Origin: a virus
Virus record (IMG/VR): IMGVR_UViG_3300020472_000007
Location: 1-35,875 of that record
Direction: 5' to 3' (one strand)
DNA: 35,875 nucleotides
In this document: in pieces, positions 1 through 35,875 of the stretch
How positions within the stretch are numbered: position 1 is the stretch's first letter
Layout: each line of letters starts with the position of its first letter
Made by a program: the position numbers and the translations under genes
The notes under the pieces: generated by a model
The model's input: only the letters and a program-made list of their open reading frames with translations
Database searches by the model: none
What the model was told of the DNA's origin: nothing

Positions 1-51
1 GCATTATCTCTTGCAGTTTTATCAGTAGCACTAGTTTCAATATCTATTGCC
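1..51. repeat. Terminal direct repeat, left copy
   Basis: Bases 1-51 are identical to bases 35825-35875. Joining the two copies keeps one small reading frame intact, so the contig closes into a circle. The repeat could be an assembler overlap on a circularly permuted genome or, less likely given its short length, a true short terminal repeat. Biological meaning cannot be decided from this sequence alone. Confidence 0.95.
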
Positions 52-113
52 ATTTGATTTTCTTCTTCTGCTGTTGCATCTCTTACTGTGTTATTTATTT
101 GTACTTTAGCCAT
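1..113 (-). CDS. Small tail-fibre-associated protein, 5' part (continues across the junction)
   Basis: The ATG is at 111-113, preceded on the minus strand by a good AGGAG site. The frame is open to base 1 and continues at 35824 down to a TAA at 35728-35730, giving a 69-aa protein. It is a paralogue of the 70-aa protein at 34609-34821: both end in an identical GEPLTEEEADTIVL tail and have a charged, Ala/Lys/Glu-rich helical middle. Each lies directly downstream of a 293-aa fibre gene. The composition and position resemble small phage tail-assembly chaperone-type proteins, but that role is inferred. No membrane segment is visible. Confidence 0.85.
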   Translation of the reverse strand, partial: MAKVQINNTVRDATAEEENQMAIDIETSATDKTARDN

Positions 114-131
114 AATTATCTCCTATAATTT

Positions 132-1013
132 TTAAGATGTTTTAAGTCCATATAATTTAGTCGTCATATTTGTAATTGTACCACTACTATTTACAAGGAA
201 TGTAATCCCACTAGATGCTGTAGTTTTTTGATTTGATAAAAAACCAGAAAATTGCCAACCATATTGAGTTTGACCTGTGTCCATTCCCCAAAATTGTCCA
301 CCTATACCTTTATATCTAGATGTAGATAATGGATCAATTATAGTAATTTCTCCACAAGAAAATTCATCTACACCACTATTCCACCAAGAAGTTCCAATAT
401 AATTAGAACTATTTGAACCCTCATCACCTGTACTTTCGCCACTAGCATTTCTGTAATTATAAAATCCAGACCAATGATAATTGCTATTTGTATCTGGTGA
501 TCCACCAAAATTTAATCTACTCCACATCCAATCTGATGTTTGTAGTCGATAAATAAATAATTTATACAAATCATAATCGCTTGTATAATGTCCATCTATT
601 GATACTGATGAAACTGATGAACTTGTAACTGATGAATTTAACAATACCCAATCAGAAGATAAGTTACCCCATTCAGGAGCATTAGCTGCTGTGTTCATTT
701 TAAGAACTTGTGCAGCAGTTCCTTTTGCTAGTCTTTGTAATCCGGAACCATCTCTATATAAAACATCACCTTGTGTTGTTAAAGTAGTACCTACATCTGT
801 TCCAGCTACTCCACCTTTTGCTAAATAAGCCCAAGATGAATGAACCGATCCCCCTGTTGATGGAGCATTTCCTGTTGAGGCTGTGGTGCAAATGAATGAA
901 GATGTTAATCCACTATCTGTATGTTGGACTACATCATCAACAGTATAAGCTGTACCACCAGAATAAGTACCTCTCCATACTAATTTAATTTTTCCAAGAT
1001 CTATAGTTGCCAT
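132..1013 (-). CDS. Tail fibre / adhesin, copy 1 of a duplicated pair
   Basis: This 293-aa protein shares its N-terminal part with the 293-aa protein at 34842-35723. Shared stretches include an aromatic module at about residues 9-66 (pattern: Phe/Trp-Arg-Gly, Thr-Ala-Tyr, Val-Asp-Asp-Val/Ile-Val, Phe-Ile-Cys, Trp) and then TTQGD(V/I)LYRDGSGLQRLAK. After roughly residue 120 the two differ completely. The first module resembles a small carbohydrate-binding fold, and the LYRDGSGLQRLAK block is typical of marine phage fibres. The C-terminal half is rich in Trp, Tyr, Ser, Asn and Gly, as expected for a receptor-binding tip. The small chaperone-like gene follows directly. Role as host recognition protein is inferred. 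Confidence 0.8.
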   Translation of the reverse strand: MATIDLGKIKLVWRGTYSGGTAYTVDDVVQHTDSGLTSSFICTTASTGNAPSTGGSVHSSWAYLAKGGVAGTDVGTTLTTQGDVLYRDGSGLQRLAKGTAAQVLKMNTAANAPEWGNLSSDWVLLNSSVTSSSVSSVSIDGHYTSDYDLYKLFIYRLQTSDWMWSRLNFGGSPDTNSNYHWSGFYNYRNASGESTGDEGSNSSNYIGTSWWNSGVDEFSCGEITIIDPLSTSRYKGIGGQFWGMDTGQTQYGWQFSGFLSNQKTTASSGITFLVNSSGTITNMTTKLYGLKTS

Positions 1014-1068
1014 AGTTTATATTATAATCCTTTTTCTTTAGTATTTATTCATATACAATTCAAGAACA

Positions 1069-1620
1069 TCAAACTGTTGCTATTAAATTTCCACTAGCAT
1101 TTACACTCCAAGTAAATCCAGAGGCTGCAAAAATCTTATCATCAAAGGCAGCATAGACAGCATTAGTTATATTGTCTTGTCCTCCATTAGTAGTAGTAAC
1201 ATTTAAGTTATTTCCATTTTTAACAAATCCATAAATCTCTGCACTACTAGCATTGCCAAGCTCCCAGGCATTTCCAGCATCATTAACTTTAAATACTTTT
1301 CCAGCAGCAATACCGGATGTAGATAATTGGGCCACACCAACTGTACCTTGAGATGGAGTAGCAATGTTAAGTGTATCACCTAGTTTTAATATCTTAATAC
1401 TTTCACCACTTGCCGGTGCAGAAGAAAATGTAAGAGTAGTACCATTGACAGTAAAGGCATCTGTCCAATGTTGTAGTACCCCAGAAAGTATAACCATTAA
1501 AACTCTTTCAGATGGTACACTTTCTGACATAGTAAAATCTACTCTACTGCCATCAAAACTTTCTGTTAAAGTTATAACTTTATATTCTCCTGTTTGTAAT
1601 CCACGACCTACATAAGGCAT
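1069..1620 (-). CDS. Tail fibre-related structural protein
   Basis: This 183-aa protein has a beta-rich N-terminal half (residues about 15-85) in which a short turn motif and hydrophobic/polar alternation suggest a fibre or collar domain. Its middle carries the GKVFKVNDAGNAWELG pattern, similar to the VLKMNTAANAPEWG region of the neighbouring fibre. The C-terminal 55 residues (from YGFVKN to the SVNASGNLIATV end) match the C terminus of the 106-aa protein at 3228-3548, so this tail module is duplicated. It lies in a run of fibre genes read leftward. It could be a fibre subunit or connector; the exact role is unknown. Confidence 0.7.
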   Translation of the reverse strand: MPYVGRGLQTGEYKVITLTESFDGSRVDFTMSESVPSERVLMVILSGVLQHWTDAFTVNGTTLTFSSAPASGESIKILKLGDTLNIATPSQGTVGVAQLSTSGIAAGKVFKVNDAGNAWELGNASSAEIYGFVKNGNNLNVTTTNGGQDNITNAVYAAFDDKIFAASGFTWSVNASGNLIATV

Positions 1621-1647
1621 TATTTATTTTCCTTTATTATATTTTTT

Positions 1648-3228
1648 TTAAGCATAATTTCCTTTTGTTTGATCAAAGATACTTTCAAAATTTGCTTTGA
1701 TACCTGCTAATGTTCCATTTGATGTTCCAACAAATCCCATCCAAGCTGCTTGAAAACCCATTCTTGTACCTTGTGGATTATCTTGACTTAAAGTGTCTGG
1801 TCTTGCTCCGAAAGTAAATGGATAACTATTACCTGTACCTGTAGTAAATGAATAAGAAGAATTGTTATAAACATCAGTTAAATTTGTATCATCTGCAAAA
1901 GCAATATTCATTAACATTCCAATACTTGATTGTGCAAAATGTGAAATAAACATCCATTTGTCAGTATAAGTTAAAGATGGTAGAGGTTCTTGAATATTAG
2001 TTGAGTTACCTCTTAATGCTCTAAATTTAGCATCTTGCATCCTTATACCCATTTGGCCCATTGGCGACCAATCACCATCATTTACACACCATAATGTATT
2101 TGAACTATTATCTAATTCGTTTTTAACATACCACCAACCACAATAAGCAAGTCCATCTGTACTGTCGTTTGACCAATGAACAGTTGAGTTTCCACTTCCA
2201 ACTAAATGATTAGTTGAACTACCACTTAAAAAGTATTTTCCTCCACCACTTCCTGCTAGAGTTAAATCTGTCATAGTAAATGTTGATGCACCTGAATAAG
2301 GAGAACCACCACTATATGCTCTATTAGTTACACTTGTACCTGAACCTGAATATGAATTAGTATCAGCAGGATCAATAAATATTTGTAATCCTGTAGCAGC
2401 AGTATTTAAAGCATCACCATCTTGGTTATCAATACCACCAAGAATATCCCAAGCTAGAGGAGGATTTACTATAATATTAAAAGACCTATCTGCTGTCTTA
2501 CCTCCTGCTGTTGCTCTACCTGTAAAAGAAACTGTTGTTGAGGCAGTAACATTATTAGGATCGCCTGTAATAGCACCTGTAGAACTATTTAAAGAAAAAC
2601 CTGCACTAGCTAAATTTGTTGCACCTGTTTCTGTGTAGGCAACTGTATCACCCTCTGCGTCTGATGCAGCTAATGTTGCGTGTGTGCCTGTAGCACTATC
2701 TAAAATTGTTGCTACTGTTCCTGAACCTGTAGTCCAAGTTGGAGCATTATCTACATTAATTAATCCCGATGCTGAAGTACCTGCTAATCCATTAGCAGCA
2801 GTAACTTTAACTTTGTAAGGTTCTTGTGCATTTAAAAAACTTGCTTTAGGTGCTACTGCTGTAATTTGTGTAGCACTATTTATTGTTGTTGTTGCTGCAT
2901 CAAAACTAGCTGATGAACCTACAAAAGATGCTATTGAACCAGAAGTAAAACCTGTACCTGTAATTACAATAGTTTGATTTCCACCACCTGCACTATCTAC
3001 TTCGCCATCATCAACACTTGTAACTGTAGGTGCTAAATTTAATTCAACAAATGTAGATGCGTTTCTACCTTCAAATTTTCCTGTAGTAGAATTATATCTC
3101 CATTGACCTGTTGTAGAACCTCGTTGTCCTGTAGTACCTGTAGCGACTTTAGTACCTTCTGTTCCTTGGTCAACAATGTTTGTCAAAGAATTTTTTATTG
3201 CCTCGTTTCCTAATCTAGTTAAAGCCAT
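1648..3228 (-). CDS. Large adhesin with Ig-like domains and a lectin-like C-terminal part
   Basis: This 526-aa protein begins with a short region (about 1-65) that resembles marine phage fibre N termini (Thr/Gly/Arg-rich, ending in a WRYNSTTGKFEGRN-like stretch). Residues about 66-155 look like an IPT/TIG immunoglobulin-like fold (TVTSVDDG..., ITGTGFTSGS). Residues about 157-255 look like a cadherin-type putative Ig domain, with the typical FSLNSSTGAITGDP turn. The remaining half starts with GLQIFIDPADTNSYSGSG, a pattern seen in concanavalin/laminin-G-like modules. Ig-like domains in phage structural proteins often bind carbohydrate surfaces. Its start overlaps the end of the next upstream gene by one base. 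Receptor binding is inferred. Confidence 0.75.
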   Translation of the reverse strand: MALTRLGNEAIKNSLTNIVDQGTEGTKVATGTTGQRGSTTGQWRYNSTTGKFEGRNASTFVELNLAPTVTSVDDGEVDSAGGGNQTIVITGTGFTSGSIASFVGSSASFDAATTTINSATQITAVAPKASFLNAQEPYKVKVTAANGLAGTSASGLINVDNAPTWTTGSGTVATILDSATGTHATLAASDAEGDTVAYTETGATNLASAGFSLNSSTGAITGDPNNVTASTTVSFTGRATAGGKTADRSFNIIVNPPLAWDILGGIDNQDGDALNTAATGLQIFIDPADTNSYSGSGTSVTNRAYSGGSPYSGASTFTMTDLTLAGSGGGKYFLSGSSTNHLVGSGNSTVHWSNDSTDGLAYCGWWYVKNELDNSSNTLWCVNDGDWSPMGQMGIRMQDAKFRALRGNSTNIQEPLPSLTYTDKWMFISHFAQSSIGMLMNIAFADDTNLTDVYNNSSYSFTTGTGNSYPFTFGARPDTLSQDNPQGTRMGFQAAWMGFVGTSNGTLAGIKANFESIFDQTKGNYA

Positions 3229-3548
3229 TATACTGTTACTATTAATTCTCCATCTGCATTTACAGAAAAAGATAATCCTTTCTTACTAAAAAAACTTTCA
3301 TCATATAAATCGTCTTGTGTTGTATTATTTGTTGCAACATCTAAATTATCTGCACCATTAGTATAATGCAAAATTAAATCTTCTTTTTGTGTACCTGTTC
3401 CATTTGTTTTTACAAAACCATAAAGATCAGTATTACCTAAACTGTCTTGTGCTGTTTGTGAAATATCTGATAATTCTATAACACCAGCATCAATACTAGA
3501 ACTATCTGTTATTACTCCTGTAAAAACTGAATTTCCTATATATCCCAT
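3228..3548 (-). CDS. Small fibre-related protein sharing a C-terminal module
   Basis: This 106-aa protein has a C-terminal half (DLYGFVK... to SVNADGELIVTV) that is clearly related to the C terminus of the 183-aa protein at 1069-1620. The N terminus is short and polar. It sits between the structural gene at 3557-3889 and the large adhesin, with the adhesin ATG touching its stop. It probably forms part of the tail-tip or fibre attachment. There is no catalytic motif. Confidence 0.65.
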   Translation of the reverse strand: MGYIGNSVFTGVITDSSSIDAGVIELSDISQTAQDSLGNTDLYGFVKTNGTGTQKEDLILHYTNGADNLDVATNNTTQDDLYDESFFSKKGLSFSVNADGELIVTV

Positions 3549-3556
3549 TTTTTATC

Positions 3557-3889
3557 CTATGTACTTATTGCGTCTATATAACTAACAACAGCTTTTAATG
3601 AACTAGCTGTATCAGATTTTGCTTTTATTTTATCACCAGATTTTAAAATTATCTTTGCTCCCCCATCAATTAATTCCAAACTCGAACCGGCTGGGATCGG
3701 TGCACTAGATATTAATTCAGTTGTATTAGAACTATTCTCTATTGCACAATGAACATTGATAGCTGATCCTGTAACATTAATTAATCTAATTCCTACTACA
3801 GTATCATATGAATTTACTTGTGTTAAAATATCTGTATAGGAAGTACCTATAGCTGTATGTGTTAATTGGTTTCTAAAATTTTGTGCCAT
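3557..3889 (-). CDS. Putative small virion structural protein
   Basis: This 110-aa protein has regularly spaced beta strands (VVGIRLINVTG, NVHCAIENSS, KIILKSGDKIKAKS, KAVVSYID), consistent with a compact beta-sandwich. I recognise the general pattern of small beta-rich structural proteins in marine phages, but cannot give it a family name. It is read leftward between the T7-type fibre gene and the adhesin genes, so a baseplate, collar or fibre-tip role is likely. There is no signal peptide or membrane segment. Confidence 0.6.
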   Translation of the reverse strand: MAQNFRNQLTHTAIGTSYTDILTQVNSYDTVVGIRLINVTGSAINVHCAIENSSNTTELISSAPIPAGSSLELIDGGAKIILKSGDKIKAKSDTASSLKAVVSYIDAIST

Positions 3890-3911
3890 AATTTATTTTA
3901 TCTCCTTTCCA

Positions 3912-5042
3912 TTATAATGCGACACTCATTGCAATGCTTAATCCTGTCGTTGCAAAACTAGAAGTATCTATTGTTGCTATTCTCCATTGTGATCCATCAT
4001 AAACTTTAAAACTATTTGTTGAGCTATTATAGTAGCAATCACCAGAAGTCAAAGCATCACCATCTAAATCAGTAGAGGGATCGCTAGATTGAACTCCAAG
4101 ATATTGATCCTGGAAAGTATCTAATTGAGCTGCTGCATTAGTAGCTGATGCTGCTGCTGCTGTGGCAGAATTTGCTGCTGCTGTAGCCTCTGATGCTGAA
4201 GTTGTTGCTGATGACGCAGATGCTGTTGCACTATTTGCAGAGCTTGTTGCTGAATTTGCAGATGCTGTAGCCGAGTTAGCTGCTGCTGTTGCTGAAGAGG
4301 CTGCTGCATTTTGTGATGTTGTAGCTGATGCAGCATCTACTAATAAATCCCATTTTCCATTATCTGTATTTGAAGAAATCGGTTGAGCTCCAGAAGAGCT
4401 ATGATCTGTGTTACAGATATAAATATTTCCATTACTTGTATCTTTAATAATATCTCTTTGTGAATAAGATGTACTAGCAGCCCAATTACCTTTGAAGGAT
4501 CCTATCTCTGATGTTCCCACAATAGATGTTCCAGCATTATCAAAAGCAAGTAATTTATTTTTATTATTTGCAACTGTTGCATCATAAGGAAGATAGATGG
4601 GCCCACTCGTTCCAGATCCTGTAACTGTTCTAGGAGTAGATGGTTTTAATTGAATGGATCTGTCCATCATCTCTTTTAATTGTTGTTGTCTAATTAAAAT
4701 ATTATCAAATTCTGTTTCTAAAGTTGTTGGATTATTTGCTTGTCCTACTTGAAATACAGTTGTTCTTGATAAAGGTAAATCACCTATAATAGTAATTATA
4801 TCTCCAGATGAAGGAGTATAATTTGTTCCTCCAGATCCAGAATTATTTATCCAGGTAATTGTACCTGTTCCATCTGCATTAAGAGTTGTATTGTATTGCG
4901 TTCCTTCAGATAAAGCAGTATCATTTTGATAAACTAATATTTCAGATGCAGCATTAACTTGAAAGTTAAAAGTATGAGAAGATTGTCCACTTGATGTGTA
5001 CTGTACCCTTCTAGCTGTTTCATTAATATTAAAAGTTGCCAT
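3912..5042 (-). CDS. Tail fibre with T7 gp17-like N terminus and Ala/Ser heptad stalk
   Basis: Residues 1-150 of this 376-aa protein resemble the N-terminal virion-attachment part of T7-like tail fibres: a FNINETARRVQYTSSGQ start, FQVNAASEILVYQND, then LPLSRTTVFQ and an FDNILIRQQQLKEMMDR helix. Residues about 180-234 carry the same small aromatic module as the two 293-aa fibres (FKGNW, TSYSQRDII, YIC, W). Residues about 235-300 are tandem heptads of the type SATxxAN, likely a trimeric coiled-coil stalk. A short C-terminal domain contains CYYNSSTNSFKVYDGSQWR, a common fibre motif. It is much shorter than T7 gp17 (553 aa), so distal receptor binding is probably supplied by the neighbouring adhesin genes. 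Confidence 0.85.
   Translation of the reverse strand: MATFNINETARRVQYTSSGQSSHTFNFQVNAASEILVYQNDTALSEGTQYNTTLNADGTGTITWINNSGSGGTNYTPSSGDIITIIGDLPLSRTTVFQVGQANNPTTLETEFDNILIRQQQLKEMMDRSIQLKPSTPRTVTGSGTSGPIYLPYDATVANNKNKLLAFDNAGTSIVGTSEIGSFKGNWAASTSYSQRDIIKDTSNGNIYICNTDHSSSGAQPISSNTDNGKWDLLVDAASATTSQNAAASSATAAANSATASANSATSSANSATASASSATTSASEATAAANSATAAAASATNAAAQLDTFQDQYLGVQSSDPSTDLDGDALTSGDCYYNSSTNSFKVYDGSQWRIATIDTSSFATTGLSIAMSVAL
4141..4340 (-). repeat. Tandem heptad-coding repeat in the fibre stalk
   Basis: Here the fibre gene encodes about eight consecutive seven-residue units of the SATxxAN type. At DNA level the units are imperfect 21-bp repeats built from GCT/GCA, TCT and ACA codons. They produce open frames on both strands with Ala/Glu- or Gln-rich translations, which are not genes. 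Such arrays can gain or lose units, altering stalk length. Confidence 0.8.
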
Positions 5043-5096
5043 ATTATATATTTATCTCCCTGTTGCCTTTTTGTATAGTAGAACAAAAATAAACCA

Positions 5097-8057
5097 TTAT
5101 TTCTTACCTGTTAGTGCTATTCTCTCATCAAGAGCTTTAATAGCTGCTGCTAAATGTTTGTATTTTGCTTTCATCATTTTTGCTGCATTTGTTTTTCTTA
5201 CTGCTAATACTCTTTTTAAGGCATCAAGTTGTTCCCCTTTTTTAGAATGAGCTTTAAATTCTGGATCTAATATTATCTTTCTCATTTCTCCCAACATATC
5301 TAATCCTGTATCTGGATCTCTCATATTAATAAATGTAATATATTGATTGTATTCTTCAGCAGTTAAATCAATCGTTCCTATAGATGCTTTCGGCATAGAC
5401 AATCCAAAATTATTTTGAACTAACCAATCATCAACTATATTATCTCTTTCGTGTAACACTCTTATTGGAGAAAATACATTTTGCTCTGGGCCTTCCATTT
5501 CTTGCCCCCATAGATTTAATCTTGGTGGAAGATCGTGATTAAAGAATGGACTATTTAATCTTGCTTTATTTATTTCTTTATAGAAAGCCTTAATCCATCC
5601 TGGAATATCACCATCATTATTTTCTCTTGATCCCCATCCAAACCATATTCCATCTTCAGCTTGTGCTGAAGTAATCATTGTTTCATATAATTTTGGATCT
5701 GATAATCTTTGTAAGTATGCACCAAATGTTCCTGTAGGATTTACTCCAACACCGATTGTACTTTCTGTTATCTTTCTGATTAACATATTAACAGCTCGAT
5801 TATTCATTCCATCATCGCTACCATATCCAGGTTGAAAGATTACTCCTAACTCTGATAATCCTGTCGCAAAAGGTTGAGAGCTAATATAAGGAAAGATTGC
5901 AGCCATTGCAGCAGTAGCCACATTAACAGCATTTTCAGAAAAAGTATTATCTGCAAATTGATCTGGTCTTGACAAGTAATACATTGTATCAGCAGAGATT
6001 GCTAATAAAGATGACACAGGATCAAATCTTGCATAAGATGTACTTGTGTACATTCCTGTTGTTTTATCTAATACGCAAATAGAATAAGGTAAAAATCCTT
6101 TTCTATAAAAAGCCTCTCGTTCAGCTTTATTTAAAGGAGCCATTCCTGTAATCATTATATCTTGTCCAGGTGTAGATCCATAAGCCATAGAACCAAAAGT
6201 AGTTAATAGAGCTGTACCAGATGCAAGTTTTGCTAAAGCTAATTGTCTAGCTGCTGGGCCATCAGCTCCAAATAGAGCTTTTCTAACTGAAGGCATAAAG
6301 AAAGCTAAAGCTGGATTTCTTGATGAACTTTCAAAAAAGATATTCATTATTGTTTTGTAGAATGGCACAAACATTTTCATTGCTGGAATGTTTAAAAATC
6401 TTTGAGCATCAGAAAAAATACCAGGAGGAAGTTTCTTTTGGAATGTTCCTTCTAACATTGCCTCTTTAATTTCTTTAACTATTTTACTGTCTGGATTGGC
6501 AAGAGTAGCTTTGTATAATTTCATTGCCTCCTCTGGTTCAACTCCATCAGCTATAGCAATGTTATATCTTTTAGTTGCTAATCTATCTAATTCCATATGA
6601 AAGATAATTCCTTTCATAGCCTCATCTTCTGCTAAAAGAAATCTACCAGGTAATCTAAACATAGTACCTATTCCATCTATACCCATACCTAGCCAACTAT
6701 TCATATATTTTTCTGGTAAAAGATTTTCAGCAGTAAGAGATTTATTTTTTCTTAAATCCATTTTAGTAGTTTTAGAAGTAATAGGATTTCCATTTTTCAT
6801 AACCTTCCATCCATTACCTAAAGCTAGTTTTGTTCCTTTATTCATAGAGGCCATCATAGCCCAGACTTCACTAAACATTACTCCATCCCTATGACTTAAA
6901 CCTGGAACTTTATTAATTCCAGCAGCAATTCCATATTCAACAATTCTTAAAGCATTAAAGGTAACATTACCTACAATATTAACTGTGTGTGTTATTGGGC
7001 TCATCAATCTTGTATTAACCCAAACTTCAGCCCAAACATCTCCTAATTTTTTACCCCAAGTTTCTTTTATGAAAACACTTTTTTGATGAAGATCTAATTG
7101 TAAGAAATGACTAGCAAAATGTTTCCAATTCTCTGGTGTCATACCATCGGTAAGTTTAGCCATCATAATATCCAGATCTTGCATAGGTACTTTTTCTAAA
7201 TCAATATGTCTAAAGATAGCTCCGGTTGTTCCCCACTCGGACATAGCTGCATTTACTTTACCCATTAAAGCAGCATATAATTTAAAAGTTTGTTGTGTGG
7301 CTATCATATCTGCCTCTGATGCAGTACCTTGAGCAATCTTTCTCATTAAGGTATCTAAATGTAATCCCAATACTCTAGTCTGAATTAAACCGGCTGCGAT
7401 GATTTCTTTAGGAAGAACTGTTCCTTTTGGTGCTTTTAAGATATGAGTATAAACTTCATTCAATCCATATTTAGATGCCATATGTAAAACTTCTTCAACA
7501 GTTACAGGCCCATTCTTAAATTTATCTATTTCATTTTTAAATGCTTTATAAACAGTATTACCAAAATCATTTACATTGAATGTTTTGTTTTTAAATAATT
7601 TAGCAGTATCCACTTTTGAAACTTCACCTGTAAGCTCTGCTATTGTTTTTTCTAATGATAAAATTTGTGTTTCATCTAACTCACTAAAAACATATTGATT
7701 ACCTTCTTTTGTAAATAACTTTCCTTCTTCTACTTTAGTTTTAAGTATATCTTGTTGTTTTTCTTGTAAGCCTGTAATTGTGTCATCATCTTTAGGTTTA
7801 TTCTTTTTAGGCCATTTAAACTTAAACATACTAGCCACTTGAACAGGCTCTTCATTATTTAAGTTTTCATTAACATCGATAACCTCTTTAGCATTCTCGG
7901 CCTCAATGTTTGAAACATCTGTCTTTTTAATTATATCACTATCTGGAAAAACTTGAGATGTTACTCCATCAATTCTTTCAGATAACTCTGTATCTGTATT
8001 TTGAATTTTAAGTGATTTGAGTTTTTGATTGTTTTTGATCTGGTTGTTTTTTGACAT
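5097..8057 (-). CDS. Large internal virion / DNA-ejection protein (gp16-like position)
   Basis: This 986-aa protein is the last of four consecutive large genes between tail tube B and the fibre, the place occupied in T7 by gp14-gp16. The N-terminal 80 residues are polar, followed by long helical regions. A TRLMSPITHTVNIVGN motif near residue 350 and further hydrophobic stretches (for example ALAKLASGTALLTTFG) could insert in or cross the host membrane. I recognise the THTxNxxGN pattern from large phage structural proteins, possibly an LPD38-type domain, but this is tentative. There is no obvious lytic transglycosylase active site. Its start overlaps the stop of the 473-aa gene by one base. 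Confidence 0.7.
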   Translation of the reverse strand: MSKNNQIKNNQKLKSLKIQNTDTELSERIDGVTSQVFPDSDIIKKTDVSNIEAENAKEVIDVNENLNNEEPVQVASMFKFKWPKKNKPKDDDTITGLQEKQQDILKTKVEEGKLFTKEGNQYVFSELDETQILSLEKTIAELTGEVSKVDTAKLFKNKTFNVNDFGNTVYKAFKNEIDKFKNGPVTVEEVLHMASKYGLNEVYTHILKAPKGTVLPKEIIAAGLIQTRVLGLHLDTLMRKIAQGTASEADMIATQQTFKLYAALMGKVNAAMSEWGTTGAIFRHIDLEKVPMQDLDIMMAKLTDGMTPENWKHFASHFLQLDLHQKSVFIKETWGKKLGDVWAEVWVNTRLMSPITHTVNIVGNVTFNALRIVEYGIAAGINKVPGLSHRDGVMFSEVWAMMASMNKGTKLALGNGWKVMKNGNPITSKTTKMDLRKNKSLTAENLLPEKYMNSWLGMGIDGIGTMFRLPGRFLLAEDEAMKGIIFHMELDRLATKRYNIAIADGVEPEEAMKLYKATLANPDSKIVKEIKEAMLEGTFQKKLPPGIFSDAQRFLNIPAMKMFVPFYKTIMNIFFESSSRNPALAFFMPSVRKALFGADGPAARQLALAKLASGTALLTTFGSMAYGSTPGQDIMITGMAPLNKAEREAFYRKGFLPYSICVLDKTTGMYTSTSYARFDPVSSLLAISADTMYYLSRPDQFADNTFSENAVNVATAAMAAIFPYISSQPFATGLSELGVIFQPGYGSDDGMNNRAVNMLIRKITESTIGVGVNPTGTFGAYLQRLSDPKLYETMITSAQAEDGIWFGWGSRENNDGDIPGWIKAFYKEINKARLNSPFFNHDLPPRLNLWGQEMEGPEQNVFSPIRVLHERDNIVDDWLVQNNFGLSMPKASIGTIDLTAEEYNQYITFINMRDPDTGLDMLGEMRKIILDPEFKAHSKKGEQLDALKRVLAVRKTNAAKMMKAKYKHLAAAIKALDERIALTGKK

Positions 8058-9478
8058 TAGATGGCTCCTTCGGTTTGTATTTTAGACCTAGTGCCAATAA
8101 ACTCTCTTTCAATTTCGCTAGTCTTTCCGACTTGCTGGATTGCTTTGTCATCTGAAAAAAGTTTATCTGTTTTAAGTTGCTCATATCCTGTACCTGTATC
8201 TATAGTGTCAAATTTTGATAAATCAAAAATTGCATCTTGATTACCAGATTTAGCAATATAAAGGGCTTGATCAAGATTGTCAATCCTTACTGACGCATCA
8301 AAAACATAGGTTCCATCTGCATTTCTCCAAGCACCCACATAAACCTCACCATATTCACCTTTTAAAGATTTCTCAAGAGCATAAACATTTTCTAAAATTT
8401 TTAACATATCATCATCTGTAAATGTATCTCCTAATTTTATTTCAGTTATTTTAAGTGGAGCTACCATATAACCTTTATCATATCCTAAATCTGCTGGAGC
8501 CTTACCATCAATAGTAATACTAAAACCATCTTCATTTTTTAAAGTTTTAATAGCATCCATAAGTTTAGTAGAAGAAGTTGCTTTTGTTTTAAACTCTTCA
8601 AACTCTTTAGTGAATACTTCTTTATCACTAGCTTTAACAATATTCTTGTCTATCTCTTCTATAACTTCTTTATTACCTCTTAACTTTCTTACTCCTTTAG
8701 CAAACATTTTAAATAAAGGAACCAATCCTTCTCCCACAGGGCCCAATGGAGCATCACCAATAATAGCTTTTAGTTTTGAAGAAAAAACATCATCGGCATT
8801 ATAGCTCTCTCCATATTCAACATCTGGTGTTACTATATAATTCCAAAATTCTTTTGCTATGTTATCTGCTTTAGTATTATCAACACCTAACATTTGAGAT
8901 ATAAAAGCTGCAAAGTTAGGATCCCCAGGAACTTGAGCTACTCCAACTGTTACTGCCTCTGCTGATAATGCTCTTTGAAGAAATGGCCATACTCCTTTAG
9001 CTCTAAATATTTTAGCAAACATTCCATAAGCACCAATACCAGGAATAATAAATTGACCTATGCCTTCAGCAAAACCTCCGGCCATAGTTTCTGTATCTCC
9101 AATTTTTTCATAAATATTTTCTTGGTAAAAGTTAGCAAAGTTTTCAACTGATCCTTCACTAACTATATTCATTTTTTCTAAAGTGGCTAAAGCTAAAGAT
9201 CCAACACCCTCTGTTAATTTAACACCACCTCTTAAAAAACCTTTACCGGTATCTTTAATATAATACCAAGCCTTTGAAGGGTTTTTTAATTCATAGCCAT
9301 TATCAGTTAAAACAAATTCTTTATCACTATTTCTATATTCATAAGTATTGTTCCATCTCTTATCATAAGCATCATCATCAAGACTAAAATCAACTTTTGA
9401 CTTATTCAATAAAAATTCTTTTTCATCGAAAGTTGTTATCTCTCTTATTATTTTTTCATCAACTGTACTACTTGTCAT
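8057..9478 (-). CDS. Internal virion protein, membrane-interacting type
   Basis: This 473-aa protein has an acidic N terminus and then a Gly/Ala-rich hydrophobic portion at about residues 80-260 (GVGSLALATLE, GGFAEGIGQFIIPGIGAYGMF), resembling amphipathic segments of phage ejection proteins. The C-terminal 200 residues look like a mixed alpha/beta soluble domain. It overlaps the 691-aa gene by 11 bases and touches the 986-aa gene, so the set is probably translationally coupled. No enzymatic motif was recognised. Assignment to the ejectosome is by context. Confidence 0.65.
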   Translation of the reverse strand: MTSSTVDEKIIREITTFDEKEFLLNKSKVDFSLDDDAYDKRWNNTYEYRNSDKEFVLTDNGYELKNPSKAWYYIKDTGKGFLRGGVKLTEGVGSLALATLEKMNIVSEGSVENFANFYQENIYEKIGDTETMAGGFAEGIGQFIIPGIGAYGMFAKIFRAKGVWPFLQRALSAEAVTVGVAQVPGDPNFAAFISQMLGVDNTKADNIAKEFWNYIVTPDVEYGESYNADDVFSSKLKAIIGDAPLGPVGEGLVPLFKMFAKGVRKLRGNKEVIEEIDKNIVKASDKEVFTKEFEEFKTKATSSTKLMDAIKTLKNEDGFSITIDGKAPADLGYDKGYMVAPLKITEIKLGDTFTDDDMLKILENVYALEKSLKGEYGEVYVGAWRNADGTYVFDASVRIDNLDQALYIAKSGNQDAIFDLSKFDTIDTGTGYEQLKTDKLFSDDKAIQQVGKTSEIEREFIGTRSKIQTEGAI

Positions 9479-11543
9479 AAAATCCTTTTAATACTTTTAA
9501 GTCTGAAATCATATTAGTAACATCATTTGCTGTTACACCGGCTGGTAAAGGTATTGTTTCTGTAGATGTTCCTGGTATTAATTTACTTTTATCTACTTCG
9601 TATGTACCACCTTTATTAATTAAATCTCTCATCTCTTCTAATTCAGAAATTAATAAATCAACTTTTTCTGAACTACCTAAAAAAACTTCTTGAAAATTGT
9701 TACCGGTATAATCACTATACCAACTTTCATTTGTATTCCATTCCCCTTTAAAATAACTTTTAAATTTTTTACCACTTAAATAATGCCCTTTAACAACTGA
9801 ACCAGCTACTACAGCCTCTTGATTAAGTATTTTATTTTCCATATTTAATACAGATGCTGCGTGATCTTTTTCTTGATTAACTCCTTCAACAAGTCTTATA
9901 GCTTGATTATTAATATCAGTTGCAGTTGCATTAGGATTAGCATTCATCCAATCCATTAACTCTCCAACTTTTTCTGTATATTGTTTAAAGGCTTGAGCTT
10001 GTTTTCCTTCATTATTAAATAAACCTTGATCAGCATAACCTACTTGTATTCTGATATATTCTTTAGCTTTAGTAAATCCATCTTTTTTAGAAAGATTAAG
10101 TTTGTTTAATAAATCATTTCTTGTATCTTGATTAATTAAACCTACATCATAATCATTTTTAATTTTCCATTTTGTTAAATTACCAAAATAAAGATCTTCA
10201 TATAATTGAGCCTCAACTTCTGCATCATTAAACTCTCCTGTTTTTTTATCTTCTTTTAACATACCAGCATATTCAATGTATGTTGGTTTATCTATATCTT
10301 CCATTTCAGCTACAATTTTTTCAGCAGCTAAATAATCATTAGCAATCAGAGCTTTAGTGTATTTAACTTCTAAATCTTCAATGGTTGATTTCTTATCTAT
10401 TGTAAGAGATTTTTCTTTATCTTCTTCTATCTCGATAGCTTTATCAGCCCAGGCTTTTACTTTTTCTCTAAATTCTCTTTGTTCATCTTCATCTAAACTT
10501 TCATACATAGCTTGGTACTTCGCAGATAAAGCATCTGCTTTTTTAACAGCAAGAGCATTTTTCTTATCTATTTCAGCAATAGTTTCTTGATCAGCTCCTT
10601 CTGGATAAGCCTCTTTTTTAGGAATAATTCTAAATGTTCCTTTTCTAACTTCTTCCCAGATTAAATTTTGATGAGCAACACCAGCATTATAATTATCTTC
10701 TGTATCTACATATTGTGAGAATAACCAATTCTTTTTTTGTTGTAGAACTTCTGCATCCCAATTATTTTCCCAAGTAGTTATTTGTTGAGCAGATGCACCA
10801 GCATCAATCATCTCTTGTCTTATTCTAACTTTTTCTGCTTGTAGATATTGATCTAAAGGAATTTTAACTGTTTTATCTCCAACAACAATTTCAATCTCTG
10901 TACCTAAACCAACAATATCTGATATTCTTTCAATTTGATCGTTACCATAAGAAACAGTAACAGCATTCTTTTTCTTTGTGTGATCTTTAATTAAACCATC
11001 TGAATAAGAACTATAATAAGAGTTAGCAGTAGTGGCTAGTTTTGCATTAGCTGCTATTGCTGCCTCTGCATCTAAAGGTAATAAAGCATCAGAGTATCCA
11101 TCGACAATAGCATCCAATCTTTGTTTAAACATATCTAATGACATTGGAGTACCTTTAGTTTTTAAAAGATGAGCCTCTATTTTTAAATTCATAAAATCTG
11201 ATTGAGCTTGAATAGCCATATCTCCAGCCAACATATTGATATGAGTAGCTCTAATAGCTTTTCCAAATGTAGTTGTTTTATTTCCACCTACTAAATTTTC
11301 TCTATCAGTAGGATTTGCAGTTAAGAATTGTTCTAAAGAGATAGCATTTTCAGCAGCAAACTTTTTACCCTTTTCTTCCATCTCAACATTTAAACCTTTT
11401 AAAGCAAATGTATTAATAGCATCTAATCTTTGGTTAAGACTTTGCCATCCAGATGCCTGGACTTGCCATTGTGGTGTATTAACATCTGGAACTGATACTC
11501 CTTCTACTAATCCACCTCTATATACTTTTCTTTCTTTTGCCAT
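9468..11543 (-). CDS. Internal virion protein (gp15-like position), mostly helical
   Basis: This 691-aa protein starts with an N terminus rich in Gly, Pro, Val and Gln (RGGLVEGVSVPDVNTPQWQV) that resembles T7-like internal virion protein starts. It then becomes almost wholly alpha-helical, rich in Lys, Glu and Ala, in line with the helical tube-forming gp15 of T7 (747 aa). It lies between the 170-aa gp14-like gene and the 473-aa gene, with overlap on one side and shared stop/start bases on the other. No catalytic motif is visible. Confidence 0.7.
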   Translation of the reverse strand: MAKERKVYRGGLVEGVSVPDVNTPQWQVQASGWQSLNQRLDAINTFALKGLNVEMEEKGKKFAAENAISLEQFLTANPTDRENLVGGNKTTTFGKAIRATHINMLAGDMAIQAQSDFMNLKIEAHLLKTKGTPMSLDMFKQRLDAIVDGYSDALLPLDAEAAIAANAKLATTANSYYSSYSDGLIKDHTKKKNAVTVSYGNDQIERISDIVGLGTEIEIVVGDKTVKIPLDQYLQAEKVRIRQEMIDAGASAQQITTWENNWDAEVLQQKKNWLFSQYVDTEDNYNAGVAHQNLIWEEVRKGTFRIIPKKEAYPEGADQETIAEIDKKNALAVKKADALSAKYQAMYESLDEDEQREFREKVKAWADKAIEIEEDKEKSLTIDKKSTIEDLEVKYTKALIANDYLAAEKIVAEMEDIDKPTYIEYAGMLKEDKKTGEFNDAEVEAQLYEDLYFGNLTKWKIKNDYDVGLINQDTRNDLLNKLNLSKKDGFTKAKEYIRIQVGYADQGLFNNEGKQAQAFKQYTEKVGELMDWMNANPNATATDINNQAIRLVEGVNQEKDHAASVLNMENKILNQEAVVAGSVVKGHYLSGKKFKSYFKGEWNTNESWYSDYTGNNFQEVFLGSSEKVDLLISELEEMRDLINKGGTYEVDKSKLIPGTSTETIPLPAGVTANDVTNMISDLKVLKGFYDK

Positions 11544-12055
11544 TAGTTATCATCCAATTTATTTGTGTTAGTTAAATCTTTTGTAATTGGTGTAGTTTTT
11601 TTATCAAAAACTCCGGTCATTCCCATTGATCCTATATCTGTACCTAAACCAAATATAGCATTCATAATTCCAAATTGTTTTGCGTGTTTTCCAGCAGTTT
11701 TAAGATTGGTAAATTCTACAATACCTAAATTTTGTATGAGCTCCTGGTTGATACCAGATAAACCATAATCTTCTGCACCAGATCTTAATGTTACTAATTG
11801 ATTAATCATTACAGATCCTTCGTTAGTTAGCATACCTCCAGCACCTCCTTTAGCAATAATAGCTGATAGAGTTTCGTTAGTTAATTTTAAAGCCTCAACT
11901 CCTTTTTCTTTAGCCTCAATTCTTTTTTCTTTGTATTGTAATAATGAAATATCTGCTTTAGCATCATAGTAGGCTTTGGTTGCCATACCTTGCATATATG
12001 TGCCATAGGCTTTTGCTGCACTTGATGCTACTGCTATTACTGTCCACCAACTCAT
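11543..12055 (-). CDS. Internal virion protein, gp14-like
   Basis: This 170-aa protein starts with a hydrophobic helix (WWTVIAVASSAAKAYGTYMQG). It continues with a charged helix containing ALxLTNETLSAIIAKGGAGG and an NEGSVMINQLVTLRSGAEDYG stretch. Size, helical nature and a position just downstream of tail tube B match T7 gp14 (196 aa), which forms the outer-membrane part of the ejection channel. Start and stop overlap both neighbours by a few bases. The assignment rests on composition and synteny. Confidence 0.7.
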   Translation of the reverse strand: MSWWTVIAVASSAAKAYGTYMQGMATKAYYDAKADISLLQYKEKRIEAKEKGVEALKLTNETLSAIIAKGGAGGMLTNEGSVMINQLVTLRSGAEDYGLSGINQELIQNLGIVEFTNLKTAGKHAKQFGIMNAIFGLGTDIGSMGMTGVFDKKTTPITKDLTNTNKLDDN

Positions 12056-14022
12056 TGTCCTACACTCACCTTATATTCTAATCCCAATAATGTAAAAAAT
12101 AATGGAGCAGATTGGGAAACTGTTATCTGGCCCATTCGATCAAATCCTAACATAGGTTTTCTTCTCCTCTTTCCTGTAAAAAAAGTTGCAGCAGTAAATG
12201 GCATATCACTACCATTGATTGTCATATTTTGCGATAAATATAATTGAGCTGTTGTTTCTACTATTCTTTTCTTTTGAGCTACAACATTACCACTTGGTAA
12301 TTTTAATTCGACAGGCATTGTCTTAATGATTGGAGTATAATCTAATCCTATTTCCATAAAAACACTTGCTGTGCTATCAGTTGTAATTGCTCCAGAAGAA
12401 ACTGTCTTATCATTTTGCATTGCATCATCAGCAGCAATTTTAACTGTCTTACCTTCTAAATGTCCAAGCCCAGATACAGATGTTGATCCAGGAAGATTAC
12501 CGGCTGTTGAAGTATATTGAACAGCAGCATCTGTAGTGTAATCATCATTAAAACATTCTATATAATATTTTGTTGCACTATTAACTGTTCTTTTAACTAC
12601 AAAATAAATTACATCAACATCAACAGCTACATTCATAAAGGATCCATCGGTTGTGCAAAGTGAAGGAGCTATTACATTTTGTCCTTTTAAAATAGAATAA
12701 GTAGCAAGAGATCCATCGTATGAATTAACTATTAATAATAAATCACCATCATCAGTTGATGTAGCTTTTCTTAAAGCCATATCACTAGGAGTAACAAGTA
12801 GGTGAGAGCTCAATAGAGAAATATTGTTAGAAATGTACGAGAGCTCTACATCACTAAATAAAAATTCTCTCAATGATTTTCCGGATCTTTGGATAAAAAG
12901 AGTACCACTCTCTGCTCCCACCGGCTTGATACCTTCTTTAGATCCTCTTCGAGTTGCAGTTTGTACTACAACATTGGATGGTGTGATTGGATCTAAATCA
13001 GATTGGGGTAAGAAAAATTCACCACCTTTGGTGAACACTTGTAAATCTCTACCAGAAAACATACCGGTAATTGCATTAACACTATCTGTTGCTAGTGTTA
13101 CTTCTATACTATCATCATCTAATCCTTCTCCAGGATTAAAATCAAAATAATCTCCAACACGAGAACCCCATAAAGTATTTGGTCTTGATTTAGAACCACC
13201 AAACCATAATCTTCCTTCGTGGAAAGTTACAGATCTTGGATAACCATAAGTACCACTCCAGGTATCTACATAATCTACTTCTAAAAACCAAGAACCAGAT
13301 GCGATTGCACCTGTATTAAAAAAAGGAATTTCAACTATTGCCTCAACTTCTGTTCCAGAAGTATATCCTGTAATTCTTGCTCTACCAATTCCATCATTAG
13401 CCTCAACATAATCTCCTACATTACCAGAAGAAAAAACAGATCCACCAGCAGTTAATGTAATATTACCATCAACAGCACTTGGAGTTAATGTTTGACCTGG
13501 ATTTGAAGTTGATAAACTAAAAGCATACTTTGGTATAAAGTCATAAGTAATATTAGAAATTGTCCAAGATGTATGATTAGCTCCTCTTACTATTTTTTTA
13601 GGAGCCATATCTTCTTGAACTACAATTAAAGTATCAGCAGATTGTGTATAATCCATTGTTGGAATATTTGCTGTAGCAATCGTTGTAGTTAAATAATTAT
13701 TACCTGTTCCATTAATATTTGTTTGAAGAACTTTATCTTTATAAATATACATTCTGTTATTTGTAAATAACAGCATATAACTTTGTGTTGTTGAATATTC
13801 AAAAGGAACTAATCGACATCCATTTTGAGGAGTAGCAGCAGAGGGTATCTCTCCAACATACTGTAATCCTGGCCTACGAGTTACTCCACCTTGAGGCTGG
13901 ATTAAAACATTTCTAGCTTGAGCTAATGAATTATAATATTGTTCAATGTCAATACGAGAGTGAAGTAATGGATCAACTTCTCCTGTTGTGAAATTGGATT
14001 GTATTCCTACTACTCTGCTCAT
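12052..14022 (-). CDS. Tail tubular protein B (tail nozzle)
   Basis: The first 60 residues of this 656-aa protein carry the family hallmark: an FTTGEVDPLLHSRIDIEQYY segment, then QGGVTRRPGLQYV. The body is beta-rich with repeated aromatic motifs (GRLWFGGSKSRPNTLWGSRVGDYFDF), as in podovirus nozzle proteins that hold and release DNA below the adaptor. T7 gp12 is 794 aa, so this is a somewhat short member. It follows tail tube A with a one-base overlap and precedes the internal virion genes, which is the T7 order. Confidence 0.9.
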   Translation of the reverse strand: MSRVVGIQSNFTTGEVDPLLHSRIDIEQYYNSLAQARNVLIQPQGGVTRRPGLQYVGEIPSAATPQNGCRLVPFEYSTTQSYMLLFTNNRMYIYKDKVLQTNINGTGNNYLTTTIATANIPTMDYTQSADTLIVVQEDMAPKKIVRGANHTSWTISNITYDFIPKYAFSLSTSNPGQTLTPSAVDGNITLTAGGSVFSSGNVGDYVEANDGIGRARITGYTSGTEVEAIVEIPFFNTGAIASGSWFLEVDYVDTWSGTYGYPRSVTFHEGRLWFGGSKSRPNTLWGSRVGDYFDFNPGEGLDDDSIEVTLATDSVNAITGMFSGRDLQVFTKGGEFFLPQSDLDPITPSNVVVQTATRRGSKEGIKPVGAESGTLFIQRSGKSLREFLFSDVELSYISNNISLLSSHLLVTPSDMALRKATSTDDGDLLLIVNSYDGSLATYSILKGQNVIAPSLCTTDGSFMNVAVDVDVIYFVVKRTVNSATKYYIECFNDDYTTDAAVQYTSTAGNLPGSTSVSGLGHLEGKTVKIAADDAMQNDKTVSSGAITTDSTASVFMEIGLDYTPIIKTMPVELKLPSGNVVAQKKRIVETTAQLYLSQNMTINGSDMPFTAATFFTGKRRRKPMLGFDRMGQITVSQSAPLFFTLLGLEYKVSVGQ

Positions 14023-14654
14023 TATCTAACATCTGTTAATGGAAATTCTAAAATTTGATATGGAGGCTTACCTCTTGCATCTGCACTACAAGCCTGTCTA
14101 AAATATCCACCCCTTCCATTTTCAGTAACAGGGCCTATTGCTATATTCTTCCAATAATCTGCTTTGCTTATTTGATCTGTTACCGGTTCGGCTAAATGCC
14201 AAGCCATCATATAAACAAGTAGCTGTACGAAATAAGAAGGCATTAATCCCTCTGTTACTGCACTTGTTATATAATCAATATAAATTTTTGTTTCATTTGT
14301 AAATATAGCTGGGCCAGAAGAAGTATAGAAAATTTCATAAGTATTAATTGGTGTAGCATATGTACTATCTGTATTATAAACCTGGAATGGTTGTCCAGCT
14401 ACAGCAGTAGAAGGTAAATCAAATCTATTATCCCATTCTCCTATAGGATCTGTAGAAGATTTAGTTAATTGTAATTTTGTAAATGCAAAACTCCATTGAT
14501 ACATTGATAGAGTTTGTCTTTTAACTGTTTCGTAAATGTTATTACATACAGCAGCAGCATCATTAGTTGTATCACTAAAAGATGAAATCGTATCAGCTCC
14601 TAATAAATTCAGAGCTTGATTACATACTGTTACATTTGTGTCGCCACTTGCCAT
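14022..14654 (-). CDS. Tail tubular protein A (adaptor)
   Basis: This 210-aa protein has the classic gp11-type start (VTVCNQALNLLGADTISSF), an ETVKRQTLSMYQWSFAF helix containing the typical Arg and Trp, and a later YVQLLVYMMAWHLAEPVT helix. The T7 homologue is 196 aa. The adaptor joins the portal to the nozzle. Its start codon lies just after a strong hairpin in the mRNA, which may set expression apart from the decoration and capsid genes upstream. Confidence 0.9.
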   Translation of the reverse strand: MASGDTNVTVCNQALNLLGADTISSFSDTTNDAAAVCNNIYETVKRQTLSMYQWSFAFTKLQLTKSSTDPIGEWDNRFDLPSTAVAGQPFQVYNTDSTYATPINTYEIFYTSSGPAIFTNETKIYIDYITSAVTEGLMPSYFVQLLVYMMAWHLAEPVTDQISKADYWKNIAIGPVTENGRGGYFRQACSADARGKPPYQILEFPLTDVR

Positions 14655-14679
14655 ATTTTCAATTCATATTCCTTTTTAA

Positions 14680-14706
14680 GGATAGGCCCTTTTATTGGGC
14701 CTACCC
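14680..14706 (-). terminator. Strong hairpin between decoration protein and tail tube A
   Basis: Arms 14680-14689 and 14697-14706 form a ten-pair stem with one G-T wobble and a seven-base loop. On the minus (transcribed) strand the stem is followed by TTAAAAAGG rather than a U tract. It may therefore be a partial terminator or an mRNA end-protecting/processing hairpin that raises capsid over tail transcripts. Position is directly downstream of the capsid and decoration genes. Confidence 0.6.
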
Positions 14707-14719
14707 CTTCTTATTACTA

Positions 14720-14995
14720 TTAGTCTGCGTCTGCAACTGTAATTGCTGTACCATCTGATACATCAACAACACCAGATGCGTTTGATAAAACTATTACCAA
14801 ACTAGCAGTAGGTGTGTTGCTGTCATAGATATACATCAAGTCGCCAACTTTAAGTAAATCACTAGCTGAATTAAAATATCCAGAAGTATTTACTGTAGCG
14901 ATTGCGTCAGCAGATTTGTAAGCCCACATTTGTGGTGCGTTACCAGCTTTAGATTGACCACCTATAGGTGTCAATCCAGATGATGCGTATGCCAT
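14720..14995 (-). CDS. Putative head decoration / minor capsid protein
   Basis: This 91-aa protein is read just after the capsid gene. It contains GNAPQMWAYKSADAIATVNTSG followed by a beta-rich DLLKVGDLMYIYDSN and an ASGVVDVSD end, a pattern typical of small phage head-fibre or decoration proteins placed next to capsid genes. It has no membrane or DNA-binding motif. An AGGGGG-type ribosome site lies upstream. Confidence 0.65.
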   Translation of the reverse strand: MAYASSGLTPIGGQSKAGNAPQMWAYKSADAIATVNTSGYFNSASDLLKVGDLMYIYDSNTPTASLVIVLSNASGVVDVSDGTAITVADAD

Positions 14996-15014
14996 ATAAA
15001 TATCCCCCTATAAA

Positions 15015-15866
15015 TTATTCACGACAAGTTATTTTAGTTATACCTTCGTCATCGATTGCTACTGATCCAGCAGAGAACATACTGTTCACCAAGAAAGAAG
15101 TTTTCTCTGGAACATAATTGATCTCTGTTTTTTGGCCCATATTTTCGGCCATACCAATAGCAGATCTGTGGAAAGCATAAACATTTCTGTCGCTTGAACC
15201 ATCAATAGATAATCCACCTTCATCTCTATCACCAATAGTTATGAATTTGAAACCAAGGAAAGTATTAATATCCCCAGAAACAAGTCCTTTAATTGCAGCA
15301 TAGTCGCCACTTATTGCTCTTTCGTCAGCTAATAAACCAGCTAATGAATTTGCGTGGATCAAGATATGTCTGTCATCTAGTGGAACATTTTTAGCATCCA
15401 TTGCTTTTTTAGCAGCAATTAGCTTTCCAACATTCAAGTTTGATGCAGCAGCAGATCCAGAAGTAACTATTGTATTTGCAACTGTGTTTGGTGAAGAGGC
15501 TCCAGCAAGAGCATCTATGATAAGTTGGTCTAATCTTCGGCCAATAGCTTTCGATACTACTTGTACTAATTCCGATCTTTCATCAAAATTAACTTTAGCT
15601 TGATGAAATATGTCAGAATACTCTGCTGCATTGTAATCAGACATTGTAGCTGTAACTTGTGAGTAAGTTACATTCAATGGTGTTACATCAGTTTGAGGTA
15701 TTCTAGCAGTAGCAGATCCTTTACCTAGTTTTGGAAATTTATAAGTATTTCCAGATACACCAGATCTTAATCTAACAGAACCTCTCAAGACACTTTCTGC
15801 TTGAAAAGCCTGTTTAACTTCTGCATCGAAAAGAGTTACAAAAGCATTTGTTATCGATTGTGCCAT
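15015..15866 (-). CDS. Major capsid protein
   Basis: This 283-aa protein lies between scaffold and decoration/tail genes. The N-terminal stretch FDAEVKQAFQAESVLRGSVRLRSG is followed by FPKLGKGSATAR and YSDIFHQAKVNFDERSELV, consistent with the N-arm, E-loop and spine helix of an HK97-fold capsid of podoviruses. A late SFLVNSMFSAGSVAIDDEGITKI segment resembles the end of such proteins. T7 gp10A is 344 aa, so it is short but within range. The ATG has a strong GAGGAG site. The long untranslated leader and hairpins upstream suggest separate, high-level expression. Confidence 0.88.
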   Translation of the reverse strand: MAQSITNAFVTLFDAEVKQAFQAESVLRGSVRLRSGVSGNTYKFPKLGKGSATARIPQTDVTPLNVTYSQVTATMSDYNAAEYSDIFHQAKVNFDERSELVQVVSKAIGRRLDQLIIDALAGASSPNTVANTIVTSGSAAASNLNVGKLIAAKKAMDAKNVPLDDRHILIHANSLAGLLADERAISGDYAAIKGLVSGDINTFLGFKFITIGDRDEGGLSIDGSSDRNVYAFHRSAIGMAENMGQKTEINYVPEKTSFLVNSMFSAGSVAIDDEGITKITCRE

Positions 15867-16029
15867 CGTTTTCTCCTCTAATTAAACATTATTAATAAAA
15901 CATCAGTTGTCTGGAAAAGCCAGGCTGAAAAATGGTGTCTTTACCCACCAGCCAGAAGGCCAAAAGAAAATTCGGTTATCTTCAATTATGATTGATATTA
16001 AATTTTAAAGCAAATGTAAAGGGGTAAAA
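15867..16029 (-). promoter_or_regulatory. Structured leader and possible promoter upstream of the capsid gene
   Basis: This 163-base gap has no gene. On the minus strand a candidate promoter is TTTACA (16015-16020), a 17-base spacer and TATCAA (15992-15997), a moderate match to sigma70. Downstream the leader contains GC-richer inverted segments between about 15910 and 15960 (GGCTG pairing with CAGCC; GGTG pairing with CACC). This could be a capsid promoter plus an mRNA-stabilising leader. It is a prediction only. Confidence 0.4.
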
Positions 16030-16143
16030 TTAAAAATTATTCATTAATTCAATAAATTCAATTAAAGCTACAATACCTAATTCTATTGCAAGAATAGTAT
16101 GATAAATGTGCCAGACTACCCCTCTACTATATTTCTTTTTCAT
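16030..16143 (-). CDS. Small membrane protein, 37 aa
   Basis: This short ORF overlaps the scaffold stop in a TAATG arrangement and has a GGGG-type ribosome site seven bases upstream. The peptide begins with a basic MKKKYSRG and then one hydrophobic helix (HTILAIELGIVALIEFIEL), so it should be inserted in the inner membrane. No family was recognised. The well-placed ribosome site, translational coupling and coding pattern argue that it is real. Confidence 0.55.
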   Translation of the reverse strand: MKKKYSRGVVWHIYHTILAIELGIVALIEFIELMNNF

Positions 16144-16961
16144 TAAATTTCCCCTGTACTTGTAGCAGTACCAGGAAATGCTTTAGCAAAATGTTCTTCT
16201 ACTTTTCTTCTAAATGATGCGTCTGTTTTATATTTAGGATCTTTAATCATTTCATAAAGCTCATCTTTACTTGGCATTCCATCAGCATTAATAGGAGCTG
16301 TTGGTATGGTATTCTCTCCATAATACTTACGAACTTTATTTATAGCATTAATACCATCAGCAGTAGCAGCAAAGATTTTAAACTCTTCAAAATCATTTTC
16401 ACCCCATACTCCTTTAGATACTAATCCTTTACCCCAAGTTGTTATCCCTTGAATAATTTGATCAGCATTGGGCCCAAGAGCTTTTCTTTCTTGTTCTATA
16501 TTAATACTCTCTGCATCTTTTTGTTTAGAAGTTATCTCTCTAAATTGATTAACTAATTTATCAAAACCAGCTTGAGTAGGTTTATTTTCTTTAGCCCATT
16601 CCATAAACATATCGGCTATTTGATCACCTTCCTCAACTCCTTCTAATGCAGTTATATCATATTCTTTAGGAGCTTTATGCTTACCCATTGAAAATGCTTT
16701 CTGCAATTCTTTATAAGAAGTATTTAAGTCCTCTGTTTTAACACCTGTTTTAGGATCCCAAAATTTATCTTCTAGGTATTCTGGTTTAACGAGTTTAACC
16801 TCTTCTTTCTTTTCTTCAGAAGAAACATTCGTTTGTTCCTCAATCTTATGAGGTATATCTTCTGGTTCTTTTTCCTTCTCTTCAGTTGGTTTGACATCAG
16901 CCAATAAACCCTCTGGTTTTTCTTCTACTTTTTCTTCGACTTTATTTTCTTCTTCAGCCAT
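16143..16961 (-). CDS. Capsid assembly scaffolding protein
   Basis: This 272-aa protein is very acidic and highly charged in residues 1-60 (runs of Glu and Lys), with a helical middle and a basic helix at the C terminus (DASFRRKVEEHFAKAF) suited to contact the capsid. It sits immediately upstream of the capsid gene in the usual portal-scaffold-capsid order. T7 gp9 is 307 aa and shows the same acidic N terminus and capsid-binding C-terminal helices. Its start overlaps the 91-aa gene by eight bases. Confidence 0.85.
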   Translation of the reverse strand: MAEEENKVEEKVEEKPEGLLADVKPTEEKEKEPEDIPHKIEEQTNVSSEEKKEEVKLVKPEYLEDKFWDPKTGVKTEDLNTSYKELQKAFSMGKHKAPKEYDITALEGVEEGDQIADMFMEWAKENKPTQAGFDKLVNQFREITSKQKDAESINIEQERKALGPNADQIIQGITTWGKGLVSKGVWGENDFEEFKIFAATADGINAINKVRKYYGENTIPTAPINADGMPSKDELYEMIKDPKYKTDASFRRKVEEHFAKAFPGTATSTGEI

Positions 16962-17229
16962 TGTTCTTCGCCCTCTCTATGCGTGTTTGAATATCTCTGA
17001 TCACAGAATTTTGGCCCTCTCTTGCGTATCCAAAAGAAGGTTCACTTCCAGGTATCCAAGTTGGTTGTTTGATTGTTTTAGATATTAAATATTCCAAAAC
17101 CTTTTTACCATCTTTGGTATTAAAGGTTCTTGCAATAGATACATCTATTTCCCTTTGGTTATCTTTAGGTTTGTTACCTAAAACTTCTAATCCTTCCCAT
17201 CCAGGAAGGTTAATATCTCCTTCAGCCAT
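16954..17229 (-). CDS. Bbp19-like small phage protein
   Basis: This 91-aa protein contains ARTFNTKDGKKVLEYLIS, FGYAREGQNSV and IRDIQTRIERAK, the conserved layout of the small Bbp19-type phage family usually found next to portal and scaffold genes. The likely role is in head morphogenesis, but the family function is not established. It is coupled to both the portal stop and the scaffold start. Confidence 0.65.
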   Translation of the reverse strand: MAEGDINLPGWEGLEVLGNKPKDNQREIDVSIARTFNTKDGKKVLEYLISKTIKQPTWIPGSEPSFGYAREGQNSVIRDIQTRIERAKNNG

Positions 17230-18851
17230 TATGCCATAGCCTCTTGTTCAACAGCACTTGCTGGTTCTTGAGGAGAAGGAGCTTGATCTTGAGGAGCTGC
17301 TTGTGGTTCACCAGCTTGTCCATTCGGCTGTGCACTCATCATTTGTTGCGACATTGCCATAGCTTGTTTTTGTATCATTTGTTTTTCTTCTTCAGATGTT
17401 CTTAAATCAGAAGGTACTCCTAATTTATCTGCAACGAATGCAGCTATAGCATCTGGTTTAACTTCCGACATACCTCCTGGGCCTAAAGCATTAGCAATTT
17501 GGAAGAACTGCATTACTTCATTTACTTCTTCTAAATTTTGTGCTTTAGCCAATGGAGAGATAGGAACTACTTTTACTTCTAATCCATTAACCTTTAATGG
17601 TAATTCAATTAAACCTTTTTCATTCATTATATGTAGAACTCTTCTAATAATAGGAACCATTGTTTCTGTTATTAATCTTCCAAAAGCTGCACCCATATTT
17701 TGTGCTAACTCTTTCATTCTCTCTACAATCTCTGTTGCAGATCTTGCAGACATATTATCTGGAGGAAGAGTATCATCGAGTAATGTTTTTTTAATATTCA
17801 TTCTTAAATCATTGATTACAATTTGAGATACATTAAAATCTCCAGCTCTAGGCAATGGAGATAAAGATGCTCCTTGTGGCCCACCATTACGAGCAACAGG
17901 AATAATAGCACCTGGAGTTATTTTAATATTATTAGGATTTAAAACACCATCATCGGCAGCAGTATAAATTCCAGAAATTGCTAGTGATGCGTTCTTTAAT
18001 AATAATTCTAAAGTTTTATTTAATGTTTTAATATCTGGAATGGCTGTAGTGAGTGGGCCTCTTCCCATTACCTCGCCTGGTACTTTCATATATCTACTTA
18101 CCACCCAAGGGCTTTGTTCCATTCTTCTATAAACTAATTCTGATTTAGATTTGTCGTGTACTATGTGGTAACAATAATCTTTTACAATAGGATCAATAAT
18201 AACTGCCTCACATAATTCTATAAGCTCTTGAGGTTTTTCTTTTATTTTTAATTCTAATGATTGTGGAAGAGTAGCATCTGGAAATTGTCTTTTAATTGCC
18301 TCTCCTCTAACTTTAAATTTTCTATAAACATTATCAACTGTACCACTTGGCCCTTCTTCTAAAGCAATTAAATATTGTGGAACCGGAGTAAAGGTAACAG
18401 GATTAAGATCATCTCCAGGCTGAATTAACATTGCAGCAGTACCTACAGAAAGATCTAATAGAAATTCTCCAATCGCTAAATCAAAATTGGATTGTCTTAA
18501 CACAGAAAACATTTTATCTAAATAAAGATCTAATGCTGTCTGTACTTCTAAAGATCTCTCTCTAGGTATATCATTCCCAGGTTCTAATCTGCACCATTTT
18601 TTGTAGGGAGGAAAAAGTCCAGATTGTATTCTGTTAGCAAATCTTTGAGTGGAATGAATAGCTGTACTGTCAAAAACTCTGGACATCTTTGCTTGTCCAG
18701 GAACATTACCTTCGTAATAACCATCGTATAAATTTCTTTGAGGAAGAGCATATTGATAACACTCTTCATAAACAGATCTCCAATTTTCTTTTTTGGCAAA
18801 TGCCTGTTTGTGTCTATTTAAGACTTCTGGTACTTGTAATCTCATTGCCAT
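17229..18851 (-). CDS. Portal protein (head-to-tail connector)
   Basis: At 540 aa it is almost the same size as the T7 gp8 connector (536 aa). Family features include an early NWRSVYEECYQYALPQRNLY region, an FDSTAIHSTQRFANRIQSGLFPP block, and LLDDTLPPDNMSARSATEIVERMKEL in the C-terminal third. The last 50 residues are Gln/Ala/Pro-rich. The portal forms the twelve-subunit ring for DNA packaging. It follows several small structural-type genes and precedes the Bbp19-like and scaffold genes. Confidence 0.92.
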   Translation of the reverse strand: MAMRLQVPEVLNRHKQAFAKKENWRSVYEECYQYALPQRNLYDGYYEGNVPGQAKMSRVFDSTAIHSTQRFANRIQSGLFPPYKKWCRLEPGNDIPRERSLEVQTALDLYLDKMFSVLRQSNFDLAIGEFLLDLSVGTAAMLIQPGDDLNPVTFTPVPQYLIALEEGPSGTVDNVYRKFKVRGEAIKRQFPDATLPQSLELKIKEKPQELIELCEAVIIDPIVKDYCYHIVHDKSKSELVYRRMEQSPWVVSRYMKVPGEVMGRGPLTTAIPDIKTLNKTLELLLKNASLAISGIYTAADDGVLNPNNIKITPGAIIPVARNGGPQGASLSPLPRAGDFNVSQIVINDLRMNIKKTLLDDTLPPDNMSARSATEIVERMKELAQNMGAAFGRLITETMVPIIRRVLHIMNEKGLIELPLKVNGLEVKVVPISPLAKAQNLEEVNEVMQFFQIANALGPGGMSEVKPDAIAAFVADKLGVPSDLRTSEEEKQMIQKQAMAMSQQMMSAQPNGQAGEPQAAPQDQAPSPQEPASAVEQEAMA

Positions 18852-18860
18852 AATCGGTTA

Positions 18861-18971
18861 TTAAAATACTATTGCACCAATAATAAATCCAATAACAATA
18901 CATACTATTTCTCTTCTATTATGTAATTGCCATATCATAAACTTATCTTTGTATTTTTTAATCATCTCCAT
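18861..18971 (-). CDS. Small membrane protein, 36 aa
   Basis: This short ORF upstream of the portal has an AGGGAGG ribosome site. It has a basic start (MEMIKKYKDKF) and a C-terminal hydrophobic helix (REIVCIVIGFIIGAIVF), consistent with a one-pass inner-membrane peptide. It overlaps the 33-aa gene by 14 bases in another frame. No family was recognised. Confidence 0.55.
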   Translation of the reverse strand: MEMIKKYKDKFMIWQLHNRREIVCIVIGFIIGAIVF

Positions 18972-19059
18972 CGTTTTCCTCCCTAATTAATTCTTCTTCA
19001 TTTTCACCTTGATTTAATTTTATAAATCTAGGATTTCTTATAAATTCTTCTTGTTCCAT
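18958..19059 (-). CDS. Small acidic protein, 33 aa
   Basis: The ATG overlaps the upstream stop in a TAATG arrangement. The peptide is rich in Glu, Asp and Asn (begins MEQEEFIRNPRFIKLNQ). No known motif. Evidence for reality is the translational coupling and the lack of free space in this operon. Confidence 0.45.
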   Translation of the reverse strand: MEQEEFIRNPRFIKLNQGENEEELIREENDGDD

Positions 19060-19367
19060 TAAGCCAACTGACTTTCTTTACCAAGATAAGTATTTCTTGG
19101 ATTTCTAGTAGAACCTAACTCTCTTCTAAATTCTCCAGCTAATAAACCACCTCTTCTACTTCTAGCAATTTTTTGAGAGCCTGTTCTTGGTTTTAATTTT
19201 CTAGCAACTTTTTTTTGTTTAGGATCTGTTTTGTATTGGACATCTCTTTCAGCTTTACCAATTTGTCTTTGTTGAACCTCTGGTCGTCTTTTACCTAGTG
19301 GGCTTGATAAAATTTTTACCGGAGCTTTAATTACTTTCTTAACTACTTTTGCTGGTGATCCTCCCAT
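19059..19367 (-). CDS. Small highly basic protein
   Basis: This 102-aa protein is dense in Lys and Arg, beginning MGGSPAKVVKKVIKAPVKIL and containing RKLKPRTGSQKIARSRRGG. It is probably a nucleic-acid or virion-associated protein. It lies with the 88-aa protein between the gp13-like gene and the portal. No family was recognised. Confidence 0.55.
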   Translation of the reverse strand: MGGSPAKVVKKVIKAPVKILSSPLGKRRPEVQQRQIGKAERDVQYKTDPKQKKVARKLKPRTGSQKIARSRRGGLLAGEFRRELGSTRNPRNTYLGKESQLA

Positions 19368-19633
19368 TATGTGTACCTCTTATCAAAATCGTATGGATTT
19401 CTAATTGGATCTACTCTTGTTAGTGTCGTACCTGTACCTAACATTGGAATAGCTCTTTCTTGATTAACTAATAATCTTCCTCCAGCTCTACGAGCTCTGG
19501 ATTTAGATGCAATCTTTCTTAATTCTTTTTGCTCTTTAGCATCTGCTCTAGCCTCTCTCTCATCCAATAATTTGTTGGAAGTTTCAATTTGAGGAGGTGG
19601 AGTATATTTAGGAACTTTAAAAACACTACCCAT
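19367..19633 (-). CDS. Small charged protein next to the basic protein
   Basis: This 88-aa protein begins with MGSVFKVPKYTPPP, followed by a charged helix (DEREARADAKEQKELRKIASKSRARRAGGR) and a polar end. The start overlaps the gp13-like stop. The MG(S)xFxxPK-PPP start resembles N termini of small phage virion proteins, but the function is unknown. Confidence 0.55.
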   Translation of the reverse strand: MGSVFKVPKYTPPPQIETSNKLLDEREARADAKEQKELRKIASKSRARRAGGRLLVNQERAIPMLGTGTTLTRVDPIRNPYDFDKRYT

Positions 19634-20124
19634 TAAAATAACCTCGCAAACATAATATAATCAGATTTATCAATTCCATAATTTTTTAAAATACCTTCTT
19701 CTTTAAAATATAGACTTTTTATCCATTTGACAGCACGAACATTTCGTGAACTGACAGTAACTTGTAATCTATGTAAAGATAATTCTTTTGCTGCTAACTC
19801 CATAAAAGCTAAAGCTCCTTTATGAAATTGTATTCTATGCTTACGAATAAGAGTTTGATCTGGTATTAACCATAACTCTGATACACCTTCCCATTGAGGA
19901 ACTACACCAAAACATAAGACAGGCTTACCTTTTCCTAATACAACATAACCATAACCTTGTTGAGTAGCTGCATCTAAAAATTCTAACCATCCTGGAAATA
20001 ATTTAAGATGTATCTTATCATCTTCTCCAAGATCCATTAAATTAATAAGATAAGATTTAAAAGGTAACACCATATAATCCACACCATCAACTTTAAATAT
20101 CTTTTCTATTGTTAATAGGTTCAC
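19633..20124 (-). CDS. Internal virion protein A-like (T7 gp13/GNAT-fold family)
   Basis: This 163-aa protein contains CFGVVPQWEGVSELWLIPDQ, matching the gp13-type pattern G-V-V-P-x-W-x-G-V-x-E-x-W. It is followed by a HKGALAFMELAAKELSLHRLQVTVSSRNVRAVKWIKSLYF region with the alternating layout of a GNAT acetyltransferase fold. T7 gp13 (138 aa) helps assemble the internal core. Acetyltransferase activity cannot be claimed because no clear acetyl-CoA loop is seen. The start is GTG at 20122-20124, overlapping the previous stop by four bases. Confidence 0.7.
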   Translation of the reverse strand: MNLLTIEKIFKVDGVDYMVLPFKSYLINLMDLGEDDKIHLKLFPGWLEFLDAATQQGYGYVVLGKGKPVLCFGVVPQWEGVSELWLIPDQTLIRKHRIQFHKGALAFMELAAKELSLHRLQVTVSSRNVRAVKWIKSLYFKEEGILKNYGIDKSDYIMFARLF

Positions 20125-20273
20125 ACTTTTGCTTTCTCATAAGTGGCTCTCAATCCTTTAGGAACTTTAAACTTTCTCATTCTCTCATCGGTACAGGATA
20201 TAAAGAATTGTCTTTTTAAAACACAATCCGGAGCCCAAACTTTTACAAGCCAAATGATTTTTTTATCAATCAT
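20121..20273 (-). CDS. Small basic protein, 50 aa, between terminase and gp13-like gene
   Basis: The ATG overlaps the terminase stop as ATGA, and the stop overlaps the GTG of the next gene. The peptide begins MIDKKIIWLVKVWAPDCVLKR and is rich in Lys, Arg and aromatic residues; it has two Cys. No family was recognised. Double coupling to both neighbours and the absence of other coding potential in this gap support it. Confidence 0.65.
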   Translation of the reverse strand: MIDKKIIWLVKVWAPDCVLKRQFFISCTDERMRKFKVPKGLRATYEKAKV

Positions 20274-21793
20274 CCGAATACATCAAAATCTAAAGGAGCT
20301 ACAGAAGGTTTCATTCGACTAGCAGCATTCCCTCTCGTTAATCTTCTATGCTCACCACCACCCAACATTAAATACATAAAAGCATCACCAATGTGTGAGT
20401 GATCATTTTTGTTTGGTTGATCTCTATATCTCTCTCCTCCAGAGATTTGAACTCTTCTATAATGATAACCACCAGCTAAAGATTTTCTTAATCGCTGACA
20501 TTTTCTATCAATTAATAATCCTGGCTTACCTAATATTAATCTATTCATTGGAGATGCACCGGCCTCTCTTCTAACTCTAAAATCATTTGTAGCAGTTGGT
20601 CTAGCAACAAGTCCAAGGGTTCTTAAATGATCGAATGCTGTAACTTCAAAAATTTCATCTCTCTTTTGTCCAGCCGGATCACCCCAGATAAAGACATCGA
20701 ATTTAGGAAATCGAGTTTCTAATTCTCCTTTTAACATTTGACCAAATCTTTCCAGGCCCATATCAAAAGTTACTAGCTCGTGTAAGATTACCCATCTACC
20801 ATTAGAATGTTTTTGTCCAAATACTGCTGCTGGAGTTAAACCAAAGTCCACTCCGACTTGAATAGGATATTGAATATCTGGTTCAATAAAATCTTCCACC
20901 ATTAAACTATCATCGTATTCTGATATAACCGGTTTTCCTTCTTGGACATAAGTATATTGAGCTTGAGCATAACATCTAATCCAATCTAAATTCTTTCCAA
21001 GTAATGTTTGTTCATAGTATCCTGTTGGTAAATTTTTTCTATTTTCTGTTTCTTCTTTTACCTTCCACCATTTTGCAGAACTTAAAACATAACCATTCGC
21101 CTCTGGATTTTCTGGCAGCTCACCTGGAGATACTTCTTCAACAGCACCAGGTTGTTTAAAAAATTTCCAAGCATACTTACCCTTCATTCTTTCTTTCTCT
21201 GCTAATCTATACCACCAATGGTCATCATCCATTGGGTTCGTATCCATTATAATTCCTCTCCAAGGTTTTGCTCCACCATCGGATAATGTTGGGTATCTTC
21301 CTACTCGGTGTGTTAATCCATCAATAACAGCTTTAGGTAACTCTCTAGCCTCATTCACCCAGGCTCCGGTTAATTCCATTGATAATAATTTTCTAACATC
21401 TTTAGGCTGATCAAGAGCTAGAAAAATAACTTCACAATCTATTCCAGGAGCTCCATCTCTTGCCGGTAATTTTATATGATGTGTTAAAGGAGGGCTCCAT
21501 CTAAAAGCTCCCCATATATTTTCTGGGAATAATTCTTGCCAGGTTTTAATCGTGGTTGTTCTTAATTCTGGATAAGAGTTTCTAACAACTACAAATCTTG
21601 AATATTTAATTCCATCTCTAGGAGATTGCTTTTGCTTAACTGCCTTCAACATTATTTCAGCAGCACAAGCATAAGATTTACCAGAGCCTACAGGGCCCAT
21701 TATTCCACGAACAAAACTTTTATCATTTAAGAAATTCCAAATCGTTGGTGAGGAAGAAAAATCTAAATTAAGATTTGTGATAGCATCACTCAT
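20270..21793 (-). CDS. terL: Terminase large subunit
   Basis: This 507-aa packaging motor has a Walker A GPVGSGKS at residues 33-40. Further features are an IIMDTNPMDDDHWWY coupling-type segment around residue 180, and RNase H-like nuclease motifs: VGVDFGLTPAAVFG (first Asp), FIWGDPAGQKRDE (second Asp) and NDHSHIGDAFMY (third Asp). All key acidic residues are visible. The enzyme cuts the concatemer and drives ATP-dependent DNA entry through the portal. The start overlaps the small lipoprotein stop (ATGA). The small subunit lies just upstream. Confidence 0.95.
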   Translation of the reverse strand: MSDAITNLNLDFSSSPTIWNFLNDKSFVRGIMGPVGSGKSYACAAEIMLKAVKQKQSPRDGIKYSRFVVVRNSYPELRTTTIKTWQELFPENIWGAFRWSPPLTHHIKLPARDGAPGIDCEVIFLALDQPKDVRKLLSMELTGAWVNEARELPKAVIDGLTHRVGRYPTLSDGGAKPWRGIIMDTNPMDDDHWWYRLAEKERMKGKYAWKFFKQPGAVEEVSPGELPENPEANGYVLSSAKWWKVKEETENRKNLPTGYYEQTLLGKNLDWIRCYAQAQYTYVQEGKPVISEYDDSLMVEDFIEPDIQYPIQVGVDFGLTPAAVFGQKHSNGRWVILHELVTFDMGLERFGQMLKGELETRFPKFDVFIWGDPAGQKRDEIFEVTAFDHLRTLGLVARPTATNDFRVRREAGASPMNRLILGKPGLLIDRKCQRLRKSLAGGYHYRRVQISGGERYRDQPNKNDHSHIGDAFMYLMLGGGEHRRLTRGNAASRMKPSVAPLDFDVFG

Positions 21794-21918
21794 TGTTTTT
21801 TTATACCCTTGAATGTGTATTTGATCAAACTTGTTTTAGGATCAAACTCTACTTTGCTACATCCACAGAGTACAAACAAACAAATCACACTAACTTTTAT
21901 AATTTTTAAAACTTTCAA
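21790..21918 (-). CDS. Tiny lipoprotein with TTG start, 42 aa
   Basis: The frame reads from TTG at 21916-21918, five bases after an AGGGAG ribosome site, to a TGA that overlaps the terminase ATG. The first 20 residues are a basic N terminus, a hydrophobic core (VSVICLFVLC) and a Cys at position 20 after Gly (LCGC), which is a plausible lipobox, followed by SKVEFDPKTSLIKYTFKG. It overlaps the 65-aa gene by 29 bases. If expressed it would be a small lipidated envelope protein, odd for a packaging cassette. The function is unknown. Confidence 0.5.
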   Translation of the reverse strand: MKVLKIIKVSVICLFVLCGCSKVEFDPKTSLIKYTFKGIKKQ

Positions 21919-22087
21919 CAATGCTCCCTATCCTACTCTCATCTTCAGTTTTATTCCCAAGAGCTAAATTCTTCCAATCAGCTAAAGGCCTACCAGCAAT
22001 TCGTGCAGCCTCTTTATCGCTAATTCGATTTTTTAACATCGACACCTGGATTATCTCCTTCTCCTGGTGTGTTAGTGCTCTCTTCAT
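21890..22087 (-). CDS. Small DNA-binding-like protein near terminase
   Basis: This 65-aa protein starts at an ATG preceded by GAGGAAAT within the small terminase 3' end (68-base overlap). The central NRISDKEAARIAGRPLADWKNLA has a helix-turn-helix-like spacing, suggesting a DNA-binding or terminase-accessory role. No family was recognised with confidence. Confidence 0.55.
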   Translation of the reverse strand: MKRALTHQEKEIIQVSMLKNRISDKEAARIAGRPLADWKNLALGNKTEDESRIGSIVESFKNYKS

Positions 22088-22538
22088 TTATTTCCTCTGC
22101 GTTCACAATGACCGGCTCTTCTGGGCCCTTCATTACAATTCCAACTACAGATGGTTTATCTAATTCCTCTTGAGGATCTAATAAACCTGTAGCTTTCGCT
22201 AATACTCTTAAAACACCAACTTTATCGTGGAGCTCCACTTCGAGCTGTGGGCCCATCTTTGTCGGTGTTACTTTAATTTTTTTTATAGCTTTGATTGCCT
22301 GTGGTGAAATAGCTTTAGGATCCTTAATAGTTACTTTGCCATCTTCATCCCAGGACATAATGTCGTCAATATTCGCTTTGGCTATATCGATAAGCTCTTG
22401 AGCTACATTCTCTTTATTGTGCTCAATGATTTTGGATTTCTGTATCCTTCGTTGAACTACTCGAATACCACCAAAGCGATCTAATGGTGGTTTGACAATT
22501 CTTTTAGAATTTGATTTCGCCATCCCCACTTGTGTCAT
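22020..22538 (-). CDS. terS: Terminase small subunit
   Basis: The middle and C-terminal half of this 172-aa protein match the Terminase_2 pattern: KANIDDIMSWDEDGKVTIKD, then AIKKIKVTPTKMG, VELHDKVGVLRVLAKATGLL. The N terminus is basic with several Lys/Arg, suitable for DNA contact. It recognises the packaging site and hands DNA to the large subunit. The start overlaps the 91-aa gene; a second in-frame ATG (MAKSNSKR) five codons downstream is an alternative. The gene lies two short genes upstream of terL. Confidence 0.82.
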   Translation of the reverse strand: MTQVGMAKSNSKRIVKPPLDRFGGIRVVQRRIQKSKIIEHNKENVAQELIDIAKANIDDIMSWDEDGKVTIKDPKAISPQAIKAIKKIKVTPTKMGPQLEVELHDKVGVLRVLAKATGLLDPQEELDKPSVVGIVMKGPEEPVIVNAEEINEESTNTPGEGDNPGVDVKKSN

Positions 22539-22779
22539 CCTTTTTTGGTTCGTTATTAAACACTCTAAAGAAAGCTACTCCATCTCCTTTGTTATAGGAT
22601 TTGGTTTCATCTCTCTTATAGATTTTTATATCTTGAGCTCCAGAAACTTCTTTAGCCTCTTTGGTTTCTTTATCAAAGTCTTTCGCATCCCATAATTCTA
22701 TGAGATATTCGCCTTGAGGAATATTAATATCCTTAAAGACTTTAAAGTTTCGGTTACTCGCATTTGGGCCTTTTGCCAT
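22504..22779 (-). CDS. Conserved-looking small protein at the head of the packaging operon
   Basis: This 91-aa protein is the first gene after the sigma70-like promoter at 22817-22845, with an excellent AAGGAGG site five bases before the ATG. The sequence has two beta-rich parts (GEYLIELWDAKDFDKETKEA, QDIKIYKRDETKSYNKGD) and an acidic end. No known domain was recognised. Position suggests an early structural or regulatory product of the late unit. Confidence 0.65.
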   Translation of the reverse strand: MAKGPNASNRNFKVFKDINIPQGEYLIELWDAKDFDKETKEAKEVSGAQDIKIYKRDETKSYNKGDGVAFFRVFNNEPKKDDTSGDGEIKF

Positions 22780-22816
22780 ATTTCCTCCTTTTTTGTTTCA
22801 GATTTAAGGCAGTAAT

Positions 22817-22845
22817 ATTATAATCGATTTGAGAATTTATTGCAA
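22817..22845 (-). promoter_or_regulatory. Strong sigma70-like promoter for the packaging/structural operon
   Basis: On the minus strand TTGCAA (22840-22845) is followed by a 17-base spacer and a perfect TATAAT (22817-22822). Transcription would begin near 22809 and reach the 91-aa gene 30 bases on. It is the only obvious consensus -10 in the region and lies in a 197-base gene-free gap, so the main late promoter probably uses host sigma factor. Confidence 0.75.
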
Positions 22846-22856
22846 AAAAATTGTGA

Positions 22857-22901
22857 GATACCCCCCATATATATTTACGCACCCCTCCCCCAAAGGGTAT
22901 C
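22857..22901. repeat. GATACCC/GGGTATC inverted repeat with G-rich loop
   Basis: Perfect 7-base arms (22857-22863, 22895-22901) flank a 31-base segment. The minus strand holds three runs of four to six G with one A-T-rich interval. It is by far the most GC-clustered spot of an AT-rich gap just upstream of the promoter. It could be an activator site, a terminator for the replication genes, or an origin/packaging element. Confidence 0.6.
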
Positions 22902-22976
22902 GAATTTTCAGAAATCAAGGTTATTCGCAATGTTGCCACAGTTATAAAACGCAATCGAACCTTTGGGATTTATAAA

Positions 22977-23846
22977 TTAATATCTCATCTTCCACTTTTT
23001 AGATAACTTCTTAACCATAGCCTGGGCCTCTTCTTGCTTATTCCTGGGCTTACTTACCTTATTTATTGCGTCTTTAAAGAAGTATATCGTGGCTGGTGCA
23101 TCCTTATTGTTATCCCTTCTCCATTCTATAATTTGTTTGATCTTGGCAATAGCTGTCGGAGGATGCAAACCCTGGTTTATCCAATCTTCTACAACTTTTA
23201 CTTGTTTCATATCATATTGTTTGTGCTGTCCGAATATTTCTTCGGTTAATTTTATAAACTGATTTAATATCTCTACTGCCTTTAAGTATATATTAGTACT
23301 GTTACCTATGTTGTTATGTAGTCGCTCTGAATGAATATCTACATATGCATTGGGTGCATATTTCTTCTTATCAGTTATTCCTTTAGATGAATATTCTTTC
23401 TTCCCCCCTTTAATAGGTTTCTCATCCTTTTTACTCTTCGGATATACCTCCACCTTCGGTTTCTCTTCAAAAGACCTATCAGTAACAGTAGCTGTAGCCC
23501 TCGCATCTTCTTCACTCACCTTCGTATCAAATACCATAAAATACTTATTCCCCTTTAGCCCAGGATGTTTCTTTGCATATCGTATATAATCCCATTCAAT
23601 TAGTTTTTTAATGTGCTTACTTATAGTGGATTGAGTGATATGTAAATCTCTAGCAATGGTACTTTGATTGGGCCAACAGACACCTTGCCTGGATGTATAA
23701 TTACCAAGTGCAGCCAGAACTCTGAAGATAGCTGGATGCTTTTTAAATCGAATATCTATTACAGCTCGTTGAGGCAAAACACAAAAATGTCCTGGAGTTT
23801 TACCTTTACCATAATGAACTTTACTTTTCTGTTTTTCTTCCGGCAT
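22977..23846 (-). CDS. Winged-helix replication-type protein
   Basis: Residues about 35-100 of this 289-aa protein form a helix-turn-helix/winged-helix domain: FRVLAALGNYTSRQGVCWPN, QSTIARDLHITQSTISKHIKKLIEWDYI, typical of the HTH_36 class in phage replication initiators. A charged linker (about 125-185) leads to a helical C-terminal domain with IWxR-type residues that might bind a partner such as host helicase or its loader. It overlaps the DnaA-like gene by 26 bases. An alternative view is a transcription regulator of the late genes. The initiator role is inferred from architecture and neighbour. Confidence 0.65.
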   Translation of the reverse strand: MPEEKQKSKVHYGKGKTPGHFCVLPQRAVIDIRFKKHPAIFRVLAALGNYTSRQGVCWPNQSTIARDLHITQSTISKHIKKLIEWDYIRYAKKHPGLKGNKYFMVFDTKVSEEDARATATVTDRSFEEKPKVEVYPKSKKDEKPIKGGKKEYSSKGITDKKKYAPNAYVDIHSERLHNNIGNSTNIYLKAVEILNQFIKLTEEIFGQHKQYDMKQVKVVEDWINQGLHPPTAIAKIKQIIEWRRDNNKDAPATIYFFKDAINKVSKPRNKQEEAQAMVKKLSKKWKMRY

Positions 23847-24345
23847 TCTTATTCAGTTTCATTTTTAATTCCTCATAATCAGCCCAAAGCTCTAATCCCA
23901 AATCCGATTGTAAAGACCAATGTTTAGATCTCTTATCTTTTAATTTCTCGTGGTATAAAACTGTTGTGTGATCCTTATGTACGCAGCTCCTTCCAATATG
24001 GGCCTTGCTATGTTGAGTTAGATCCAGGCATAAGTTTATATACAATGATCTGGGCCTTACAAGCTCGGCAAATCTACTTTTAGAAGTTAATTGATCTGGA
24101 GTTATCTGGTACTTAAAACACACAGCCTCCAATATATCTCGCAGCCATATCCTTGGTTCCTTATTATATTTAGGCTTATACTTGAGCTTGGATCGTAACA
24201 ATTCCAATTCCTCCTGGAGCTTTTCAATTCGATGCTCCATATTAAATACTTTATTCTGGAGTGTTTTTTGATCTCTTTCCTTCTTCTCTTTTTCAGTTAC
24301 CGGAGCTTTCATTACTTTGTATGGTCGAGCATCTACATATGTCAT
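23821..24345 (-). CDS. Stand-alone DnaA domain IV (origin-box binding) protein
   Basis: This 174-aa protein has an N-terminal coiled coil (about residues 18-56) and then a clear DnaA C-terminal DNA-binding domain at about 66-140. Visible signature parts are ILEAVCFKYQITPDQLTSKSR, VRPRS (96-100), a hydrophobic helix with LDLT, and AHIGRSCVHKDHTTVLYH (115-132), in which DHTTV is the box-binding motif. There is no AAA+ ATPase domain, so it cannot melt DNA by itself. Lys124 replaces the usual Arg before DHTT. It may redirect host DnaA or mark a phage origin. A transcription-repressor role is another option. Confidence 0.85.
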   Translation of the reverse strand: MTYVDARPYKVMKAPVTEKEKKERDQKTLQNKVFNMEHRIEKLQEELELLRSKLKYKPKYNKEPRIWLRDILEAVCFKYQITPDQLTSKSRFAELVRPRSLYINLCLDLTQHSKAHIGRSCVHKDHTTVLYHEKLKDKRSKHWSLQSDLGLELWADYEELKMKLNKNAGRKTEK

Positions 24346-24794
24346 TTTTTAGGATCCTTTTTAAAATCAACTACATTACCTGGTTTCTTTTTCTTTTTCT
24401 TATTCCATTCATCCCAGGCTTTCCGGCCCACAATTTCTCTTACATCTTTTTCACTTAACTCTTTTAACATCTCATCAATCTTCCAATTCGGCCTTCTACC
24501 AAATCTAATAGGAGTTTTAGATAAATTTATACTTTCATCTATTAACCATTGAGGCCAGGTTGATTTCTCTTTCTTCGGTTGTGTTTTTTTCTGTTGATGT
24601 TCTTCTACCAACTTGATTAGATAGTTGATATAGTTTTGAGCTTTTTTTAAATCGTTTAAGCCTCCCTTGAGCCTCCACCTTGATATGTACTTCACAATGT
24701 TGCCTTCATTGTAGCCCAGGTTGTTTTTAGTTATATAATCTCTTGGCTGTATTGCTAATTGATTATAATGCTTTGGATCTATTGGATCTGACAT
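24342..24794 (-). CDS. DUF3310-like protein
   Basis: The first 65 residues of this 150-aa protein match the DUF3310 pattern: HYN, IQPRDYITKNNLGYNEGNIVKYISRW, KGGLNDLKKAQNYINYLIKL. The rest is a lysine-rich extension with a WKIDEMLKELSEKDVREIVGRKAWDEWN segment. DUF3310 proteins are frequent in phages near nucleotide and replication genes; their biochemical role is not firmly known. The start overlaps the ribbon-helix-helix gene by 32 bases. Confidence 0.8.
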   Translation of the reverse strand: MSDPIDPKHYNQLAIQPRDYITKNNLGYNEGNIVKYISRWRLKGGLNDLKKAQNYINYLIKLVEEHQQKKTQPKKEKSTWPQWLIDESINLSKTPIRFGRRPNWKIDEMLKELSEKDVREIVGRKAWDEWNKKKKKKPGNVVDFKKDPKK

Positions 24795-24963
24795 TGTTAT
24801 CTCCTTTTTTAATTTGATAGTGAGGTTTTGAATTTAGCACCAATTCTACAGCATCTGTTATAAATTTAACCATAGATACTCGGTGCTTTTTAGCCTCTTT
24901 TTGGAGCTTTCCCTTCAATTTAGTGGAAATCTTCAGATAAATAGGTGTTAATTGAGGTTGCAT
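24763..24963 (-). CDS. Ribbon-helix-helix transcription regulator
   Basis: Residues 8-45 of this 66-aa protein have the CopG/Arc layout: a short polar strand (PIYLKISTKL) followed by LKGKLQKEAKKHRVSMVKFITDAVELVL. This fold binds operators as dimers through the strand. The gene is the first of the leftward unit, 30 bases from the divergent promoter region, so it probably autoregulates and controls the rightward genes. A ribosome site of AAGGA type lies before its ATG. Confidence 0.8.
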   Translation of the reverse strand: MQPQLTPIYLKISTKLKGKLQKEAKKHRVSMVKFITDAVELVLNSKPHYQIKKGDNNVRSNRSKAL

Positions 24964-24991
24964 TTTTTTTCCTTTTTTTTAATTTAATGTA

Positions 24992-25020
24992 TTGACTTGT
25001 ATATATTCAATATATATATC
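24992..25020 (+). promoter_or_regulatory. Predicted rightward early promoter
   Basis: TTGACT at 24992-24997 is a five-of-six -35 box. With a 17-base spacer the -10 would be TATATC (25015-25020), a partial match inside an AT run. Transcription would reach the ATG at 25074 after a leader containing a strong ribosome site. It overlaps the leftward promoter, so the two may be mutually exclusive. Confidence 0.5.
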
Positions 25021-25026
25021 TATCAA
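24998..25026 (-). promoter_or_regulatory. Predicted leftward promoter for the regulator/replication unit
   Basis: On the minus strand TTGATA (25021-25026) lies 17 bases from TATACA (24998-25003). Transcription would start just before the ribbon-helix-helix gene. The promoter shares nearly all its bases with the rightward one. Confidence 0.5.
25000..25016. promoter_or_regulatory. 17-bp palindrome, candidate operator
   Basis: TATATATT-C-AATATATA is a perfect inverted repeat around one central base and lies inside both overlapping promoters. Its place suggests the binding site of the ribbon-helix-helix or XRE regulator. The simple AT sequence makes a chance palindrome possible. Confidence 0.4.
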
Positions 25027-25073
25027 TATGAACAATATAAGACCAACAACAAGAAATAACAAAGGGAGGAAAA

Positions 25074-25544
25074 ATGGCTTATAAACATTACTTGCGTTCA
25101 ACTAGAAACTTATATTACATCGAGGAAAAACCAGGAGTAAGAATTTATTATTCTTATGTAACTCCTGTTGCTTTTTTAGCAAATGGTGTTCTTAAAGTTT
25201 CTGAAAACAGATGGTCTGTAACTACAGGCAGACATTTAACTTGGATTGATGGAGGAGCAAAGAAAGACAGATTACCTCACGATCAATTCAAAAAAGAGTT
25301 GGAGGATATTAAGGGCCAACAATCAAAACAGCCGGATATTTTAAAAACAGTTTCAGCTGTTTCTGCTTTATTTGGCATTATATCTGATCACCAAAAAGAT
25401 AAAGAAGGGAAAGTTAAATTCCAGAAGAGATTTTTTGAGAAGGTTCCTGGTATTCAATTTCCAGAAGATTGGGATCAGTTACCAACTGAAGAAAAAGAGA
25501 AGAGGTTAAAAAAAGTTACTGAAGAGGGATTAAAAAAAAGATGA
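25074..25544 (+). CDS. Unknown first early protein
   Basis: This 156-aa protein starts after an excellent AAAGGGAGG ribosome site and is the first gene of the rightward unit. The N-terminal 70 residues are beta-rich and aromatic (RNLYYIEEKPGVRIYYSYVT, VSENRWSVTTGRHLTWIDGG). The C-terminal half is helical and lysine-rich, ending in LPTEEKEKRLKKVTEEGLKKR. No family was recognised. As the leading early gene it could act in host takeover, anti-defence or regulation, but there is no direct evidence. Confidence 0.75.
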   Translation: MAYKHYLRSTRNLYYIEEKPGVRIYYSYVTPVAFLANGVLKVSENRWSVTTGRHLTWIDGGAKKDRLPHDQFKKELEDIKGQQSKQPDILKTVSAVSALFGIISDHQKDKEGKVKFQKRFFEKVPGIQFPEDWDQLPTEEKEKRLKKVTEEGLKKR

Positions 25545-25783
25545 ACTTTAGAACTTGGCTAACTAAAAATAAACTAAAGTCATCAGATAAAATGGTGGGA
25601 GATCTGCGTGTGTTAGCAGATACTTCCACTTTTAGATATATCTCCAGGAATGGTTTTAATTCTGATGATGTAATTATTAGAATGATTGAAGATGGTTGGA
25701 TATTTCAAAATCCAAACACTCCTCCAGAATTTACATTCGATGTTGTTCTGGATCATTTTGATAACAATCCAATACTAACTTAA
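25541..25783 (+). CDS. Unknown small early protein
   Basis: This 80-aa acidic protein overlaps the previous stop as ATGA. The segment FRTWLTKNKLKSSDKMVGDLRVLADTS is faintly like YozE/SAM-like helical folds, but the match is weak. It is followed by an aromatic, acidic end. The function is unknown. Confidence 0.65.
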   Translation: MNFRTWLTKNKLKSSDKMVGDLRVLADTSTFRYISRNGFNSDDVIIRMIEDGWIFQNPNTPPEFTFDVVLDHFDNNPILT

Positions 25784-25797
25784 TAGGAAATATAATT

Positions 25798-26448
25798 ATG
25801 AAATATGTAGCTTACTATAGAGTATCAACTAAAGACCAAGGCAAAGATGGTTATGGTATCCAGGATCAAGAGAAGGTTGTTGAAAGATATGTTGGTAACA
25901 ATGAATTGATTGCATCTTTTAAAGAAACTGAAAGTGGATCTAAAAGTGATAGACCGGAACTGTTAAAGGCCCTGGCATTATGTAAAAAAGAAAATGCAAC
26001 ATTAGTTATAGCAAGATTAGATAGACTTGCTCGTAACTTATACTTTGTTGCTAAATTACAAAACAGTAAGATTGATTTTGTTTGTTGCGATATACCAGAT
26101 GCTAACAAATTTACTATTCAATTACTTGCTGCTGTAGCTGAACAGTATTTAGATACATTAAGAAAAAATACTAAAGCTGCCCTGGCTATTGCTAAAAAGA
26201 ATGGAGTGCAATTAGGCAATCCAAAAAATCTTAAACAAGCAAGTATTAAAGGTAACAAAGTTAAACAACAACAAGCAGATCAATTCGCAATTAAGATTAA
26301 TGAAATTATTAAAAGTATCAGAGCTGCTGGATTAAATACACTCCAGGAAATTTCTGTTGCTTTAAATAATAGAGGTATCAAAACTTATAATGATGGAGTT
26401 TGGTATCCTACAACAGTAAAAAACATCATAGAAAGAGTAGGTGCGTAA
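25798..26448 (+). CDS. Small serine recombinase (resolvase/invertase type)
   Basis: This 216-aa protein has a resolvase catalytic domain at residues 1-135: YYRVSTKDQ with the nucleophile Ser10, GSKSDRPELLKAL, ARLDRLARN (Arg73, Asp75, Arg76, Arg79), and an E-helix with QLLAAVAEQYLDTLRKNTKAAL. The C-terminal part (LNTLQEISVALNNRGIKT...WYPTTVKNII) is a helix-turn-helix like that of Recombinase-domain proteins. It is much shorter than large serine integrases and nearer to resolvases and invertases (about 185-200 aa). Possible roles are integration, dimer resolution or fibre switching. No att site was identified. Confidence 0.9.
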   Translation: MKYVAYYRVSTKDQGKDGYGIQDQEKVVERYVGNNELIASFKETESGSKSDRPELLKALALCKKENATLVIARLDRLARNLYFVAKLQNSKIDFVCCDIPDANKFTIQLLAAVAEQYLDTLRKNTKAALAIAKKNGVQLGNPKNLKQASIKGNKVKQQQADQFAIKINEIIKSIRAAGLNTLQEISVALNNRGIKTYNDGVWYPTTVKNIIERVGA

Positions 26449-26606
26449 TGGCTAAAAGATCCTGGTGGAGCTTAAAGATACACGACTATCCAAACTATGA
26501 TCCTAATGATGCTGACCTTGAACATATTGCAGAACAAATTAAACAAGGAAATCATCAAGGAGAATTAATACAAGAAAAAGAAAAGGAGGTGTGTAATGGA
26601 TCATAA
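26448..26606 (+). CDS. Small protein between recombinase and XRE regulator, 52 aa
   Basis: The ATG overlaps the recombinase stop as TAATG. The peptide starts MAKRSWWSLKIHDYPNYDP and is polar and acidic afterwards. The last codons contain the ribosome site of the next gene (AAGGAGG). No family was recognised; coupling supports it as real. Confidence 0.6.
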   Translation: MAKRSWWSLKIHDYPNYDPNDADLEHIAEQIKQGNHQGELIQEKEKEVCNGS

Positions 26607-26946
26607 TGATCTAAAAGTAAGTGAGTTTAATAAAATAGTTGGTCAAAGAATTTTAAAGCAAAGACTAAACAAAAAATTAACTCAAACAAAACTTGCTAAA
26701 CAACTTTTCGTAACTTTTCAACAAATTCAAAAGTACGAAAAGGGAGTAAATGGTGTGAGTGGTTTTAGACTTAAACAACTTTCACTAGCATTAGAGGTTC
26801 CTGTTAATTACTTTTTTGATTATCCAATAACAGTAATTGATGGAAAGCTGTGTTCTTCTAATGTTCCTGTAGATAATAGACAGAATGTGTCTAAAAGAGA
26901 ACCACAAGATAAACAATTAGACACCAACAAAGAGAGGTCTGAATGA
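26596..26946 (+). CDS. XRE-family transcription regulator
   Basis: Residues about 11-66 of this 116-aa protein form a Cro/CI-type helix-turn-helix: VGQRILKQRLNKKLTQTKLA, FVTFQQIQKYEKGVNGVSG, LALEVPVNYFFD. The TFQQIQKYEKG...VPVNYFFD version is characteristic of alphaproteobacterial XRE regulators, which gives the best hint of host. The C-terminal 45 residues are polar without a peptidase. It may repress the rightward or leftward promoter. The start follows a strong AAGGAGG site. Confidence 0.88.
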   Translation: MDHNDLKVSEFNKIVGQRILKQRLNKKLTQTKLAKQLFVTFQQIQKYEKGVNGVSGFRLKQLSLALEVPVNYFFDYPITVIDGKLCSSNVPVDNRQNVSKREPQDKQLDTNKERSE

Positions 26947-27074
26947 AAATATTGAAATCTATTTTTGAAGGATTGGTTTTTCTAGCTTGTATTGCTATGA
27001 TTTATTTCTTCACAATATTTTTGTGTGCACTTTCAGATAAGTGTTACTACTACTATTTTCCTGGAGCAATTTAA
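26943..27074 (+). CDS. Small membrane protein, 43 aa
   Basis: The ATG overlaps the XRE stop (ATGA) and the TAA overlaps the exonuclease ATG (TAATG). After MKILKSIFEG comes one strongly hydrophobic helix (LVFLACIAMIYFFTIFLCAL), then a tyrosine-rich tail after a Cys. It is probably an inner-membrane peptide, perhaps for superinfection control as often seen next to repressors; this is inference. Confidence 0.65.
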   Translation: MKILKSIFEGLVFLACIAMIYFFTIFLCALSDKCYYYYFPGAI

Positions 27075-28063
27075 TGCCTGTAAATAAAGTTTATACATCA
27101 TTAAAAAATTATGAATTAGGATCTAGTAAGATAGTAAATTTAATCAGAGGTGTTGAAGGTTATACAAGTTTCCAAACTCCCAATGAAGTTTTGGAAAGAG
27201 CCATCAAAGAGCTCAAAGGAGAGGAGGTTACTGATGACATAAGTAACTTACCCAAAGTTAAGGCTGGTACATATTTAGAACCAGCTATACTTAATCTTTT
27301 CTCCCACGACTTAAAAGAAATCTGTGATGAACAACAAGCTACATTTAAAATTGATGTTCCGGATCAAGGATATTTTTTTAAAGTTAAGGGAGGAAAGATC
27401 GGCAGTTCATTAGATGCTAAAATAAAATTTAGCAAAACAATAAGTTTATTGGATCACAATAATGTGGAACATAAACTATCCGGAGTAGGTAATATTGAAA
27501 TTAAAAATTTCTCCGGTGCTGCTACAGATCCTGTGCCCTTATACCAGGAGTTTCAACAACAATCACAGTTGCTGACAACTGCAAGTAATTTTTCCCTTTT
27601 AGTTAGATTGGTTAAGGGCTGGGATCTACAATGGTTTGTATATTTTCCAGATAAAAAGATACAACAGCTATTAATAGATGCTGCAACAGATTTTTGGTTT
27701 AGGGTTGATGGCATTATGAATGGTAAAGACTATTGGTATCCTCCAGAGAATACCAAAGAGGCATCCAAATTAATTAAAGGTAATGGAGTGTTGAATGCTT
27801 TTAGTATGGATGGTAACAATGAGCTCCAGAAATTAGTGGATGATTTTCATTCTGCTAATGTTGCAATTAAAGCCTCTCAAGAAATTAAAGATCTCTCATC
27901 AAAAAGAATGAAAGAAATAATGGGAGAACACGAGGTTGTTAAATGTAATGATGTGGAAATTAGACATACCACAATGGAGAAAGCAAGAACTAAAGTAATA
28001 AAACTTGATGGGCCTCCACTTAAATACAGGAGGTTCTCGGTAAAGCATAGTGTCCAAAGATGA
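27074..28063 (+). CDS. YqaJ-type phage exonuclease
   Basis: I place the start at the ATG 27074, coupled to the previous stop, giving 329 aa (MPVNKVYTSL...) rather than an upstream in-frame ATG. The PD-(D/E)XK nuclease signature is visible: GTYLEPAI with Glu69, GSSLDAKI with Asp114, NIEIKNF with Glu142 and Lys144, then LYQEFQQQSQLL with the helix Gln. Such enzymes degrade one strand from double-strand ends and act with a single-strand annealing protein. The ERF gene lies two genes downstream, completing a two-component recombination set. Confidence 0.87.
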   Translation: MPVNKVYTSLKNYELGSSKIVNLIRGVEGYTSFQTPNEVLERAIKELKGEEVTDDISNLPKVKAGTYLEPAILNLFSHDLKEICDEQQATFKIDVPDQGYFFKVKGGKIGSSLDAKIKFSKTISLLDHNNVEHKLSGVGNIEIKNFSGAATDPVPLYQEFQQQSQLLTTASNFSLLVRLVKGWDLQWFVYFPDKKIQQLLIDAATDFWFRVDGIMNGKDYWYPPENTKEASKLIKGNGVLNAFSMDGNNELQKLVDDFHSANVAIKASQEIKDLSSKRMKEIMGEHEVVKCNDVEIRHTTMEKARTKVIKLDGPPLKYRRFSVKHSVQR

Positions 28064-28313
28064 TAGAAAACATTTTCAAATTAATGCTTACTTACTTGCT
28101 AGGCAAGAGAGTGCTAAACGCATTCGACTACGAATATTGGAAAAGTTTGGTGTTGATATTGGAGTTGAATTTGTTGAAGAACTCATTGAGCTTATGGCCC
28201 TGGCTGCAATCGAGGGCCTTAAAATACAAAACCAAATATTCACTTTTCACATTAATAAAATAGGAGATAATGATGACGAACCAGAAGAACCACCAGATGA
28301 AACAAAGCACTAG
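28050..28313 (+). CDS. Small helical protein between exonuclease and annealing protein
   Basis: This 87-aa protein has a GTG start inside the exonuclease end. It has amphipathic helices (RIRLRILEKFGVDIGVEFVEELIELM) and a very acidic C terminus (DNDDEPEEPPDE). The other open frame in the same stretch (from 28060) is hydrophobic and less likely. The acidic tail is typical of single-strand-binding partner proteins, but the similarity is only compositional. Confidence 0.55.
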   Translation: MSKDDRKHFQINAYLLARQESAKRIRLRILEKFGVDIGVEFVEELIELMALAAIEGLKIQNQIFTFHINKIGDNDDEPEEPPDETKH

Positions 28314-29022
28314 CAGTTTAATTGATGCTTTAAATAAGTTTCAAGATAGTAATACTAAAGCTGAAAGAGATGGTACTAATCCATACTTTAAATCTGATTA
28401 TGCTACACTTGATGAAGTTATTAGATGTTGTAACTATGGAGCTAAATTTGGATTAGCATTCTCTCAACAAATAGATTTTGAAAAAGATATTGTTGAAGGA
28501 CAATTAGTAACTACACAATTTGTTAGAACTACTCTTTATCATACGAGCAGCCAACAAGCTATTACAAGCAGACATATTATTGCAGTTAAAGGCAATAAGT
28601 TTGATGATAGCCACGCAGTAGGATCAGCCATTACTTATGCTAAAAGATATTCTTTATTAGCAATATATGGATTGGCTACCCAGGATGATGATGGTAATGC
28701 TAACTCTGAAGTAACTGATAATAAATCTACAAAATCTAAAGTAGATAGTGCAGCTAAAACTAAAGCAGAGAGTGATAAGGTATGGATACAATATCAGAAT
28801 AATTATATCAGTTCTATTGTTGGAATAATTAATAATGAGAATAAAGATTATGAAGATAAGAAAAAAGAACTTAATGATTATGTTGAAATTGAGGCTCCTA
28901 AAAAATCTAAATTAGCCAAAGAGTTACCAGGACTTCACGAACAATTAGATCAAAGAATAGAAAGAGAGAAAAAAAGATTTAAAGAAATGGAGGTTAAAGA
29001 TGGCAAATCTAATGGTAACTAA
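28270..29022 (+). CDS. ERF-family single-strand annealing recombinase
   Basis: This 250-aa protein carries the ERF hallmarks: NPYFKSDYATLDEVI near the N terminus and a DSHAVGSAITYAKRYSLLAIYGLATQDDDGNAN core. ERF proteins bind single-stranded DNA and anneal complementary strands. The C-terminal 90 residues are a charged helical extension. The second ATG (28273) is equally plausible as the start because it lies six bases from GGAG. It is paired with the YqaJ-type exonuclease for end repair, concatemer formation or circularisation. Confidence 0.9.
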   Translation: MMTNQKNHQMKQSTSSLIDALNKFQDSNTKAERDGTNPYFKSDYATLDEVIRCCNYGAKFGLAFSQQIDFEKDIVEGQLVTTQFVRTTLYHTSSQQAITSRHIIAVKGNKFDDSHAVGSAITYAKRYSLLAIYGLATQDDDGNANSEVTDNKSTKSKVDSAAKTKAESDKVWIQYQNNYISSIVGIINNENKDYEDKKKELNDYVEIEAPKKSKLAKELPGLHEQLDQRIEREKKRFKEMEVKDGKSNGN

Positions 29023-29227
29023 AAAACAATTAAGGTTATTTGATTACATTAAATCTTATCATAAGAAGGAGAGAATACCTCCTACTGTTAGAGAGATAGC
29101 AAAGCATATGGGCTGTGTTCATAGCAATGTGCATCGAATGCTCCGGTTATTAGAGAGAGATCATTTAATTAAAATACATCCAGCTAAACCTAGAGGTATT
29201 GAAATTTTAAATGGGAGTGGAAAATGA
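29000..29227 (+). CDS. LexA-type DNA-binding domain without protease
   Basis: This 75-aa protein corresponds to the LexA winged helix only: TKKQLRLFDYIKSYHKKERI, PPTVREIAKHMGCVHSNVHRMLRLLERDHLI, then PRGIEIL. There is no Ser-Lys autocleavage domain. It may compete for SOS boxes or act as a phage repressor not cleaved by RecA. The gene overlaps the ERF end by 23 bases. An internal ATG at 29012 is an alternative start. Confidence 0.88.
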   Translation: MANLMVTKKQLRLFDYIKSYHKKERIPPTVREIAKHMGCVHSNVHRMLRLLERDHLIKIHPAKPRGIEILNGSGK

Positions 29228-29412
29228 TTAGTGGTCAAACTGCTCAAAAAATTTTAGTGGAATTAACTAGGATTAATAATAATTTGGAAAAGATTTTAGC
29301 TTTACAATACACTACTAATAGATTTACTGATGCTATTGTAAATAAATTAAAAGCTGATACTACTTTTATTAAGACTACAAAGGAGAAAGAACTTGAACCT
29401 ATACAAGAGTAG
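29224..29412 (+). CDS. Small helical protein, 62 aa
   Basis: The ATG overlaps the LexA-like stop. The peptide is helical with ILVELTRINNNLEKILALQ, suggesting a short coiled coil, and is polar to the end. No family was recognised. It overlaps the next gene by 20 bases. Confidence 0.6.
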   Translation: MISGQTAQKILVELTRINNNLEKILALQYTTNRFTDAIVNKLKADTTFIKTTKEKELEPIQE

Positions 29413-29686
29413 ATTTGGGAAAGACTTTGTTAAAGAGTTGATTAACGCATACGATGGAGAGAATGATGTGGTTGTTATTACTATGCCTTCTGATGAACCT
29501 AATGGAAAACCACACCAGAAATTCTATTCTGCCAATGATCCAGAATTATTAAACCTGGAACACTCACCTCATTTTCCTAGTGGAATAATAATAAAACCCT
29601 ATGAAGAATATTGGTTAGATAGACATAGAGATAAAGCAGAAAAAGTAATATTAAAAAATCCAAAAGAAAATACTGATGGGAATTAA
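29393..29686 (+). CDS. Unknown 97-aa protein with TTG start
   Basis: The start is TTG at 29393-29395, eight bases after AAGGAG. The protein contains FVKELINAYDGENDVVVITMP, then a polar region with GKPHQKFYSANDPELL and IIIKPYEEYWLDRHRDKAEKVI. It is soluble and mixed alpha/beta. No family was recognised. Confidence 0.6.
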   Translation: MNLYKSRFGKDFVKELINAYDGENDVVVITMPSDEPNGKPHQKFYSANDPELLNLEHSPHFPSGIIIKPYEEYWLDRHRDKAEKVILKNPKENTDGN

Positions 29687-29966
29687 ACACGATCCAACTA
29701 CAGGCTTACCTTCAAATGACAATTCAAGTTATGAAGAGTTGTTACAAATGTGGAGAGAAGAAAAACAAAAAAGAAAAACTGCTGAAGATACTGCTAATAG
29801 ATTGGTTGAAGAGAATAATAACTATGAAACAATTAGTAAATCTCATAAAGAAATAAATGGAAAGTTACAGACAAGAGTAAATGAATTAGAAGAAGATAAT
29901 AAAAAACTATCAAAACAAATAGAAGATAAAGATAAACATATAAAACAATTAGTAGATGTAATGTGA
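29676..29966 (+). CDS. Coiled-coil protein, 96 aa
   Basis: After a short polar start, residues about 20-96 form an uninterrupted charged coiled coil (EEKQKRKTAEDTANRLVEEN, LQTRVNELEEDNKKLSKQIE). It resembles the 78-aa coiled-coil protein at 30835-31071 in kind, not in sequence. It precedes the glucosaminidase with a four-base overlap. The function is unknown; a scaffold or lysis accessory role is possible. Confidence 0.6.
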   Translation: MGIKHDPTTGLPSNDNSSYEELLQMWREEKQKRKTAEDTANRLVEENNNYETISKSHKEINGKLQTRVNELEEDNKKLSKQIEDKDKHIKQLVDVM

Positions 29967-30466
29967 AACATTTATGTGCAACTCTTCTACTATTATGTAG
30001 TGGTTTAAATCCTCAATTAGATGGAAGAGATTTATTTATAGAGCAAATAACAAATTGTGCATTACAATATAATGCAACAACTATTTCTTCAGAGAGAGTA
30101 CCAATTCATTTAGTAGTAGCTGTTGCAGCCCACGAAAGTGCTTGGGGTAAAAGTAGATTTGCTCTTGAAGGTAATAATTATTTTGGAATTAAAACTCTAT
30201 CCCAAGATCCAGATAAATATATGGTTCCTAAAAATAATAAGAAGGTTAAGCTACAGAAGTATGAAACTATGTGTAGCTCTGTTGATGGTTTTATGGAGTT
30301 GGTTACTATCTCTCCCAGGTATAAAGAATTTCAAGAGGAACTAGAAAAACAATGGCTAGTTGATAAGGTTGAATACAATAAGCTACTGTCCTCGATGTTC
30401 AGATTTTCAACTGATAAGGAATGGAAGGTAAAAGTCCTGGATATTATAGGCCAAATAAAGAAATAG
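29963..30466 (+). CDS. Glucosaminidase-type peptidoglycan hydrolase with signal-like N terminus
   Basis: This 167-aa protein has a GTG start. Residues 1-18 are hydrophobic (MKHLCATLLLLCSG), a likely export signal or signal anchor. Residues 45-160 match the Bax/FlgJ-like glucosaminidase domain: VVAVAAHESAWGKSRFALEGNN with catalytic Glu58, then YFGIKT and later SVDGFMELV and YKEF. It would cut the glycan strand of peptidoglycan in the periplasm. It is the last gene of the early rightward unit, separate from the amidase and holin. Confidence 0.82.
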   Translation: MKHLCATLLLLCSGLNPQLDGRDLFIEQITNCALQYNATTISSERVPIHLVVAVAAHESAWGKSRFALEGNNYFGIKTLSQDPDKYMVPKNNKKVKLQKYETMCSSVDGFMELVTISPRYKEFQEELEKQWLVDKVEYNKLLSSMFRFSTDKEWKVKVLDIIGQIKK

Positions 30467-30482
30467 TGTTTAAAGCTATTTT

Positions 30483-30510
30483 AAGGGCCATACAGAGCCT
30501 TCTTTATTAT
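30483..30510 (+). terminator. Possible rightward terminator at the convergence point
   Basis: AAGG (30483-30486) can pair with CCTT (30498-30501), extended by a C-G pair across a bulge, followed by a T-rich CTTTATTATT. The stem is weak, but it sits in the only gap between the converging gene sets (30467-30523). Confidence 0.35.
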
Positions 30511-30523
30511 TAGGATAAAACCC

Positions 30524-30838
30524 CTAGGATGACCTCTTCTTCATTAATTTAAGGGCATCTCTGATTGATTTCTGGCTACTTATATCAAAGACTTCCATCG
30601 GATATACATTCCTATCTCCATATCCTATATCTTCATCGCTTTGGTATGAGGCAAAGGTTCTAACATACTCTACTCCATCACTTTCAAACATATCATACAA
30701 GTAACAATCTGTAATAATTCGTGCACACTTCATCCTCTCGAACTCGTGATCAGTACCAAGAGAACTATCCCCAACAATATCATACCAGACTAACTTGAGT
30801 TTTGCGTGGGCCTTATTGTTAATAGTTATAAATCTCAT
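30524..30838 (-). CDS. Unknown 104-aa protein at the end of the late unit
   Basis: The protein is mixed beta/alpha with KLVWYDIVGDSSLG, RIITDCYLYDMFESDGVEYV and acidic DEDIGYGD. No family was recognised. It is the last leftward gene before the convergence and is translationally coupled to the coiled-coil gene (four-base overlap). Confidence 0.6.
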   Translation of the reverse strand: MRFITINNKAHAKLKLVWYDIVGDSSLGTDHEFERMKCARIITDCYLYDMFESDGVEYVRTFASYQSDEDIGYGDRNVYPMEVFDISSQKSIRDALKLMKKRSS

Positions 30839-31071
30839 TCCTTAACAGGATCCTTTTCTTTAGGAGGTTCTTTCTCTTTCTTGAGCTGCTCTATTTCTTC
30901 ATTAGCTTTATCTAAATCTTCTGTTGCATTCTCAAGTTTTTGTGTTGTTCTTTTTAAGGCACTCTCTTTTTCTTTAACACTTGATTGCAGCTCTGCTTTC
31001 TCATCTTTAAGAACTCTTACCTGGTCTTTCAATTCGTGTACTACTTCTTTCCAATCTGCTTTAGTTGTCAT
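30835..31071 (-). CDS. Coiled-coil protein, 78 aa
   Basis: After MTTKADWKEV the protein is a long charged coiled coil (LKDQVRVLKDEKAELQSSV, TTQKLENATEDLDKANEE) with a Pro/Lys/Glu tail. There is no signal or membrane segment. It could be a structural spacer or adaptor. It lies between a small basic gene and the terminal 104-aa gene. Confidence 0.6.
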   Translation of the reverse strand: MTTKADWKEVVHELKDQVRVLKDEKAELQSSVKEKESALKRTTQKLENATEDLDKANEEIEQLKKEKEPPKEKDPVKE

Positions 31072-31202
31072 CTCCCTTGCCCTCTATATTTTTTTTTAGC
31101 CATTCTCTTCTCTGACTTATTCATATTTTTTTTATGTCTGCCAATTTTTTTCTTTGTGGATTTGACATAGGTATTTACTCCCCACTTTGGTGCTTTACCC
31201 AT
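31068..31202 (-). CDS. Very basic small protein, 44 aa
   Basis: The ATG overlaps the phosphoesterase stop (TAATG) and the TGA overlaps the next ATG. The peptide contains GKAPKWGVNTYVK and a Lys/Arg-rich GRHKKNMNKSEKRMAKKKYRG tract in two parts, ending GQGR. About half the residues are basic, suggesting nucleic-acid or ribosome contact. The family was not named. Confidence 0.65.
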   Translation of the reverse strand: MGKAPKWGVNTYVKSTKKKIGRHKKNMNKSEKRMAKKKYRGQGR

Positions 31203-31921
31203 TAGTATAGTTTGCCATCCCAATTACCTTTATGATCCATAACCATTGGGAGTAGCTTGGGTTGTCCATCTATTATAATACCAACTCCACAAATAAATCT
31301 TAATCTAAATGTGCGTGAATAATTAAAAGCCATATGAGATTGTGAGGCCAGGCAGCCTACTTGCATAGACCAGATTAAACTATCCGGATTAGAAAAATAT
31401 TGTATGTTGAACTTACTATGGAAATGGCCCTGGGTTACACACTTGCCATATTGCATTGCAAGTTTCAATCCATCTGCTGAAATTCCGTGAGTGAAAAAAC
31501 ATTCTTGTCCATTGCTCATCTTTAAGTTTAAATCTTCTACCCACTTCCATCCTTTTCCAACACCCAGGAACTCATTGTAATCTTTTAAATAAGCTCTTGG
31601 CATTCCGTGTCTTAAAGCTCTTCTATAAATTAATGATGAATGATTAGAATGTACGAGTGTCATTTGTGGAAACATCTTTTCTAATTCTCTTATGTACTCT
31701 TTAGCTTTATCTAATTCCATACCAGCAGATAAAAGATCTGGATCTGTATCGTGAAATGATAATGCGTGAGCATCCAATTCATCTCCTATATTAACTACAT
31801 AATCTATTGAATATTTTTTTTTGATTGCTCGTAAGAAATTAAAGGCATCCTTCTTATGATAAGGTAAATGTAAATCACTTATAACTAATATACACTTATA
31901 ATTTTTAGCCATAAAATTCAT
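31202..31921 (-). CDS. Metallophosphoesterase
   Basis: This 239-aa enzyme shows metal-binding motifs in order: SDLHLP (Asp16, His18), NIGDELD (Asp47), HSNHSS, FFTHG and TQGHFHSKF. This is the calcineurin-like fold; the third motif has Asn-His-Ser in place of the usual Asn-His-Glu/Asp. Possible substrates are nucleic acids, nucleotides or lipid/cell-wall phosphates. It is coupled to the amidase gene by a short overlap. The first in-frame ATG encodes MNFMAK; a start at MAKNYK (31912) is also plausible. Confidence 0.85.
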   Translation of the reverse strand: MNFMAKNYKCILVISDLHLPYHKKDAFNFLRAIKKKYSIDYVVNIGDELDAHALSFHDTDPDLLSAGMELDKAKEYIRELEKMFPQMTLVHSNHSSLIYRRALRHGMPRAYLKDYNEFLGVGKGWKWVEDLNLKMSNGQECFFTHGISADGLKLAMQYGKCVTQGHFHSKFNIQYFSNPDSLIWSMQVGCLASQSHMAFNYSRTFRLRFICGVGIIIDGQPKLLPMVMDHKGNWDGKLY

Positions 31922-32333
31922 CTCTGATCCATTGCTTTACATCAAAGCCTGGACAGTTGGGTTTCTTGGGCTCTGCATCAGAATGACCAATCACTTCTAC
32001 ATCTGGATACATTGTTTTAATTGTTTGTATCAGACTATGAAGAGTTAGATATTGATCTTCTGTAATGTTGTTTCCCCTCCCAACAAGACAAATTCCTAAA
32101 CTCTTTCCATTCATTCCAAGAGCTGCACAATGAGCACCTTGCATTTTGGTATCTCTACCATTTTCTAAAATTCCATTTCTTCTAATTACATAGTGGTACC
32201 CAATCGCATCCCAATTTCTCGGAGGATCTGTATGCCACTTATGTATTTCAGCAGCACCTATGTCCATCTCTGCTGGTGTATCAGCACAATGAACAACACA
32301 ATGTGTAGTAACTTTTCTCTCGATCATATACAA
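31905..32333 (-). CDS. N-acetylmuramoyl-L-alanine amidase (endolysin)
   Basis: This zinc amidase of the T7 lysozyme type has ligands His15 (CVVHCADTP), His117 (IGHSDAEP) and Cys127 (PNCPGF), plus GYHYVIRRNG and the GAHC region. At 142 aa it is near the size of T7 gp3.5 (151 aa). It cleaves the amide between muramic acid and the stem peptide. In T7 this enzyme also inhibits RNA polymerase, but no phage polymerase is seen here. The ATG at 32325-32327 follows a better ribosome site than the TTG at 32333. Confidence 0.93.
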   Translation of the reverse strand: MYMIERKVTTHCVVHCADTPAEMDIGAAEIHKWHTDPPRNWDAIGYHYVIRRNGILENGRDTKMQGAHCAALGMNGKSLGICLVGRGNNITEDQYLTLHSLIQTIKTMYPDVEVIGHSDAEPKKPNCPGFDVKQWIRDEFYG

Positions 32334-32386
32334 CTCACTATATCTATCTTGTATATCATAATATCAAATACCACAATACCTAGTTA

Positions 32387-32602
32387 TTATTCTAATATTA
32401 AAGAGGTTATTTTTTTCTCCCCCATATAGATCTCTATATTAGCCTTTGATTTAATACATTTAAAAATAACTCTATCCTCTGGTCGTTTATCCCTCATCGC
32501 AATTCTTTTTCCTTTAAGGCAAGTGCTTAAATTTGGCTGTATTCGATGTTCCTTTATTTCGTGATCCACTATCATTAAAAGTGCTATTACTGTTTCTATC
32601 AT
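32387..32602 (-). CDS. Small protein with hydrophobic N terminus
   Basis: Residues 1-13 of this 71-aa protein (MIETVIALLMIVD) are hydrophobic. The remainder has two Cys and beta-like segments (LSTCLKGKRIAMRD, DRVIFKCIKSKANIEIYMG). This could be an exported or signal-anchored protein. It lies between the membrane coiled-coil gene and the amidase in the lysis region. The family is not known to me. The 53 bases after it hold no clear gene or consensus promoter. Confidence 0.6.
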   Translation of the reverse strand: MIETVIALLMIVDHEIKEHRIQPNLSTCLKGKRIAMRDKRPEDRVIFKCIKSKANIEIYMGEKKITSLILE

Positions 32603-33003
32603 TCGTAACCTTTTTTGCCATTAGCTCTAACTTTATCTTTTAATTTTTCAATATCATTCAGAGCTTTCTCTAATTGTTTTGTTAAAAATTCGATGTTCAC
32701 TTTATTGTGCATTCCACTTTCTAATTGTTCATCGTGTTTTTCTAATTGACCAGCCATATGTTCTATTAACATAAACTGTTCGCTGTCTGCTGGTAACGAA
32801 CCTAACTCTCCTCTTGGCCATTTAATTCTAAACTCTGTATTCTTTTCAACATCAACTATCATTAGCTTACCATTCGTTTCAATATTATTTAATCTTTCAA
32901 TGATACCAAAGTAGGCCCATAGTCCAGCACAAGCTCCAGCTATTAGAGCTATGATTGTTTTAATATCTGTAGAGATAGATGTCTTTTGTGTAATAGGTTT
33001 CAT
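32599..33003 (-). CDS. Membrane-anchored coiled-coil protein
   Basis: This 134-aa protein has a cytoplasmic polar start, one transmembrane helix at about 16-35 (TIIALIAGACAGLWAYFGII), then NTEFRIKWPRGELGSLPADS and a C-terminal coiled coil (LTKQLEKALNDIEKLKDKV). The shape suits an inner-membrane protein with a periplasmic rod, resembling i-spanin-like design. No partner was proven. It is part of the holin-amidase cluster. Confidence 0.6.
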   Translation of the reverse strand: MKPITQKTSISTDIKTIIALIAGACAGLWAYFGIIERLNNIETNGKLMIVDVEKNTEFRIKWPRGELGSLPADSEQFMLIEHMAGQLEKHDEQLESGMHNKVNIEFLTKQLEKALNDIEKLKDKVRANGKKGYE

Positions 33004-33077
33004 TAATTAGTGGGCCCTCCACAATAGGCCAGGATGCACATAGCAATTATTAGCCAAGCTGTAAAATGATAATTCAT
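33003..33077 (-). CDS. Hydrophobic micropeptide, 24 aa
   Basis: The frame starts at ATG 33075-33077, four bases after GAGGG, and its TAA overlaps the next ATG as TAATG. The peptide is mainly one hydrophobic helix (FTAWLIIAMCILAYC) with a short polar end (GGPTN). It might be a small membrane peptide or just a coupling leader for the next gene. Confidence 0.4.
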   Translation of the reverse strand: MNYHFTAWLIIAMCILAYCGGPTN

Positions 33078-33090
33078 ATTCCCTCATAAA

Positions 33091-33348
33091 TTAATTATAA
33101 CTATACCCACTTGGAGTATCACCTTTTTCTAAAATTTTAAATAGATTTTTATGCTGCTGCATAATCTCCTCATCTTTATCCATCATAGTAGCCATCTTAT
33201 CCTGTAGTTTTTCTACTTGTCTTTCTAATTTCTGAACCTTATCTACTTGCACAGCCTGGTTAGTTGATAAAGAAAATGTTTGTGTTAATACCCATCCACT
33301 TACAGCTAACATCACACCAATTAAAAGAGTTATAATTTTATCCATCAT
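33091..33348 (-). CDS. Membrane-anchored coiled-coil protein, i-spanin-like
   Basis: This 85-aa protein has an N-terminal transmembrane helix (IITLLIGVMLAVSGWVL) followed by a coiled coil (VDKVQKLERQVEKLQDKMATM). It is next to a small lipoprotein, a combination resembling an i-spanin/o-spanin pair that joins inner and outer membranes at lysis. The assignment is from topology and neighbours only. Confidence 0.55.
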   Translation of the reverse strand: MMDKIITLLIGVMLAVSGWVLTQTFSLSTNQAVQVDKVQKLERQVEKLQDKMATMMDKDEEIMQQHKNLFKILEKGDTPSGYSYN

Positions 33349-33349
33349 A

Positions 33350-33544
33350 TCACTTACACTTTTCTTTTCCCCATTTCCAAGTTTGGGTTATTGATTTTTT
33401 TTCCTGTGTTTTATTTTTGTTATCATTATCTGCATCAACATCTGTTGTTCCATAAGTAACAGAAGTTTTATCTGGACACATACTTGAATTACATCCAACT
33501 AAAAATAGGAATGTTAAAAATAATATGCTCTTCACTTCAGCCAT
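33350..33544 (-). CDS. Small lipoprotein, o-spanin-like candidate
   Basis: This 64-aa protein has a signal sequence ending in the lipobox LVGC (Cys18): SILFLTFLFLVGC. The remaining stretch is polar (Asp/Asn/Lys/Thr-rich). The GTG five codons on (VKSILF) is an alternative start. A short lipoprotein next to membrane-anchored coiled-coil proteins suggests the outer-membrane half of a spanin. Confidence 0.65.
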   Translation of the reverse strand: MAEVKSILFLTFLFLVGCNSSMCPDKTSVTYGTTDVDADNDNKNKTQEKKSITQTWKWGKEKCK

Positions 33545-33740
33545 CCTTTTTCTTCTTCTTTATTTTTTTCATTTGTTTTTTAATAAAGTTAGTGTTGCGT
33601 TTTATTTGTTCAGATAAAACAACTTGGCCCTGTTGCAACTTAATAATATCACCAGACATATTGTAAGTAGTTTTTAAATTCCAAGACATCAAGCCAATTA
33701 AAACACTAGCGAGTATTCCTATTATAATTTTACTGTCCAT
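33537..33740 (-). CDS. Membrane-anchored short coiled-coil protein
   Basis: This 67-aa protein has a transmembrane helix at about 5-20 (IIIGILASVLIGLMSW), a helical middle (DIIKLQQGQVVLSEQIKRNT) and a poly-lysine end (KKQMKKIKKKKKDG). The start is coupled to the stop of the Cys-rich gene. It could be an alternative i-spanin or pinholin-like factor. Confidence 0.6.
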   Translation of the reverse strand: MDSKIIIGILASVLIGLMSWNLKTTYNMSGDIIKLQQGQVVLSEQIKRNTNFIKKQMKKIKKKKKDG

Positions 33741-33892
33741 TACTTTCCTTCATAAGTTAAATCCTCTGCTTTAGTAGTAGAGCAATTACAATGATCACAA
33801 GTACAGGGATCCCCATCCCAATGATGATTGTGTAAATCTCCATCGCAATGACACTCACATCCACAACTTCCACATTCTTTTTTTTTAGCCAT
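33740..33892 (-). CDS. Cys/His-rich mini protein, 50 aa, likely metal-binding
   Basis: The frame runs from ATG 33890-33892 to a TAA overlapping the next ATG (TAATG). Nine Cys occur at 7, 10, 12, 14, 16, 30, 32, 35 and 37, with His at 15, 21, 23, 24 and 34: CxxCxCxCHC, HNHHWDGD, then CTCDHCNC. This density exceeds a simple zinc finger and recalls metallothionein or a multi-metal knuckle. There is no signal peptide. It sits between the holin and membrane proteins of the lysis region. Metal binding is inferred from the pattern; the role is unknown. Confidence 0.75.
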   Translation of the reverse strand: MAKKKECGSCGCECHCDGDLHNHHWDGDPCTCDHCNCSTTKAEDLTYEGK

Positions 33893-33893
33893 A

Positions 33894-34307
33894 TTATTTT
33901 TTATCGTTAATCTTTTTTAATTTATCAAATGATCTTGCTCCTGTCATTCCAAGTAATGCAAATAAAACTGTCATTAATGTAGAGCTGTCAAGAGTAGGCA
34001 GATCTATTGTTGTACCTCTCAAAGCACAGATCCAATTAGTAATAGGTATTACTAGGAACTGAAACATAAAAGCAAAGACACATACCCAGGCAAGAGTAGG
34101 CCTCCACAATCTTTGTATCCAGGATAGTGGGCCTGTTGCTTGAGCATCTGCTCTATTTATTTTAGCTTGTTCTTTATCTACATCTACTAATGCTTTTAAT
34201 AATTCTTTTTCAAGATTAGCTTTCTGCTCTGTTATCTTGTTTTTATCTGGAACAAGATCAATAGCTTTATTTAATAATGGTAACAGTTTTGTTATTCCGG
34301 CAATCAT
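33894..34307 (-). CDS. 3TM-type holin
   Basis: This 137-aa protein has an amphipathic N-terminal helix (MIAGITKLLPLLNKAIDLVP), a charged helix and QATGPLSWIQRLWRPTLAWV, which is the hallmark of GTA_holin_3TM family proteins. Hydrophobic helices follow (FAFMFQFLVIPITNWI; LMTVLFALLGMTGARSFDK). It would form inner-membrane holes to release endolysin. It lies upstream of the small membrane genes and the amidase in the late unit. Confidence 0.85.
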   Translation of the reverse strand: MIAGITKLLPLLNKAIDLVPDKNKITEQKANLEKELLKALVDVDKEQAKINRADAQATGPLSWIQRLWRPTLAWVCVFAFMFQFLVIPITNWICALRGTTIDLPTLDSSTLMTVLFALLGMTGARSFDKLKKINDKK

Positions 34308-34537
34308 ACTTTATGTCCTTTTAATGTTATTGGCTCATAAGGATAACAAGAAAATTTAACTGAACCATTCTTATCCTGGAGCTCTGGTTTTAATATATCT
34401 ACTATTATGTGGCTCTCTGTAATACACTCGTCTGCACTTGTATAAGGCTGTTCATTAATAATAAATTTACATTGAACTGAAGTTGGATCAGCAAGATCTG
34501 ATAATAAACATAATGTACCTACGAGTAGAAATTTCAT
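34304..34537 (-). CDS. Small secreted protein
   Basis: This 77-aa protein has a short hydrophobic N terminus (MKFLLVGTLCLLSDL) and four Cys (10, 23, 38, 59), suggesting export and possible disulfides. Its stop overlaps the holin start (ATGA). The 71-base gap before it holds a weak AT-rich promoter-like stretch but nothing secure. The function is unknown. Confidence 0.6.
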   Translation of the reverse strand: MKFLLVGTLCLLSDLADPTSVQCKFIINEQPYTSADECITESHIIVDILKPELQDKNGSVKFSCYPYEPITLKGHKV

Positions 34538-34608
34538 AGGCTCTATAATAATTTATATGGATGATCTTATGTAGATGAACACTACTAGACCATTTGGATT
34601 TTTAGTAA

Positions 34609-34821
34609 TTATAATACTATTGTATCTGCCTCTTCTTCTGTAAGAGGTTCTCCATTTATAAGTTTTTGTTTAGCACTAGCTTTTAAATCTGCTTTTTCTT
34701 GATTAGCAGTTTCTTCAGCATCTTTTCTAGCATTAGCATTTATAGTGTCTTGTTCTCCTTGAGCAATTTCTTCTGCTGTCATATCTTGAACAACACCATC
34801 TACTAATTTTTTCATTGTCAT
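34609..34821 (-). CDS. Small fibre-associated protein, copy 2
   Basis: This 70-aa protein has a strong AAGGAG site before its start. It begins MTMKKLVDGVVQDMTAEEIA and ends GEPLTEEEADTIVL, identical to the end of the junction-spanning paralogue. The middle is a charged Ala/Lys/Glu helix. The N-terminal KKLVDGVVQDMTAEE pattern resembles phage tail-assembly chaperones. It directly follows fibre copy 2, so the cassette fibre plus small protein is present twice. Confidence 0.8.
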   Translation of the reverse strand: MTMKKLVDGVVQDMTAEEIAQGEQDTINANARKDAEETANQEKADLKASAKQKLINGEPLTEEEADTIVL

Positions 34822-34841
34822 TTATATATTCTCCTTATTCA

Positions 34842-35723
34842 TTAAACATATTTATAACCCAATACTGTATAAAAACCATTTTTTATATTAGATGAATTAT
34901 TACCAATTAACGACCACCCTGTTTTAGTTGAAGTTTCTGAAGTCCAACCATATGCCTCATAATGAGCATAATAAGGTGGAGAACTTTCATCGTGGTTTAA
35001 CCATTGGTATAACGCACTTTGTCTGCCATTAGCATCTGGTTTATAAATTTCCATCTTAAGATTTGGATTTATAAAACCAGAATTAAATCCCCAACCATTA
35101 GCAGTAAGTTGTGCTAAACTTCCATTTACATCTTTCCATATAGCAAGATTAGAATTGCTGTGATTTGTTTGAGAGTGAGTGTACCATCCTATAAAACCAT
35201 AATCTTGACTTGAAATATCTCCACTCGCATTTCTAAATCTTATCCACATACCTTGATTAGCACTCATTTGATACTGCATAAAAACTTCCATTTTATAATA
35301 ATTGTTTGTAGCCCAATTTGTAGTTGTACTAATTGTATTTACTCCTGTGCTATCAAGTGATGTATGACTTACAAGATCAACTTGAGATGATAATGCCGAC
35401 CAAGATACTGCACCAGCAGAAGTATTTTTTAAATACATATCAGATGCTGGTTTTGCTAGTCTTTGTAATCCACTTCCATCTCTGTAAAGTATATCACCTT
35501 GAGTTGTTATTGTTGTTCCAACATCAGTACCATCTGTACCTTTAGCAGCAAGTTTAGTCCAATAAGCAGTTTGAGATGTTGCTTGTGTACCAGCTCCGTG
35601 TGCTTGAATACAAATAAAACTTTCGTTTCCGTGAGTTACAATATCATCAACAACATAAGCAGTTGATCCACTATATGCTCCACGAAATACAGGTTTAATT
35701 CTTCCGAGATTTACTGTTGCCAT
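34842..35723 (-). CDS. Tail fibre / adhesin, copy 2 of a duplicated pair
   Basis: This 293-aa protein has the same N-terminal plan as copy 1 (VNLGRIKPVFRGAYSGSTAY, VVDDIV, then TTQGDILYRDGSGLQRLAK), but the C-terminal 170 residues differ completely and contain many Trp, Tyr, Ser and Asn (for example YKMEVFMQYQM, WLNHDESSPPYYAHYEAYGW). The last stretch ends GFYTVLGYKYV. It probably offers a different receptor tip on the same base. The start is close behind the stop of the junction-spanning small gene. Confidence 0.8.
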   Translation of the reverse strand: MATVNLGRIKPVFRGAYSGSTAYVVDDIVTHGNESFICIQAHGAGTQATSQTAYWTKLAAKGTDGTDVGTTITTQGDILYRDGSGLQRLAKPASDMYLKNTSAGAVSWSALSSQVDLVSHTSLDSTGVNTISTTTNWATNNYYKMEVFMQYQMSANQGMWIRFRNASGDISSQDYGFIGWYTHSQTNHSNSNLAIWKDVNGSLAQLTANGWGFNSGFINPNLKMEIYKPDANGRQSALYQWLNHDESSPPYYAHYEAYGWTSETSTKTGWSLIGNNSSNIKNGFYTVLGYKYV

Positions 35724-35727
35724 AATA

Positions 35728-35875
35728 TTACAAGACTATAGTGTCTGCCTCCTCTTCGGTTAATGGTTCACCAGCAATAAGTTTAGCTTTAGCACTATCT
35801 TTAAGAGTATCTTTTTCTGCTTTAGCATTATCTCTTGCAGTTTTATCAGTAGCACTAGTTTCAATATCTATTGCC
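35728..35875 (-). CDS. Small tail-fibre-associated protein, 3' part (junction-spanning copy 1)
   Basis: This is the C-terminal part of the 69-aa protein whose start is at 111-113. TAA is at 35728-35730. It contains KAKLIAGEPLTEEEADTIVL, shared nearly exactly with the 70-aa copy at 34609-34821. Bases 35825-35875 are the repeated overlap, so the gene is whole on the circle. Confidence 0.85.
   Translation of the reverse strand, partial: AIDIETSATDKTARDNAKAEKDTLKDSAKAKLIAGEPLTEEEADTIVL
35825..35875. repeat. Terminal direct repeat, right copy
   Basis: Identical to bases 1-51; see the left copy. Both copies lie inside the small fibre-associated gene, and the join restores one continuous frame. 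Confidence 0.95.

Follow-up and report, generated by a model that had tools for sequence, protein, structure and literature searches.

Stand-alone DnaA domains have already been annotated in pelagiphages of the HTVC010P type, namely HTVC010P, HTVC204P, Lederberg, and Skadi (PMC6811365), and the GenBank labels of these DnaA_C proteins read "DNA replication initiation" or "DnaA-like". In the literature found, every stand-alone domain-IV protein whose function has been tested acts as a transcription activator (PMC9632790, PMC11150451, PMC9638019), and a "DnaA" label on such a phage gene is therefore no evidence of replication. Caulobacter GafY, first named HdaB and known to affect replication when overexpressed, is a DnaA-domain-IV protein that contacts domain 3-4 of RpoD and, together with IHF and sigma70, activates the GTA cluster (PMC9632790, PMC11150451). 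Rhodobacter GafA possesses a DnaA-like N-terminal domain (PMC9638019, PMC6363796), and its binding site lies 75-125 bases upstream of terS (PMC9638019). As for phages devoid of a domain-IV gene, the authors describing the Methylophilales phage MEP301 concluded that this phage relies on host replication (PMC8024684).

The window analysed here, a stretch of viral DNA of 35,875 nucleotides, encodes a domain-IV protein of 174 aa and a winged-helix protein of 289 aa, both at the positions given by an earlier sequence-only reading. The two genes belong to a leftward operon with the following features:

23821..24345, minus strand: stand-alone DnaA domain IV protein, 174 aa, with an N-terminal helix (Pfam, PDB search, and predicted structure)
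23950..24138, minus strand: Bac_DnaA_C domain, aa 70-132 (Pfam and alignment to E. coli DnaA)
24184..24294, minus strand: predicted long N-terminal helix, aa 18-54, a probable coiled coil (structure prediction and sequence)
22977..23846, minus strand: winged-helix protein, 289 aa, of the O-like or DnaD-like replication initiation type, encoded by the core gene of this phage family (Pfam, PHROG, hhalign, and loci survey)
23821..23846, minus strand: overlap of the two ORFs, 26 nt, with probable translational coupling
24342..24794, minus strand: gene for a DUF3310 protein, lying upstream in the operon (Pfam and PHROG)
24763..24963, minus strand: Arc-like ribbon-helix-helix (RHH) protein, 66 aa, first gene of the operon (PHROG)

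The DnaA box-binding signature recognised in the earlier reading was borne out, with VRPRS at aa 96-100, DHTTV at aa 125-129, and a Bac_DnaA_C match at E=1e-16 (61 bits against a Pfam cut-off of 31.5). The top PDB sequence match was domain IV of E. coli DnaA (1j1v, E=4e-7), and in the alignment to this structure (offset 308) R91, D125, H126, T127, and T128 correspond to E. coli R399, D433, H434, T435, and T436, while K124 stands for R432 and A115 for P423. The structure check that had been proposed gave the same answer: the three best PDB structure matches of the AlphaFold model (mean pLDDT 69, moderate confidence) were all DnaA domain IV, with Z scores of 6.6, 6.5, and 6.2 followed by 4.4 for the next row. 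No AAA+ domain was matched by Pfam, as had been claimed, the sole matching region being aa 70-132; the protein has neither the AAA+ domain III nor the domain I that mark bacterial DnaA, and it shows the Bac_DnaA_C score above cut-off without AAA+ that marks the stand-alone domain-IV proteins of the pelagiphage type. The N-terminal coiled coil is probable, given the predicted helix with a/d residues M36, I40, L43, L47, L50, and L54 in perfect heptad spacing. Thus, the protein is confirmed as a true DnaA domain IV plus a coiled-coil-like helix, with no ATPase. The lysine before DHTT, which had been suggested to alter box preference, is real (K124) but constitutes no special signature, as K, R, or Q occupies this position among relatives. 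The contact motif itself is lost in some of them, reading D-N-S-T in L305 and H-H-S-T in L279. When the window was compared with the related contig L004 (L004:551-1078), the middle of the domain-IV gene was found to differ at synonymous and replacement sites, with near-identical gene ends and neighbouring gene, as if the DNA-binding domain had been swapped by segmental exchange.

Orthology with GafY was considered and is ruled out by motif, partner gene, and tree. A DUF6456 gene was present in 13 of 20 alphaproteobacterial genomes having a second domain-IV gene, each time within about 1 kb of the latter, and the six domain-IV proteins read next to a DUF6456 gene all carry D-R-[S/T]-T in place of the window's D-H-T-T. 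DUF6456/GafZ (PF20057) had no match in the window. In a domain tree, of which the row GafY_L235 is disregarded as a wrong ORF, the phage proteins (support 95/91) and GafY (100/99) are separate; this placement of the phage proteins, mostly with D-H-T-T, as a clade apart from the former HdaB is new here. The window protein is not GafY, yet it could act in a GafY-like manner. Four SAR11 genomes contained ordinary DnaA only, and the alphaproteobacterial loci L232, L233, and L234 hold short chromosomal domain-IV-only genes with D-H-T-[S/T], which are not of the GafY type.

The overlapping partner, previously described as a winged-helix replication protein, was likewise upheld as such. Its N-terminal winged helix is matched by HTH_36 (Pfam, E=4e-9), and its PHROG matches are nearly all replication initiation or O-like (phrog_428 at 3e-10 and phrog_391 at 5e-10), as expected of an O-like or DnaD-like protein; in the relative L049, phrog_1032 (replication initiation) spans residues 37-272 of 283 aa at E=5e-10. 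The C-terminal 110 aa searched alone gave no significant match and no known loader, and the structure model (pLDDT 56) supports nothing beyond a generic winged helix. The two genes probably form one coupled unit.

An exact direct repeat of 51 nt is shared by the two ends of the record (1-51 = 35825-35875), which therefore probably represents an entire phage genome (about 35.8 kb), circularly permuted or circular and opened inside the tail-fibre module. This probable completeness gives meaning to the missing replication enzymes: the PHROG and Pfam scans of all major ORFs over the whole record found no polymerase, primase, or helicase, in agreement with the earlier reading, nor any additional initiator or helicase loader of the P/DnaC type. 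Dependence of the phage on the host replisome is thereby supported. The gene set is podovirus-like (head, tail, terminase, and lysis), with a serine recombinase, a RecE-like exonuclease, and an Erf annealing protein also encoded (PHROG and Pfam). Flanking the record ends are two paralogous 293-aa tail-fibre proteins with 34% identity (132-1013 and 34842-35723), and the same genome holds an invertase-type serine recombinase (25798-26448). A glucosaminidase-type endolysin (29963-30466, plus strand) closes the rightward early operon, and a holin and an amidase belong to the leftward late operon. The packaging genes and their small neighbour, all downstream of the winged-helix gene, are as follows:

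20270..21793, minus strand: terminase large subunit (terL), 67.5% identical to that of phage MEP301
22020..22538, minus strand: terminase small subunit (terS) (Pfam and PHROG)
22504..22779, minus strand: protein of 91 aa whose acidic C-terminal tip, GDGEIKF, is SSB-like (sequence and position)

The 91-aa protein has almost no family match by sequence; its relatives end in similar tips (DDEIPF, DDEIKF, DDNVPF, and EDDLPF, for example in L020:2449-2796, L039:79-329, and L242:32075-32365), and its positional counterpart in MEP301 is annotated as an ssDNA-binding protein. By terminase, the nearest isolate is this OM43 phage MEP301, followed by Pelagibacter phage Hodr (46%), and structural proteins are held in common with the HTVC010P-type pelagiphages at about 25-42% identity.

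Across IMG/VR relatives, the gene order RHH, DUF3310, domain IV, winged helix, noncoding gap, SSB-tip protein, terS, and terL is kept even where identity has fallen to 46% for the domain-IV protein and 56% for the winged-helix protein. Domain IV is followed by the winged helix in 26 of the 29 contigs with the downstream motif described below, the other three having their start within or beyond the winged-helix gene, and no contig of the group that spans the locus lacks the pair; within the window's own group, the two genes overlap or nearly so. The pairing is more than chance. A wider survey took in 160 further terminase-anchored loci, of which the 89 extending more than 2.5 kb upstream of terL were counted. 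The winged-helix gene was present in 73/89 and the domain-IV gene in only 14/89; these 14 loci carry the two genes together, domain IV lying upstream in the same orientation (gap of -4 to 1359 nt), and in this sample domain IV is found only alongside the long form of the winged-helix protein (277 aa or more). Whole-record searches showed domain IV to be absent from 15 of 20 long records, several exceeding 32 kb. Given these counts, the long records, and MEP301, which has no domain-IV gene, the core role falls to the winged-helix gene, and domain IV is an optional module; that the former is the constant part and the latter optional yet always upstream on the same strand is new here.

Directly after the winged-helix gene lies a noncoding element, the strong conservation of which, also in phages without domain IV, is new here:

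22780..22976, minus strand: conserved noncoding region separating the winged-helix gene from the late/packaging genes, 197 nt
22863..22883, minus strand: core motif GGTGCGTANNNNTATATGGGG, present in 29 viral contigs
22817..22846, minus strand: sigma70-like promoter TTTGCA-N18-TATAAT (alignment)

Within the element, GGTGCGTANNNNTATATGGGG is followed by CACA[AT]TTTTTTTGCA and the sigma70-like promoter, the latter being kept in 28/30 aligned sequences with a spacer of 17-18. Between the window and L020, the element is identical at 53/67 positions, against 47/93 just upstream and 15/37 just downstream, and third codon positions of the winged-helix gene at 138/276 (50%). Contig L039 begins 14 nt ahead of the motif, and nearly all other contigs run through it. 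The element is a candidate origin, late-promoter region, or packaging (cos) site. Its role as a target of the domain-IV protein was considered and is weakened by L246, L247, and L250, all without domain IV, which keep the core after the winged-helix gene (one mismatch, no promoter). L004 combines a diverged domain-IV allele with a window-type element; allele differences therefore do not track the element.

The sequence-only reading had suggested that host initiation is redirected to a phage origin, for which DnaA-box clusters and the GC skew were to be inspected. The whole-genome scan revealed no DnaA-box cluster in the window or in four pelagiphages, an absence first reported here, nor were boxes in surplus in any of these, and no 500-nt box cluster exceeded shuffles in the window, the four pelagiphages, or an Octadecabacter phage stretch. 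Sites matching TTATCCACA with at most one mismatch numbered 15 in the window against 12.7 expected and were unclustered, and strict boxes (TTATNCACA) numbered 3 against 2.2 in a codon-preserving null, which is no enrichment. Avoidance of boxes is not claimed either, as the depletion of relaxed boxes against dinucleotide shuffles (15 vs 32.4) became a weak deficit under the codon-preserving null (15 vs 23.9, P=0.02). No convincing iterons or tandem repeats were seen in or beside the winged-helix gene, no Rfam match was obtained, and the GC skew tracks gene direction and marks no origin. With neither box cluster, iteron, nor skew signal, redirection to a phage origin is left without cis-support. 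Domain IV as the redirector fares no better: its gene is dispensable within the family, since MEP301 and most related contigs do without it and keep the winged-helix gene.

The reading we favour, at a probability of about 45%, is that the unit represents a phage replication-initiation cassette in which domain IV assists, as an accessory DNA-binding protein, an initiator of the O/DnaD-like type. We infer each of its steps as follows. The winged-helix protein would be the core initiator that brings the host replisome to phage DNA, presumably by helicase recruitment, whereas the domain-IV protein would be an optional partner translated just before it from the same mRNA. The latter probably pairs via its coiled coil as a dimer, may read DnaA-box-like or relaxed sites with its kept contact residues, and may help to position or regulate the initiator through contact between both proteins, the likeliest site of action being the noncoding element directly downstream, were this to function as an origin. 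This reading is put forward because the equivalents of R399, D433, H434, T435, and T436 are kept, the matches of the winged-helix protein nearly all belong to replication initiation families, domain IV stands upstream on the same strand in 14/14 distant loci having it, no other initiator, helicase, or loader was found in the probably complete genome, and the element directly follows the winged-helix gene even where domain IV is absent and is better conserved (53/67) than third codon positions (50%). It is opposed by the absence of DnaA boxes or iterons marking an origin, by a C-terminal half of the winged-helix protein matching no known loader, by the HTVC010P-type arrangement, with domain IV kilobases from the O-like gene on the opposite strand, and by the activator function of the tested stand-alone proteins. 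A two-part initiator, wherein a stripped-down domain IV gained and lost as a module would be an add-on specificity factor for an O-type winged helix, recruiting or displacing host DnaA without an ATPase, is conceivable, albeit doubtful.

By analogy with GafY and its IHF-assisted activation of the GTA cluster, the domain-IV protein might instead bind upstream of the 22817-22846 promoter and switch on the operon of SSB-tip, terS, terL, and structural genes. The conserved promoter preceding the packaging genes, the GafA site upstream of terS, and the fact that GafYZ are likewise a neighbouring gene pair would all suit such a late activator, but the separate clades, the differing motif, the missing DUF6456/GafZ, and an element core that persists in phages without domain IV make it unlikely. 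The blocking of host origins, also raised in the sequence-only reading, may be entertained because the main base-contact residues are kept: a competitor would occupy oriC or DnaA-controlled promoters, so stopping host initiation or freeing replisome parts. With contact residues retained and the phage genome devoid of box clusters, the main box sites in the cell would be the host's, and a protein without AAA+ cannot open an origin itself; nevertheless, the constant company of a replication gene in this phage family suggests a joint role, and with the contact motif lost in L305 and L279 competition too appears improbable. Most doubtful of all is that the protein only represses or tunes its own operon, from RHH to winged helix, at the divergent promoter region 24964-25073. 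Autoregulation is common among small DNA-binding proteins that have dimerisation helices, and the divergent region is AT-rich, yet the RHH protein already suits this role and no conserved box-like site was seen there. The accessory-partner reading is thus favoured over all three.

Marine phages of this kind are abundant, lack replication enzymes, and have to capture the replisome of the host. With the constant part, a winged helix often accompanied by the conserved element, now separated from the optional domain IV, one short stretch of DNA and two small proteins stand out as targets for testing.

Compared with bacterial DnaA, the window protein shares the domain IV fold and contact residues, and lacks domains I-III and the ATPase. 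Lambda O and DnaD-type initiators have in common with the partner an N-terminal winged helix and the PHROG annotation "replication initiation O-like", whereas the window gene comes without iterons or a P/DnaC-type loader gene and with a C-terminal half that has no match. GafY and GafA similarly present a stand-alone or fused DnaA domain IV encoded beside a second regulator, and differ in their D-R-[S/T]-T motif, their DUF6456 partner in place of a winged helix, their separate clade, and their tested activator function. In the HTVC010P-type phages, the domain-IV gene is uncoupled and ends the rightward early operon after a nuclease and an annealing protein, and its product is 28-32% identical to the window protein with Q before DHTT; even so, it is a stand-alone domain IV with an N-terminal helical part and DHTT that falls into one clade with the window protein (95/91 in a domain tree from a short alignment), no phage polymerase is reported in these genomes, and HTVC204P has a DUF3310-type gene near its domain-IV gene. 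MEP301, in which neither a domain-IV gene nor the conserved element was found, shares TerL (67.5%), capsid (66%), an SSB-tip protein before terS, and the winged-helix homologue gp55, the homology of which to the window protein extends past the winged helix (hhalign 96.5%, E=8.5e-10).

Follow-up and report, generated by a model that had tools for sequence, protein, structure and literature searches.

The 35,875-nucleotide viral stretch analysed here (hereafter the window) encodes, in its lysis region, a 50-residue Cys/His-rich mini-protein, called PEP below, which belongs to an undescribed family of marine-phage proteins. We infer most firmly, from the sequences, that PEP would bind metal as a reduced cytoplasmic protein. 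Our preferred reading, to which we give a probability of about one half, is that it is a metal-folded cytoplasmic metallothionein-like protein, made late with the lysis proteins and binding or buffering zinc. The genes of the window that are concerned are the following:

33894-34307, minus strand: holin (profile match to GTA_holin_3TM / phrog_3427)
33740-33892, minus strand: PEP, 50-residue Cys/His mini-protein, with a putative metal core at residues 7-37 followed by the motif KAEDLTYE
33537-33740, minus strand: 67-residue i-spanin-like protein with an N-terminal transmembrane (TM) segment and a basic coiled coil (weak match to the Rz-like phrog_739, E 0.014)
33350-33544, minus strand: 64-residue lipoprotein (lipobox LVGC), a putative o-spanin whose gene overlaps the i-spanin-like gene
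33091-33348, minus strand: TM85, 85-residue TM and coiled-coil protein (weak Rz-like spanin matches)
32599-33003, minus strand: TM134, 134-residue TM and coiled-coil protein (profile match to phrog_20984)
32387-32602, minus strand: P71, 71-residue protein paired with TM134 (phrog_24646)
31905-32333, minus strand: endolysin, a zinc amidase (profile match to Amidase_2)
31202-31921, minus strand: metallophosphoesterase (profile match to phrog_221 / Metallophos)

The translation of the window copy is MAKKKECGSCGCECHCDGDLHNHHWDGDPCTCDHCNCSTTKAEDLTYEGK. Its nine cysteines (C7, C10, C12, C14, C16, C30, C32, C35 and C37) and five histidines all fall inside residues 7-37, and in 200 shuffles of the window (first-order Markov) the ATG open reading frames of at least 40 residues never had as many as 9 Cys and 5 His within 31 residues (maximum of Cys plus His 10, versus 14 in PEP). 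A sequence-only reading had singled out this frame, placing it beside the holin and coupling it to a membrane protein, and these points are borne out: the PEP ATG lies 1 nt past the stop of the holin gene, and the PEP stop overlaps the start of the 67-residue TM/coiled-coil gene as TAATG, with GAAGGAAAG before it, which makes translational coupling plausible on both sides. The nucleotide changes among relatives are mostly at third codon positions, no broken frame was seen among the relatives compared, and against the sister group dN is 0.13-0.16 and dS 0.45-0.54. These observations indicate that the frame is coding and that the gene, compared with its relatives, is under purifying selection. 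PEP has no TM segment (highest 19-residue hydropathy -0.63; net charge -5) and no signal peptide, and is predicted to be a soluble, acidic, cytoplasmic protein. AlphaFold2 run without metal, on PEP alone and with 62 sequences, gave no confident fold (pLDDT 50-56), as would be expected for a metal-folded peptide, although this is not proof of one.

The family was collected by three scans (alignment-based, with the peptide of phage Gjalp, and with the C-terminal motif only) and, over the loci examined, comprises 98 or more distinct proteins, with members of 32-66 residues. Direct relatives of the window PEP occur at the same site in six other contigs; a tblastn search of phages with the window PEP itself gave no match, and the sequence of a relative was needed as query. 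Three cultured SAR11 phages carry the gene (HTVC041P, Gjalp and Eyrgjafa). A scan of 84,980 prokaryote species genomes with the core pattern returned a single carrier, a Pelagibacter single-cell assembly in which PEP sits in a phage-like stretch with tail genes and terminase, and which is also the only carrier among 297 SAR11-order genomes. None of these 297 genomes has a PF02069 metallothionein, a positive control being included. The family has no significant profile match in Pfam, NCBIfam, PHROGs or PADLOC (the best PHROG score, E 0.05, concerns one member), a PDB profile search gave chance matches only (E >= 0.29), and we found no description of it in the literature.

All members share a core of the form C-x2-C-x-[C/H]-x-C-H-C, a His-bearing loop, then C-x-C-x2-C-x-C. 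Among 58-62 diverse members, the invariant or near-invariant columns are ligand positions only, whereas the spacers between them vary in sequence and length; the Cys and His residues are thus kept in relatives next to holins, where the earlier reading had proposed to look for them, and the ligand set is the sole invariant feature of the family. Since the alignment-based wide scan required C or H at position 12, the restriction seen there was circular, and it was re-tested with tail-only and other patterns. The core was present in 116 of 119 proteins fished by the C-terminal tail alone. The 98 distinct tail-fished members keep C7, C10, C14, H15, C16, C32, C35 and C37, and have at position 12 Cys (43 members), His (40) or Lys (15). 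The loop His and C30 are missing in all 15 members with K12 and in none of the 83 others (one loop being masked by X). In this K12 subfamily, a compact form 'CKKCNKMCHCPNAEGECTNCDC', the ligands at position 12, the loop His and C30 have thus been lost together, as if one metal site had been dropped. Indeed, exchange restricted to C and H in full cores, combined with the loss of a three-ligand block, is what a metal site predicts; eight ligands could make two sites and eleven could make three sites with a bridging Cys. The smallest members (32 residues, e.g. MKTCKNCHHKCHCDGDLHADEYGLCTCEECKC) are a bare core with 8 Cys and 4 His, and short peptides of 33-36 residues, encoded beside holins that are 36% identical to the holin of the window, have the same first half (MKICIKCQCACHC..., MIKCEKCGCACHC...). 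One locus (L085:3992-4315) encodes a 108-residue member with two tandem Cys/His cores, the second of the reduced 8-ligand type.

Outside the core, many members carry D-x-[ST]-[YFW]-E (KAEDLTYE in the window PEP) and many end in V[VI]DDTxECESCQ (tail sequence: VIDDTGECESCQ). The VIDDTxECESCQ ending is lost in the window PEP and its closest relatives and kept in the sister contigs L015 and L016. An RNA-level constraint from overlap with the start of the next gene was rejected as the cause of tail conservation; third codon positions vary freely and the serines use AGN as well as TCN codons, so that the conservation of the tail is one of protein and not of DNA. The tail and the loop DGDLHADEYG are conserved within subgroups, and this points to the binding of a partner rather than to buffering alone. 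The V[VI]DDTxECESCQ ending (L214-L331) was also found on proteins with a quite different Cys head (L222, L231), and so is a separable module.

Seven arrangements were seen around PEP, in which it recurs with differing holins and endolysins:

A (window): holin, PEP, spanin-like pair and TM85, TM134, P71, amidase
B: phrog_3704, PEP, then TM85 or a spanin-like pair or MNYY, TM134, P71, with an M15 endolysin in some
C: TM134, P71, PEP, phrog_2524 holin-like protein, amidase
D: terminase, PEP, pesticin-type or other lysozyme
E: TM134, P71, PEP, terminase
F: distant holin, short PEP
G (T7-like pelagiphages): phrog_2524, a spanin-like pair in KM23-C739, PEP, capsid

Hosts of groups A, B, D and F may be other than SAR11. 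For 43 distinct members the flanks extend over 1.5 kb or more on each side, and in 27 of these a cassette gene was recognised by profile within 3 kb, a count that leaves aside the T7-like group and is a lower bound, the IMG/VR contigs being fragments. Among the T7-like members inspected, most have phrog_2524 a few hundred bases upstream of PEP and no other recognised lysis gene nearby, and PEP members of the MNYY group lie away from recognised lysis genes. The proposal of a dense metal-binding protein in the lysis region is well supported by sequence, the ligand set being conserved and PEP recurring, mostly within lysis cassettes, in several phage groups that are unrelated to one another.

Several neighbours deserve a description of their own. 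Judging from the gene layout, the overlapping 67- and 64-residue genes (33350-33740, minus strand) look like an unannotated i-spanin/o-spanin pair, and the same pair stands behind PEP in further phages, those of L025 and L013 among them. A TM85 homologue is found directly behind PEP in many other phages. TM134 is the most frequent partner of PEP after phrog_3704, and many marine phages have TM134 and P71 as a conserved pair close to the holin, the endolysin or PEP; this pair is probably lysis-related. The phrog_2524 proteins (L201:2876-3271, L011:2942-3304, L012:2731-3096) have two hydrophobic segments in a holin-like layout and adjoin PEP in two unrelated phage groups, which makes them holin candidates. 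At L018:3266-3913 and about 80 other loci, the gene before PEP encodes a 216-residue protein that matches phrog_3704, a profile labelled 'ferredoxin'; this protein has few cysteines and no ferredoxin motif, so the name seems doubtful and the idea of a ferredoxin partner was dropped. Directly upstream of PEP, at L052:3763-4002, lies another Cys-rich protein (MELCLECNHLCHC...), whose C-terminus is basic and hydrophobic. The short frame behind the holin of phage C72C1, considered as a further Cys protein, was rejected as a TM peptide.

PEP is not a fixed part of these cassettes. In close relatives of the window, with holins 84-88% identical, PEP is absent and the gene next to the holin is TM134 or a different one; in Methylophilales phages, which have a related holin, it is that of an M15 endolysin. 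On this comparison the gene is accessory and, judged by the relatives with 84-88% identical holins, dispensable for lysis.

According to the preferred zinc-binding reading, the 30-residue core would fold only around metal, most likely as a multinuclear zinc cluster of three Zn in the full 11-ligand core and two in the 8-ligand subfamily. The protein would be produced late, alongside the lysis proteins, and would bind or buffer zinc in a host group without a metallothionein of its own; in long forms, the conserved C-terminal CxxC may pass metal on or touch a partner. Counting against this reading are the tail and loop motifs kept within subgroups, the cassettes with a non-zinc lysozyme, the near relatives without PEP and the members away from lysis genes. 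The main rival to zinc buffering or hand-over is lysis timing: PEP would be a microdomain, stabilised by zinc, that attaches from the cytoplasm to membrane proteins of the holin or spanin type and so acts in effect like an antiholin, the metal being structural only. We consider this tentative and clearly the less probable. The overlap, in several groups, of its start or stop with the gene of a holin, an i-spanin-like protein or a TM protein, the attachment to lysis cassettes whatever the endolysin chemistry, and the protein-level conservation of the VIDDTxECESCQ motif speak for it, but the adjacent holin types are unrelated (phrog_3427, phrog_2524), no surface residue other than the ligands is invariant, the gene is missing in near relatives and the 32-residue minimal form has no tail. 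A variant in which the multi-zinc core reads free zinc or redox and gates the adjacent holin/spanin machinery through the tail or head seems improbable; if true, it would tie lysis of SAR11-type hosts to metal status.

The suggestion that PEP protects the zinc amidase specifically is weakened, and such a role is unlikely, as PEP also comes before lysozymes working without zinc. More generally, a supply or protection of zinc for adjacent phage enzymes (Amidase_2, Peptidase_M15, metallophosphoesterase) would suit the zinc endolysins present in the cassettes of groups A (window), B (M15) and C (amidase), but PEP also stands directly before pesticin-type and other lysozymes, and Methylophilales phages keep the same order of holin, M15 and phosphodiesterase without it, so that we hold this explanation to be unlikely. 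Slightly less likely still is an unrelated host-takeover or accessory gene (e.g. an inhibitor of a host protein, with metal as scaffold) that by chance sits in an insertion hot spot of small late genes close to the lysis region. Presence/absence polymorphism and varied neighbours, including capsid and MNYY proteins, are in its favour, whereas at least six architectures link PEP to TM134/P71, spanin-like or holin genes, and the 27 of 43 members counted above lie near a cassette gene.

PEP represents a widespread phage family whose metal-ligand signature is very strong. It sits in the lysis modules of marine phages, about which little is known, and may offer a handle on trace-metal management by phages of metal-poor ocean bacteria, or on lysis set by metal. 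The survey also brings out putative spanin pairs and, as two conserved proteins linked to lysis, phrog_20984 and phrog_24646.

Among known systems, PEP resembles bacterial metallothioneins (PF02069, SmtA/BmtA) in its tiny size, its content of about 20-35% Cys plus His, its CxCxxCxC motif, its similar ligand count (nine Cys/His at Cys positions plus two His), its predicted cytoplasmic location and a conservation confined mainly to ligands. The SmtA cluster is Zn4Cys9His2. However, homology was rejected: none of 58 PEP members matches the PF02069 HMM at E<=1, hhalign against three metallothioneins gave 1.6% probability with only CxCxxCxC aligned, and ligand order and spacing differ, the metallothionein order CxCxxCxC ... 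YCxxxCxxxH ... CxHxxCxC being absent from PEP, which has CHC and C-x2-C-x-[CH]-x-C at its N-terminus and no YCxxxCxxxH block. The earlier label metallothionein-like therefore stands as an analogy, outside the PF02069 family. With phage structural zinc fingers and zinc ribbons, PEP shares CxxC pairs and a short length; unlike them, it packs 11 ligands into some 31 residues, too many for a single 4-ligand site, keeps eight when the three-ligand block is lost, and matches no Pfam, NCBIfam or PHROGs profile. Finally, it shares with antiholins and spanins the genomic position and the overlap of its start or stop with genes of holins or spanin-type proteins; unlike these, it lacks a TM segment or signal peptide and is soluble, acidic and rich in metal ligands.
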